Virus record (IMG/VR): IMGVR_UViG_3300032208_000153 | Location: 1 to 50,186 of that record | From: a virus | Length of the DNA: 50,186 nucleotides | Strand: one strand, 5' to 3' | Part shown: positions 1 to 50,186 of the stretch, piece after piece | Position numbering within the stretch: the stretch's first letter is position 1 | Layout: each line of letters opens with the position of its first letter | The notes under the pieces: model-generated | Database searches by the model: none | Told to the model about the DNA's origin: nothing | Seen by the model: only the letters and a program-made list of their open reading frames with translations | Program-made: the position numbers and the translations under genes

Positions 1-58
1 ACAGAGTTCTTTTAGTTCTTTATAATCTCTCATGATAACCGACGAGGGTTTACGAGAT

Positions 59-66
59 TATTTATA
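59..66 (-). promoter_or_regulatory. Late promoter, perfect TATAAATA, pointing off the left edge
   Basis: The minus strand reads TATAAATA, identical to the T4 late-promoter consensus, immediately after the stop codon of the 89-aa gene. It would drive the next late gene to the left. By T4-like gene order that should be the large terminase gene gp17, which lies outside the window. Confidence 0.75.
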
Positions 67-336
67 TTAACCCATGTGTACTACCGAAGTAGCGTAGATA
101 TCAGTGACTGCTGCTTCTACCTCTACAGTATCTGTAGGTTCTTTGTCCAGCATGATAGGTCTGTGAGGAGCAACGTACATGCTACCGAGAGTAGTGCCAC
201 CAGCATTCTTGATTGTAACTAGGTGTGCGTTACCACCAGCATGATTGTGCTGAATGAGAACTTTCTTAGCACTATCAATAGTATTGCCAGTAGTTGTGAG
301 TTGTGTTGCCTCTCCTAATAGTTTTACTACGTTCAT
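67..336 (-). CDS. Small conserved-type protein between gp16 and gp17 positions, function unknown
   Basis: An 89-aa, soluble, beta-rich-looking protein with alternating Val/Thr/Ala and no signal peptide or membrane segment. It starts at an ATG inside an ATGA overlap with the stop of gp16, so it is probably translationally coupled to it. It is followed at once by a late promoter. Its place between the small terminase and the expected large terminase suggests a late structural or packaging-associated role, but nothing in the sequence fixes this. I recognise no family. The middle (AGGTTLGSMYVAP) looks like a small beta hairpin. The gene is very likely real; its function is unknown. Confidence 0.75.
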   Translation of the reverse strand: MNVVKLLGEATQLTTTGNTIDSAKKVLIQHNHAGGNAHLVTIKNAGGTTLGSMYVAPHRPIMLDKEPTDTVEVEAAVTDIYATSVVHMG

Positions 337-743
337 CGTTTTCCTCCTCCCATTTGCTTAAGCATCTTCTGTAACTCTGCAGTGCTACCGACAAACATAG
401 CGTTGTTGGTAACCTTGGATGGACCTTTCTTTTCTTCGTCAAGATCCTTCATCTTCTTATGTAGGTCTTGGAGTTTCTCAGTCATGTCTGCAACGTGCTT
501 CATTGCCGCTACAGCGACTTCGTATGCTCTAGGGTGCCCAGACTCCTGTGCGACCTCTAAGGCACCGTTAACCGCCTCCTGCCCCTTGTCTATGAGTGAG
601 TATAACTCACCCCTGGTATATTGGTAATCCTTCTCACGATCGTCCCTATCGACCTGTGGTGGTTGTGGTTTGGAAGGTTTGCTCTCCTCAACAGGTTCTG
701 CACTAATGTTGAGGATCTCCTCCATGTTCTCTTCTAGGCTCAT
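333..743 (-). CDS. gp16: Small terminase subunit gp16
   Basis: A 136-aa protein (T4 gp16 is 164 aa). It recognises phage DNA and regulates the large terminase gp17 during head filling. The T4 pattern is visible: an acidic N-terminus with ILNIS, a central helical region where SGHPRAYEVAVAAMKHVADM parallels the T4 SPRHMEVFATLMGQM segment, and a Lys/Glu-rich coiled coil (LQDLHKKMKDLDEEKK). The C-terminal NNAMFVGSTAELQKML parallels T4 NATVFMGSPTELM. It overlaps gp15 by ATGA on the upstream side and the 89-aa gene by ATGA on the downstream side, so gp15-gp16-89 aa read as one coupled unit. Identification is firm; the protein is somewhat shorter than T4's. Confidence 0.93.
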   Translation of the reverse strand: MSLEENMEEILNISAEPVEESKPSKPQPPQVDRDDREKDYQYTRGELYSLIDKGQEAVNGALEVAQESGHPRAYEVAVAAMKHVADMTEKLQDLHKKMKDLDEEKKGPSKVTNNAMFVGSTAELQKMLKQMGGGKR

Positions 744-1540
744 AAGAATTCAATTCCTTCATTAAATCCAAAGTCATCACCAGCATCAACCAGGACATCA
801 TCATTGACATCAATGACTCCATCAGTGTTAATATCTGTTGTTGCTTTTGGTGTATACGTTCTTGTAATAGTCCTTCTGCTAACAGCAAGGTCACCAATTG
901 TTTCGTGAATAATTGCCTTCCTAATAACATCAGATGTGTTATAAGGACCGTAGAGATAAGACTTCATGGTGAAGTTTAAAGTATATGCAATGTACCTACG
1001 GTTTAAGAAAGTATCATCCCACTCATCTTCTCCGCTGATGTTATTGAGAACAATAGCAACATCTCTCTTTTCATTCATATCTGGAATCATGTTGAGAGTC
1101 ACTGAGAATGATGGTTGGAAATATGGTAAAATTTGCTCTACAATTTGTAGCGCATCGTCCTGAGACTTAGCAATAACTCCTAGTTCAAAACTCAGATTAT
1201 AAGGAACAGGAACATATTGAACTCGGACTTCATCACCATTACCATCAATGATGGTTTTGTATTTTTGAATTGGTGATGTCTTACGGGTAGAATCGTAATC
1301 AATTCCTGTCATCTCGAAATAGAGACGTGGCAATGTGATCGCTACTTTTGATGAACTAGCATTCTCTTCCAGACGAACGAGAAATTTTTGCTTGGGTCCA
1401 TATGCCAGAGGAACTTTTTGCTCCTCTAAAACTTCTCCTGTATTAGGATCAGTGCTCTTCATTGTAATATTATTGAAGAGCGTACCAAACGCAATAATGT
1501 TCTTACGAACAATTTGATTATAAAAATGTGATCCTAACAT
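740..1540 (-). CDS. gp15: Tail completion and sheath stabiliser protein gp15
   Basis: A 266-aa protein, close to T4 gp15 (272 aa). In T4, gp15 caps the tail tube and sheath and forms the tail side of the head-tail joint. N-terminal LGSHFYNQIVRKNIIAFGTL parallels T4 GYFYNSSFRRYATLMGDL. The near-identical core ALQIVEQILPYFQPSF, followed by KRDVAIVL and then RRYIAYTLNF, is diagnostic. The start codon overlaps the gp14 stop by one base (TAATG). The last 30 residues are unusual: residues 236-247 form a canonical 12-residue calcium loop (D-x-N-x-D-G-x-I-x-x-x-D) of EF-hand/dockerin type, followed by an acidic tail. T4 gp15 ends differently, with a Pro-rich tail. Confidence 0.94.
   Translation of the reverse strand: MLGSHFYNQIVRKNIIAFGTLFNNITMKSTDPNTGEVLEEQKVPLAYGPKQKFLVRLEENASSSKVAITLPRLYFEMTGIDYDSTRKTSPIQKYKTIIDGNGDEVRVQYVPVPYNLSFELGVIAKSQDDALQIVEQILPYFQPSFSVTLNMIPDMNEKRDVAIVLNNISGEDEWDDTFLNRRYIAYTLNFTMKSYLYGPYNTSDVIRKAIIHETIGDLAVSRRTITRTYTPKATTDINTDGVIDVNDDVLVDAGDDFGFNEGIEFL
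800..835 (-). other. EF-hand/dockerin-like calcium loop in the C-terminus of gp15
   Basis: The codons read DINTDGVIDVND. Asp/Asn occupy loop positions 1, 3, 5, 9 and 12, Gly is at 6 and Ile at 8, as in EF-hand and dockerin loops. Only one loop is present, and the sequence beyond it (DDVLVDAGDDFGF) stays acidic. Confidence 0.6.
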
Positions 1541-2664
1541 TAGAAGCTACCTGTCTGATTACCATATTCACCGAATGGATTACCTTCAGTCCAATCGATA
1601 ATATTATCCGCACTATCTTCGATTTGTCTATTTTGATCGTAGTTGCTGGATGTATTATTTAGAGTGTCGAATGACTCAGGACTCCACTTAGCACCTGAAG
1701 TTATACCAGTTATGGTCTCGGCAGTAGTGAACGTTCCAGTTCTGTTGATGATCTGGAGTTCTCTTGTAGAACTATCCCAGGACTTGACTTCTGCTCTATT
1801 GTCTTTAGGTGAGTAGTCAATAGTAACAGTAGGAGCAGTTGTATACCCAGTGCCCCCGCTAGTAATAAGGATGCTAGTAACAAGACCAGTCGAGCTAACC
1901 GATGCAGTGGCTGTTGCTCCATTTCCTCCGCCTCCTGAAATAGTTACCGTGGGTGGTAATGCTGCATTATAATGAAGTCCGCTATCAGTAATAGTAATAC
2001 TGTCTACGGCATCGCCATCAGTAGTTGCTGTTGCTTTAGCAAGGAACTCATCACCAGAAACTTCTTCTCCTACAGTGAAGTCTCCTGTACCACCAGGGTC
2101 CATGATGAGTTTGATGCTGTTTGCAAATGTGACTTCCACTGCATCAATTTCTTCAACACCAGTGTCAAAGTCATCACTACCGATCTCATAGATCTCAGCG
2201 GTGATAGCATAAAATTGAATTTTACCAAACTGGAAGAATGGTTCTTCCTTGCCAACAAATTTAATTTCGTAAATATCTTTTGTTAGAGGGAAGTATAATA
2301 GGTCTCCCTCATTTGGTCTACTGTCTAGAGTAAGATTGGGGTTATGCTCTGCTACTTCTTCATCCCATCTTCTGGTAGATACACGGAAGATAATTTCATC
2401 TGTAATGCGGAGACCAAACTTACTTACAAATTCTGAGTTGTCACCAAAACCTAAGACATTCTGCAACAACATCTCAATCTGGAATTGCTCTTGATACTTG
2501 GAGTATCTAACTTCATCCAGTGTGTTGTCTTGTAGAACTACTCTAGGGATATAGTATATGTCTGAACCAAACAGTTTGATTTGCTCATCCACAAGATCCT
2601 GAACGAGATTCTGTTCGCCACTATGACCTTGGTAGTATGTTGGAAAGTAGGGACTGGTAGGCAT
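1540..2664 (-). CDS. gp14: Neck protein gp14 with an inserted beta-repeat region
   Basis: A 374-aa protein against 256 aa in T4. gp14 forms the neck with gp13 and seals filled heads for tail attachment. Homology is clear in the first 155 residues: GSDIYYIPR (T4 GVECYYVPR), KFGLRITDEI (T4 NFGMQVQDEV), RPNEGDLLYFPL (T4 KEGDLIYFPM), and DIYEIKFV with PFFQFGK. The extreme C-terminus EGNPFGEYGNQ parallels T4 SNPFDNDF. Between these, about residues 180-335 are an extra region. It holds two GxGY/PTVTI beta modules, at about 222-243 and 262-283, flanked by two FTVGEEVSG / FTTAETITG modules. The same modules occur in the phage's fibre proteins. It is spaced one base from gp13 and overlaps gp15 by one base. 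Confidence 0.92.
   Translation of the reverse strand: MPTSPYFPTYYQGHSGEQNLVQDLVDEQIKLFGSDIYYIPRVVLQDNTLDEVRYSKYQEQFQIEMLLQNVLGFGDNSEFVSKFGLRITDEIIFRVSTRRWDEEVAEHNPNLTLDSRPNEGDLLYFPLTKDIYEIKFVGKEEPFFQFGKIQFYAITAEIYEIGSDDFDTGVEEIDAVEVTFANSIKLIMDPGGTGDFTVGEEVSGDEFLAKATATTDGDAVDSITITDSGLHYNAALPPTVTISGGGGNGATATASVSSTGLVTSILITSGGTGYTTAPTVTIDYSPKDNRAEVKSWDSSTRELQIINRTGTFTTAETITGITSGAKWSPESFDTLNNTSSNYDQNRQIEDSADNIIDWTEGNPFGEYGNQTGSF
1810..2001 (-). repeat. Two GxGY/PTVTI beta modules within gp14
   Basis: Residues about 222-285 read ITDSGLHYN...PPTVTISGGGGNGATATA and then ITSGGTGYTTAPTVTIDYS. These are the same module found about 30 times in the giant fibre proteins of this window, and here it is nested in a neck protein. 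Confidence 0.75.
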
Positions 2665-2665
2665 T

Positions 2666-3466
2666 TTATCCGATCATATCCATTGGTGGGATTGCGTACT
2701 TACTGAGAACTTCAGATTCGATCTTATCGATCTCTGCAAGTGCGTCTGTGTAGATCTCTCTACCATTAAGAGTAACACCGCCAGGAAGTTGGACGTTGTT
2801 ATACTTAATTAAATTCATACCCCACTGCTTCTTCATGAGAGCAGTAGCATACTTCTTGACAAACATATCGTTGTACATTTCCGTAGCATCTGTAGGATCG
2901 ATGAGACGGTGTGCTTCGATTAGTAGATACTTATCTTCTGCAAGGAAGTCAGCATCCACGTCAAGATACAAACGATCACGACGTGCCGTGAATCTGAACT
3001 GCTGGAAAGAACCATTGTTCAAAACCATATCTAGAGTTTCTAGATACTGCTTAGTCATAAAATAATTGAGAATATCAAGAGATCCGAATGCATACAAATC
3101 ATTCAGATATAATTGATACTCAACACCAAAAAGATTAGAACGAATTGAATTACTAACTAATCCAAAAACTTTACTGATACCAGTGACATGAGCTGGGATT
3201 GGAATGTAGTTTGTTGCTTCATTCCAATCAGAACTTCCATTGCTGGTTGTTACTGTTGCTTTAAATCTAGTGATGTCATCAGCAGTCAGTGAGTGTGTAA
3301 GATAGCATCTTTCCATACCGTTGTAGCAGTTCTCCTGAAAGAACTGATACGTATCATCAATGACGTTATTAACTTGTTCGTCATCAATGTTTACTTGTAG
3401 GACAGGCTCACCAAGCTGCCTCTTACAATATGTGATGAGTTCAGCTCTTGAATTTGGAGATGCCAT
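2666..3466 (-). CDS. gp13: Neck protein gp13
   Basis: A 266-aa protein (T4 gp13 is 309 aa) that forms the head-tail neck with gp14. N-terminal SRAELITYCKRQLGEPVLQVNI parallels T4 LKDVILRRLGAPIINVEL. The C-terminal QLPGGVTLNGREIYTDALAEIDKI matches T4 [23 protein letters not shown], and both proteins end in a hydrophobic MDMIG/GILVG tail. The ATG at 3466 is preferred over an upstream TTG at 3475. The gene is the first of the gp13-gp14-gp15-gp16 unit. It lies behind a terminator hairpin that carries a late promoter in its loop; the 3' arm (AAGAAGG) is the only Shine-Dalgarno-like sequence upstream. Confidence 0.93.
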   Translation of the reverse strand: MASPNSRAELITYCKRQLGEPVLQVNIDDEQVNNVIDDTYQFFQENCYNGMERCYLTHSLTADDITRFKATVTTSNGSSDWNEATNYIPIPAHVTGISKVFGLVSNSIRSNLFGVEYQLYLNDLYAFGSLDILNYFMTKQYLETLDMVLNNGSFQQFRFTARRDRLYLDVDADFLAEDKYLLIEAHRLIDPTDATEMYNDMFVKKYATALMKKQWGMNLIKYNNVQLPGGVTLNGREIYTDALAEIDKIESEVLSKYAIPPMDMIG

Positions 3467-3475
3467 TACACACAA

Positions 3476-3510
3476 AAATCCCTTCTTACCTATTTAGGAA
3501 GAAGGGATTT
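3476..3510 (-). terminator. Terminator hairpin with a late promoter in its loop, upstream of gp13
   Basis: Perfect 12-bp inverted repeat: 3476-3487 pairs with 3499-3510, with an 11-base loop. On the minus strand it ends GGGATTTTTGTG, a U-rich tail suitable for intrinsic termination of the 64-aa gene's transcript. The loop holds CCTAAATAGG, which includes the late motif CTAAATA. Confidence 0.8.
3491..3497 (-). promoter_or_regulatory. Late promoter CTAAATA (gp13 unit) inside the terminator loop
   Basis: The minus strand reads CTAAATA, 25 bases upstream of the gp13 ATG. With T4 spacing, transcription would start near 3485, in the 3' arm of the hairpin, so the new RNA cannot form the terminator stem. 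Confidence 0.7.
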
Positions 3511-3512
3511 AG

Positions 3513-3520
3513 TATTTATT
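3513..3520 (-). promoter_or_regulatory. Possible second late promoter AATAAATA
   Basis: The minus strand reads AATAAATA. Its internal TAA (3516-3518) is the stop codon of the 64-aa gene. It would read through the terminator hairpin at 3476-3510, so it is probably weaker or secondary to the promoter in the loop. Confidence 0.4.
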
Positions 3521-3710
3521 CCGCAGGTACTTCTGGTTCACCTTCTGGTGCTGCACCTTCTCCTTCTAGGAGACCTAGAGTTTCAAGACCGCCTTGTAGT
3601 TTAATCTTATACTCTTTTGCTTTGACGAGGTTTTCTTCTAGTTCAGCAATTTGCTTTTCTGTTGTAGCAATTTGTTCTTCAAAATTTTTCTTTAATGTTG
3701 CGGGATCCAT
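3516..3710 (-). CDS. Small coiled-coil protein, function unknown
   Basis: A 64-aa protein starting at the ATG at 3710; an in-frame GTG at 3719 is possible but less likely. Residues 5-47 are a strong amphipathic coiled coil (FEEQIATTEKQIAELEENLV and onward). The last 15 residues are an acidic, Pro/Gly/Ala/Glu-rich tail that is likely disordered. It has a late promoter of its own at 3738-3745 and is followed by a strong terminator, so it is an independent late gene between the adhesin block and the neck genes. A structural or assembly-accessory role is inferred from position only. Confidence 0.75.
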   Translation of the reverse strand: MDPATLKKNFEEQIATTEKQIAELEENLVKAKEYKIKLQGGLETLGLLEGEGAAPEGEPEVPAE

Positions 3711-3736
3711 AGTTATCACATTGAATAGTGTGTGTA

Positions 3737-3937
3737 TTATTTATCCGTGTTTGGATGTACCCTTCCCCATTTTCCGACAGGACATTCAGTAGCAGCAAAC
3801 CTAGTCTTTAGTGGCATTACACAAAGACAAACTTTGCATTGCTTTGACACTTTAATGTATTTTGGGCATTTTTCGCAAGTTGCAAGTCGCGACTTCATAG
3901 TGTCTTCATCAGCGAAGACTTCTTTAATGCTAAGCAT
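3737..3937 (-). CDS. Small zinc-ribbon-like Cys-rich protein
   Basis: A 66-aa protein with six cysteines in a metal-binding pattern: C21-x2-C24-P, C34-x2-C37-x-C39, and C52-P-x-GKW. Small phage proteins with this CxxCP...CxxCxC...CPxGKW layout are widespread and look like DUF6171-type zinc ribbons. Their role is not established, and I cannot confirm the family without a search. It follows the 385-aa glycine-rich gene by two bases and probably shares its transcript. The last codons (GAT AAA TAA) form the late promoter for the next gene. Confidence 0.8.
   Translation of the reverse strand: MLSIKEVFADEDTMKSRLATCEKCPKYIKVSKQCKVCLCVMPLKTRFAATECPVGKWGRVHPNTDK
3738..3745 (-). promoter_or_regulatory. 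Late promoter GATAAATA for the 64-aa gene
   Basis: The minus strand reads GATAAATA and overlaps the stop codon of the zinc-ribbon gene by two bases. It lies 27 bases upstream of the 64-aa gene's ATG. Confidence 0.6.
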
Positions 3938-3939
3938 AA

Positions 3940-5097
3940 TTATTCTAATGTAATTTTAATATAACCCTCTCCTTGGTAAATTCCACCACTCGGTGTGGTA
4001 TTATGTCCGCCTCTAATATTTGTTTGGTTTGCACCAATATTGAAGCTTCCGCCTCCACCACCGTGTTGTGAATAACTAGACCATCCACCAGATGCACAAC
4101 CACCAGTATAACCTCCAGCGCCACCAGGACCACCTAGGTTACCACCGCCACCGCTGCCAAATCCACCACGATTGCCTTGACCTTGACCAGTATAACAGGT
4201 ACTGCCAGTGCTTCCTTCTGCACCTTGATTCAACTGCTGTGCTTGTGGGTGAGGACCAGCGCCACAGTGCCATGGAGAAGGATTTGATGGAGAACCTCCA
4301 AACCATCCTCCACCACCTTGACCAGAATATGGACCAGCTGGATATCCACCATATCCAGGTTGTGGGGTACTAGTAGTATAAGTTCCTTGGCAAGTAGTAG
4401 CTGTTACTCCGTTTGTTGTTTGACCATATGCATTATTGATGTCTTTTGAACAGGAGTTACCATATACGTTACCTGCAGTACCTCCTCCACCACCAGCAAC
4501 TAAAAGTAATTGATCGTTAGTATAATTCTTTACCCAAGCTGCACCGCCACCACCTGATTCATTACCATGAGGACTGCTGTATGAATTTCCTCCAGCTCCA
4601 CATAAGATCTCAAGTTGTTCTCCTTGGACTAGATCAAATTGACCTGTAATTTTTGCTCCCCAAATGTCCTGACTTGCATAACTAGTGCTTGGGTGCCTAC
4701 CACCTCTAGCTCCACCACCTTCAATTGTATAAGTTCCAGTAGCAGGAATAGTCCAGCGTTGTACTCCAGTAAATTGTCCGCTTTGGAATAAAGAAGAATC
4801 ATTTGCAAATACTTGAGAACTATATGCAGACTGGAATGCGTTAAAGCCAGGACCAGTTCGATCACCACGCTGTAGTGCTGATCGAAATGTATTACTACTA
4901 AAGTCGTATAATTGATTACCTTGTCCTACATTACTTTCAACCCAATTTCCATTTACATAAATTTTGAAGTAATTTGAGTCGGTGTCATAAACAATCAATC
5001 CTTCTTCAGGAGTCAACGCATTAATTTGCGAGGTAGTGAGTCTAGGTAGAACCAACCTATCAGTTACGTTTAGGGTTCCTACTGTTAGTGAAGACAT
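3940..5097 (-). CDS. Glycine-rich tail adhesin candidate with an ALK-type glycine-rich domain
   Basis: A 385-aa protein. Residues 1-55 are a fibre attachment-like module (LVLPRLTTSQINAL...NGNWVESN) shared with the neighbouring 57-aa protein. From about residue 108 it matches the pattern of the glycine-rich domain of ALK/LTK receptors and bacterial relatives (Pfam Gly_rich, PF12810). The visible signatures are WTIPATGTYTIEGGGARGG, then FDLVQGEQLEILCGAGG, then GGGGAAWV...LLLVAGGGGGTAG. Residues 245-370 are poly-Gly/Pro/Ser segments, and the C-terminal strand is GEGYIKITLE. Six cysteines (166, 216, 236, 278, 301, 334) could stabilise the tip. Position at the end of the fibre block suggests a host-recognition tip like the T-even gp38 adhesins, which are also Gly-rich but of different architecture. 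Receptor binding is inferred. Confidence 0.75.
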   Translation of the reverse strand: MSSLTVGTLNVTDRLVLPRLTTSQINALTPEEGLIVYDTDSNYFKIYVNGNWVESNVGQGNQLYDFSSNTFRSALQRGDRTGPGFNAFQSAYSSQVFANDSSLFQSGQFTGVQRWTIPATGTYTIEGGGARGGRHPSTSYASQDIWGAKITGQFDLVQGEQLEILCGAGGNSYSSPHGNESGGGGAAWVKNYTNDQLLLVAGGGGGTAGNVYGNSCSKDINNAYGQTTNGVTATTCQGTYTTSTPQPGYGGYPAGPYSGQGGGGWFGGSPSNPSPWHCGAGPHPQAQQLNQGAEGSTGSTCYTGQGQGNRGGFGSGGGGNLGGPGGAGGYTGGCASGGWSSYSQHGGGGGSFNIGANQTNIRGGHNTTPSGGIYQGEGYIKITLE

Positions 5098-5118
5098 GTT
5101 CTTTTAATTCCTTAGATA

Positions 5119-5126
5119 TATTTATT
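5119..5126 (-). promoter_or_regulatory. Late promoter AATAAATA for the adhesin gene
   Basis: The minus strand reads AATAAATA. Its internal TAA (5122-5124) is the stop codon of the 188-aa gene. It lies 21 bases upstream of the adhesin ATG, and the leader contains AAGGA. Confidence 0.6.
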
Positions 5127-5688
5127 CTTCTACAAGAAGTTCTACTGCACCATACTCAGTAGAACTTACCATAGTAGCTACTGCTGGATCTGCTGCATCA
5201 GACTTCCACGAAAGTGTATTCTCATCCCAGGTGTATTCAGTATATTCATGATCTCCTGGCATTACACTAGGAGATTCCCAACAACGTCCATTCCATTTCC
5301 ATGATGGATATGGTTGTGATGGAATAGGAACTGTAAATTCGTATGTGAATTCAGATCTTTTACCGCTGTCTTCTGCATACAGTTCTAAGCGGAAATCATC
5401 TGCAACAGACAAAACTAAAGTCTCATCTGTCTCTAAAATTTTTCCTTCTAAACGATTATATCCAATTCCTTTTTGCTTTGGATAATCTCTAGTGCATACC
5501 AAATCTGGAATAGTACCAGTAGTTCTCCATAATTTAAGTCCAAACTTCAATCCATTAAATTGGATTACATCAAATCCATCTTTTTCAAATCCAAAATTAA
5601 AAACAACATCATCAGTAGGTTTTAAATCTTTTGTGATTTGCCACCTTTCTGTTGTTAAGTTATAGACAATAGTAAGTTTGTTGATCAT
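5122..5688 (-). CDS. Putative tail-fibre-associated structural protein
   Basis: A 188-aa protein with no signal peptide or membrane segment. The first 110 residues look like a beta-sandwich with acidic surface loops. Residues about 125-165 carry a Trp/Pro-rich segment (QPYPSWKWNGRCWESP, then YTWDENTLSWKS) of a kind that recurs in structural proteins of marine T4-like phages; I do not know its function. The start is the ATG at 5688, 10 bases after the 57-aa gene, so the two are probably co-transcribed. The stop lies within the late promoter of the adhesin gene. A fibre or fibre-cap role is inferred from position. Confidence 0.75.
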   Translation of the reverse strand: MINKLTIVYNLTTERWQITKDLKPTDDVVFNFGFEKDGFDVIQFNGLKFGLKLWRTTGTIPDLVCTRDYPKQKGIGYNRLEGKILETDETLVLSVADDFRLELYAEDSGKRSEFTYEFTVPIPSQPYPSWKWNGRCWESPSVMPGDHEYTEYTWDENTLSWKSDAADPAVATMVSSTEYGAVELLVEE

Positions 5689-5698
5689 TTTTTAAATC

Positions 5699-5872
5699 CT
5701 ATTTAAATACGGTCCAAGCAGCGCCATCCCAAAATTCTAAAGTACCGCTATCTGGATTGAAAATAACAGTAGCAAGCTCTACGTCAGTCAGAGCATCTCT
5801 TTGGGTTGTATTGTATGTTGGCAATACAACCCTAGAAGTTCCAAACAGTTTTTTGACGTTTACCCTTGACAT
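5699..5872 (-). CDS. 57-aa single-module fibre protein
   Basis: A short gene starting ATG at 5872 and ending TAG at 5699-5701. It encodes 57 residues beginning MSRVNVKKLFGTSRVVLPTY. The core (VVLPTYNTTQRDALT, then VIFNPDSGTLEFWDGAAW) is the same module as the N-terminus of the 385-aa adhesin (LVLPRLTTSQINALT...VYDTDSNYFKIYVNGNW). It also resembles two copies inside the 1613-aa fibre protein (LPKGNTAQRP...IRFNTDTDQYEGY). As a free-standing module it could be a fibre connector or cap. A perfect late promoter lies 27 bases upstream. Coding is supported by the module match and by its fit between flanking genes. Confidence 0.75.
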   Translation of the reverse strand: MSRVNVKKLFGTSRVVLPTYNTTQRDALTDVELATVIFNPDSGTLEFWDGAAWTVFK

Positions 5873-5898
5873 TATTTAGAATGCAGTTATATCGTTAA

Positions 5899-5906
5899 TA
5901 TTTATA
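5899..5906 (-). promoter_or_regulatory. Late promoter, perfect TATAAATA
   Basis: The minus strand reads TATAAATA one base after the stop of the 3016-aa fibre gene and 27 bases upstream of the 57-aa gene. It probably serves the 57-aa and 188-aa genes. A further CTAAATA at 5873-5879 abuts the ATG and is too close to act as a promoter for that gene. Confidence 0.7.
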
Positions 5907-5907
5907 A

Positions 5908-8900
5908 TTAATCGTTGATGCTCCAAACTGCACCAGAACCAACTACAATATCAACATTAGATCCTAATGTGATGTCACCAAAGGAAGAACATGAGACTCC
6001 AGCTGGAATGTTTACATCTTCTGCAACATTAGTTCCAAAGAGTCTGATAGTTGCATTACTATCTAACCACAGTGAATTGCCGTTAACATAGAATCCACCA
6101 GTGACATTTAGATCACCGCCAACATCTAAAGTGTATGCAGGTTGTGGTACATTACCAATACCCACAAAAGAATTTCTGTAGATGTTGGCACCAGAAGCAT
6201 TGGTAGATTTAGTCCAACGTGAAGTTACAAACTCTGCATTGTTCTGGAACAACTGACCATTGATGTTAAAGTCACCTTCGACATTAAGTGAATAATGCCT
6301 TGTGATCGAGTTGTCATCTGGATCTTGACCAGATGTAGCAGATGTGTTAATAGTAACAGCATTTGCATTACTAGAAGCACCTGCAGTTCCAGTGATACCT
6401 AGAGCAGGAGATCCAGTGAAGTTCGTGCTACCAGCAGAATCTGATGCTTCAAATGTGAAGAAGTTAGATACTGCTGTGTTGGAACCAATCCTCCAGTATC
6501 TGGTGGAAGAGTTGTTGTAGAAGTTAATAGCACCATTAGAAGTATTGCTAATTCTAAGTTCCGAAGACAACCTTGCATTACCATCAACTTCCAGTGTATA
6601 ATCTGGTTCGCGGTTAATATTAATACCTAGTTTTCTGGATGCAATAACATCACCAACAACACGGAGGTATGTTTCTGTTTCTGTACTTTCTAAAGTCCAA
6701 CCAGCACCATATTCACTGTTTGGAGATTGTGAATCACTATGATTATATCTAAATGTACCAATCTGAGCTCCAGCTAGACCACTTTGATCATTAAATCTAA
6801 TTCTGGCACCAGTAGCAATACCATTAGTTGTTGTTCCGATGTACAAACCTGTGTCACCGACAACATCCAGAGCAGCTCTTGGGTTAACGCCAGCGTTAAT
6901 ACCAACACGATCAGTAGATACATCGACGAATAGTGTGTCAGTATCAACTGCAAGGTCATCGGCAATATTAACAAAGCTGTTTAGATTTGCAGTTCCAGAT
7001 AGAGTGAAGTTAGATGATGTACCAGTAATAGAAAGCGAACCAGTCATGGTATCGCCTGCTTTCAATACGTTAAGAGATGCAGCACCAGTTAGAGTTGCGG
7101 TGATTGTACCAGCAGCAAAGTCACCATTGCTATCACGAATGACTGCAGTAGAAACAACATTAGTGGAGTTGAATTCTACATTACCAGAGTTCCATACTTT
7201 GTTTCCATTTACAGTTAGAGCATCTGCAGTTCCAACTTGGACGTTAATAGCACCAGAACCATCTGTGCCATTACCACCAGAGGCAACAATAGCAGCGTTG
7301 TAGTTCGCAATTACAGAAGAAGAGTTGAAATATAAACCAGGAGAAGAAGCAGTACCATCTTTTCTTCCTAGTCTTACGTTAGCAGTACCACCATCACTCT
7401 CTACTTTTGCTACTTCAATAACATTATCATCTTCTAGGGAGAAATCATCAAAGAATTCTCTGTTAGATACTTGACCAATAGATACCGCATCAATAAAGTT
7501 ACCAGTAATTAGGCGACCAACAATGATGGTATAGTCATTAAAGTTATCATTTGTATCATCGTTAATGATGATGTTATCAATATCAATGGTTCCTGTTCCA
7601 TCTCCATCAATGTTGTAGAGATTTACTTGGTTACCAGGAGTAAATGGTGACGTGTTTAGGATTCTTCCAGAGAGATAAACTCTGTAAGTAGGATCACCAT
7701 TGAAAGATTGAATGGTGATGTTATCTCTTACCTTAGTAGCACTAATAAATCCAGGTAGTCTATTGTCAGATAAAGTACCGTAGTTAATGTTTAGTGCGTT
7801 CTGATACCATGGAGCAGCTTTATTTTGTAATCTATCAGCATCCAGACCAGATCCAATACCATCATTAAGTGATGTCCACATCTTGCCCCAGGAACCGAAT
7901 GCAGTAACACCAGTTCCAGAACCACGCAACCAAATATTATCATTATCGGTGAATGCCATTTGTCTGACACCACCTTCTGCGGTTAGACCCTCACCTTTGT
8001 TTCTGATTGTTAGAACAAGGTTTTGTGTTCCGCCATCATATAGATTGTTTGCAGAGTTGTTAACAGTGTTAGCAACTAGACCCTCGACAAAGTTGTTTGG
8101 TGTTGGGTTGGATGTTGGGTTTGTAGTACCAGTTTCCAGACGAATTGTTCTAGCAGAAGAACCAGAAATACTGATTGGATATGTTCCTGCTAGTCTGTCT
8201 GGACTTAAAGTACCAGCGTTCATGTTGGTTGCATTCAGATAGAATGAACCTTGCTTAGTATCAAGTAGGTCAGCATCTAGACCAGAGTTTGGACCTGTCT
8301 TGAGTTCAATTGAACCATTGCCAGCTTCGCCAATAGTAAATTGGTCTTTCTTGAATCTTGAAACACCAATAGTTCCATAGTCATCAGAAGAAATTGTTAG
8401 GTTTGTTACCCTAGCAACGTCAATAGCAACGTTTGCATACTGTCTGCTGACTGTAGAGACCTTAGCCTCTAGAACCATATTAGAACCACCACCAATAATT
8501 GCTGGTGCTACTGTAATACTAAAGTCAGCATTATATCCAGTACCACCATCAGTTACAGAAATTTCACTGATTGTATTATTGGTAACTGTGATATTTGCTC
8601 TTAAATCATTTCCAGATCCACCATCGAGTAGAACATCAAAGTATTGTCCATTATCATATCCAAGACCACCATTTGCAATAATGATTGAATCAACAAATCC
8701 TGCTTGAGTATATGTTGACTCGAAAGTCATTGGAGATGCTCCACGCTCAAACTCAATAATAGTATCAGCAGCAATGTTCTGAGTAATTGGATTATTCAGA
8801 GAGATAGTAGTTAGACCACCTGTAGTAAGAACTCCTGTAATATTAGTGTTAGCAGGAATACCAAGAACACTATTGACAACTTCATGACCAATTAGTACAT

Positions 8901-11900
8901 TAGCATTTGTAGTAAAGATAAGTTGACTAGATCCAGCATTTGCTTGACTGTATAGTTTGTCAAAGTATCTTGTTTCCGCACCCTTGATAGATTGTACTGC
9001 AAGAGCAAAGTTTGAGTCACCCCTTAAGAATGTAAATGAGTTTGCAGATCCACCTGTAGCAAGACGGTCTGTATCAATAACACCAGATGTAATCTGGTTT
9101 GCTGCAACAGTATCAGATGATAAAGATACCCAGTTAGCATTGTCAAACGAAGAAGTATTGACAACTCTAGTGAGGTTAATAGTTACTGCTGGAATATCAC
9201 TAGACTCGATATCGTCGGTGTCTGTGATAGCAATATTGTTAACAATGTCACCATAAAGTCTGCTTTCAATGAGAGCATTTGCTTGTGCTTGTGTTCCTGA
9301 TCCAATTGGAGCAGCAATGGTAACAGTTGGTGCTGATGTATACCCTTTACCACCTAGCATTCCATTGAATACGATTAGAGTTAGAGTAACAACTTCGCCG
9401 TTTGCAATTGTACATTCAGCTTTTGCTTCTACTCCACCCTGCTGCTGTGTTCCAGCAATAGTAACAGTTGGTGCAGAGGTATACCCAGAACCAGCATCAG
9501 TTAGGTTCAGTTGATATACAACACCTTGTCTGTATTCAGTTGCCTGAATTTTACCATCAGAAATACTACCAGTAAAGATATCATTGAGAGTAAATTGTAC
9601 TGTTGGATCTGGTTGGAATGCAAGGAACAGACTGTCTAGATCGTTGTTGAGAATATAAGATGCAGGAGAAATAGGTGGAACTGCATTGGGGTCTCCCTCA
9701 ACAATTGCGATATCACCTGCTAACGCACCTTCAATCTGTAGTCTTTCAGCATCAGATGCAACAGTGTAAATCTCAAATGGTCTGAGTGCTGGGATCTGAT
9801 CAAGAGAAATCTTACCAGAATCTGTAAGTTGAACCAGCTGGTTAGGAACAGCGTTTGTACCGTAAGGTCTACCAATGTATGGACCTAGGTTATTTGTGAT
9901 ATAATCTCTAACCGCTTTTTGTGTTGGTAGGACAGAGTTGCTTGTCTGTGCTCCACCCAAAGTATTGTCAGCAGAGAATCCAGTAACAACAACGTCGCCA
10001 CCTTTCAGTTTCAAGAATTCAACTTCAGAGATGGTAACCGTACCAGTAAAGGTAATAGCACCAGTTCTGTTTTCGATCTGTGCGAACGTACCAACTTTGA
10101 AGTCACCAAGTTCGTCAGTACCTGAGCAGTAGACTCTACCGTAGTCTTCAGATACCTGCTCATTAGCAACAACCTTAGTACCACCGTTTTCAGGTAGTGC
10201 AAGATAGTTAGTACCAGAACCTGCAAATTCCCAAGTGTGGGAAGAGGAGTTGACAATGGATGGTCTGTGTAGTCTAACTGTCTGACCAGTAAGAACACTT
10301 GTAGATACTGGTTGACCAGTTGAACTATCGGTCAAGTCCATAGGTTGTCCCTGACCATCATCGATGGTTACTTCTGCAGTGAACGGTGGACCAGCACCAA
10401 CAGCACCTACAGCATCGATAAAGTATTCAATATTAGAATTTGTATTTTCATAACCATCAATCTTGACAACATAGTGCTCAAGTGGTTCTCTACCAAGATT
10501 ATCAATTGTTAGGATTGCTCTACCAGTTGGAGTTGCAGATACGTTAGTAATTGTACCAACGTCAAATACATATGCTTCTCTTCTAAAACCAATACCACGT
10601 AAAGCATAGATACCGAAGTTAGTAGCAGAGTTCGTGATGGAGCAATAACCACCAGACTCAGCAAGTACACCGTCAGCACAGAAAATAACGAAGACCGAAA
10701 CCAACTGAGTGTAACCATCTTCAATAACCTTGTAACCTGTACCACCAAAGGAAACGATGGTGAATGCAGATGCAACCATCGACTTACCCTGGTTGGGGAA
10801 GGATGCTGTTCCGTCTAGTTCTAGACCAGGGAAAGGACAGTTGGGTTGCTTGACCTTAGAACCATCGACTAGAGCACCGCCACCACCTAGGAAGGAGATA
10901 ACAGAAGCGTTCTGGGTATATGGCGATGCCTCAATGATTGGGTAATCATCATAGTCACCACGAATTGCCATTCTTACATTATTAAGATCGTAGACATAAG
11001 AATCTGGATATGTAATAATGGAAGAAATATCAAATAAAGTTCCTGTATTTTGTACTGTAGCACCAGGAGCAACTGTTCCATCTAAGATGTCTTCTAGTAG
11101 ACCCATAGATGTAGTGATAGAAGATGCTACATTAGCACAAGATGGATTTGCACTATCTTCTAGGATACTCCAATCCTCAAACTTAGGAATTGGAGATGTT
11201 GGAGCAATTGGATTGTAAATAATTTTAGTTCCATTTGCTAGAGCACTTGAGAAAGTATGGGTATCAGTATTGCTTCCTGCTACACCTACATTTGCAGAAA
11301 CTGTAGTGTTTCCACCAGAGGTAGAAACATTTGTGATTAAGAAACTCTGACCAAAGTTTGCGTCTGTTCTATATGGACTTGCATCATCACCAGAAGCACA
11401 GTTGAATGTGATTGCACCTTCAGCAAATGCAATCCTATCAGAGTTAGCGACAGGTGGTGTTGGTGGTGTTGGGAAAGTTACTGTAAAAGCACCACTGGTA
11501 GGATTATAAGATGCAGTTGATGGTGTTGTTGCTAGAACATCACCATCTGACCAGTTACGCATTGCATTGATAGCATACTCAGCAACTCTTTGGTATGCGT
11601 AAATAGTTTCATCTAGTTGGGATGCATCAATACCAGTTAGAGCAGCTCCAGTGAAATATGCTTCGGCATTTGTTACGATTCCACTATTGCCACCTAGTAC
11701 CAAATCTCTAATCAGACCACCAAGAATGTAATTGATGTCACGACGGCACTTTCTCTGATGGATATCAGATAGTCCTAGAGATGGATATGCTGTCTCTGTA
11801 TCAAGTAGTGCCTGATCAGCGATAAGATCTCTGTTTCTGGCAATCAAGTAAGCAGCATCTAGGTATGTGCCAGAGGCATCGTTAGTAATGACATCTACCC

Positions 11901-14900
11901 AAAGATATGATAGAGTATCAATTGCCGATCTAACATCATCACAAGCAGGGTTTCCTGCTGTTGATGTAATAACACTGTTGTCAAAGTATCTTGGTAGAGA
12001 AGAATACTGAGGAATATATTGAGGATCACCCGTAGTTCTATTGCGAGTTCTCCAGTTGCACATTGCATAGATTGCTAGTTCTCTAGCATATTCAACGGCA
12101 CGTACAGTCTGGATAATTTCATTCTCTACGTATCCAATCTTAGCGCCTACAATGTACTTCTGTGCTGCTTCTAGGACATTATGATTAGAACCAAACTCAA
12201 GGTCTCTTACGAGAGCATTTAAGAAGTGTACAACGTCTTGACGGCACTGGTTATCATCTACTGGGATGTTGAAACTTGGGTATACTTTCTGCCCATTGTC
12301 ACACTCTAATAAAATGTCGGCAAGTTTTACAATATCATCTTCGCCAAGACCAGCAACTGGGTTGGTTGTAGTGATAACTGCAACACCAGTAGTGGTATGA
12401 TCATACGAAAATCCACTGATGTCGTATGTAGATCCACCAAATTCAACAGTACCACCACTTACATACGTATGTGCAAATCTAGAAGTTCCTAGAAAAATTT
12501 TAAATGTAGATCCAGAAATATCATATGCAGCAAAGTAATCTTTTGAAAACTCCCTGTTAATTCTACCTACAACTTCATCTGCAATAAAATCTCGGTTGTT
12601 GCGGATGAATACACATGCATCTTGATATCTTCTCTCAACTGGAGTTGCAATCTGGAATGTGTTTGGTGAGTTGAGTAGAGATAAAGTAATACTTCTTGTG
12701 TAAGTTTTTACCTGTGCGAATTGTCCTGGGTCAAAATTAGCATCATTGAGTCCAGGAATTTTTTTAGGAATTACAAATCTTCTAGCACGACCATCAGCAT
12801 CTTCTAGAACTTTATAAATTCTTTGCTTTCCATTGAGCATGGAAATATCTGGACTATTGTTTGTAGGAAGTCCAGAAATTTCAATTTCTTGACCTTCTTT
12901 AAATTCGTGAGTATTCTGTCTACCAACTAGTTCGTTAGTGTAGAATACAATACCACCAAGGTCTTCAGAATTGCCAAACTGCTCACTCTGGAATCCATCT
13001 GTAAATGATCCTTGCTGAGAAAAGTCAAGTCTCTGAATGGGGAGAACTGCAGTTACATCGTCCTCAACAGAAACAACTTCTCCTTCTGCTCTAATTGACT
13101 TGAGGCTAACGGTGTCAACAGTATATGAAGTAGGTGTGGCATCATAGATTAAAATGCCTTCTACTTGAGTGGTGCTCCAAGTAGGAGAATTTAGAATGGG
13201 AACTACTACAACATCCCAATAAGTTGGTGAATTTTCATCATCTGGTGTGATGTTTGCTACTTCATAATAACCTTGTGTGAAACTAGAATCATCAGTATCA
13301 TCTAGGTAGATGAAAGAACCACCAGCAATAGTGCCAGTAGGATCAGTAGTAATTCTGAATGTATTTTCTCCAGATGTTTCGGTAATAGTTAAGGAAAGCG
13401 CACTTCCTGTAGCAGCAGAAGTAATGTATCTGTATTGTTCACCCTCAACGAATGAACCACTAGTCAGTTCTACATCAAATGTACCATTGACATATGCACT
13501 CGCTCCTGTGGTAGTCTGGAAATCTACACCGATTACGTTTGCTCTTGCACCAGTGTTAACACCAACTACTTCGACTCCAGTTTGTAGTTGTGACAAACCA
13601 CCATTTTGCTGGAATCCAACACGGAATCTATCAGGTCCAAAAACTTGATGACCGATTGGGAAATCAACACCAAAGTCGCCATTTACTTCATAGTCTACTA
13701 AAATTCTTTGCTTGTCATCGAAGACCATAGCAAAGTCCCATGTAGAGACTGGATCTCCGTTGGCATCAATTCTATCTCTGTAGGTAACACCAATAACATA
13801 GTTTTTATCGCCAAACTTGACAATATGTTTGCCAGGATTGGCAGGTCTAATAATTACCAGACGGAGGTTGTCACCAACAATAGAACAATCTGGTGGCAAT
13901 GAAATTGGGTTGTCTTCTACATAGTCACCACCAGAAACAATAATAGTTTCTTTAATTCCAGGAGTTGACCACGCTAGTTGCGCTGCCTTCTTAATTGTAC
14001 GAACAGGATTAACTGCTGAACGACCATCGTTCAAGTCAGAACCAATCTGTTCAGAAACATAAATACGACCACCAACGTCATTCGTTGCTAGGTTGAGGAC
14101 ATATTCTGTAGTAGCAATTCTATCAGATCTATCACCTAGTAGAGGTGTGATAGAACGTGGAAAATCTCCAGATTCTGCAGTTTCGTTATATCTATATGAA
14201 GCAGGATTATCTACTCTAAAACCAATGTGCTTGAAGTTAACATCGCCATTGAGTTCAATGCCGTCTTGATGTGTTGGTGCAACACTTCCAGTTTCCCCTG
14301 TATTCAGGGCTTGGTACATATTTTGACCAAAGTATCTGTAAGAATCCTTTTGAAGGATAACGTTAGCAGACCAGATTTCACCTGTGTTGTTTGCAAATGT
14401 CTTGAGATGAGGTGCTCTCATCGCAAGGTCAGGAGTAACAAAGTTATCAATATCCAGGTTTAGGATATTTGCGGTGTCTGAAATGATAGACGTTGACGTT
14501 CTGATTGCACCGTTAATATCGAGTTCATAGTCAACAGTATCACGGAAAGCATCAGCAGTAGCACCGAAACCATTTCCATCAACTGAATTGATGGTTACAG
14601 TAGGAACAGATGTGTAACCACTACCAGGATTGTTAATAGCAATGTTTACAACACTACCATTGAAGATAAAAGCGGACGCTTGACATGGAGTTCCCGCAGG
14701 ATCATTTGGCGGTCCTACCTGAACACTAGGAGGTTGTGTATATCCAGCACCACCATTAGTGACTTCAATGTTGTTAATTCTTTGACCAGTTCTGTTGATA
14801 CCAACACGAGGTAGACCCGTATTAGCATCCAATTCAGCACGTAATACTTCTCTCTCTAGAGATCCAGTACCGTTTCTAATAGTAAGTTCGTTATCACCGA

Positions 14901-14958
14901 TGAGTTTGGGTCTGGAACCTCTGACAAACTCTTTATCGGAATTGATATTAAAACTCAT
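5908..14958 (-). CDS. Giant modular tail fibre protein (3016 aa)
   Basis: Probably a long fibre or tail-pin protein that contacts the host. Modules in order: an N-terminal conserved-looking head (GSRPKLIGDNELTIRNG); two GxGY/PxVxI beta modules (about 70-130); and a parallel beta-helix/pectin-lyase-like stretch from about 294 (GGRIYVSEQIGSDLNDG, then IVSGGDYVEDNPISLPPD). Two helical C-x-x-D-I/V modules follow near 903 and 1068 (CRQDVVHFL, CRRDINYIL, each with DL-x-x-GxN). More beta-helix lies near 1380-1480. Further GxGY modules are followed by fibre repeats (GLDADLLDTKQGSFYLNA near 2224 and GLDADRLQNKAAPWYQNA near 2369). Three VGI-type repeats (RAALDVVGD, YTLEVDG, YTLDVGGD) close the C-terminus. 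The gene is monocistronic, from the late promoter at 14994-15000. The T4 counterpart is unclear; gp10/gp12/gp34-type roles are possible. Confidence 0.85.
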   Translation of the reverse strand: MSFNINSDKEFVRGSRPKLIGDNELTIRNGTGSLEREVLRAELDANTGLPRVGINRTGQRINNIEVTNGGAGYTQPPSVQVGPPNDPAGTPCQASAFIFNGSVVNIAINNPGSGYTSVPTVTINSVDGNGFGATADAFRDTVDYELDINGAIRTSTSIISDTANILNLDIDNFVTPDLAMRAPHLKTFANNTGEIWSANVILQKDSYRYFGQNMYQALNTGETGSVAPTHQDGIELNGDVNFKHIGFRVDNPASYRYNETAESGDFPRSITPLLGDRSDRIATTEYVLNLATNDVGGRIYVSEQIGSDLNDGRSAVNPVRTIKKAAQLAWSTPGIKETIIVSGGDYVEDNPISLPPDCSIVGDNLRLVIIRPANPGKHIVKFGDKNYVIGVTYRDRIDANGDPVSTWDFAMVFDDKQRILVDYEVNGDFGVDFPIGHQVFGPDRFRVGFQQNGGLSQLQTGVEVVGVNTGARANVIGVDFQTTTGASAYVNGTFDVELTSGSFVEGEQYRYITSAATGSALSLTITETSGENTFRITTDPTGTIAGGSFIYLDDTDDSSFTQGYYEVANITPDDENSPTYWDVVVVPILNSPTWSTTQVEGILIYDATPTSYTVDTVSLKSIRAEGEVVSVEDDVTAVLPIQRLDFSQQGSFTDGFQSEQFGNSEDLGGIVFYTNELVGRQNTHEFKEGQEIEISGLPTNNSPDISMLNGKQRIYKVLEDADGRARRFVIPKKIPGLNDANFDPGQFAQVKTYTRSITLSLLNSPNTFQIATPVERRYQDACVFIRNNRDFIADEVVGRINREFSKDYFAAYDISGSTFKIFLGTSRFAHTYVSGGTVEFGGSTYDISGFSYDHTTTGVAVITTTNPVAGLGEDDIVKLADILLECDNGQKVYPSFNIPVDDNQCRQDVVHFLNALVRDLEFGSNHNVLEAAQKYIVGAKIGYVENEIIQTVRAVEYARELAIYAMCNWRTRNRTTGDPQYIPQYSSLPRYFDNSVITSTAGNPACDDVRSAIDTLSYLWVDVITNDASGTYLDAAYLIARNRDLIADQALLDTETAYPSLGLSDIHQRKCRRDINYILGGLIRDLVLGGNSGIVTNAEAYFTGAALTGIDASQLDETIYAYQRVAEYAINAMRNWSDGDVLATTPSTASYNPTSGAFTVTFPTPPTPPVANSDRIAFAEGAITFNCASGDDASPYRTDANFGQSFLITNVSTSGGNTTVSANVGVAGSNTDTHTFSSALANGTKIIYNPIAPTSPIPKFEDWSILEDSANPSCANVASSITTSMGLLEDILDGTVAPGATVQNTGTLFDISSIITYPDSYVYDLNNVRMAIRGDYDDYPIIEASPYTQNASVISFLGGGGALVDGSKVKQPNCPFPGLELDGTASFPNQGKSMVASAFTIVSFGGTGYKVIEDGYTQLVSVFVIFCADGVLAESGGYCSITNSATNFGIYALRGIGFRREAYVFDVGTITNVSATPTGRAILTIDNLGREPLEHYVVKIDGYENTNSNIEYFIDAVGAVGAGPPFTAEVTIDDGQGQPMDLTDSSTGQPVSTSVLTGQTVRLHRPSIVNSSSHTWEFAGSGTNYLALPENGGTKVVANEQVSEDYGRVYCSGTDELGDFKVGTFAQIENRTGAITFTGTVTISEVEFLKLKGGDVVVTGFSADNTLGGAQTSNSVLPTQKAVRDYITNNLGPYIGRPYGTNAVPNQLVQLTDSGKISLDQIPALRPFEIYTVASDAERLQIEGALAGDIAIVEGDPNAVPPISPASYILNNDLDSLFLAFQPDPTVQFTLNDIFTGSISDGKIQATEYRQGVVYQLNLTDAGSGYTSAPTVTIAGTQQQGGVEAKAECTIANGEVVTLTLIVFNGMLGGKGYTSAPTVTIAAPIGSGTQAQANALIESRLYGDIVNNIAITDTDDIESSDIPAVTINLTRVVNTSSFDNANWVSLSSDTVAANQITSGVIDTDRLATGGSANSFTFLRGDSNFALAVQSIKGAETRYFDKLYSQANAGSSQLIFTTNANVLIGHEVVNSVLGIPANTNITGVLTTGGLTTISLNNPITQNIAADTIIEFERGASPMTFESTYTQAGFVDSIIIANGGLGYDNGQYFDVLLDGGSGNDLRANITVTNNTISEISVTDGGTGYNADFSITVAPAIIGGGSNMVLEAKVSTVSRQYANVAIDVARVTNLTISSDDYGTIGVSRFKKDQFTIGEAGNGSIELKTGPNSGLDADLLDTKQGSFYLNATNMNAGTLSPDRLAGTYPISISGSSARTIRLETGTTNPTSNPTPNNFVEGLVANTVNNSANNLYDGGTQNLVLTIRNKGEGLTAEGGVRQMAFTDNDNIWLRGSGTGVTAFGSWGKMWTSLNDGIGSGLDADRLQNKAAPWYQNALNINYGTLSDNRLPGFISATKVRDNITIQSFNGDPTYRVYLSGRILNTSPFTPGNQVNLYNIDGDGTGTIDIDNIIINDDTNDNFNDYTIIVGRLITGNFIDAVSIGQVSNREFFDDFSLEDDNVIEVAKVESDGGTANVRLGRKDGTASSPGLYFNSSSVIANYNAAIVASGGNGTDGSGAINVQVGTADALTVNGNKVWNSGNVEFNSTNVVSTAVIRDSNGDFAAGTITATLTGAASLNVLKAGDTMTGSLSITGTSSNFTLSGTANLNSFVNIADDLAVDTDTLFVDVSTDRVGINAGVNPRAALDVVGDTGLYIGTTTNGIATGARIRFNDQSGLAGAQIGTFRYNHSDSQSPNSEYGAGWTLESTETETYLRVVGDVIASRKLGININREPDYTLEVDGNARLSSELRISNTSNGAINFYNNSSTRYWRIGSNTAVSNFFTFEASDSAGSTNFTGSPALGITGTAGASSNANAVTINTSATSGQDPDDNSITRHYSLNVEGDFNINGQLFQNNAEFVTSRWTKSTNASGANIYRNSFVGIGNVPQPAYTLDVGGDLNVTGGFYVNGNSLWLDSNATIRLFGTNVAEDVNIPAGVSCSSFGDITLGSNVDIVVGSGAVWSIND

Positions 14959-14993
14959 GGTGCTATGCCGCCGCCTATACTTTTCCTATGATA

Positions 14994-15000
14994 TATTTAG
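14994..15000 (-). promoter_or_regulatory. Late promoter CTAAATA for the 3016-aa fibre gene
   Basis: The minus strand reads CTAAATA just after the stop of the 166-aa gene and 36 bases upstream of the fibre ATG. The leader contains GGCGGCGG as a possible ribosome-binding site. Confidence 0.65.
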
Positions 15001-15002
15001 CA

Positions 15003-15503
15003 TCACTGCCATTCGATACTATGCACCTCTGTTGAAACCGCCCACTTAATTACGTTTGTTGTGCCAGTAATTGTTGTGGTATAACTGAACTTATTTTGCG
15101 AACCTAAAGGTTGGATATCCCACGTCTGTCCATTTGGAACATCATCCTTAATAACAGTGATCATCGTTGACAATAGAGTAGTATTTCCAGATGCGTCAGA
15201 TGATAATACTGTTTCAAATTTTGCAGAAAAAACATCAGTTTGTGGATTTACTCCAATAATTCTACCAGTGATAAAATTAATCGTATTACTATCAATAGGA
15301 ACTTGTGTTCCAATTGCGTCAAGTTGTAGTGTTCCTGTTCCTACTCCTCTCAAGATATAGTTGGAAACTTTACCGTCAGTAAAATTTCTGTTTTTGATTT
15401 CAAACGTATTGACATCCTTAACGTTTCTCAATTCATCAACAACAACTGTTTTGTCAACAGAAAAACCTGTAAGAGAATCAAATTTATCGGTAGTGGTTGC
15501 CAT
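15003..15503 (-). CDS. Putative structural protein, fibre-associated (166 aa)
   Basis: A 166-aa, Thr/Val/Ile/Asn-rich protein that looks wholly beta. It has no cysteine, signal peptide or membrane segment. The start ATG is only three bases after the stop of the 1613-aa fibre gene, and no promoter lies between them, so the two are co-transcribed. The C-terminal half (TMITVIKDDVPNGQTWDI to the end) resembles, loosely, the C-terminal beta domain of the 1613-aa protein. It may be a partner, trimerisation cap or connector for that fibre. I recognise no named family. Confidence 0.7.
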   Translation of the reverse strand: MATTTDKFDSLTGFSVDKTVVVDELRNVKDVNTFEIKNRNFTDGKVSNYILRGVGTGTLQLDAIGTQVPIDSNTINFITGRIIGVNPQTDVFSAKFETVLSSDASGNTTLLSTMITVIKDDVPNGQTWDIQPLGSQNKFSYTTTITGTTNVIKWAVSTEVHSIEWQ

Positions 15504-15506
15504 TTG

Positions 15507-18500
15507 TTATGCCTTTGTAACGTTGGATACGATTGTAACTGTCACAGTTTGAGTATTTGTGACATCTGATGTCAACGCAATATTTAGTTGCGCTTCTGCG
15601 TTTGCACTAAATGTAATAGTCGGATCAATTAGAGCAACACCAGTTCTGACCTTACCATATTCTGTGTGGAAGACATCAGAACCATCATCGATAATACCAA
15701 ACTCAATAAATTCTTTGTCTCCTGTAGAAGTATTGTGTGCAACAACTGTGGTCTTTGCTCCCTTAGAAATTGTGCTATTGTAGATAATAGTGTTTGCATT
15801 ATCTACAGTTCCTTTAACCAGAGTAAAGGCATCGGAACGAATTAAAGTTTGTGCTAGTTCTAACTCTTTTAGTTCTGCATCAAAAACTTTTACTCCATTA
15901 AATGTTCCTGTTCCAAAACCAATATTGAAATAAACATCACCTTGGTTGTCTAATCTCAATACTGGGTCAATATTTAAACCAGAAGACAAACCAACATCAA
16001 AGAACTGCTTTGTTGAATGTAAGAAAGTTGTATCTGATCTTGTATTGTCTAATGTTGTAGCAGCATTATCAATTGTCAGGAGAGATGCAGTAATTTCAAA
16101 TTCATCTGTAGTTACAGACCTAATAGTATCGATTGAGTAGAAATCTAATCCTGCTGTAGTTAACTGTAAGGTATTGTTGTTATCATTATAGAAGAAGAGG
16201 ATATTTTCATTTGCCCCAGGTGCAGTTTCTGGAATAATGAAAGTATTTTGGTCAACGTCTTTAACACCACCAAGAGAACCCCAGTTCGCTCCATCATATC
16301 CTTCAAACTGACTATCAGTTGAATTAAACCTAATAGCACCTTGTACTTCAATTCCTCTATCTAAAGATGAACCAGCAGGAAGAACAAGTGAAGTAGAAGA
16401 TTGAATTACAGTCTTCTTGCCAGTATTTGGTGCAAAGACAAGATCGCTAACATCTGTAGACACTACATTGTCTGCAAGTCTCAGATCATTGTTGACTCTT
16501 AGTGGCAAGTTACCTAGAGGACCGACTCTGAGTTCTGAGACATCCTCGAATGTTATGGGTGCTACTGCTAGTGAATGCCAACGTAGTGTTGATGTTCCAT
16601 TAATAAAATCATTGCCAGTAGTATCAACTGGTTCAGTACCATCAGAAGCAGTAGTACCTCCAGTGATTACAAGGTATAAATTATTTCTGAATTTTAAATA
16701 TTCTCCTGCAGTTACAGGATTATTGGAAACCCAATTTCTGTAAGTTGGATTTGCAAGGTTTGGAGACTGCAGAGTTTTAGCACTTTCAAAAGAGACATGT
16801 GATTGTAAAACTCGAATAGAATTTACATTATCATTAATAAACCACAGGGTATTATCATTTGCACCAGGGGTTTCTTCTGCTAGAATAGTAGTGTTACCAT
16901 CTAAGTCTCTGACACCACCAAGAGAAGACCATGATGTAGTAGTTGCATTATATCCTTCGTATTGATCTGTATCAGTATTGAATCTAATAGCACCATTCGC
17001 TGCGTCTGATCCAGATGGTCTTTGTGCAGTATTACCTTTTGGTAGAATTAAAGCACTAGATCCAGTAACTTTTAAAAGTCTATTGGAAGCACATTGAATA
17101 TCAATATCATTGACACCAAGTGCATTAATAGTTGCACCTGTAATTCTTAATGCACCGTTAGAATCAAAATAGTTTGTTGTTTTAATGAATCCACTGGTGG
17201 TTAAACTACCATTTGTTCCATCTACAGATAGAGCTGCATTTGCAGCAGAAATAGCAGCAGAGAAGTTTACATTTGGAGAAGTTACTTCTAAATCAGTAGT
17301 TCCATTATCAATCAATGGAACACTCATTGTAGTGTTTACTGTTACATCACTTGCAGTTAGATTTGTGCTTGTGTTGTTAGTAATTGTTGCATTGGTTGTC
17401 TGTAGATTTGTTGTGGTAATTCTTTCCTCAACATTATCAAGTTTAACTGGAGTAGATGTATCAATGCTTGCAACAACAAAAGATGCTCCAGAACCAAATA
17501 CTTTTGGATTGTTTAAATCTACTGTCAGTAAAATTTCGTCGTTATCATAACCACCTTCGTTTGCATGTGTATCAGATGCAGTAGCACAATAATAATACAG
17601 ACTTGGTGTGGCATCTGTTACTTTAATAGTTAAAGAGTTGGTTGTTCTAACAACTCCATCTGTATACTCTACACCTCTAATAGTTAAATCTAACCCAGTT
17701 GCTGTAATTAGAGCACTATTTGAAATGGTAATTGTAGTTCCATTAACAACACTTTCAACCGTAGTATTAGTTGGAATTCCAGAACCTGTATTTACTATAA
17801 TTGCCATTCCTGGTAAGATACCAGCAGAAGAACTTACAGTAACAGTTTTAGAACCTGCGGTGATATCAGCAGTAATATTTTCAATTAAACTTGGACCCCA
17901 AATACCATCTCTAAATGTACTCAATGCAAAAACATGAGATGAGTTAGAACCATCACTCAAATCAAAAGTATACGTATTTCCAGAATATAATGTAATAGAT
18001 GGGTTTGCATCTCCATCTAGTAAATAACGATAACCAGTCTCAACAGTATTTGTTGTATAGTCAGTCGAACCTCCTTCTACTTGGATATCATCTCCAGCAG
18101 TTAGGATCATCCCAGCAACTACAATATAATCAATATTTCCACCAACTTCTTTTACAGTAAGAACATCATAGAAATTAGTTCCGTCGCTAGATGGTGTTAC
18201 TCTATCGGAATCTGTGATAGTTCCTGCAGCAGGTGGTGTTGCAAAATCAATCTTTACTGTTGATTCATTTGTAACAGCAATAGAAATTGGAGAAACTAAA
18301 TCAAATGCATTTACAGTTAAAGTATCAGTTTCTTCATATGATAGTCCAGGATTATCAACAGAGATACTATCAATTTCTCCTAGATTTTGAATCTCAAATT
18401 CAAAAGCAGGTGATCCAATACCAAACGGAGGAGTAAATGTTACATTAGTAACACCAGAAGCAGTTACCTGTGAGTTTAGCGTTACAATATTTCCATTAAC

Positions 18501-20348
18501 TTGAGATACAGTTGTTCCAGCATTAAGTGTTCCACCTCCAGAGTTTACTGTTACTACAGATCCTAGTAAAATGCCAGTCGCATCATCTACTTCAACTTCA
18601 TCTGTAGATCCACTGGAAGTGAAATCAAGTGTTGTAGCACCAGGAGTGGTTGGTGGATCTGATAATGTAATTTGTGTTGGACTATCTACAGAAGCAACTG
18701 TTGTTCCTGGTGTCAAAGCTCCTGTTCCTGAAGGATCTTCAATAATCGACATTCCAGGAATAATATTAGCAGTTGAAGCTAAAGATAACGTTGTTCCTCC
18801 TCCCAGTGTTGCTGCTACTCCTTGTACATTGCCTCTAAAATATGCAGTAGTAGTTACAGCAACAGGGAAAGTTAGAGTTTCGCCAACTTGATATGAATTT
18901 CCTTTTGTATCAAAAACAATATTAATAACACTACTTGGATTTGATGTAATTGTATATACAAATCCAGAACCTCCCTTATTGCCTACATCAGAATCTAATA
19001 CTCCTAAAGTATCTCCAGTTTCATACCCAGATCCTTGTGTAGTGATGTTAACATCACTAATGACACCATTATATGTAAACGTACCTAAGGTATACTGGAA
19101 TCCAGCACCATTTGGTAAATCAGATGAAGATGCTTCTAAAACATCACCTGTTTTATATCCAGATCCCTGTACAACTTGGGTAACAGATGATACTTGACCG
19201 CTAGCATTGGTTTCAATATCTACAATCATTCCATTGCCATACTGACCAATAGATCCTGTGGTTACAGTAATAGCTGCTCCCATGCCATCGTGAGCAGAAC
19301 AGTTGTATTTGATGTTTCCTGTTGGAGCGTCTGGACTAATAATAAAGTCCATAAATGCCCCAGCAGTTCCAGGACTACCAGACTGAACCATTGAATATAA
19401 TAATGGATCCAGTAAATTTCCATCACTCTGTTGGAATACCAACGGATGAGTTGATACAGAAGTGTCACTTAGATCAAATCTGTAAGTATTTCCTCTAATG
19501 AGAGTTAGAGTATCTTGGGTTACTCCATTAATCTGATATACTTCGTTTGGTGGAGGAGTTCCAGGATTTGAAACAGCTGTTAGAGTATATGTTGTAGTTG
19601 GAACGTTGAACAGACTAACGGAGTTAAATTGGAAATCGGTATCATATCCCGATCCAGCTGTAATTGATGCTGCAATAGTAGTATTACCAATAATACTAAT
19701 ATCTGCTCTAGCACCTGCACCACTACCTGTTAGTGTTTGTAGTGGGACATTATTGAAAATATTAAACGTACTATCATATGAAGAACCACCGTCTGTGATA
19801 TCTCCTGCGATTCCTTCTACCTCAAAGTTAATCGCAGTTCCAGATGAACTTCCGCCAACTAATGAAACTCCATTGTAAGTACCAGGAGTATATCCTTCAC
19901 CATCTTCAGTTACTGTTCCTGTAAATTCTGTTACTACAATATTTCCTGTAGCATTTCTACCAGTACCACCAAAAAGAGATACTCCACCATATGAACCAGC
20001 ATCATAATTAGAACCGCCACTAGCGACAAGAAGTCCTCCAGTTGCGATAACATTTTTCTCTAATGCAATATCGATGAAGTTAACAAAGGTGCTTGCTGTT
20101 AGATTTGCTAATTTTTTGCTATTATATACAAATCCAAGAACACCATTTTCTGGTCTATATAAACCCAAGCTTGGTTCATTATCAAATGCCAAAGATGGCA
20201 GTGGTTTTGTACCATCACCAATTTTTAAGTTTCCTGTAGCAAGATCGCTACCACCAGCACTGATGGCAAACAATTGAGATCCAATCTCATTGATCTTTAC
20301 CCTTTGCTGCTCAAAGGTATCGGTTCTGGCGACATTAATTGCTGGCAT
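15507..20348 (-). CDS. Fibre protein with two cupredoxin-like domains (1613 aa)
   Basis: The N-terminus (INVARTDTFEQQRVKINEIG) resembles the start of T4 gp10/gp9-type connector proteins (KINENF/KINSDF), so it may fill the gp9 or gp10 slot. In order: GxGY-type beta modules (about 100-250); a cupredoxin-like domain (about 265-365) with ligands H301, C350, H353 and M356 (YNCSAHDGM); more GxGY modules; and two or three PGM/T-x-V modules (IIPGMSII, LLGSVVTV). A second cupredoxin-like domain (about 770-940; H805, C921, H928) has another such module inserted in it. Duplicated LILPKGNTAQRP.../LVLPAGSSLDR... modules lie near 1096 and 1318. The C-terminal beta domain (KTTVVAHNTSTGDKEFIEFG onward) loosely recalls the C-terminus of T4 gp9. 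It starts 14 bases inside the 72-aa gene, implying translational coupling. Fibre/pin role inferred. Confidence 0.83.
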   Translation of the reverse strand: MPAINVARTDTFEQQRVKINEIGSQLFAISAGGSDLATGNLKIGDGTKPLPSLAFDNEPSLGLYRPENGVLGFVYNSKKLANLTASTFVNFIDIALEKNVIATGGLLVASGGSNYDAGSYGGVSLFGGTGRNATGNIVVTEFTGTVTEDGEGYTPGTYNGVSLVGGSSSGTAINFEVEGIAGDITDGGSSYDSTFNIFNNVPLQTLTGSGAGARADISIIGNTTIAASITAGSGYDTDFQFNSVSLFNVPTTTYTLTAVSNPGTPPPNEVYQINGVTQDTLTLIRGNTYRFDLSDTSVSTHPLVFQQSDGNLLDPLLYSMVQSGSPGTAGAFMDFIISPDAPTGNIKYNCSAHDGMGAAITVTTGSIGQYGNGMIVDIETNASGQVSSVTQVVQGSGYKTGDVLEASSSDLPNGAGFQYTLGTFTYNGVISDVNITTQGSGYETGDTLGVLDSDVGNKGGSGFVYTITSNPSSVINIVFDTKGNSYQVGETLTFPVAVTTTAYFRGNVQGVAATLGGGTTLSLASTANIIPGMSIIEDPSGTGALTPGTTVASVDSPTQITLSDPPTTPGATTLDFTSSGSTDEVEVDDATGILLGSVVTVNSGGGTLNAGTTVSQVNGNIVTLNSQVTASGVTNVTFTPPFGIGSPAFEFEIQNLGEIDSISVDNPGLSYEETDTLTVNAFDLVSPISIAVTNESTVKIDFATPPAAGTITDSDRVTPSSDGTNFYDVLTVKEVGGNIDYIVVAGMILTAGDDIQVEGGSTDYTTNTVETGYRYLLDGDANPSITLYSGNTYTFDLSDGSNSSHVFALSTFRDGIWGPSLIENITADITAGSKTVTVSSSAGILPGMAIIVNTGSGIPTNTTVESVVNGTTITISNSALITATGLDLTIRGVEYTDGVVRTTNSLTIKVTDATPSLYYYCATASDTHANEGGYDNDEILLTVDLNNPKVFGSGASFVVASIDTSTPVKLDNVEERITTTNLQTTNATITNNTSTNLTASDVTVNTTMSVPLIDNGTTDLEVTSPNVNFSAAISAANAALSVDGTNGSLTTSGFIKTTNYFDSNGALRITGATINALGVNDIDIQCASNRLLKVTGSSALILPKGNTAQRPSGSDAANGAIRFNTDTDQYEGYNATTTSWSSLGGVRDLDGNTTILAEETPGANDNTLWFINDNVNSIRVLQSHVSFESAKTLQSPNLANPTYRNWVSNNPVTAGEYLKFRNNLYLVITGGTTASDGTEPVDTTGNDFINGTSTLRWHSLAVAPITFEDVSELRVGPLGNLPLRVNNDLRLADNVVSTDVSDLVFAPNTGKKTVIQSSTSLVLPAGSSLDRGIEVQGAIRFNSTDSQFEGYDGANWGSLGGVKDVDQNTFIIPETAPGANENILFFYNDNNNTLQLTTAGLDFYSIDTIRSVTTDEFEITASLLTIDNAATTLDNTRSDTTFLHSTKQFFDVGLSSGLNIDPVLRLDNQGDVYFNIGFGTGTFNGVKVFDAELKELELAQTLIRSDAFTLVKGTVDNANTIIYNSTISKGAKTTVVAHNTSTGDKEFIEFGIIDDGSDVFHTEYGKVRTGVALIDPTITFSANAEAQLNIALTSDVTNTQTVTVTIVSNVTKA
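17529..18041 (-). other. Second cupredoxin-like domain, with a nested module
   Basis: Residues about 770-940 of the 1613-aa protein. Strands SGNTYTFDLSDGSNSSHVF and LYYYCATASDTHANEGG frame the fold (H805, C921, H928). The Cys-to-His loop is longer than in the first copy and has no Met. Between the strands sits an ILPGMAIIVNTGSG-type module of about 65 residues that occurs elsewhere in the same protein. Confidence 0.5.
19254..19556 (-). other. Cupredoxin-like domain with a complete copper ligand set
   Basis: Residues about 265-365 of the 1613-aa protein. LTLIRGNTYRFDLSD and STHPLVFQQSDG are followed by YNCSAHDGMGAAITV. H301, C350, H353 and M356 fit the type-1 copper pattern, with C-x2-H-x2-M spacing as in amicyanin. 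Confidence 0.6.
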
Positions 20349-20553
20349 TTTTGATTAACTCTCGCAGTAAGGCTTTGATTTCAGATACTTCATCCTTCAA
20401 GTTATTTATGTCATCAACTACAGTCTCGATACGAGACATCTTACGCCTAGCCTCTACATGCTTGAGAAATTCACTTCTATTTGTGTTAACAATCGCACCA
20501 GTTCTAGGATCACGAAGTAGTGAATCGTGATCCTTTACTTTAATATAATCCAT
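20335..20553 (-). CDS. Small coiled-coil structural protein (72 aa)
   Basis: A 72-aa protein with an N-terminal motif (MDYIKVKDHDSLLRDPRTGA, then IVNTNRSEF) that I associate with small proteins beside tail genes in many T4-like marine phages. This is followed by a coiled coil from about residue 40 (IETVVDDINNLKDEVSEIKA). It starts one base inside the stop of the 2748-aa gene (TGATG) and overlaps the 1613-aa gene by 14 bases, so it is embedded in a translationally coupled three-gene unit. This suggests a scaffolding, trimerising or connector role between the two large fibre proteins. The function is not established. Confidence 0.82.
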   Translation of the reverse strand: MDYIKVKDHDSLLRDPRTGAIVNTNRSEFLKHVEARRKMSRIETVVDDINNLKDEVSEIKALLRELIKNASN

Positions 20554-23500
20554 CAGTAAGAAGCAACTGCTCTCATGTCTTGGATCTTAGGAACGTAAGC
20601 AGGATTATCGGACTTCATAACAATCTTAATACCAAAGGAAGAGAATTCAGGTAGATCTGATACACTGTATTCTAGTTCTTGATAAGAGGTCTGCTTCTCT
20701 GTAATACTTGAAATAGTATTCTCTGCAGAAGCAACAATGTCAAAGTCAGGTAGACCTGTTCCATTGAAGAACTGATACTCAATAACATCGAAAGATTCTT
20801 GACTGGAAGACTCTTTATATCTAAAGAGAACCTGAATATCAGAAACATCTTTGATGTTTGCAGTCAACTTGACGTTAATTGAAGTTCCAGGATTGCCAAT
20901 GGAGATTTCTTTTGTTACATACTTAGCAACAGAAGAACTATTGACAAACCTATTTTCTGGTGCATAGTCAATACCATCGGTATATTCGATTTCTTTGACT
21001 TCCCAATATGCAGACTCATCTGCTTCCTGACCTGTGTAAGAAAGAATATCACCAACACGGAAGATATCTTCTACACTTTCTCCACTTCTTGCTACACTTG
21101 GTTCTACTACTGAAGCTTCTGCAAGTGTTTGATCGAATGTAGTTGAACCAAATGGTTTCTTATCATTCTTAACTGTAATTTCTTGACTATTAATATCGAA
21201 GAAGGTTACCTTACCTTCGATCTTAGCAGTGAAGATTCCAGTGAATCCAACATTTCTTGCAGTAACAGTAGCACCAACAGTAGGAATTACAGGACCAGCT
21301 GTACCACCAAATGTTACTTTAACTGGATCTGAAGTTACTGTTGGGTTTCCAGCAATGCCAGAGATAGACAACTGATCATTCTTGGAGAATGGATTGATAG
21401 TAGAGACTCTTACGTAAATAATTGTATCACCACCTACTTCAACAACCCTAGCAATAGTTCCTTTTGCTTGAGAACCATTTAGTCCAGCAACAGTAGAACC
21501 AATTGCTTCAATACTGACTTCTTGATTGGAAAGAATAGTCTGTCCATTCAAGTTGCCTAAGACGAAGGAATAAACTTCCTTGAGTTTAAGCAGTGCATCT
21601 CTTCTTCCATATCTATCCTCTTTACCAGATGCGTTTTCAATTCTATTACTAGAAGTGATTACACTTGCAGAAGAAAGATCAATGGCAGGTGATAGGTATG
21701 TAATATCAGAATTGAAATCAATTTTATATTCAATAGAACGATCAATATTATTCATAACCTGATTGATTCTTGAAGCAAGAACTTTCTGGTTTGTGAAGTA
21801 TTGAATTTCATTCAAGAATGTCTTTTCATATACTGTTTGAGAATATGAAACATAGTTTTCTGTATCAGAATCAACAGGAATAATATTGGTTGTCTTTACA
21901 GATGATGTGACTGTGGTATCACTGAAGGACAAGTAATTGACTTGTGGGAATAGTCTTTCAAACTTTCTGTTATATGCTGCTAGGACAACACCACCGCCAC
22001 CTTTTACACTATTGGAAGCAGTTGTATCGTTAGTAATGTTATATGAATCAATACCAGCATTGGTGACTCTGAAGAGTTTTGTGTTAAGTTGTGTGCTAGA
22101 AACACCACCTACACCATCAGCACCACTGTAGAATACATACGATTTTCCACCGTCTTCAAAACCATGGTTCTTATGGTAAACCTTAACAACTTTGTTGTTG
22201 AGTTTAAACAGAGGAGAAGTTGCATTCTGATCTGAGACTCCACTAGTCTCATATGGATTCAGTTTAAGATATTCGTAACCAGGATTCTCGGTAGAGAGCT
22301 TCAATGTAGCACCTCTAGTTGTATCGAATTCTGCACGATTCAATTTAAATTTAATATCTTCAAATAGATCTTCTGTCCAGTTATCAGTATTTTGTGCTTT
22401 GTAAACAGACCCAAGGAGAGGTTGTGTTGTTACAGGAGAACTAGTAACAATCTCTGTTTCTCCAAGTCTAGAAGACCAAAGCATATATTCAGTAGAATCT
22501 GTTTCAATCACTAATGCATACTGAGATCCATTCTGTAAGTAAACAGGATTTTTGAATTTAAACTTGGTGGGAATAGTAGAGTTGGTAGTTCCATCTGTAT
22601 CAACAGCAACACCCATTCTAACTGCAGGATTATCAATTGTAATCTTTGCAGTAACTACTCCACCGCCATTGCCACTTCCAACACCCTTGATAACGATTGC
22701 TGGAGGTGCAGTGTATCCAGATCCACCAAGGGATACTGAAGCATCGTAAATTTTTCCTTCTGAAATCTTAACAGCACCGCTTGCCTGACTTCCTCCTGCA
22801 AGTTGTGGACTTTCAAAAGTCAAGAATGCGGAGTCGTAACTTTGACCTGTTGCTTCAACAATTAGATCAGTAACTCTTCCCGAATCTTTAGCAATCGTAA
22901 GACCTAGGTTGGTGTTATTCTTGTTATTGAATTCTGTGATTGAATCAATAATCAAGTTCTCGTTTTGGATGAATTCTCTGCCATTGTGGTTAGAGAGAAC
23001 CAAGGTGTAAACTTGATCACTGGAAACAATTACCTTACCATCAGCAGAAGCAGTCACCTCAATATTAGTTGAATCGAGAACTTTAAGTAGTGGTCCGCTA
23101 CATGCAGACTGAGAACCAACAATATTCTCTCCAACTGTTAGAGTTGTTGTGCCATTAGAATATGCACGAATCAAGGTATTTGGAGACAGTGTTGCTTCTG
23201 CTCCAGGAATAATGTGTTTTGCTGGTTTATCAATCTCGGTATTTGTTAGATATACTCTGATAGGAATATTGGTGCTCTTCTTATTAAAGTAAAGTTCGGC
23301 ACTGGTTACAAACAAACCACCTTCAAAAGATTCAATACTAAAAGTTTGTGCAAGTGGATTGGGTTTGATTTCAACATCAGTTACACTGTCAATCTTCTGT
23401 ACACCTTCATTTGCTTTAAAGTAAGCAGGTCCAGTGGAATTGATAGTTGGTGGGTTTTGTGGTAGTTTGCCAAGTGCATAATACTTAAGATCTGCATATG

Positions 23501-26500
23501 AATCTACAGTATCTTTGGCGTCATTGGTACGACTTGAGGTGAACCTAATAGTCTTGATACCTGTTACGATTCTCAATTCTGGTTGTGTTGCATCATAAGA
23601 TACGGTATCGATATTACCAGTCCATGTTGCATTCTCTACAGGAGGAACACCACCAGGAATAATGATGATGCCACTAGCATTACCATTTTCGTCTGTTGTG
23701 ATTGGTGCATTGAATCCAATTGAGGAATTGCCAGCAATACCAGTAAATCTGCTATCAGGACATGTCCATCTAGAGATGTCATTTCCTTCTAAGAAAGGAT
23801 ATAATGTAGTCAATGGTTTTAATCTTTGTACAGTAAACTTGACTGCAGTGGATCTAGCATAGAACTTCAGAGAAGTAGCAACTGTTCCTTTCTGGTCAGA
23901 ATCTGTAGCAATACCTTTACCAATTTCATTGTTATCTGGACTTACATTAGAGCTACTTGCAACTGATGCTCTGGTTACTTTTTCGATAGAACTATCTGTG
24001 TTAGTCTTACCAAAAGATGCAATGCTTCCAAAGGTTCCTTTTGATCCAATCCAGTTAATTACAAATGAATTGAAGATACTAGAGAAACTCTCGGTAGTAT
24101 CATCTTTAGAGATGAAGATAGAGTATAGACCAGTGTTGTTATCAACAATTACTGGTTCTACTTCTTGATCATACCAAGAATCAATTTGTGGATCTAAGTG
24201 TCCTTCACCAACATATTGTAGTGCAACAAATGGATTTGGATTGATAGTCTTTGTAGCAAAACTATTTCCAAGAACTTCAAGTTCTGTGTATGGTAGAGTT
24301 ACTAGATCTCCTGTTCTGACATAACCATCTACAAATCTTTGGTCTGTAGTAGTATTAATTTCTTCTAGTCTGAAAGAATCTTCTTTATTGGGAGATCTCA
24401 ATACAGACTGTTGTGTATCAATAGCACACTTGTAGTCCTCGGAAGAAATTTCACCAATACCATGAGTTTCAAAATTGTCAACAACAAATCCTGTCTTGAA
24501 TCTATCAAATCCAATAGTGTCACGGATCTGCATGTTCAGAGCTTGTTGCTCAAGAACACTAAGAGTGGTATAATACTCAAGACGCTCAATGCGCTTCTCA
24601 AGTTTACCAATATCCTTCATCGTATATCTACGATTGTCAACAGGAAGAATTCTTACATCCTTGCTGTTTTTCGTAAATGCTGGTACATAGAAATAGTATA
24701 GTGGGATAGCGTCATCAATTAACTCGGGTTTGGTTGGGTTCTGTGAGGAGTTACCTTCCTTGAGTACAAACTGTCCTCTCTTCGTCAAGAACACACCATC
24801 AATTCTATTCAAGAATTCTGTTTGGGTAAACTTGAATGTAAATTCAAGGTTCTTATCTGGAGCAGGAACAACAGATGCAACACCACCCTCACCAATAAAG
24901 TTTCTGAGGATTGCTTCTCTTGAAGATTGATCTTGGAATCCTGTTACGAATGAAGAAGAATCTACCTTTGGTCTGAAGTCAAATACATTCTTGAGTGAAA
25001 GAATGCCATGGACTGCAGAGTTAAAGGTTGGGATTTCTTCTAGAGTTACACCTGCTTCGTGGAGGTAACTATCTACGGTACAGAAGTCTCCTTGTGAGTG
25101 TTCAAAATAATCAAACGCAACTACAAGTTGACCTACTGGAGCTTCAAATCCTGGTTTTAGAACAATGCGTGATACATCATAGAATGTATCTCTTTGTCCA
25201 TCATCAAAAGTGAATCTCTCGGTAACATCAACACCAGAGACTAGGTTACCAGCACTATCGATTGTTGGTGGAGAAGAAGAAGTACCTTCGTAGATGTACT
25301 TAAGTTTGAATACATCAGAATACGTAGATACATTAGTTGCTTCTGTATCGAAGTTTTCTCCTCTCAGTGGTACGATTCTGTCACCAGCAGACTTGATAAG
25401 AATTCTTCTGTTTCTTACTACGGACTTAATCCTAGGTCTTGCTTTGCTTAGTTCTAAGGTAGCACTTAATTTGAGTGTTGGGAATGGTTCTTGTGAAGTT
25501 CCGAAAAACTCTTGTGGTAGATTTACCTTAATACTGCCAGCATTAAGTCCACTAGCAGCATCTGTTGTGCTTTCATTAATAATGTTTGCTTCTGTCAAAT
25601 AGATGACATCACCAGTTGCAACTTTTGTTGATGATCCTGGATTCAGGACAGTCATTACAAAGTTTTCTGGACTAAATCTGGCGAATCTTTGAGTACCAAA
25701 TGGCAATTGTGCAGTGAAAGTAATGTTACCACCACTAGATGCTGCCTCTGTAATGAAATCTTTTCTGTAGAAATAAGAGATCTTAGAGTCTTCGTTGCTT
25801 TGTGAAATGCTAGCAACTTGATTACCACCAGTTGGGTATAAGAGAGATCCCTTAGAAGAGTTTTCAATATTGCATTCTACTTTGACAACACTTCCGTTGA
25901 CAACATCTGCTGCTAGTGCAGTGTCTAGATAGACTCTAGACTTAAGGGTTCCTTCTGGTTTAGTAGCATATGCTACCATTACTTTTTCTGCAGCACCAGC
26001 AGAATCGGTAAATTGGATGTAATCACCTTGCTTCAGGAATACTGTAGTATCTCCATTAAATCCATTACACTCCAGGAATCTAGATCCTGCACCACCAGTG
26101 AAAGTAAAGTCAGTTACTGGGATGAGTTTTGCATATGGAGACTTGGATGCTTCTAGGTCAGCAGTGAACAAGTTGTTGCCACCAGATCCATAAGCACATC
26201 CAAATGATTTGACATCGTTTGGTGTATAAGTCTGAACTGTATTTCTAAACAGGACAGCATCAATCTTTGCGGATGTAGTAATAGTTCCCGAAGAAGGAGC
26301 ATCGACAGTTACTACAGGTGGTTGTGAATATGTCTGACCAAATACGCCTCTGTTTAAAATGTCAATACCAAATACATTTCCGTCAATATTTCCAAAGACA
26401 TTAACTTTTGATGTATCAAATGATACTCCATTGATGGAGATACCTGCAGTTCCAGCAGTTCCATTGGTACTTACTTCATAACCGCCACTACCTCTATTCT

Positions 26501-28799
26501 TAACAATAAAGTGTGAGATGGTGTTGTCAGTTGCAATTTTTGCAGAATTATCATCTTCGTCTCTAATTACCTCTCCCGAAACAAACTTACCAGAAAGAGC
26601 AGTAATCATCAACTCATTTCCAGTGGAGAAAGTAGAACCAGAAGATCCCTCAATGACGCCATATGCACCACTAGTAATACCAAAAATATACTTACCTTTT
26701 TCAAAGGTTCCAACAGCAATGTCGGATTCTAGTGTAATTTTTGTATAGAATGATGGTGCGAAGTAACCTAGACCAAAGATACCATTGTATGCAGATTGTC
26801 CGCCAGACAACTTACCTTTTGATACAACTACATCAGCATCAGGGTTAAAACCAAATCCAGTTTCTTTTAAAGTATAGTTTCCTGGTTTTGCAACACCAAT
26901 TAGAGGAGTTGTAACTTCAGAAAAGTCTTGAATATTTCCAAGAATTTGTGAAGTAGGATCTAATACATTTCCTTGATCGTCAACACCAGCAATTGCTTCT
27001 AGATACAGTTGTCTTCTAGATTCTGTATCTTCGATATCATAAGTCTTAACTAAACCTTTTAGAACTGCTTTATCTCCAAGTAAAGTTAGTTCTGCAAATC
27101 TCTTTTGTGCTACAATATCGTCTCTCTGCTTGACAGAAAAACCAACCAAGTCAACAGATTTATAAGTGTCTGGATAACCACCACTATATGTAAAGGCAAG
27201 ATATAACTTACCATTTGAGTCGCAGCATTCTTCAAAGGTTAGCGAACCATCGAGAGTTTTATCAACTAAAGTTGGTGCTGCACCAGTACCATTAGTAATG
27301 TCAACAGTTACTGTGACAGTTGCTAAAGTGTCACCATATAGTTCTCCTCTTCTATCAACTGAAGCACGAGCACCAACACCAGATCTGTTTGGATTTACTG
27401 CTGATTTTTGACCAGATGCAAACTCAATGTTTTGACCTACGGTTCCATCATTATAAACATTGTATAATTCTACATCTGGATATGCTGTTAGTTCAGATCC
27501 CTCTGCATTGAATGGAATAGATCCATAGACATTAGTAATAGGATATGTTGGGAGACCAGTTGTTTTGAGAGTTACGTTTTCAGCGTCTACAGTCTCTCTT
27601 GCCTTGTTTACTTCTAGATATTTGGTTTCTTTATTGACAATTTCATATCCTCTAATGTATGCTTTACCAGCACCAACATTAGCAACCATCTTTTGGGATG
27701 CATCTTGTAATGAAAGACCATTTACTAGTCCATCATCTCCCTGTGCATACAAACCATTGTTGCCATCATTCTGGTAGTATTCTCTGATACCTACATCAAA
27801 TCTATCTACAACATAGTCACCAGATTCATCATATGTTCTTCTTGCTAAAGTTTCTTCTAGTACGGTATAATCAGTAGGCTTAATTTGCTTCTGAATTACA
27901 CCACTCTTAACAGTGAGAATCTTGATAAAGTTTTTATCTGTGGTAGCAGACAGATCATACTTCTCTAGGTTTAGTTTGATGCTAAGTCTGTGAGCACCAG
28001 GAGCAGAGAAGTTTGAAGAACCAATTGCATTATCGTAGAGGCTTGGGTCTTCTTCTGGTGTGACAATAGATTCTTCTACTCTAAATCCAACAATAGCAGA
28101 AGGTGCATTATAATATGGATCAATGATAAAAAGTTCTTCGTCATTACGAACAAAATATCCGTTGACAAAGTAAATACCTTCTTCTACTTTAACTGCAGAA
28201 GCATATCCCATTGCACGACTTTCAAGAACTGTTACATCTTGAGTATCTGGGTTGACAACACTAACAGTTGTTGGTAGTACACTACCATCAGTTCCAACAA
28301 CTAGTAGAGGAGTGTTTACTCCATCCACAACCTCTAGTGTTTCTCCTTGTCTAAAGGTATTCTCATTGCCAGCATTACCGCTAGTTAAGTAAGTGACAAA
28401 GAGAGTATCTGCTGTAGTTTCAGTCGCAGTTTGTACGGAGACAAGATTAGCAACAACACCAGAAGTTAAACCTCTTAGTTGTTGTCCGACTAACTGTGAA
28501 ATATCATATTTTCTATAGACGATAGCGCCACCTTCATTGACTGCTACCTCTGACACAGAAGATAGTTTTACATAATCTAACTTATTATTAAGTCCAACCT
28601 CTCCAGGAACAATAAGCTCTCCTTGCTTAAAAGCATTTTTTCCAATACTTTCAATTTGATTCTGTAGAACAGATTGTAACTGCGTTAACTCTCTACCTTG
28701 AATTGAGTATCCAGGACGGAAGAGAATTTTATAAAAATTCTTACTATCGTCAAAATCCTCAAAATAAGGAGAAACATTTAGGTTAGTCTTCTGTGGCAT
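20553..28799 (-). CDS. DUF4815-type giant tail/fibre protein (2748 aa)
   Basis: The N-terminus has the DUF4815 signature seen in phage structural proteins: NVSPYFEDFDDSKNFYKILF, then RPGYSIQGRELTQLQSVLQ, then AFKQGELIVPG. Further on are long beta-rich stretches, a motif PLAQTFSIESFEGGLFVTSA near residue 1830, and GxGY modules (ATGQSYDSAFLTF, then LGGSGYTAPPAIVIKG near 2030). The C-terminal region contains an EFSSFGIKIVMKSDNPAYVP motif. In T4 order, the gene after gp8 encodes gp9, the long-tail-fibre socket; this is probably the positional equivalent, but the homology is not to T4 gp9. The ATG at 28799 has a good GGCGGAG ribosome-binding site. A strong terminator and a late promoter separate it from gp8. 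Confidence 0.85.
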   Translation of the reverse strand: MPQKTNLNVSPYFEDFDDSKNFYKILFRPGYSIQGRELTQLQSVLQNQIESIGKNAFKQGELIVPGEVGLNNKLDYVKLSSVSEVAVNEGGAIVYRKYDISQLVGQQLRGLTSGVVANLVSVQTATETTADTLFVTYLTSGNAGNENTFRQGETLEVVDGVNTPLLVVGTDGSVLPTTVSVVNPDTQDVTVLESRAMGYASAVKVEEGIYFVNGYFVRNDEELFIIDPYYNAPSAIVGFRVEESIVTPEEDPSLYDNAIGSSNFSAPGAHRLSIKLNLEKYDLSATTDKNFIKILTVKSGVIQKQIKPTDYTVLEETLARRTYDESGDYVVDRFDVGIREYYQNDGNNGLYAQGDDGLVNGLSLQDASQKMVANVGAGKAYIRGYEIVNKETKYLEVNKARETVDAENVTLKTTGLPTYPITNVYGSIPFNAEGSELTAYPDVELYNVYNDGTVGQNIEFASGQKSAVNPNRSGVGARASVDRRGELYGDTLATVTVTVDITNGTGAAPTLVDKTLDGSLTFEECCDSNGKLYLAFTYSGGYPDTYKSVDLVGFSVKQRDDIVAQKRFAELTLLGDKAVLKGLVKTYDIEDTESRRQLYLEAIAGVDDQGNVLDPTSQILGNIQDFSEVTTPLIGVAKPGNYTLKETGFGFNPDADVVVSKGKLSGGQSAYNGIFGLGYFAPSFYTKITLESDIAVGTFEKGKYIFGITSGAYGVIEGSSGSTFSTGNELMITALSGKFVSGEVIRDEDDNSAKIATDNTISHFIVKNRGSGGYEVSTNGTAGTAGISINGVSFDTSKVNVFGNIDGNVFGIDILNRGVFGQTYSQPPVVTVDAPSSGTITTSAKIDAVLFRNTVQTYTPNDVKSFGCAYGSGGNNLFTADLEASKSPYAKLIPVTDFTFTGGAGSRFLECNGFNGDTTVFLKQGDYIQFTDSAGAAEKVMVAYATKPEGTLKSRVYLDTALAADVVNGSVVKVECNIENSSKGSLLYPTGGNQVASISQSNEDSKISYFYRKDFITEAASSGGNITFTAQLPFGTQRFARFSPENFVMTVLNPGSSTKVATGDVIYLTEANIINESTTDAASGLNAGSIKVNLPQEFFGTSQEPFPTLKLSATLELSKARPRIKSVVRNRRILIKSAGDRIVPLRGENFDTEATNVSTYSDVFKLKYIYEGTSSSPPTIDSAGNLVSGVDVTERFTFDDGQRDTFYDVSRIVLKPGFEAPVGQLVVAFDYFEHSQGDFCTVDSYLHEAGVTLEEIPTFNSAVHGILSLKNVFDFRPKVDSSSFVTGFQDQSSREAILRNFIGEGGVASVVPAPDKNLEFTFKFTQTEFLNRIDGVFLTKRGQFVLKEGNSSQNPTKPELIDDAIPLYYFYVPAFTKNSKDVRILPVDNRRYTMKDIGKLEKRIERLEYYTTLSVLEQQALNMQIRDTIGFDRFKTGFVVDNFETHGIGEISSEDYKCAIDTQQSVLRSPNKEDSFRLEEINTTTDQRFVDGYVRTGDLVTLPYTELEVLGNSFATKTINPNPFVALQYVGEGHLDPQIDSWYDQEVEPVIVDNNTGLYSIFISKDDTTESFSSIFNSFVINWIGSKGTFGSIASFGKTNTDSSIEKVTRASVASSSNVSPDNNEIGKGIATDSDQKGTVATSLKFYARSTAVKFTVQRLKPLTTLYPFLEGNDISRWTCPDSRFTGIAGNSSIGFNAPITTDENGNASGIIIIPGGVPPVENATWTGNIDTVSYDATQPELRIVTGIKTIRFTSSRTNDAKDTVDSYADLKYYALGKLPQNPPTINSTGPAYFKANEGVQKIDSVTDVEIKPNPLAQTFSIESFEGGLFVTSAELYFNKKSTNIPIRVYLTNTEIDKPAKHIIPGAEATLSPNTLIRAYSNGTTTLTVGENIVGSQSACSGPLLKVLDSTNIEVTASADGKVIVSSDQVYTLVLSNHNGREFIQNENLIIDSITEFNNKNNTNLGLTIAKDSGRVTDLIVEATGQSYDSAFLTFESPQLAGGSQASGAVKISEGKIYDASVSLGGSGYTAPPAIVIKGVGSGNGGGVVTAKITIDNPAVRMGVAVDTDGTTNSTIPTKFKFKNPVYLQNGSQYALVIETDSTEYMLWSSRLGETEIVTSSPVTTQPLLGSVYKAQNTDNWTEDLFEDIKFKLNRAEFDTTRGATLKLSTENPGYEYLKLNPYETSGVSDQNATSPLFKLNNKVVKVYHKNHGFEDGGKSYVFYSGADGVGGVSSTQLNTKLFRVTNAGIDSYNITNDTTASNSVKGGGGVVLAAYNRKFERLFPQVNYLSFSDTTVTSSVKTTNIIPVDSDTENYVSYSQTVYEKTFLNEIQYFTNQKVLASRINQVMNNIDRSIEYKIDFNSDITYLSPAIDLSSASVITSSNRIENASGKEDRYGRRDALLKLKEVYSFVLGNLNGQTILSNQEVSIEAIGSTVAGLNGSQAKGTIARVVEVGGDTIIYVRVSTINPFSKNDQLSISGIAGNPTVTSDPVKVTFGGTAGPVIPTVGATVTARNVGFTGIFTAKIEGKVTFFDINSQEITVKNDKKPFGSTTFDQTLAEASVVEPSVARSGESVEDIFRVGDILSYTGQEADESAYWEVKEIEYTDGIDYAPENRFVNSSSVAKYVTKEISIGNPGTSINVKLTANIKDVSDIQVLFRYKESSSQESFDVIEYQFFNGTGLPDFDIVASAENTISSITEKQTSYQELEYSVSDLPEFSSFGIKIVMKSDNPAYVPKIQDMRAVASY

Positions 28800-28833
28800 T
28801 GTACTCCGCCAAATACTAGCATCTTGTCCCTAG

Positions 28834-28840
28834 TATTTAG
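28834..28840 (-). promoter_or_regulatory. Late promoter CTAAATA for the DUF4815 fibre operon
   Basis: The minus strand reads CTAAATA, 34 bases upstream of the 2748-aa gene and about 16 bases beyond the terminator of gp8. It probably drives the 2748-aa, 72-aa, 1613-aa and 166-aa genes as one transcript of about 14 kb. Confidence 0.75.
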
Positions 28841-28848
28841 TAGAGATA

Positions 28849-28874
28849 AAAAAAATCCCCCGATCGCTCGGGGG
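28849..28874 (-). terminator. Strong intrinsic terminator after gp8
   Basis: Minus strand: a 7-bp stem (CCCCCGA/TCGGGGG), a four-base loop and then a run of eight T (GGGGGATTTTTTTTATC). It lies 20 bases beyond the gp8 stop codon. Confidence 0.92.
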
Positions 28875-28894
28875 ACTTAATGTTGTGTTTTTGA

Positions 28895-30706
28895 TCAGAA
28901 TTCAATAACAAGTTTGATATCTTCAATCTGGTCAGGAGCACGAGTGATTAGTCTTCTGTTCTCAATGTAGATGATGTCTCCAGAATTGTTAGCAATCTCA
29001 GGAGTTCCTAGACCGTTTGCAAGGGTTACACCTTCTAGTGTTCCGTTGTATACGGTATCTACATTACCATCTGCTGCGGAGTTTCCACCAGTAACGTCTA
29101 CAGCACCATTTGCTTCAAATGCATATACTGCACCATTGTGTAGGTGCTCAGCAGGAGACTGGTAATACTTGAGAATACCATTGGTGGTTGAACCAGCATC
29201 TAGTGTCCAAGAAACAACAGTTCCTTTTGCGATGTTTCCATCTGCACGGACTTGACTGATTGGTTCGTCAGCGATATAATCTGCAGATGATCCAGTGATC
29301 TTAACAGCATACATGCCATTAAGTGTTGAAGAGGTAGCATATGAAGAAGTACCCCAATCATAAGGATCGGTTAGTAGACCAATACGGCGGAAGTCGTTAT
29401 CTACAGGGAAGTCACCTGAACCTTCTGCATAGGTTAGGCGAATGTTTGTCATGACACGCTTTGCATTCAACTCGATGTCTGCAGCAGAGCCATGACCGCC
29501 CTTAGGAGGAAGTACAACTTCGATTGCACCAGTTGCACCTGCAGGTGTTGCAATACCGTTGCTGGTGGTATTGTCATCGTAGAGGTAACCGTTGCTTAGA
29601 AGGACGTTTGCGTAGGTGTAACCAGATCCACGAGAGGTAACAGTTGCGCTAGAAATAGCACCACCTGCGGTAGTTACGATTTGAACAATACCGCCAGTAC
29701 CATCACCTAGGATGTCTGCATATAGAGTCTGTGAAGGAGGTAGGTTTCCACCTGCATCTTCTACTAGTGCAACATCAACAGAACCAGCAACAGCAAGTGC
29801 TTCAGTTGCTACTCTGGTTGATTCTGTTGGAAGTACAACAGGCATGAAGTCGGAAGACAAGAACTTAAGTACATCGTCGGTTGGGAGGGTGTACATGTAC
29901 TTCCAGACATATCCTGCACCAGCAGTCTCGGTGTAGATACCAGTTGCACCATTGTATCCTGCACCTGCTACAGAAGGTTCTTCAGTAGCATTTTGACCAG
30001 TTGGGTTGGCAGGGTTTTCGCCGTTGTAGAGACACTTGAATACTTCATAGTTAGTATTCATTACATAGAACTTAGCATCTGCAATGCTATCATATCCTAG
30101 TGCAGTTGACTTACCAATCTGACCACCACCTGCAGGTGATGCAGAATAGTCAGGCTTCCACATGTCGAACTTAGGATTGGCAACTAGATCCCAGTTATAA
30201 CGACGAACAACAGCACGGGCATTTGCGTCGGTTACTCTCTTTGCTGCAATGATGTCGTCGTAAATGTCAGTCTTCTCTACTTGGTTGTCAAGAGGAAGTG
30301 GGGGTGCATCTTCAGTTGCATAACGGTATACGCCAGAAGTTGCAGTAACGCCAGTATCAGAAGCACCATCCCATTCCTTGATGGTTGATCCTAAACCAGG
30401 AGCAGATGCAGTACCAGCAGAACCGAAGATTGCGCTTAGAAGAATTGAGTTGCTGTATACTGCCTCAACAGTACCGCGCCATGTTGCTGTTCCGTAGTTA
30501 GTTCCAACGTAGAGTTCATTACCTACTGTGAAAGATCCTCCGTCTACAGAGTAGGTTTCGAGGAATGCTCTCCAGGGTTGTGGACGACCTACAAAGAAGT
30601 AGAGTCTGGTGCGGTCGGCGCTAGCATCGTTTGCGCCTTCACTAAGCGATTCAAGGAATTGCTTCGCATTAAAAATTCGAAATTTATCAGAGATGATAGC
30701 AGCCAT
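28895..30706 (-). CDS. gp8: Baseplate wedge protein gp8
   Basis: A 603-aa protein, much longer than T4 gp8 (334 aa). gp8 is a wedge subunit that binds gp7 and gp10 in the T4 baseplate. Homology markers: ISDKFRIFNAKQFLESL (T4 VTSKFRTEKMLNFYNSI), FFVGRPQPW (T4 IALGRSKPW), DIIAAKRVTDANARAVVRRYNW (T4 DMIAVRRISVDDVVMVVKRINW) and KFDMWKPDYS (T4 YDMYDH). GAGYVWKYMYTLPTDDVLKF parallels T4 DGYVWQFVYELD. The middle carries an extra beta region with SRGSGYTYANVLL, again a GxGY module. Three late-promoter motifs stand upstream and a strong terminator stands downstream, so it is its own transcription unit as well as a readthrough target from gp7. Confidence 0.92.
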   Translation of the reverse strand: MAAIISDKFRIFNAKQFLESLSEGANDASADRTRLYFFVGRPQPWRAFLETYSVDGGSFTVGNELYVGTNYGTATWRGTVEAVYSNSILLSAIFGSAGTASAPGLGSTIKEWDGASDTGVTATSGVYRYATEDAPPLPLDNQVEKTDIYDDIIAAKRVTDANARAVVRRYNWDLVANPKFDMWKPDYSASPAGGGQIGKSTALGYDSIADAKFYVMNTNYEVFKCLYNGENPANPTGQNATEEPSVAGAGYNGATGIYTETAGAGYVWKYMYTLPTDDVLKFLSSDFMPVVLPTESTRVATEALAVAGSVDVALVEDAGGNLPPSQTLYADILGDGTGGIVQIVTTAGGAISSATVTSRGSGYTYANVLLSNGYLYDDNTTSNGIATPAGATGAIEVVLPPKGGHGSAADIELNAKRVMTNIRLTYAEGSGDFPVDNDFRRIGLLTDPYDWGTSSYATSSTLNGMYAVKITGSSADYIADEPISQVRADGNIAKGTVVSWTLDAGSTTNGILKYYQSPAEHLHNGAVYAFEANGAVDVTGGNSAADGNVDTVYNGTLEGVTLANGLGTPEIANNSGDIIYIENRRLITRAPDQIEDIKLVIEF

Positions 30707-30742
30707 TGGTTTCTTTTTCCGACGTGTGGTTTATGCCAAAGT

Positions 30743-30756
30743 TATTTATATTTATA
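30743..30756 (-). promoter_or_regulatory. Two overlapping perfect late promoters TATAAATA
   Basis: The minus strand carries two copies of TATAAATA sharing the dinucleotide TA (30749-30756 and 30743-30750). They lie 36-50 bases upstream of the gp8 ATG. Confidence 0.75.
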
Positions 30757-30760
30757 CCGA

Positions 30761-30767
30761 TATTTAG
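30761..30767 (-). promoter_or_regulatory. Third late motif CTAAATA upstream of gp8
   Basis: The minus strand reads CTAAATA, and its TAA is the stop codon of gp7. Together with the pair at 30743-30756 it makes a tandem of three late motifs in 25 bases. Confidence 0.6.
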
Positions 30768-33700
30768 TCAATTGAATATGGTATGATGTCAGAACCACTT
30801 TGGATGGTAGTGGATCCGCTAATAACGGTACATCCATTAAATGTGGTTGGGGTCTTAGATGTGTAACGAATCACACCTCTATTGGATCCAGAACCATGGA
30901 ATATGTATCCAGATGCTGGGAAGTAATCTGTATTTTCTACAGTAATATTTCCAAGAGAAGCAATTGGTCCGCTACTAAACGTAGTTGTTGCTGGATTATT
31001 GAAAGATGGAATACCTAGATTGAATTTCTCTCCCGCTAGTGTGTAGTTGGAGAATCCACGTTCTTCTAAATCTCTAATACCGAAAGATACAAAGAGTTTT
31101 GAGAATTCAGCAATTGAAACTCCACCACCAGGCATAAATCCGCTATCTTTGGAAACATAGTCCCAAGAAGAAATATTTGCACCTACATTACCAACACTAT
31201 ACTTACCGATATAAGAAGTTTGTTCTTCTTCTAAGATATTACGTGCAAGAATAACCGTTCCATCTCTTTGAGTTACTGACTTATCGAGAACAGTAACAAA
31301 TCCATTAATTCTAGTCTTAATTGGATTTGAGAATTTGATTTTCTCAATAAAGTAATCAACAAATCCGCCAGGTGGTGTGAAGAACAGAAGTTCTGATGAT
31401 TTTTCTAGAGCAGAAACAACTTCAGTCTCAACCTGAATAACAGAAGTTTCAACTGTTGCAACTGGTCTAAAGTTAGTAAAGTCGGAAACAATATTATTTC
31501 CACCAGCAGGAACATCTAGAGTGACCTGTTGAGAGATAGAAGAAATAGACTCTACATTTACAGAAACCTGCAATTCGGTAACACGATTTACAGTAGTTTC
31601 CATTTCAAATGTTGCTGGAGCAACAAATTGTCTGGTTAGCTTGTTCTCTGCTTTTCCAACTGGAATAGAATTTGTAACAATTGTTTCACTAGTGAAGGAA
31701 GTTACACCACCGAATGCAAGACTTACGAAATCTTCAATCTGTCTAATGAATGTTCCAGGATTCCAGTTCTTCTCTGTAGTGTTATCAAATCCTCTAGTTA
31801 CGTTGAGGAATCTATCACTTCTCTTTCTTGGATAGTATACAACTTCATCACCAACCATAAGTTTGCCATGACTGGTGAACTTATCAGTATCTGGAATATA
31901 AACAATATGGTCTCCAATGTTTAGAGGTGCCTGTAGATATGCTCCAGGTGCTCTGTAGACGGCATTATCTAAGAAGGTATTGTCAAGTTCTCTCTGAATT
32001 GTCTGAACAATAAATCTATCGGTAGACATTTGAGAGATGCTGATAACATCTTCTGCACGTACATCTACAACACTCTGGATGTATCTTTCTGCTTCTTCTG
32101 CTTGTCCAGCATAGTAAGGTCCAAGATAATAAAAATGTTGTCTGTATAAAGGTGGTACATCTTCTGGCATGACAGAAGCACCATCTTCAATCGACTCTGG
32201 GTAAATCTCTTGCTCAATTTGGTCTTGAACATTTTTTACAGAATCTAGAACAACAGCAGTGAGAAGTGCCTGTTCTGGTGGTGGTAGTTGAATGACATCA
32301 ACAGTAGAAATAACCCTGAGTCCCTGATTAATTACGGACTGTACACCCAACTTGACAAGTGATACCTTGATATCATCTTGTTTCTTGACATCATACTTTC
32401 TGGTAACAACTACCTTAGGTGCTTCTGTGTAACCAGATCCACCAGATACGAGTTGAATACCTTGGATTTCTCCACCAGCAACAATTACTTGTGCTCTTGC
32501 ACCACCACCATTTCCATCTTTTGGAACAAACTTAAGTTGTGGTGGAGTTCTATATCCAAATGCAGTGGGTCTATAGAACTTATAAGTTGTAGTTCCATCT
32601 GCATTTGCAATCTCTTCTACAATTCTCTCATTCCAGTTGAGAGCAGTAACAACACCATTTGTAATGACAGCAGAAACACTAAGACCTTCGCCTAATGTCT
32701 TACCATTATAAGATGAGACACCAAATGATCCATAGATGTCATTACCAGCATCACCGTCTAAACGGTTATCTCTGGTGTAAACTTCATTTGGAACTGAACT
32801 GATAGTTCTGTATCTAGATTCACCTTCAATCTTAACTTGATCTCCTGGTGCAAGTCTGAAGAATCCTTTTCTTTGTAGAAGATCATTAGTTCTCTTTACA
32901 TCTTCAGCAAAGTACGACTTATCTGTTCTAGACAAATAATCATAATTCTTGGTTAATGTAAGACTATCTGTTGCAGCAAAAGCAAATGTACTAACTGCAG
33001 TAGCACCCATAGTTTGAACATATGTTGTTCTAGAAGCATCATAATCAAGATTGTTAGAGTACATCTTGATCATAACTTGGTTTGCACCAACTAGTTTCCA
33101 ATCATAGATGGAACCGATACCATAAACTCCATTGGAGTCTTCTTGATAAATGTAGAATTTATCTTTAGTCGTTAATGCCCAATCACTGGTAACTGCAAAA
33201 CCATTAAATCTAGCACTTATTCCAGATCCATTTACTTCAAGTGTGTAATCATACAGATATCCAGAAGTATCAAAATCATGGAATGTTACTGTAGATTCTA
33301 AGTCTCTTCCATAACAAAGTCTGATATCAACAACATCTTCTTCACGTATTGAATACTTCTTGAATGTAATTGATGCACCTGCAATTTCATATGCAGTTAT
33401 TGGTTTTTGAATTACACCATTGACAATAACAATCAAATAGTTTGAATCGCTAATATTTACGATCTTATCTTCGTCTACACTTACAATCAAGAAAGGACCA
33501 ACTCTTTCACCATTAACTAGTGACTTATCAATAGTATAACGTTTGTAGTTACCAATATTGGTGGCAAATAATCTCTCGACCTGTGATGGTTCTTGAATTG
33601 TCTTTGCAGACAAATCTTGATCCCAGATGGGAGGAGCAGTAAACTTGATTAAGTTTGGCGTGACTGTCTTATCAACCCAATAAGAATCAAATGCTGGTTC

Positions 33701-36700
33701 GTCTGGGTTGTACTTAGGACGTTGAATTACACCATTAAGTGCAACCATCAAATGCTCATCTGTTTCAGTTAGAGAAACTGGTGATCCATCATCATCCCAA
33801 TACAATTCAAATTCTGAAGTTTCATTGTCAATAAAGTCAGGTAATGACTTAGTAGTTGATGTATCTAAGATCATTGCGTCATTAATAATGTCGGCAAAAG
33901 ATGATAGAGAAGAAACTACATTTTCACACTCTCCACTAACCAGTTGATTATCTGCTATAATATCATAGTTAGCATAAGGAACTAGTCTTGTGTAGTATCC
34001 AGGTCTCGTTGGATTCTGACTAGTTGGTTGAATGACATTAGGACCTGTATTGAAAATAGTTTCAACGATATCATAATAAGTATTCAGTGCAGATTCTACA
34101 CCAGCACAAGTAGGAGATAAGAGATCAACAATTACTTCTGGATCATTTACAGGAGAAATTAATGTATACTTACTGCCACTCGATAGATCTTGACGCATCG
34201 CTTGAACACAAAGTTCAGTAAGAACTTTTTTGTATATTGATTTTGTCTCAACAAACTCACCAACAATATAATTGAGTTTGCTACCAACAAAGTATAGTTC
34301 AGCAAATTCTACTAGTTTTTGGTTTCCGCCAAATCTCAAGCTATAAAGTGCAGCATCTAAGAGATAACCAATATCTCTACCACACTTTGTAGTTAAGTTG
34401 TTTTCACCTAAAGTTCTATGTGTTAATTGCAAACCAACTGGTATTCTATCAATAGGACCTTGATTTTCTAACTCTACAGAAAGTACAGTTCCATTTTCAT
34501 CATATTCTACTTCTGCTGTAGGTAAATCGGTTGTTATTGTAGGATTGCTTACGACTACCGATGCTGGTACATTTGGATCATATCCATAACCACCATCAAT
34601 AACACCAACTGTTGTTTCTACGGCAAGTTTTACAGTTGCATCCAATTCAATAATTTGATCTTGATTCAAGAGAGACTTAATATAAACTTCAGTTTGGTTT
34701 GGATCTACAGTCTGCATTCCTTGTCCACCATCAACAATTTCTAGTCGATCGACTCTCTTTCCAAGAGCTACTCTTGCTTCTCCAGGTGTTGGAGTTCCAG
34801 TATCTAATGGGTTTGTATCAACATTTACCAGATAGTTTGAATATCTTGGACCATTAGGATCGCCAACCAATGCTTCAATAAAGCTTACACTAAGTACACC
34901 AAAGTTATCATAAATTGTTCCACTATTTTCTGGTTGATTTAATCTAAAGTAGACATATTCGTCTTGTGCTTCTGGTGGAAGTGCAATATCGTAATTTTTG
35001 AGAGCACCACCATCTGGGTCTTCGTCTTCTAACCCAATTACAACTCCAAGATCTACCCAACTATTTTCATCTGGTGCAGTTGTGGGGTCAGATACAATTT
35101 GATATGCCAATCTCAGTCTTTCATCGCCAGAATCACCTTCTGGTGTTTCTCCACCGTTAGTATCATTACCACGAATAGCAAAAACTCTAACTACTTGGAT
35201 GCTTCTGGTATCATATGGTTTAAAGATACAGTATCTTTCTCCACCATCAGTATCACCAAATCTTAAGTGGGTGCCACCAATATTGAATCCACCTGTTTCT
35301 CCAACACCAGTACCATTTTGAGCAATGGTAGTTCCAGGTCCAAATTCATATACGTTGTCAGCAGTTGTTGTCGAGAAACCTTCACCACTGATTAAGATAC
35401 TTGTTAGTTCACCATTTTCAATTTCAGCGACCGCATAAACATTTTCCATGTCGCCAGGGAAAGAGATAATTGGTGGTTGAGTATAACCAGAACCACCATC
35501 TAAAATATCTACTCTCTTGATATAACCTTTATATTCTAGTCTAGCAATAATTGCCTCATTGGATCCATGACGATTTCCTAGAACTGCTGGAGCAGAAGCA
35601 CTTTCTGTGACGATAACTTCTGGTTCTGTTTCAAAACCATCGCCTTTATTTGTGATAGTAACATCATCACTAACATAAATTCTGTTATCAAAACTGAAAC
35701 TAGCATTTAAACGCTTGGTATCACCCCAATCTAGGTTAGGGAATACATCAGCACCCCAATTCAATGCATAGTCTGTAATATAATTTCTATTCTTTTCAAT
35801 TAGATTGGATGCATCATAGAATGTTCCATTATTAATACCACTGAAACTAAACGTAACCTGATCTAAACCTGCGAATACAGGAGGAACAGTTAAAGTAGTT
35901 CCAGGTGGTAATGCATAAGTATTTGGAGGAATGACAGCTCCAGTTCCTGTTGGCAAATTAAGATCTCCAGATTGCTCACCACTTAGGTAAGTAGTACCAG
36001 GACCAGCAGAACCTCCAGGTGCCGTGCTACTATTAAACAATGCTGTTCCAGAGATTCTTAACTGTGTATCTGAAATAATTTCAATAACTCTGTAACCAGA
36101 AGACAGTGGAATTGCATTGCCAGAACTAACAACTGCACCTAGTGCAATATTTGATGTATCGGAAATAGTAATGATATCACTGCCAGCAGTATAAACAGCG
36201 CCAAGAGCAATCCAATCCCAGTTTCTGATTGCTAATTTTGCTAATCTAACAACATATTGGAATAAATCATTGATCTGTGTATTTTGTCTAGAATAAGAAG
36301 TCGCAAACAGTTCTGCATAATCAACTGTCTTAATATTACCACCAAATCTCAAATCATGTTCCAGTGCTGCACAAAGATTTCTGATATCTGCTTGTACAGC
36401 ACCTTCAATCGCTGTCCATGGAATAATAGAGTTTGCAATGTCTGTAGCATACTTTGCTTCAAACCATCCAATAGATTCTGCAACAATAAAATCAACATTC
36501 AATAGGATCTGATTTGCTGCATCTAACCATCTGCCATTTCTTTGGTAGAAGTTTCTAATCTTTCTGAAATGCTTATCATTGAATGCATCATTTTTAAATT
36601 CAAGATAACGAATAAGAATCTGTTGTTCTTGAATATCCTGACCTTCAACTACAGTAGCACCTAGAGGTGCAGTAGCAAAAGTAATCTTATTTCCAGAAAC

Positions 36701-39700
36701 TGTATATGCAATTTCAGGTTCTTGGATAACGCCATCAATAGTTACAATAAGATTTTCTGCACTATGAGGATTAAATGGCAATCCTGAACTGTTGAGCAAG
36801 GTAAATTCAGTTCTTCCAAGAACAACAGTTTCACTTTGGTATCCATCAAGTGCTTCTTGTAGAGTAACAACAAAAGCGTTGGTTTCGTTGAAATTGAATT
36901 CCTCAACAGCAACAGATCCACTACCTTTAATAGCACGGTAATCATCAACAGACAGAATAGATTGTGTGAGTTGTCTTCTTGTGCTTTCTACGGTTACTTT
37001 ATTTTTCTCAGAATCCCATAGTTGTACAATACTGAAATGAGATGCCTTTGGCATCTTTTCTGGCATCGTAATGCCATCCTCTACAACGGGATCAATAATT
37101 ACTTCACCAAATACTTTAAATCCTGCAGGGTGTGTAGTTTCTTTTACTAACTCTCTCCAGTTGTCAATAGTTGTTCTAGATTTAACAACGTAAGAGTAAT
37201 CTTGATAGAAGAAAGAGTCTGTTAGTCTCTGATTAGATACACCTAACTTACCTCTATCAGATCTAAAGGAACCTGTATTGTCAGAGAAAGGTTGAATGTC
37301 GAGATCAAATACAGAAACGAAAGTCTGTTTGATGGTTGCGCTAGTTTTTGATACTTTTGCAACAATAGGTAAATCATTTCTAAACTTACCTTTGATCTTA
37401 GAAACTTTGAGGATATTTGATCCTACCCTCCAGTCTCTTACAATACCTTCAGCAATAATAGTATTGCCTTCAGTCTGAGTTACAACCTCTCCGTTTAGAT
37501 AATTACTGTCACCATAACCTTTGACTGCAAATGCATAACTACCAGTGTACTCAGATAATAATGTTTTGTCCTTGTGGAAAGCACTTCCATTTTTGACAAT
37601 ACTTACATTCTTTGGACGACCAATTCTACTTCCTTGAGCAAACAGTCTTACATCAGATTCGATAATAGCAATTGTAGGTGCCTTAGTGTAATCTGTTCCT
37701 TTGTTGGTTACAAAAATGTCTAAGATTTCGCCATTTCTAGAAGTAATGCCAAACTCGGCATCAATACCATCTCCATCAAGAATAACTACCTTTGGTTTGC
37801 TATAATTTGATCCATTGCTGTTTACCTTTACTCCAGTAATAGTATTTGACAAAGAATCAAATAGAACTGTTGCATCTGCTTGATTTTCTGTGCTTAGATA
37901 AGCACCAACTACAATAGGAGATTTTTTATAGTTATCTCCAATATTCTGTACAGATACACTATTAATCTCACCTACTGCAAATCTTCCTGTAGTAGTATAT
38001 GAAATTTGACCAGATCCATCCCATTGAGGATTACTCTTTAGAGAATAGCAGAATCTGGTAGGTGTGACATAATTTACAATTTGTCTGGAAGAAAGAGGAT
38101 CTTGTACAACTCTTAGATATGAGTTGTTGTTACTAATCGTTCCATTCTTATCAAAATAGAAATAGTTAGAGAATCTAGACTCTTGCTTCTCATCATATTG
38201 ATTGGAAGCAATTGCAGGACCAAATCCAAACTTCATCTCAACAAAAGATCCAGGAGCTCCTTGTACAACAGAACTTTCTGTCTTTTCTACTGGAACTATG
38301 TTATAATTACCACTTGGACTAAAGTCTAGGTTTGCTCCAGTGAGTGAGTTATCTGAAGTATCGAATCTATACTTATAGTATTCTTGTACTTCGATGATTG
38401 GATTTACAGACCATTCAGAAACAAAGTCATTAGGTGCAGTAGTATTAAAGATAGACAGTGATGGATCTAGTTTAAATTCAAATCTATTTTCTGGTTCAGT
38501 TGCATTAATAATATTGACAAACCTTTGAGGTGTGCTGTCATCAAAGAAAGTAGTAGTTTCTGTAATTCCTTGTAGTGTTGACAGAGATTGTGTTGAAGGA
38601 TAAACTACCAATAAAGACTGTCTCTCTTTGTTGTAAGTAACAGATTCGCAACCATTTACAACGAAGTTTGCATCAAAACGATATTCACCATCATACAATG
38701 ATACAGGTGCGCCATCGTAGTGATCAACTGCTTCTGTTCCTTCTTGTCCTCTTTCTACAATCAGAGTACCACCTTGGACTTGATTATTTGTAACAGAGAC
38801 AATCTTGACAATCTCATCATCAATTTTTAGTAAATCGTCTTCGCAGTATTCTACTGCACTCTTAACAAAGATCTTTGTTGCAGTAGAAGATACACTAACG
38901 TGATCAATAAAGAACCTTAGTGTTTGTGGTGAACTTCCAGCAACCTTTCCTAATGGCGCATCATCTACACCAAGGATATCGCCTCTCTTGTAACCATCGC
39001 CACCTTCAGAGATTTGAATATCGGAGATGTAACCAGTTACATCACCTGTGTTGAATGGACTTACTACAATATTTGCAGTAGCACCAGTTCCTGATCCACC
39101 AGTTAGTGGGATATTGGTGTATGAACCAACCTCATACAAATTACCAGCATTAAGAATAATGCCTCTACCAATACCACTATAATTTACAGTAGTTTCATAT
39201 CTTGGTGTTCTGAGTGTCAACTCTTGATAAATTCTTTTTCTTACAAAGTAAGTTCTTGTCTTTGTTGCATCATCTGGGTTGATAGAAACATCAATTACAT
39301 CTCCAATACCTAGTTTATGTTCTCCTACTGTTTCAACTAGGGCGACATTTGAATCAATATCAAATGGAACTAGTCCATCACTTAGGTATTCGACAGAATC
39401 AATCCTTGCACCAGAAGTATCGGAAAGAGAATTACTCTTTAAGAAATATCCAGGTAGAGCATCTTGACCTTCAAATGTTCCTGAAGTGACTTTTACAATT
39501 ACTGTATTGCCTGCAATGACAGACTCTAATACTTCACCTTGTGCTGCTTCAGTGATAACACCATCGGTAAGTGTTAGAATAGATCCTTGTTCAAATGAAG
39601 AGACTTTATCAATTGTAAGTCTGACTACTTTAATGTCAGTAGAAAATGTTGCACTACCATCAAATGTTCCATTGACATCTTTTACTAGAATGGTATTGTC

Positions 39701-42691
39701 TGCTCTTACATCACCAACAATTGTTCCAAAAGCACCAGATCCTGGTTGTCTAAGGAAATCATCGGCAAAGACATAAGAATCTCTGGTAATAACCAACTTA
39801 ACAACTTTTGATTCAAAACTTTGTAAGTAATTGACAGATTTTCCTTTAACTGAACTTACAGACGCTTCTACGCCATTACCATCTGTTCCGAGGTTATCAA
39901 ACACTAGGGAAGATCCTACATTGAATGAATCAGAAGAAGATTCTACCTCAACAGAGTCTACACTTCCAGACTCTAGATCCTTGATAGTTGCATTGACACC
40001 ACCACCATTACCTTCGATGCCAGGAACAAACAGTCTCTTGACATTAGAAGAAATGTTTGATTGATTTAAATTAGACGCATAGTTAGATTCTACAGGAAGA
40101 GAGTAAAAATTGTCTCCAATAATATAAGGGAACTGTGGAACCTGTTGATCGTTAATGGTAACAAAGTATGCATAGACTCCATTTGGATAATCTGGAGTTA
40201 CACAATATCTGCCATTATTTTGATCGAGAGTTCCTGTCTTATGGCGATATTCGTAGTCTTGAATAAAATCACCAAGTGGATAGTCCTGTGTGCTAGGTCC
40301 AAAAGATCTAGTTTGTTTTAAAATATAACTCGAAGTCATCCTAATAATAGGAGACTGTGTATCTAATGGATTCTCATGTGCAAATGGTCCATAGATTGGG
40401 TTGCCATCATAAGCAAAACCAATGATAGGAGAATGAACCTTAACTGCTGGTTCTACTCCAAGTGAACTCAAGTTATCATTGAGTCTAACACGAAGAGATT
40501 TAGGATTAGCAACATGAGCATATCCATACTCTAATGACTTATTAAAGTTCTCGAAGACAAAACCATTATTGTCATCTAGAGAATTTTGTAGTCTAGAATA
40601 CCTATCTTTGACCCATTCTGTCAATTCTGGAATAGCAGTAGCATCTCTACCAACTGGAACAATAGTAACTCTTACATTGTCCTGTGAATAGAAACTACCT
40701 TCGTTTACTAGATCAAATCCAACAATTTCACCATCAGATACAATAGCAGTATATTCTGCTAAACGACCTTGACCAGCAAGATCACTAATAATAACTGCTG
40801 GAGGTGATGAATAATACTGACCAGGATTGTCAATGATCAAATCAGTAATTCTACCAAAAGTAACTGTTGCTCTTACTTCAGCACCACGACCAGAAGTGAT
40901 TTCAACTCTAGGAGTCTTGCCATATAGTCCTGGTTCTAATACTTCGATAGATTCTACAAATTGCCCAGCAAGTTTTGCTACTGCTCTTCCAGCAACATCA
41001 TTAACTAGAACATATGGTGCGTTCTTGTATCCAATACCTTGGTTATTAACTGTAATTTTTTCTAGTTTTCCGAATCTTACAGTATCAGTATCCTTGTAAC
41101 TATAAATTCTAGTTCCGTTCAATAAAACACCAGTATCAAGAGATGGAGTCTTATAAACCTCTGTTGTTGATGTTGCTTCTTTTCTAATAAGTTTTAGAAC
41201 TTTTTGATCGGCAAGATTGCCAGGAATACTAGTTACGTTTTCGAGAATAGGATATGATGGGTATCCAGAAGAAGCAATGTAATAGAACTGCTCATCCGAG
41301 AATACAGCAGACACATCAGTAGAAAGATTTGACAGACTACTAGTATAAGCGGGATTTGTTGGAGAGGTTGGTTTAGCATTCGTGTTTGATAGTAACCATC
41401 TAATTCCTTGAGGTGTAACTACTTTTGGATCAGTAGTTTCAAATCCTGGATTTGTGACCTCAATAGGATCACCAGTAAATGCATAAGGTTGTGCTTGGTT
41501 GGGAAGTAAATTGTAAACTAGTCCAAATACCAGTAGTTTTACATCCGAGTTACCAATAATGATAGGATCATAAACAGTAGTACCAGAAGGATGAATTACT
41601 GTTTGTTCTCTACTGCTAATTGTAAATTGTGTAATATTCTTATCATCAAATGTGATGGTTTCTCCGCCAATCAGAAGAGATCCTGTGCTTTCCCATCCTA
41701 GTGTAGATGCAACACTGATTCTATCTCCTACACCATCGGTAGATTCAATTTGTTTAGTTAACTCTGTCTTTGTAGTAAATTCAAAGATACCATTGATAGT
41801 TTCTGTTGCTAGGAACAGATTATATGTTACTTCACCATCAACGTTGGAGTCAAACCTGACATTATCGACTGTAGCAGAAGCAAAACCATTTCTAGGTCCT
41901 TCTTGCTGAACAACTACCTTTCCAATAAGATCTTTTACATCACCAGAGAGAACCTTGACACGAAGAGCATAACCTTGTGTCCAATCTGATGTAGATGACT
42001 TATAGGTAAAATCTGATGGATTGTAAACCTCAGGTCTATTCTCCTCTCCACCAGAGATTACAGTGTTGAATAAGAATTGAATAGATCTTTCAGTTCCTTT
42101 TGCTCTGTAGAACTCACCAATGTTTTTGATAAGTGTTCTTTTGTCTACAGCGTTCTTTAAATACTTTTCTGGGAACGATGCTAAGTATTGCTCCTCAAAA
42201 TTCTTGACCAGAGCATACAAGAATAGATTGCTGATGTTTTGTACTAGTTCTCCACCAGAGTGGGTCGATGCTTGACTAGTTATAAATTCTGTAGTATTAT
42301 AGAGGTCACCAAGTTTAGTATTACCACTAACACCACGGGAGACTTCTAAAAACTCAGTATCTGTTCTGCTCTTGTAAAAACAGATCTCTTTACCAATTTT
42401 GATGTACCCATTCTCTTCTGGGAATGAGCGAGCATCGGAAACAGTAATAGTAGTGGCAGAATCTGATAGGTTGCCTACCAGTTCGCTATTTTGCTCAAGT
42501 ACCTTGGACTCATAGTATCCAATGTCTGCATAAGTTGATAGATTATTAGCAATATCAAGGGCACCACCCTGAATCTCCAAGCTTTCATAATACTTGGTAA
42601 GGAAGTCACCAAAAAGCTCGTATTCAGTAGTAATAAACTCTGGTAATTGAGTCTCAATCAGAGTTGAAATTGAATTCTTGATTTTCGCCAT
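30764..42691 (-). CDS. gp7: Baseplate wedge protein gp7, hugely expanded (3975 aa)
   Basis: T4 gp7 is 1032 aa and forms the core of the wedge with gp6, gp8, gp10 and gp53. Here residues 183-215 (DKRTLIKNIGEFYRAKGTER, then IQFLFNTVI) match the T4 stretch DKRDAVARFFESR...KGIEASYKFLFKVLY. Residues about 1853-1862 (THPAGFKVFGE) match T4 VHPVGFGF. Some 1600 residues separate these blocks, against roughly 150 in T4. The added material includes EI-x-Y...RG modules (IGKEICFYKS, VGDEVVYYPRK), many GxGY beta modules from about 550 onward, and a YHYH-like domain at about 755-870. Two helical C-x-x-D-I modules lie near 2107 and 2770. The position between gp6 and gp8 confirms identity. ATG at 42691, five bases after gp6. 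Confidence 0.88.
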   Translation of the reverse strand: MAKIKNSISTLIETQLPEFITTEYELFGDFLTKYYESLEIQGGALDIANNLSTYADIGYYESKVLEQNSELVGNLSDSATTITVSDARSFPEENGYIKIGKEICFYKSRTDTEFLEVSRGVSGNTKLGDLYNTTEFITSQASTHSGGELVQNISNLFLYALVKNFEEQYLASFPEKYLKNAVDKRTLIKNIGEFYRAKGTERSIQFLFNTVISGGEENRPEVYNPSDFTYKSSTSDWTQGYALRVKVLSGDVKDLIGKVVVQQEGPRNGFASATVDNVRFDSNVDGEVTYNLFLATETINGIFEFTTKTELTKQIESTDGVGDRISVASTLGWESTGSLLIGGETITFDDKNITQFTISSREQTVIHPSGTTVYDPIIIGNSDVKLLVFGLVYNLLPNQAQPYAFTGDPIEVTNPGFETTDPKVVTPQGIRWLLSNTNAKPTSPTNPAYTSSLSNLSTDVSAVFSDEQFYYIASSGYPSYPILENVTSIPGNLADQKVLKLIRKEATSTTEVYKTPSLDTGVLLNGTRIYSYKDTDTVRFGKLEKITVNNQGIGYKNAPYVLVNDVAGRAVAKLAGQFVESIEVLEPGLYGKTPRVEITSGRGAEVRATVTFGRITDLIIDNPGQYYSSPPAVIISDLAGQGRLAEYTAIVSDGEIVGFDLVNEGSFYSQDNVRVTIVPVGRDATAIPELTEWVKDRYSRLQNSLDDNNGFVFENFNKSLEYGYAHVANPKSLRVRLNDNLSSLGVEPAVKVHSPIIGFAYDGNPIYGPFAHENPLDTQSPIIRMTSSYILKQTRSFGPSTQDYPLGDFIQDYEYRHKTGTLDQNNGRYCVTPDYPNGVYAYFVTINDQQVPQFPYIIGDNFYSLPVESNYASNLNQSNISSNVKRLFVPGIEGNGGGVNATIKDLESGSVDSVEVESSSDSFNVGSSLVFDNLGTDGNGVEASVSSVKGKSVNYLQSFESKVVKLVITRDSYVFADDFLRQPGSGAFGTIVGDVRADNTILVKDVNGTFDGSATFSTDIKVVRLTIDKVSSFEQGSILTLTDGVITEAAQGEVLESVIAGNTVIVKVTSGTFEGQDALPGYFLKSNSLSDTSGARIDSVEYLSDGLVPFDIDSNVALVETVGEHKLGIGDVIDVSINPDDATKTRTYFVRKRIYQELTLRTPRYETTVNYSGIGRGIILNAGNLYEVGSYTNIPLTGGSGTGATANIVVSPFNTGDVTGYISDIQISEGGDGYKRGDILGVDDAPLGKVAGSSPQTLRFFIDHVSVSSTATKIFVKSAVEYCEDDLLKIDDEIVKIVSVTNNQVQGGTLIVERGQEGTEAVDHYDGAPVSLYDGEYRFDANFVVNGCESVTYNKERQSLLVVYPSTQSLSTLQGITETTTFFDDSTPQRFVNIINATEPENRFEFKLDPSLSIFNTTAPNDFVSEWSVNPIIEVQEYYKYRFDTSDNSLTGANLDFSPSGNYNIVPVEKTESSVVQGAPGSFVEMKFGFGPAIASNQYDEKQESRFSNYFYFDKNGTISNNNSYLRVVQDPLSSRQIVNYVTPTRFCYSLKSNPQWDGSGQISYTTTGRFAVGEINSVSVQNIGDNYKKSPIVVGAYLSTENQADATVLFDSLSNTITGVKVNSNGSNYSKPKVVILDGDGIDAEFGITSRNGEILDIFVTNKGTDYTKAPTIAIIESDVRLFAQGSRIGRPKNVSIVKNGSAFHKDKTLLSEYTGSYAFAVKGYGDSNYLNGEVVTQTEGNTIIAEGIVRDWRVGSNILKVSKIKGKFRNDLPIVAKVSKTSATIKQTFVSVFDLDIQPFSDNTGSFRSDRGKLGVSNQRLTDSFFYQDYSYVVKSRTTIDNWRELVKETTHPAGFKVFGEVIIDPVVEDGITMPEKMPKASHFSIVQLWDSEKNKVTVESTRRQLTQSILSVDDYRAIKGSGSVAVEEFNFNETNAFVVTLQEALDGYQSETVVLGRTEFTLLNSSGLPFNPHSAENLIVTIDGVIQEPEIAYTVSGNKITFATAPLGATVVEGQDIQEQQILIRYLEFKNDAFNDKHFRKIRNFYQRNGRWLDAANQILLNVDFIVAESIGWFEAKYATDIANSIIPWTAIEGAVQADIRNLCAALEHDLRFGGNIKTVDYAELFATSYSRQNTQINDLFQYVVRLAKLAIRNWDWIALGAVYTAGSDIITISDTSNIALGAVVSSGNAIPLSSGYRVIEIISDTQLRISGTALFNSSTAPGGSAGPGTTYLSGEQSGDLNLPTGTGAVIPPNTYALPPGTTLTVPPVFAGLDQVTFSFSGINNGTFYDASNLIEKNRNYITDYALNWGADVFPNLDWGDTKRLNASFSFDNRIYVSDDVTITNKGDGFETEPEVIVTESASAPAVLGNRHGSNEAIIARLEYKGYIKRVDILDGGSGYTQPPIISFPGDMENVYAVAEIENGELTSILISGEGFSTTTADNVYEFGPGTTIAQNGTGVGETGGFNIGGTHLRFGDTDGGERYCIFKPYDTRSIQVVRVFAIRGNDTNGGETPEGDSGDERLRLAYQIVSDPTTAPDENSWVDLGVVIGLEDEDPDGGALKNYDIALPPEAQDEYVYFRLNQPENSGTIYDNFGVLSVSFIEALVGDPNGPRYSNYLVNVDTNPLDTGTPTPGEARVALGKRVDRLEIVDGGQGMQTVDPNQTEVYIKSLLNQDQIIELDATVKLAVETTVGVIDGGYGYDPNVPASVVVSNPTITTDLPTAEVEYDENGTVLSVELENQGPIDRIPVGLQLTHRTLGENNLTTKCGRDIGYLLDAALYSLRFGGNQKLVEFAELYFVGSKLNYIVGEFVETKSIYKKVLTELCVQAMRQDLSSGSKYTLISPVNDPEVIVDLLSPTCAGVESALNTYYDIVETIFNTGPNVIQPTSQNPTRPGYYTRLVPYANYDIIADNQLVSGECENVVSSLSSFADIINDAMILDTSTTKSLPDFIDNETSEFELYWDDDGSPVSLTETDEHLMVALNGVIQRPKYNPDEPAFDSYWVDKTVTPNLIKFTAPPIWDQDLSAKTIQEPSQVERLFATNIGNYKRYTIDKSLVNGERVGPFLIVSVDEDKIVNISDSNYLIVIVNGVIQKPITAYEIAGASITFKKYSIREEDVVDIRLCYGRDLESTVTFHDFDTSGYLYDYTLEVNGSGISARFNGFAVTSDWALTTKDKFYIYQEDSNGVYGIGSIYDWKLVGANQVMIKMYSNNLDYDASRTTYVQTMGATAVSTFAFAATDSLTLTKNYDYLSRTDKSYFAEDVKRTNDLLQRKGFFRLAPGDQVKIEGESRYRTISSVPNEVYTRDNRLDGDAGNDIYGSFGVSSYNGKTLGEGLSVSAVITNGVVTALNWNERIVEEIANADGTTTYKFYRPTAFGYRTPPQLKFVPKDGNGGGARAQVIVAGGEIQGIQLVSGGSGYTEAPKVVVTRKYDVKKQDDIKVSLVKLGVQSVINQGLRVISTVDVIQLPPPEQALLTAVVLDSVKNVQDQIEQEIYPESIEDGASVMPEDVPPLYRQHFYYLGPYYAGQAEEAERYIQSVVDVRAEDVISISQMSTDRFIVQTIQRELDNTFLDNAVYRAPGAYLQAPLNIGDHIVYIPDTDKFTSHGKLMVGDEVVYYPRKRSDRFLNVTRGFDNTTEKNWNPGTFIRQIEDFVSLAFGGVTSFTSETIVTNSIPVGKAENKLTRQFVAPATFEMETTVNRVTELQVSVNVESISSISQQVTLDVPAGGNNIVSDFTNFRPVATVETSVIQVETEVVSALEKSSELLFFTPPGGFVDYFIEKIKFSNPIKTRINGFVTVLDKSVTQRDGTVILARNILEEEQTSYIGKYSVGNVGANISSWDYVSKDSGFMPGGGVSIAEFSKLFVSFGIRDLEERGFSNYTLAGEKFNLGIPSFNNPATTTFSSGPIASLGNITVENTDYFPASGYIFHGSGSNRGVIRYTSKTPTTFNGCTVISGSTTIQSGSDIIPYSID
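40082..40429 (-). other. YHYH-like domain embedded in gp7
   Basis: Residues about 755-870 of gp7 read GFAYDGNPIYGPFAHENP, then LDQNNGRYCVTPDYPNGVYA, then YFVTINDQQVPQFPYIIGD. This is the signature order of the YHYH family (DG-x-P-IYG ... LD-x-x-NGR ... Y-P-x-G-x-Y-x-YF-x-T ... PY-x-x-G), which is known mostly from secreted or surface proteins. Confidence 0.65.
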
Positions 42692-42696
42692 CTATA

Positions 42697-44490
42697 CTAC
42701 TCTGCGTATGCAATAAAGCTGCTGTTTGCGATGTCTACGTCTAGATAAACTTCTCTTGACGCAACGATGTCGTTTTGTCTTGGAAGTGCTCTCAGTTGGA
42801 TTCTGTTGTCTTCAAATGACCCTTTGATAATCGTAAGGTCATTCATTTTTACTTCACCTTTTTCATAATCTACAGTGCCAACAAAATCGTCTAAAACAAT
42901 TTTATCACCATTAGTTCCATCTAGTCTATATAGGACCATTTTGCCTAACCTATCTTCCAAATAGACAGTAAAAGTAGGGTATTCTGTAACAGTGAAACCC
43001 GTTGAGAACACTACAGGGTCGTCGTCATCAGCAAACGCATTTTGATAGCAAATTTCGTAGTATGATGTGCTGTTAAGTTGAGGGATAAAATCCTTTCTCA
43101 ACGTAACAGATGTGAGGTTAGAATTGATAGAATTGTCAGACTGATCGATCACAGTGATCGCTTTACTGTATCTAAACTTACCATTGAACTTTTCAGTGTC
43201 ACTAGTATCAATATAATCATTCAGAGAACCAATTGCTTTACCCTGAATGACTGCAGGTCTGTCACTAGTCTTTGCTCTGCTGTAGAAAATCCTACTTGTT
43301 AACTCAACAAATAGAATTGAAGGGTCTACAATCTCAGGAATGACAGAAGCAATGCTATATTTCTTCAATTCTTCTTTGATCTCTTGCTTCGTGATGCTAG
43401 TGATGTAAGAAGCATCTTCTGGTTTGATAGCAATGAAGACTCTTCCATACTGTGGTGGTACTTGATCTTCACCACCAAAGATGATGATATCACTAACAGC
43501 AGGGTAGATCCTGCGGATCAAAGCATCATAGTCATTTGATGTTACTGCTCTATTCTGTGCAGCATAGATTTTTGGAGCATTATACTTGATCTTCTGGGTG
43601 GACTCTCTTTCTTCTCCACCTGCAGATGCAACAACTGTGCCAATTGATACACTTGTATTAGGGTTAACACCATTTACGGTCTCTAATACACCACTGAATA
43701 CAAATGACTTGACGCCATTTGATGAAGGACCAGAAGTTGTTAGATAAGTGACTTCTACTCTTGCACCGTTAGGTAGTGCATAACCAATAACACCATCACC
43801 AAAGATGATCTCATATCTCTCGTCTTCAATCTCATCTAGGAAGAATACCTTTGCTTCTGAGTTTGCTTCTAGGATATTGTCAGAAACGAAGTATGGTTCG
43901 CTGTAACTTCCACCAGCAGGATAGACCTTTACTCTAATAGTGTTAGTATCAATGTTCTTGTTATCAAGAATAAACTTCTGATTCGCTAAAGAAGTGTTAA
44001 TAGTATAAGTATTTGTAATCTGTGTTCCTTCTCTTACTGGAACTTGTGCAAAGGTTGCGGTGTTTCCTCCCGTTACTTGTACCTTTACATCTTCTAGTGT
44101 AACGTACTGATACAAAGTCTCATCATAAGAAGCAACGAATCCTGTGCCTGCCTTTAGGATTAACTCTGCATCAGTGGTAGGGTTGGCATATGTTGCAGTA
44201 AAGTCGATATATGCAACAGGAGAGGTGATTGACTTTGCCCTGTACCCTAACTGCTTCGCTAATGCCACTACGTTGTCTCTCAACGTAGCAGAGTCTAGGA
44301 ACATCTCATTCACCACCATATTGGTGTTGAACGCAGTGTAGTACGTATTATAGGCAAGAGTGTCAATCAGCGTTGCTAATGCCGATCCCTCAAAATCATA
44401 ATCAGTAAAATCTGATTGTGCTCTCAAGTATTCCTTGAGTTGCGCTTTGATATCTTCAAAGTCTAAGTTGGCAACCTGAGTATAAGGCAT
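42697..44490 (-). CDS. gp6: Baseplate wedge protein gp6
   Basis: A 597-aa protein (T4 gp6 is 660 aa) of the baseplate J family. gp6 dimers form the inner ring joining adjacent wedges. The N-terminal region (NLDFEDIKAQLKEYLRAQSD, then FEGSALATLIDTLAYNTYY) is typical, as is the ALAKQLGYRAKSITSP motif that J-family proteins share near residue 75-95. ERYEIIFGDGVIGYALPNGA is the conserved GDG-x-x-G-x-x-L-P-x-G core, and NRAVTSNDYDALIRRIYPAV is the second conserved J-like block. It overlaps gp25 by one base (TAATG) and is followed by gp7 after five bases, so gp25-gp6-gp7 form one operon. No internal promoter is apparent. Confidence 0.94.
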   Translation of the reverse strand: MPYTQVANLDFEDIKAQLKEYLRAQSDFTDYDFEGSALATLIDTLAYNTYYTAFNTNMVVNEMFLDSATLRDNVVALAKQLGYRAKSITSPVAYIDFTATYANPTTDAELILKAGTGFVASYDETLYQYVTLEDVKVQVTGGNTATFAQVPVREGTQITNTYTINTSLANQKFILDNKNIDTNTIRVKVYPAGGSYSEPYFVSDNILEANSEAKVFFLDEIEDERYEIIFGDGVIGYALPNGARVEVTYLTTSGPSSNGVKSFVFSGVLETVNGVNPNTSVSIGTVVASAGGEERESTQKIKYNAPKIYAAQNRAVTSNDYDALIRRIYPAVSDIIIFGGEDQVPPQYGRVFIAIKPEDASYITSITKQEIKEELKKYSIASVIPEIVDPSILFVELTSRIFYSRAKTSDRPAVIQGKAIGSLNDYIDTSDTEKFNGKFRYSKAITVIDQSDNSINSNLTSVTLRKDFIPQLNSTSYYEICYQNAFADDDDPVVFSTGFTVTEYPTFTVYLEDRLGKMVLYRLDGTNGDKIVLDDFVGTVDYEKGEVKMNDLTIIKGSFEDNRIQLRALPRQNDIVASREVYLDVDIANSSFIAYAE

Positions 44491-44882
44491 TATCGTGTTC
44501 GCTCTAAGAAGAATTCGACTGCTACTGGTGCGTCATCTCGACCAATAATGGAGAACTGAAGTTCTACTTCATAACCATTATTCAATTCATCTGGTAGACA
44601 TCTAATTCCTTCAACAGAAACCCTTGGTTCGTATCTTGCTAATACGTTAGTAATCTCTGATTTGATAACACCAGCAGAACCATAATCTAATGGTTCAAAC
44701 AAAACCTTCTGAATACCACTACCCAAGTTAGGTTGAAATGGTCTTTCTCCCTTCATAGTAAGAAGCAAGGCAGTAATCGACTGAACGATAGCTGCCTTGT
44801 CCTTTACCGTTACCAAATCATCGGTAACAGGATGCTTCTTAAATGTAACACTCAAGTCTTTGAATGTCTGAAAGGAAGGCAT
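44490..44882 (-). CDS. gp25: Baseplate wedge protein gp25
   Basis: A 130-aa protein, the same size as T4 gp25 (132 aa). It belongs to the GPW/gp25 family, a lysozyme-like fold without activity that links the baseplate inner ring to the sheath. Diagnostic features are VTVKDKAAIVQSITALLLT, then KGERPFQPNLGSGIQKVLFE (the conserved R-PF-x-P-x-x-G motif), LARYEPRVSVEGI and an ELQFSIIG strand near the C-terminus. It is first in the gp25-gp6-gp7 unit, 25 bases after a late promoter whose leader can form a small hairpin. There is no clear Shine-Dalgarno. Confidence 0.95.
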   Translation of the reverse strand: MPSFQTFKDLSVTFKKHPVTDDLVTVKDKAAIVQSITALLLTMKGERPFQPNLGSGIQKVLFEPLDYGSAGVIKSEITNVLARYEPRVSVEGIRCLPDELNNGYEVELQFSIIGRDDAPVAVEFFLERTR

Positions 44883-44888
44883 TTAGAC

Positions 44889-44903
44889 ACAGCAATAGGC
44901 TGT
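44889..44903 (-). other. Small hairpin in the gp25 leader
   Basis: Five-bp stem ACAGC/GCTGT with a five-base loop, between the late promoter and the gp25 ATG. Without a T run it is a weak terminator candidate; it may be a leader structure. Confidence 0.4.
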
Positions 44904-44906
44904 TTC

Positions 44907-44914
44907 TATTTATC
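44907..44914 (-). promoter_or_regulatory. Late promoter GATAAATA for gp25-gp6-gp7
   Basis: The minus strand reads GATAAATA and overlaps the TGA stop of the 56-aa gene (TGATAAATA). It lies 24 bases upstream of the gp25 ATG. Confidence 0.7.
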
Positions 44915-45083
44915 ACTTACCACAGAATCCGTCTGCCCACTCCTCTTGGTTGTCAAAGATTTCTCCCTCTTTAACGTCTTTCATCTTACGTGCCCTTTTG
45001 AGGTGGCGTTCGCTATCTGTTTCAGTAATAAGGGTCATTCCAGACTTCTTGAAGTCTTCGCCCTTGTCTACCCGTTTATCCAT
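44913..45083 (-). CDS. Small charged protein, function unknown (56 aa)
   Basis: A 56-aa protein rich in Lys, Glu and Asp. The ATG at 45083 is chosen because it sits in an eight-base overlap (ATGGATAA) with the stop of the 171-aa gene; a longer frame upstream would overlap that gene by over 100 bases. The middle (MTLITETDSERHLKRARKMK) looks helical and basic. The C-terminus (GEIFDNQEEWADGFCGK) is acidic with one Cys. It is probably the last gene of the PAAR-to-gp25 cluster. No family is recognised. Confidence 0.65.
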   Translation of the reverse strand: MDKRVDKGEDFKKSGMTLITETDSERHLKRARKMKDVKEGEIFDNQEEWADGFCGK

Positions 45084-45591
45084 CGTAGCTCCAATGATTG
45101 TTTGGTCGTTCCCACCAGAAGTGGAGGTCTTCAACGTTGTCATCATAATACAGTGACACAAGGTCACTCTTGTATTTACTACCAACGTTCTCGCAAAGAG
45201 ATAGTGTGTAGTAATTCTTTTGGGTGAATTGCTCCATTACTTGAGTGATCCAAGTGTAGTTACCACCTCGAATAACACCTGCTTCACACAATACAAAATT
45301 GTCCCACTCAAGGACCCACTCTGCCATGTTAAAAGAGAAATCCTCTTTATACTTCTCAACAGACTCATCAGGAAATGGTACGTTCACTGCCTCGATGTGG
45401 TAACACTCTCTATTCTTGGACAAAGCATGAGAGAGATGTTGAGTGACAACACCTGAGTAATCAGGAGAGACGCATAGAAAGCATGTCTTAGATGGGTCAA
45501 TGTCCCATTCAGACATTTCAATCATATACGTCATCTTCTGAATCAGTGCCATCTCCTTATCTTGTGAAATGAAAAGGAGATCCTTACTCAT
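45076..45591 (-). CDS. Unknown protein, possibly a divergent phosphoribosyltransferase-like fold (171 aa)
   Basis: A soluble 171-aa protein with alternating predicted beta strands and helices, unlike the surrounding structural proteins. TCFLCVSPDYSGVVTQHLSHAL could be an N-terminal strand-loop-helix. NFVLCEAGVIRGGNYTWI resembles the strand plus glycine-rich loop of phosphoribosyltransferases (where DD-x-x-TGGT is usual), but the acidic pair and Thr are not conserved, so activity is doubtful. The C-terminus is Trp-rich (FWWERPNNHWSYDG). It starts in an ATGA overlap with the 48-aa gene. A role in the baseplate region is not obvious. The fold assignment is speculative. Confidence 0.72.
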   Translation of the reverse strand: MSKDLLFISQDKEMALIQKMTYMIEMSEWDIDPSKTCFLCVSPDYSGVVTQHLSHALSKNRECYHIEAVNVPFPDESVEKYKEDFSFNMAEWVLEWDNFVLCEAGVIRGGNYTWITQVMEQFTQKNYYTLSLCENVGSKYKSDLVSLYYDDNVEDLHFWWERPNNHWSYDG

Positions 45592-45734
45592 CGTCCTTGA
45601 CCGCGATAACGCTTACGCTTACCGTTACGACTAGATGCTGCATACTTCGTGTGCTGCCCCGATCCTTGACGAGTCTTCTTCGGGGTAGACTCAATCATTG
45701 GAGCTCCACTAAGACCAACTTTGCTTCGTGCCAT
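45588..45734 (-). CDS. Small basic protein (48 aa)
   Basis: A short gene, ATG at 45732-45734, with its TGA overlapping the ATG of the 171-aa gene. The protein begins MARSKVGLSGAPMIESTPKK and ends in an Arg/Lys/Gly cluster (RNGKRKRYRGQGR), giving a strongly basic tail likely to bind nucleic acid or an acidic partner. It has no hydrophobic core to speak of and is probably disordered when free. The tight overlap and lack of any competing frame support coding. Function unknown. Confidence 0.65.
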   Translation of the reverse strand: MARSKVGLSGAPMIESTPKKTRQGSGQHTKYAASSRNGKRKRYRGQGR

Positions 45735-45759
45735 AGTTCAAAAATAATTGACTTCTGTA

Positions 45760-46056
45760 TTATACACCAATAAACACGTTATGGGAACCCTCTGCCACTG
45801 TGCCACCTGGAACAAGTGTCCCCCCAATAGGCATCGCCTGCTGACCATTGATCATTACCTTCGCACTACCTAACGTATATACATCAGGGTGAACGTCTGT
45901 GCCGCATGTATGGGGCACTGTGGTGTTCGTAGCACAATGGGCAGGTAGATTGTTCACATAAACATTTGGAGACGCTGTAGCGCCAATCACAGGAGGGTGG
46001 CAACCGTGACCCGTGGTGATATCACCTAACCTAGACATTCCTTTAAGTGCTGGCAT
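45760..46056 (-). CDS. PAAR-repeat tail spike tip protein
   Basis: A 98-aa protein with PAAR architecture, matching T4 gp5.4 in size (97 aa). PAAR proteins cap the central baseplate spike and sharpen it for membrane puncture, usually holding one metal ion. Visible features: the N-terminal MPALKGMSRLGDITTGHGCH, the NVYVNNLPAHC strand, VHPDVYTLGSAKVMINGQQA and a C-terminal GSHNVFIGV strand. H17/H20, H40, H49 and C51/C19 are the candidate metal ligands. It overlaps the 302-aa gene by 14 bases and also has its own late promoter at 46087-46093. Confidence 0.93.
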   Translation of the reverse strand: MPALKGMSRLGDITTGHGCHPPVIGATASPNVYVNNLPAHCATNTTVPHTCGTDVHPDVYTLGSAKVMINGQQAMPIGGTLVPGGTVAEGSHNVFIGV

Positions 46057-46951
46057 CTTCGGGATCTGGTATAATACCTGTTGCCTTATTTAGATAATAC
46101 TCCAATCGCTTCTGTACAGCATTCCAATTGTTATTAACTACCATCGTCCCATAGAACTTTGTAATATACGGTGGGCATGTATGAACTACAGTTAAAGTGT
46201 AGTAATACGTCATCTGTTCAATCTCAGATGGTTTAAACTTAATCCATGCACTCACATCGGTCGTAGCGCCCGCTAGATAGGGATTGCCGCTAGTTATGAC
46301 TGTAGCAGGGTCATCAACCTGTAAAGACTGCTGTGGGATCGTTACGCCCTCTCCTGGGAACATAGACTTATCGATCCTACCATTATCGGCTTTGGCGAGT
46401 ACCTCTGTCAATTCTGTCAAAGGTATCGTCTTCTTCCCCACCAAAGGATCAATAAGTGTCATCTTGTCGGTGCGGTTCGGCGCTTGGGTCTCATAATATG
46501 TCGCAAAGATATACTCAGCATCATAAAAATACCTCTCACTATAATAACCCTGCAAAGGTGCTATCAATGTAGCCGTCGGAACTCCTGCACCATAACTCAT
46601 TGACCCATAAGTCATCGAAGGTTCTGCAAAGAGTGGCAACTGCATCTCTGGTATGTTACTCACAGGTCCCACTAAGATGGAACACCCCTGTCCTGTGCCC
46701 ACGGCATGTCCAGGGGTCAGTGTCATGCTTGTGATGAGATTAGGTGTCCCTGGTGGTATCGGAGCACATATTCCTGCTGCGACAACCTCTATAGACAACG
46801 CAGGATTAATTGTCTCGTATAACCACGGCATATCGCCTGTACGGGGTTCTTCTGAGTACAGGGGAGTGGTAGGCGTAGGCTTTAGTTCAAACGTCGTGGG
46901 GGACGTTACAAGCACCTGTGGGGAAGGTGTCATTGTTACGGTGGTCGTCAT
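46043..46951 (-). CDS. Putative virion structural protein (302 aa)
   Basis: A 302-aa protein with a Thr/Pro-rich N-terminus (PTTFELKPTPTTPLYSEEPR) and a Gly/Pro-rich middle. The C-terminal domain is better ordered (SAWIKFKPSEIEQMTYYYTL, then VVHTCPPYITKFYGTMVV, then VQKRLEYYLNKATG). It has no signal peptide or membrane segment. It lies directly upstream of the PAAR gene and overlaps it, so it may be a hub or spike-associated protein; T4 has gp5 lysozyme and gp27 functions in the baseplate hub, but I see no lysozyme motif here. The start codon overlaps the stop of the coiled-coil frame upstream (ATGA). Family not recognised. Confidence 0.78.
   Translation of the reverse strand: MTTTVTMTPSPQVLVTSPTTFELKPTPTTPLYSEEPRTGDMPWLYETINPALSIEVVAAGICAPIPPGTPNLITSMTLTPGHAVGTGQGCSILVGPVSNIPEMQLPLFAEPSMTYGSMSYGAGVPTATLIAPLQGYYSERYFYDAEYIFATYYETQAPNRTDKMTLIDPLVGKKTIPLTELTEVLAKADNGRIDKSMFPGEGVTIPQQSLQVDDPATVITSGNPYLAGATTDVSAWIKFKPSEIEQMTYYYTLTVVHTCPPYITKFYGTMVVNNNWNAVQKRLEYYLNKATGIIPDPEDAST
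46087..46093 (-). promoter_or_regulatory. Late promoter CTAAATA for the PAAR gene
   Basis: The minus strand reads CTAAATA inside the 3' end of the 302-aa gene, 30 bases upstream of the PAAR ATG. An extra internal start would raise PAAR-cluster expression. Confidence 0.5.
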
Positions 46952-47223
46952 ACCGCTTTAGCAACTTTTAATAGATCTTTCTTGAGTCCCTCGACGTTGT
47001 TGTGCAGATAATCTAATGTATCAGCAACTTTCTCATGCGTCTGGCAGTTCGGTCGCTTGTACATCAATTGCGGGCGTTCCAGTTGCTGTACCCTCTCCTC
47101 CAATACCACTAATCTCCTCGACAGCTCTTGGAGTGTTTGTTCTATACTTGTCAGTGTACTGGTCAAGCGTTGTTGGTCCGTCTCCCCTGAGGAAACTTTC
47201 TGATGCTGCTCGTTCAAATCCAT
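46948..47223 (-). CDS. Coiled-coil protein overlapping the 83-aa gene (91 aa)
   Basis: A reading frame of 91 residues from the ATG at 47223 (a GTG codon lies immediately before). Residues about 20-50 form a convincing heptad coiled coil (LTSTLTSIEQTLQELSRRLV, then LEERVQQLERPQL). The C-terminal half (ADTLDYLHNNVEGLKKDLLK) is a second amphipathic helix. It ends in an ATGA overlap with the 302-aa gene, which is typical of true genes here. About 190 bases of it overlap the 83-aa gene in another frame. No Shine-Dalgarno is seen, so it may be translated by reinitiation or by a frameshift from the 83-aa frame. A structural or chaperone role is only a guess. Confidence 0.6.
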   Translation of the reverse strand: MDLNEQHQKVSSGETDQQRLTSTLTSIEQTLQELSRRLVVLEERVQQLERPQLMYKRPNCQTHEKVADTLDYLHNNVEGLKKDLLKVAKAV

Positions 47224-47284
47224 CACAGAATGCGTCGAAGTTTGCTAAGGCACGAGCATATAATTCTTGATCGACTTTTTCCAT
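47033..47284 (-). CDS. Small acidic protein, first gene of the late cluster (83 aa)
   Basis: An 83-aa protein starting MEKVDQELYARALANFDAFC. The N-terminal half is helical and acidic with Asp/Phe/Tyr-rich faces; the C-terminal half is Gly/Thr/Ala-rich and probably flexible. Its ATG lies 45 bases downstream of a late promoter. The first 58 bases do not overlap anything, whereas the rest is shared with the 91-aa coiled-coil frame. Both frames look protein-like. If only one is real, promoter position favours this one and the ATGA overlap with the next gene favours the other. Function unknown. Confidence 0.6.
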   Translation of the reverse strand: MEKVDQELYARALANFDAFCDGFERAASESFLRGDGPTTLDQYTDKYRTNTPRAVEEISGIGGEGTATGTPAIDVQATELPDA

Positions 47285-47328
47285 AATTTTTTTCTGGGCG
47301 AATTTTTTATATACGGGTCCTCGACAAA

Positions 47329-47336
47329 TATTTATC
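47329..47336 (-). promoter_or_regulatory. Late promoter GATAAATA for the hub/PAAR cluster
   Basis: The minus strand reads GATAAATA between the terminator at 47408-47429 and the 83-aa gene. It marks the start of the late cluster that runs to gp25. Confidence 0.65.
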
Positions 47337-47401
47337 GGTCGTCTGGATACTTTTGTAGGTTAGAGGGACCCTTCGATTTTCGCTTGGCGACCCTAAGTAA
47401 C

Positions 47402-47429
47402 AAATAAGGGGGACAAATCACTGTCCCCC
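47402..47429 (-). terminator. Intrinsic terminator ending the small-gene region
   Basis: Perfect 8-bp stem (GGGGGACA at 47408-47415 with its complement at 47422-47429) and a six-base loop. On the minus strand it is followed by TTATTTGTTA. It lies 15 bases beyond the stop of the 80-aa gene and separates the small-gene region from the late structural cluster. Confidence 0.85.
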
Positions 47430-47443
47430 GCTAACACTGTCTG

Positions 47444-47686
47444 TCAGTAATTGTTGCAGAGTTCTTCTAACATTTCATCCATCTCTTCACGATCGATAGC
47501 ATCATCTTCCCAGTGCAATCCGTCAGGATTAGTGTCACCGTACACCTGCAGATAACCTACGAGTCGATCATATCCACTGTGCCCATAGATGCGAGCGGTG
47601 CGATACAACGTCTCATCATTGTTGATCCACAGTGATGCACACCATGTCTCCCAATTTGCCCAACCGTTGTATGTGGTGCTGGTCAT
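47444..47686 (-). CDS. Small acidic Trp-rich protein (80 aa)
   Basis: An 80-aa protein with an N-terminal GWANWETWCASLWINNDETL. The NWETW...LWI-x-NDE-x-LY pattern recurs in short proteins of many phages and plasmids (I associate it with DUF7249, unconfirmed); no biochemical role is known to me. The C-terminal half is strongly acidic (DDAIDREEMDEMLEELCNNY). It follows a remarkable A/C-only leader (47687-47712) and ends just before a strong terminator. It is the last gene of the small-gene region. Confidence 0.8.
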   Translation of the reverse strand: MTSTTYNGWANWETWCASLWINNDETLYRTARIYGHSGYDRLVGYLQVYGDTNPDGLHWEDDAIDREEMDEMLEELCNNY

Positions 47687-47707
47687 GTGTTGTGTGTTGT
47701 TGTTGTG

Positions 47708-47713
47708 TGTATA
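47708..47713 (-). promoter_or_regulatory. -10 box TATACA with an A/C-only leader
   Basis: The minus strand reads TAGTATACA. The whole leader down to the ATG at 47686 consists of A and C only. There is no good -35 and no Shine-Dalgarno. Confidence 0.45.
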
Positions 47714-47729
47714 CTAGACGGTGCTGGGG

Positions 47730-47933
47730 TCAGTCGCGATCACTGATGTTCCAGATCCCCCACTGTCCACCATCGTCATCGATAAGGGCATTGGCAGCAC
47801 GACGGCAGGCACGTTGCTGGCGTTCCTGCTCTAGGCACTGCATCGCGATGCTCTTAAGGAAGGGGTTGCTGGCATAGATGCCGTCGTTGTCAAACATGCT
47901 CTGTGCCATTGGAAAGTCGCTTGGTTTTGCCAT
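47730..47933 (-). CDS. Small protein of unknown function (67 aa)
   Basis: A 67-aa protein starting MAKPSDFPMAQSMFDNDGIY, with a helical Arg/Gln-rich middle (LEQERQQRACRRAANAL) and an acidic C-terminus (IDDDGGQWGIWNISDRD). It contains two cysteines and has no membrane segment or known motif. A TATACT box ends exactly seven bases before the A of its ATG, so its mRNA may be leaderless. Start choice: only one ATG fits at the N-terminus. Family unknown. Confidence 0.7.
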   Translation of the reverse strand: MAKPSDFPMAQSMFDNDGIYASNPFLKSIAMQCLEQERQQRACRRAANALIDDDGGQWGIWNISDRD

Positions 47934-47939
47934 GGGTCT

Positions 47940-47945
47940 AGTATA
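47940..47945 (-). promoter_or_regulatory. -10 box TATACT placed for a leaderless transcript
   Basis: Six bases separate TATACT from the ATG of the 67-aa gene, so a start site at standard spacing falls on the A of ATG. No recognisable -35. Confidence 0.5.
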
Positions 47946-47962
47946 AGGGGTCAGGGGACAGG

Positions 47963-48202
47963 TCAGAGGGCAAGCAGTGCCAGTGCGTCATCTGTCACAT
48001 TGTCCACGCTCTCATCCTTGTAGACCCGAACCCATTTGATAGGATGCCCTGAGGTGAGACGCCAGATCATCATGTCTTCCCCCTCTGCCTCTCCTGATGC
48101 CTGCCATGCTGCACAGAGGCGATAGGCGTGAGAGATGGTGAGGGCATGGTCTGCACCGTGCTCATCGAAGCGGTGCCAGTTAGCGGGTTGAACGGCGAAC
48201 AT
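47963..48202 (-). CDS. Small protein of unknown function (79 aa)
   Basis: A 79-aa protein starting MFAVQPANWHRFDEHGADHA. Its middle (ISHAYRLCAAWQASGEAEGE, then DMMIWRLTSGHPIKWVRVYK) alternates Trp/aromatic and charged residues, suggesting a small alpha/beta fold. The C-terminus is an acidic helix (DNVTDDALALLAL). No family is recognised. It is transcribed from a TATAAT box about 23 bases upstream that sits against a strong hairpin. The leader is A/C-rich and lacks a Shine-Dalgarno. Confidence 0.72.
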   Translation of the reverse strand: MFAVQPANWHRFDEHGADHALTISHAYRLCAAWQASGEAEGEDMMIWRLTSGHPIKWVRVYKDESVDNVTDDALALLAL

Positions 48203-48350
48203 GTGGTTTCGTGTTGCTTGGGTTAATTATAAGGGCAGACCATGCCCTTCTGAGGAGTTGAGTGGACAGATCGACAAGCGGATCCCACTCTGCCTTGGGC
48301 AGGTGAGGCATGTTGTAGTGTGACAATGTGTCGCCCTCAGGCGAACACAT
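48180..48350 (-). CDS. Possible extra small protein (56 aa), uncertain
   Basis: An open frame that fills the gap between the 113-aa and 79-aa genes, beginning MCSPEGDTLSHYNMPHLPKA. A second in-frame ATG at 48311 gives MPHLPKAEWDPLVDLSTQLL. The central part looks protein-like, but the frame runs through a hairpin and -10 box and overlaps the next gene by 23 bases. It could be chance. Confidence 0.3.
   Translation of the reverse strand: MCSPEGDTLSHYNMPHLPKAEWDPLVDLSTQLLRRAWSALIINPSNTKPHVRRSTR
48226..48231 (-). promoter_or_regulatory. -10 box TATAAT abutting a hairpin
   Basis: A perfect TATAAT on the minus strand, 23 bases upstream of the 79-aa ATG. Its first base is the last base of the hairpin arm at 48231-48249. 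Confidence 0.5.
48231..48249 (-). terminator. Hairpin, probable terminator of the 113-aa transcript
   Basis: Perfect 7-bp stem (AAGGGCA/TGCCCTT), five-base loop. On the minus strand it is followed by ATAATT rather than a long T run, so termination may be partial. Confidence 0.5.
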
Positions 48351-48678
48351 AACCACTGCAGAAATCCTCCGTTTTGTACACGTTCTTGCCATTGATTGCG
48401 CCAACAAACTTGTTAACGTACCAGACAAAATCTTTCTGGAATACACCCTCACCAGCAATGCAGAATTCAGTGCAAAGTGCATTCAGGCGAGACTTTGTGG
48501 TGTTGGACTGCCAACCGCCATCAAAGATTGTGAGAGAGGTGTCATCAACCATGGCGATCTTGTTGCCGTGGAGATACACAAACGAAACGCCATCCATGGT
48601 CACCACTTCAGTGTTGCCAGACTTCCAGTTCTTGTTTGCCTGGATAGCGCGGCACATTTGCTGTTCGATCTTACGCAT
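48337..48678 (-). CDS. Unknown protein (113 aa)
   Basis: A 113-aa protein, the largest of the small-gene group. N-terminal helix MRKIEQQMCRAIQANKNWKS, then a beta region (TEVVTMDGVSFVYLHGNKIA, then MVDDTSLTIFDGGWQSNTTK) and a C-terminal FQKDFVWYVNKFVGAING-type segment. SRLNALCTEFC suggests a helix bearing two cysteines. No signal peptide or membrane segment. Proteins of this size and composition are common in cyanophage accessory regions, but I cannot name a family. Its leader is long (about 27 bases after the -10), A/C-rich and without Shine-Dalgarno. Confidence 0.8.
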   Translation of the reverse strand: MRKIEQQMCRAIQANKNWKSGNTEVVTMDGVSFVYLHGNKIAMVDDTSLTIFDGGWQSNTTKSRLNALCTEFCIAGEGVFQKDFVWYVNKFVGAINGKNVYKTEDFCSGYVFA

Positions 48679-48705
48679 TTGGTGTCGTGTTTGGTTGACT
48701 TCTAT

Positions 48706-48711
48706 ACAATA
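48706..48711 (-). promoter_or_regulatory. -10 box TATTGT (or overlapping TATAG) for the 113-aa gene
   Basis: The minus strand reads GTATTGTATAG, giving two weak -10 alternatives. The leader to the ATG at 48678 is A/C-rich (CAACCAAACACGACACC). Confidence 0.35.
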
Positions 48712-48726
48712 CAGGAGATGAGGCAG

Positions 48727-48746
48727 GGCACAACCGATGCTGTGCC
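48727..48746 (-). terminator. Hairpin after the 60-aa gene, weak terminator candidate
   Basis: Perfect 6-bp stem GGCACA/TGTGCC with an eight-base loop, seven bases beyond the stop codon, with no T run. The same stem sequence occurs in the hairpin at 50057-50080. Confidence 0.4.
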
Positions 48747-48753
48747 ACTTGTC

Positions 48754-48936
48754 TCACTGGTCAGCGAACATGCCGAAATGGGCATCCACCACGAAGTCGA
48801 TGACCTCATCAGTGGCAGACACGTTGAAACGCTCGCAGAACCAGTCCACGCACATCTCAGCGGGGAACATGGTGTCAAACATGAAATCCTGCAGGTCCTG
48901 CAGGGTCTGTGGATTGGAGAGGAGTGTTTTGTTCAT
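48754..48936 (-). CDS. Small acidic protein (60 aa)
   Basis: A 60-aa protein starting MNKTLLSNPQTLQDLQDFMF, rich in Asp and Phe, with two cysteines and a C-terminal segment ATDEVIDFVVDAHFGMFADQ. It looks all-helical. A perfect TATAAT ends seven bases before the A of the ATG, so transcription would begin at the start codon itself and the message would be leaderless. Function and family unknown. Confidence 0.7.
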   Translation of the reverse strand: MNKTLLSNPQTLQDLQDFMFDTMFPAEMCVDWFCERFNVSATDEVIDFVVDAHFGMFADQ

Positions 48937-48942
48937 GTGCCT

Positions 48943-48948
48943 ATTATA
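48943..48948 (-). promoter_or_regulatory. -10 box TATAAT placed for a leaderless transcript
   Basis: Consensus TATAAT on the minus strand, six bases before the ATG of the 60-aa gene. No -35 match at 16-18 bp spacing. Confidence 0.55.
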
Positions 48949-49024
48949 AGCATAGGGTTTGGCAGTGTGCTGGTCTCAGTGTGCCACCTTGCCAACTGGT
49001 CGGGCAGCTGACCAATTGTTTACA

Positions 49025-49189
49025 TCAACCCCCGAACATGTCATCGAATAACTGTTGAGAATCTCGCTCCAATTCTTCACGGTGTTCTTGACACCAACGC
49101 TCGTGATCTTCCATGCGTTTGATAGCAAGTTCACGAGGCAATCCTTCGTGCATTGTTAACTCACCGTTGGGCAGTCTGTGCATGAACAT
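49025..49189 (-). CDS. Small charged helical protein (54 aa)
   Basis: A 54-aa protein from the ATG at 49189; a second ATG two codons on is possible. An upstream TTG would place 27 bases of terminator hairpin in the gene and is rejected. The sequence MFMHRLPNGELTMHEGLPRE is followed by a long charged helix (MEDHERWCQEHREELERDSQ). The 3' arm of the hairpin just upstream supplies GAGG nine bases before the ATG, the best Shine-Dalgarno in this region. Function unknown. Confidence 0.7.
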   Translation of the reverse strand: MFMHRLPNGELTMHEGLPRELAIKRMEDHERWCQEHREELERDSQQLFDDMFGG

Positions 49190-49190
49190 T

Positions 49191-49232
49191 AAAAAATCCC
49201 TCGAACATGTATACAATACACGATCAAGGGAT
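49191..49232 (-). terminator. Terminator hairpin with a -10 box in its loop
   Basis: Arms 49196-49204 and 49224-49232 pair over six bp, one mismatch and two more bp. On the minus strand the stem is followed by a T6 run (GGGATTTTTTAATG). The 19-base loop holds TATTGTATACA, which offers a -10 for the 54-aa gene. It terminates the 52-aa gene's transcript. Confidence 0.75.
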
Positions 49233-49255
49233 GAATGGGAGATTAGTGTGCCAGT

Positions 49256-49414
49256 TCAATAAGTGTCATCATACTCATTGACTTCACGTTTGAATTTGGT
49301 AACTTTCTTTTTAGTCTGTCTACGAATATTCTTCACCTCATAACCAAAGTCTTCAAAATCGTCATCGAATTGTTGATACTTTTGGTCAGAGGATTGATTG
49401 TAACGTTTGCCCAT
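49256..49414 (-). CDS. Small charged protein (52 aa)
   Basis: A 52-aa gene, ATG at 49412-49414 and TGA at 49256-49258. The protein starts MGKRYNQSSDQKYQQFDDDF and continues through an acidic patch (DDDFEDFGYEV) into a basic stretch (RRQTKKKVTKFKRE). The split acidic/basic layout suggests a nucleic-acid or protein-binding linker, but there is no named family. A late promoter CTAAATA lies 35 bases upstream, and an intrinsic terminator follows, so it is a single-gene late unit among otherwise -10-type genes. Confidence 0.7.
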   Translation of the reverse strand: MGKRYNQSSDQKYQQFDDDFEDFGYEVKNIRRQTKKKVTKFKREVNEYDDTY

Positions 49415-49447
49415 GATTTGGTGTGAATGTTAACTCAAACTGTACGA

Positions 49448-49696
49448 TTATTTAGATTCAACCAACAGTCCTTCTTTGATTTGATTGTGAATGAATTTGC
49501 CAATAGATGCATCTTCATTCTTCATATCAACTCCTAGGAGTTCTTTACACCAATTCTGTTCAAATTGTTCGATATTTTCACAATTAAACGTATATTCTTT
49601 GTCTTTATTACTATTATAGGTAATAATAACACTATTATCAGTGATATTAACACTATTAATAGCAGTAGAGATCAAATTGTCATACATTTTAGACAT
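49448..49696 (-). CDS. Small AT-rich gene, unknown product (82 aa)
   Basis: An 82-aa protein starting MSKMYDNLISTAINSVNITD. It is Asn/Ile/Lys-rich and encoded by conspicuously AT-rich DNA, unlike the GC-richer small genes to its left. Residues 20-38 form a beta hairpin (SVIITYNSNKDKEYTF). The C-terminal half is helical with IGKFIHNQIKEGL. This layout distantly recalls KTSC-type single-domain proteins, but the match is too weak to assert. The stop codon lies inside the late promoter of the next gene. The base composition hints at a different origin from its neighbours. Confidence 0.7.
   Translation of the reverse strand: MSKMYDNLISTAINSVNITDNSVIITYNSNKDKEYTFNCENIEQFEQNWCKELLGVDMKNEDASIGKFIHNQIKEGLLVESK
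49449..49455 (-). promoter_or_regulatory. Late promoter CTAAATA for the 52-aa gene
   Basis: The minus strand reads CTAAATA, overlapping the stop codon of the 82-aa gene by two bases, 34 bases upstream of the 52-aa ATG. Confidence 0.6.
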
Positions 49697-49732
49697 TTTA
49701 GCGTTTTTAGAAAGAATTTAAAGTTTAAAAAG

Positions 49733-49999
49733 TCAAATATTTGAAAAATTCATCTTTTTTAAAAAGTCATTTTTCTCACTTTCTGAGATTTTACGATTTT
49801 CTCGAAATCTCAGTTTGTCACATTCTATAGAATCGTTGACATACTGTTCTAGTGTGTTCTCGACAATACTTAGATGGTCTTGCAATCCCTGCGACCACAC
49901 TAGTGTATCATCACAGGCATACACTTGCTCTGTGCTTGTGTCACTAGTCCAGGTGACCCCGACTGTGTACTCATCGTAGACAATGGAATAAACTTTCAT
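49733..49999 (-). CDS. Small protein of unknown function (88 aa)
   Basis: An 88-aa protein starting MKVYSIVYDEYTVGVTWTSD. The first half is a beta region with one cysteine (VYACDDTLVWSQGLQD). The second half is helical and becomes highly charged (LRFRENRKISESEKNDFLKK). The first part of the gene is of medium GC; the last third is very AT-rich, like the 82-aa gene that follows after 36 bases. A TATACT box sits 22 bases upstream with an A/C-rich leader. AGGA lies only two bases from the ATG, too close for a good Shine-Dalgarno. No family is recognised. Confidence 0.7.
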   Translation of the reverse strand: MKVYSIVYDEYTVGVTWTSDTSTEQVYACDDTLVWSQGLQDHLSIVENTLEQYVNDSIECDKLRFRENRKISESEKNDFLKKMNFSNI

Positions 50000-50021
50000 G
50001 TCCTGTGTTGTGTACTTAGAT

Positions 50022-50027
50022 AGTATA
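50022..50027 (-). promoter_or_regulatory. -10 box TATACT for the 88-aa gene
   Basis: The minus strand reads CCCTATACTATC; the leader then runs TACACAACACAGGAC to the ATG. No clear -35. Confidence 0.45.
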
Positions 50028-50033
50028 GGGTAT

Positions 50034-50186
50034 CTAGGAGGGTCTCAGAGGGTCTGTGTGCCACTTTGAGGTCTGGCACATGATTTGTTGACTTTCGATA
50101 GGTGACGTGCTAAGCCAGACTCTCTGGAGCGCCTTACAAGCAACTTCAGAGCTACTACCGAGCGTACTAGGTATATTTTTTAAACC
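50034..50186 (-). CDS. Possible 3' end of a gene cut by the right edge (50 codons), doubtful
   Basis: From the right edge one minus frame stays open for 50 codons to a TAG at 50034-50036 and contains SSEVACKALQRVWLSTSPIE. A frame this long is not rare by chance, and it runs through two hairpins: TGTGCC/GGCACA at 50057-50080 and CCAGA/TCTGG. The stretch may instead be an untranslated, structured region. Nothing else is recognisable in 50000-50186. Confidence 0.25.
   Translation of the reverse strand, partial: GLKNIPSTLGSSSEVACKALQRVWLSTSPIESQQIMCQTSKWHTDPLRPS
50057..50080 (-). terminator. Hairpin near the right edge, weak terminator candidate
   Basis: Perfect 6-bp stem TGTGCC/GGCACA with a 12-base loop and no T run. 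Same stem bases as the hairpin at 48727-48746. It may end a transcript that starts beyond the right edge. Confidence 0.35.

Follow-up and report, generated by a model that had tools for sequence, protein, structure and literature searches.

Does a tail-associated structural protein of a marine virus contain a copper site of the kind known from blue-copper proteins, and, if so, what would the metal do there? The question was raised by two short motifs, STHPLVF and YNCSAHDGM, in an open reading frame of a 50,186-base virus contig, which was analysed over its full length (hereafter, the window). A preliminary description of this DNA had read them as parts of a cupredoxin-like domain with a complete set of type-1 copper ligands. 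Both motifs are present in the orf, and residues H301, C350, H353 and M356 are exactly where that description put them. The domain had been assigned to positions 19254–19556; it is indeed located there, but its true extent is slightly larger (Table 1).

The host protein and its genomic context

The domain (domain 1) is a part of a 1613-aa protein that is matched by the phrog_6005 profile over most of its length (E~0, 1650 bits). The relatives of this protein belong to T4-like cyanophages. Its orthologues from cultured cyanophages are 40–46% identical to it, with alignments that cover as much as 99% of its length; the closest relative, in Synechococcus phage ACG-2014h, reaches 45.6% identity with 99% covered. 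The relatives are annotated as virion structural proteins and adjoin baseplate and tail-fibre genes. The baseplate/tail-fibre block around the 1613-aa protein has the same gene order as in cultured relatives: it includes baseplate wedge genes (gp6- and gp8-like) and the genes for a DUF4815 protein, a 72-aa structural protein, the 1613-aa protein, a 166-aa structural protein and, finally, a giant tail-fibre protein. Judging from the neighbouring gp6-like, gp8-like and tail-fibre genes, the protein is a candidate component of the baseplate or of a tail appendage. The presence of its cultured orthologues in the virion rests on their annotation and on virion proteomics, published for S-SM1, S-PM2 and Syn9 (PMC3037559).

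Table 1. Location of the cupredoxin-like domains and of the ligand positions of domain 1 in the window.
Feature	Position	Strand	Basis
Virion structural protein (phrog_6005), 1613 aa, contains the cupredoxin module	15507..20348	-	ORF
Cupredoxin domain 1, residues 251-366	19251..19598	-	AlphaFold2; Foldseek/VIA matches; plastocyanin profile match
H301, first His ligand position	19446..19448	-	H in 54/54 orthologues
C350, Cys ligand position	19299..19301	-	C in 54/54 orthologues, 39/39 in a separate set
H353, second His ligand position	19290..19292	-	H in 54/54 orthologues
M356, axial ligand position	19281..19283	-	Met in 51/54, Gln in 3/54 orthologues
Cupredoxin-like domain 2, residues ~763-940, with inserted beta module	17529..18062	-	HMM matches; AlphaFold2
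Inserted beta module of domain 2, residues ~820-891 (~70 residues)	17676..17891	-	VIA

The only histidines among residues 1–1183 are H301, H353, H805 and H928, all of them at cupredoxin ligand positions, and two of the three cysteines of the whole protein occupy the ligand positions of the two domains. The pattern C-x2-H-x2-[MLQ] was found only once among the twelve largest window proteins examined.

Fold of domain 1 and position of the ligand residues

The AlphaFold2 model of domain 1 consists of nine strands and has high scores (pLDDT 94.9, pTM 0.87). Among solved structures Foldseek ranked rusticyanin first (1rcy, E 5e-4) and the N-terminal cupredoxin domain of Hyphomicrobium Cu nitrite reductase second (2dv6, E 9e-4), with 14–24% identity for these two best matches; plastocyanin and multicopper oxidases were the other top PDB matches. 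The TM-scores were moderate (0.41–0.62), and the matches also included some entries with immunoglobulin-like or other beta-sandwich folds. Comparison by VIA-align gave Z 8.5 with a two-domain laccase (2.9 Å over 102 residues) and, for the whole domain, 8.2 with nitrite reductase, 7.3 with rusticyanin and 7.2 with Anabaena plastocyanin; these Z values are modest, and nearly all top rows are cupredoxins. The model can be assigned to the cupredoxin superfamily, which is characterised by a Greek-key beta-sandwich of 7–8 strands. Thus, the cupredoxin fold proposed in the preliminary description is borne out by the model and by two kinds of structural matches.

The model places H301 immediately ahead of a strand, C350 at the end of the penultimate strand, and H353 and M356 in the loop that leads to the last one, which is the canonical cupredoxin arrangement. 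The short C-x2-H-x2-M loop has the amicyanin spacing. A profile built from 16 diverse phage domains matched Anabaena plastocyanin with E 6e-5, and its H, C, H and M fell on the plastocyanin ligand residues; the invariance of the ligands within this profile is partly selected, because mostly intact copies were chosen for it. Domain 1 therefore contains the ligand set of type-1 copper proteins, a His and Cys-x(n)-His-x(n)-Met/Gln at the canonical positions, and this set, which had been claimed to be complete, is both in register with the plastocyanin ligands and conserved in orthologues.

Similarly to plastocyanin, pseudoazurin and amicyanin (PF00127), the phage domain is a Greek-key beta-sandwich with a His after strand 3 and with C-x2-H and then Met in the last loop. 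Unlike them, it has a longer strand 4–5 region and is embedded in a 1613-aa virion protein, without a signal peptide or a redox partner. Rusticyanin and the Hyphomicrobium nitrite reductase are periplasmic redox proteins, whereas the phage domain is a part of the virion. Sequence models recognise the family poorly. PF00127 (Copper-bind) had no significant match, reaching its gathering cut-off neither in domain 1 nor anywhere else in the window, and the domain 1 family stayed below the cut-off of every Pfam and NCBIfam model. In a wider set of 16 members, PF00127 matched three and PF13473 one, all weakly (E ~2–4e-4). Sequence comparison with the PDB revealed no solved phage protein related to domain 1.

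Conservation of the ligands in domain 1

To analyse conservation, only the N-terminus (residues 1–240) was used as the query for gathering orthologues. Domain 1 was found in 54 of 57 distinct orthologues and is missing from S-RSM4, S-PM2 and one further sequence (L109), so it is a removable module. The median pairwise identity of the 54 domains is 43%, and exactly seven positions are invariant: H301, C350, H353, T288, Y289, F291 and Y348. Loop residues next to the ligands vary freely, while the ligands do not. The three sequences with Gln at position 356 are mutually related; stellacyanin naturally uses Gln in the axial position (PMC4059628). In the separate set of 39 domains the Cys is found in all, and each of the other ligands in 38. 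Of the 76 distinct domains compared from the wider marine family, 75 fit the pattern of H plus C-x2-H-x2-M, and the remaining one (YTYCTVHSGM) also has an intact ligand set when read directly. Accordingly, loss of the ligands in most homologous domains, which the preliminary description had named as evidence against a copper site, is not observed: they are kept in nearly all.

The exception is one lineage (L006–L008), in which both His are replaced (by Y and D) while Cys, Met and the fold are retained, so that the cupredoxin fold is possible without the site. It should be mentioned that one alignment (A3) was built mostly from intact copies, so that the constancy of its ligand columns does not count as independent evidence; the tally made without such selection is 58/68. 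A first set of sequences had been found partly by patterns containing the ligands. Ascertainment bias can nevertheless be rejected as the source of the conservation, since the set gathered by the N-terminus gave the same result. A chance motif is likewise ruled out by the strict conservation of the ligands across diverged orthologous domains.

Domain 2 as an internal control

Domain 2 of the same protein was modelled by AlphaFold2 with pLDDT 92.5. Its cupredoxin part (model residues 37–215) matched rusticyanin (Z 6.2), nitrite reductase (5.7) and laccase (5.5) in VIA. The inserted beta module resembles domains from other phage virion proteins, with Z 9.2 to 8eci_1 of Arthrobacter phage Bridgette and 7.9 to the tail tube of phage Mystique. 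The ligand positions in the window copy are occupied by H805, C921, H928 and E931, and this C-x6-H-x2-E pattern is common to 20 of 50 orthologues. The axial Glu recalls red copper (nitrosocyanin), and the domain could contain a different metal site.

Domain 2 is under looser selection than domain 1, and its ligands are often missing. Among the 50 orthologues that could be classified, all 31 with the Cys also have the first His, versus six of the 19 that lack the Cys (p 8e-8, uncorrected for relatedness). After clustering at 60% identity, the His is present in 17/17 clusters with Cys versus 2/10 without. When the ligand columns were left out of the tree, each of the six inferred losses of the His fell within a clade that has lost the Cys. 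Thus, a His and a Cys more than 100 positions apart are lost as a unit, which is the behaviour expected of metal ligands. Taken together, the topology of the model, the profile in plastocyanin register and the joint loss of these two residues in domain 2 are consistent with a probable convergence of the four ligand residues on one metal-binding point.

We also considered whether the C-x2-H-x2-M form of domain 2 is restricted to proteins without domain 1. This was countered by one protein (L140) that carries both, and the frequencies (2/3 in proteins without domain 1 versus 1/46 with it, p 0.008, in related genomes) indicate at most a weak tendency.

Distribution and origin of the domain

Tblastn detected domain 1 in 59 phage records, including Synechococcus, Prochlorococcus, Pelagibacter and Methylophilales phages and single-cell marine viruses, and a broader query for the family yielded 178 records. 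A scan of IMG/VR revealed at least 600 stretches, with 597 relatives among the matches listed, so that hundreds of IMG/VR contigs contain the module. The carrier proteins are annotated as tail fibre, baseplate wedge or hypothetical, and several carriers in bacterial genomes look like prophage or phage tail-fibre genes. The same domain with the same ligand set occurs in the tail fibre-like protein of P-SSM2, in a structural protein of S-TIM5 and in tail fibres of Pelagibacter and Methylophilales phages. Members of this wider marine family have TM-scores of 0.74–0.84 (query) to domain 1 in BFVD and 30–53% sequence identity; the proteins that harbour these copies are not orthologous to the 1613-aa protein and have no annotation beyond tail fibre, hypothetical or baseplate.

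The preliminary description had called such a domain unexpected in a marine phage. It is apparently undescribed: in the open-access literature we found no paper on a cupredoxin, plastocyanin or copper domain in a phage tail, an earlier mention elsewhere being possible, and the domain may already carry automatic superfamily labels in databases. Yet the module itself is common in structural proteins of marine phages.

Recent capture of a host plastocyanin is unsupported, since Prochlorococcus plastocyanin is only weakly similar to the phage profile and the phage copies are far closer to one another. When host plastocyanin alone was compared profile to profile with the phage domain, the match had a probability of 20% (E 0.001 for one comparison). 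A marine Euryarchaeota lipoprotein-like protein (L172:3296-4303) has the same domain at its end (PHPFRLS...YYYCQNHGSMGG) and is a possible cellular source or relative.

Some further resemblances were observed. BFVD structural matches to the model of domain 1 include 'Beta-sandwich' proteins from Pithovirus and Marseillevirus metagenome genomes. In the window, a 3975-aa structural protein (30764-42691, minus strand) contains a weak third cupredoxin-like match without ligands at residues ~1417–1487 (E 2.7e-9, iterated profile), and its residues ~740–900 read by eye like a YHYH domain (GFAYDGNPIYGPFAH...).

Possible role of the putative copper site

The fold, the positions of the ligands, their conservation and the removable character of the module being established computationally, domain 1 is best described as a copper-competent cupredoxin domain within a virion protein. 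We consider it fairly probable that residues 251–366 form an intact mononuclear type-1-like copper site in a baseplate/tail-appendage protein of a T4-like marine cyanophage and that this site is structural or adhesive rather than electron-transferring; virus particles carrying the domain probably bind copper. Copper is preferred over zinc or iron because of the ligand set and because Gln is the only axial variant. The virion protein would bind one copper per chain, taken up either as Cu(I) in the cell or from sea water after lysis, and the metal would lock the ligand loop of an exposed beta-sandwich. By elimination, the likeliest job would be that of a metal-stabilised adhesive or spacer domain of a tail appendage, not of an electron carrier. 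A stabilising role is favoured for three reasons: neither the virion nor the window offers an evident redox partner, some relatives do without the module, and phages of non-photosynthetic hosts have it too. The proposed copper site is weakened by the L006–L008 lineage, which keeps the fold without both His, and by the weak profile-profile match to host plastocyanin. A further point against it is the scarcity of copper in the cytosol, the compartment in which phage proteins fold.

Alternatively, domain 1 could be a working blue-copper centre that performs redox chemistry at the host surface, as a trigger or an electron shuttle during adsorption. The type-1 set is indeed complete and strictly conserved, with a classic amicyanin-type loop, the axial variation is limited to Met and Gln and would tune the potential, and the hosts of related phages include photosynthetic cyanobacteria, which possess plastocyanin. 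However, the window contains no redox partner, some orthologues have lost the module and one lineage its ligands, and Pelagibacter and Methylophilales phages, whose hosts are non-photosynthetic, carry the same domain. We therefore regard this explanation as unlikely. It also seems improbable, to the same degree, that tails of marine cyanophages and pelagiphages carry redox-active type-1 copper and that redox or copper exchange at the host surface aids adsorption or triggering.

Cupredoxin-fold domains without metal exist (ephrin-like), and domain 1 might be another such beta-sandwich, serving in adhesion or as a spacer, with the four residues retained for packing. The survival of the fold with Y and D in L006–L008 and the frequent lack of ligands in domain 2 agree with this. 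On the other hand, residues distant in sequence vary together as a set, Met is swapped for Gln alone, and the ligands are fixed while the adjoining loop residues vary freely, which makes a metal-free domain quite unlikely.

Iron sites have been proposed in phage tail fibres, with a marine phage example, in the Ferrojan horse hypothesis (PMC11705849). A copper Trojan horse, in which the bound metal or a surface resembling a copper chelate docks on a metal-uptake receptor of the host, would follow this precedent and fit the abundance of the domain in marine phage tail-fibre proteins, but it is very unlikely, as no receptor is known, domain 1 lies in the interior of a 1613-aa chain, and type-1 sites, in contrast to the HxH iron sites of T4 gp37, are for the most part buried. 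The gp37 iron sites are six-His sites formed between three fibre chains and have no cupredoxin fold, Cys or Met.

Significance of a possible copper site in the virion

If copper is bound by domain 1, a very abundant class of marine viruses has a transition-metal centre in the virion, made by a domain family for which there is no Pfam or NCBIfam model. Such a centre would be a copper counterpart to the proposed link between iron and phages, and the copper dependence of cyanophage infection would be directly testable. The domain would also represent a compact blue-copper domain that is naturally folded in the cytosol. Even if the copper were purely structural, the fold of an electron-transfer metalloprotein would have been put to a quite different use.
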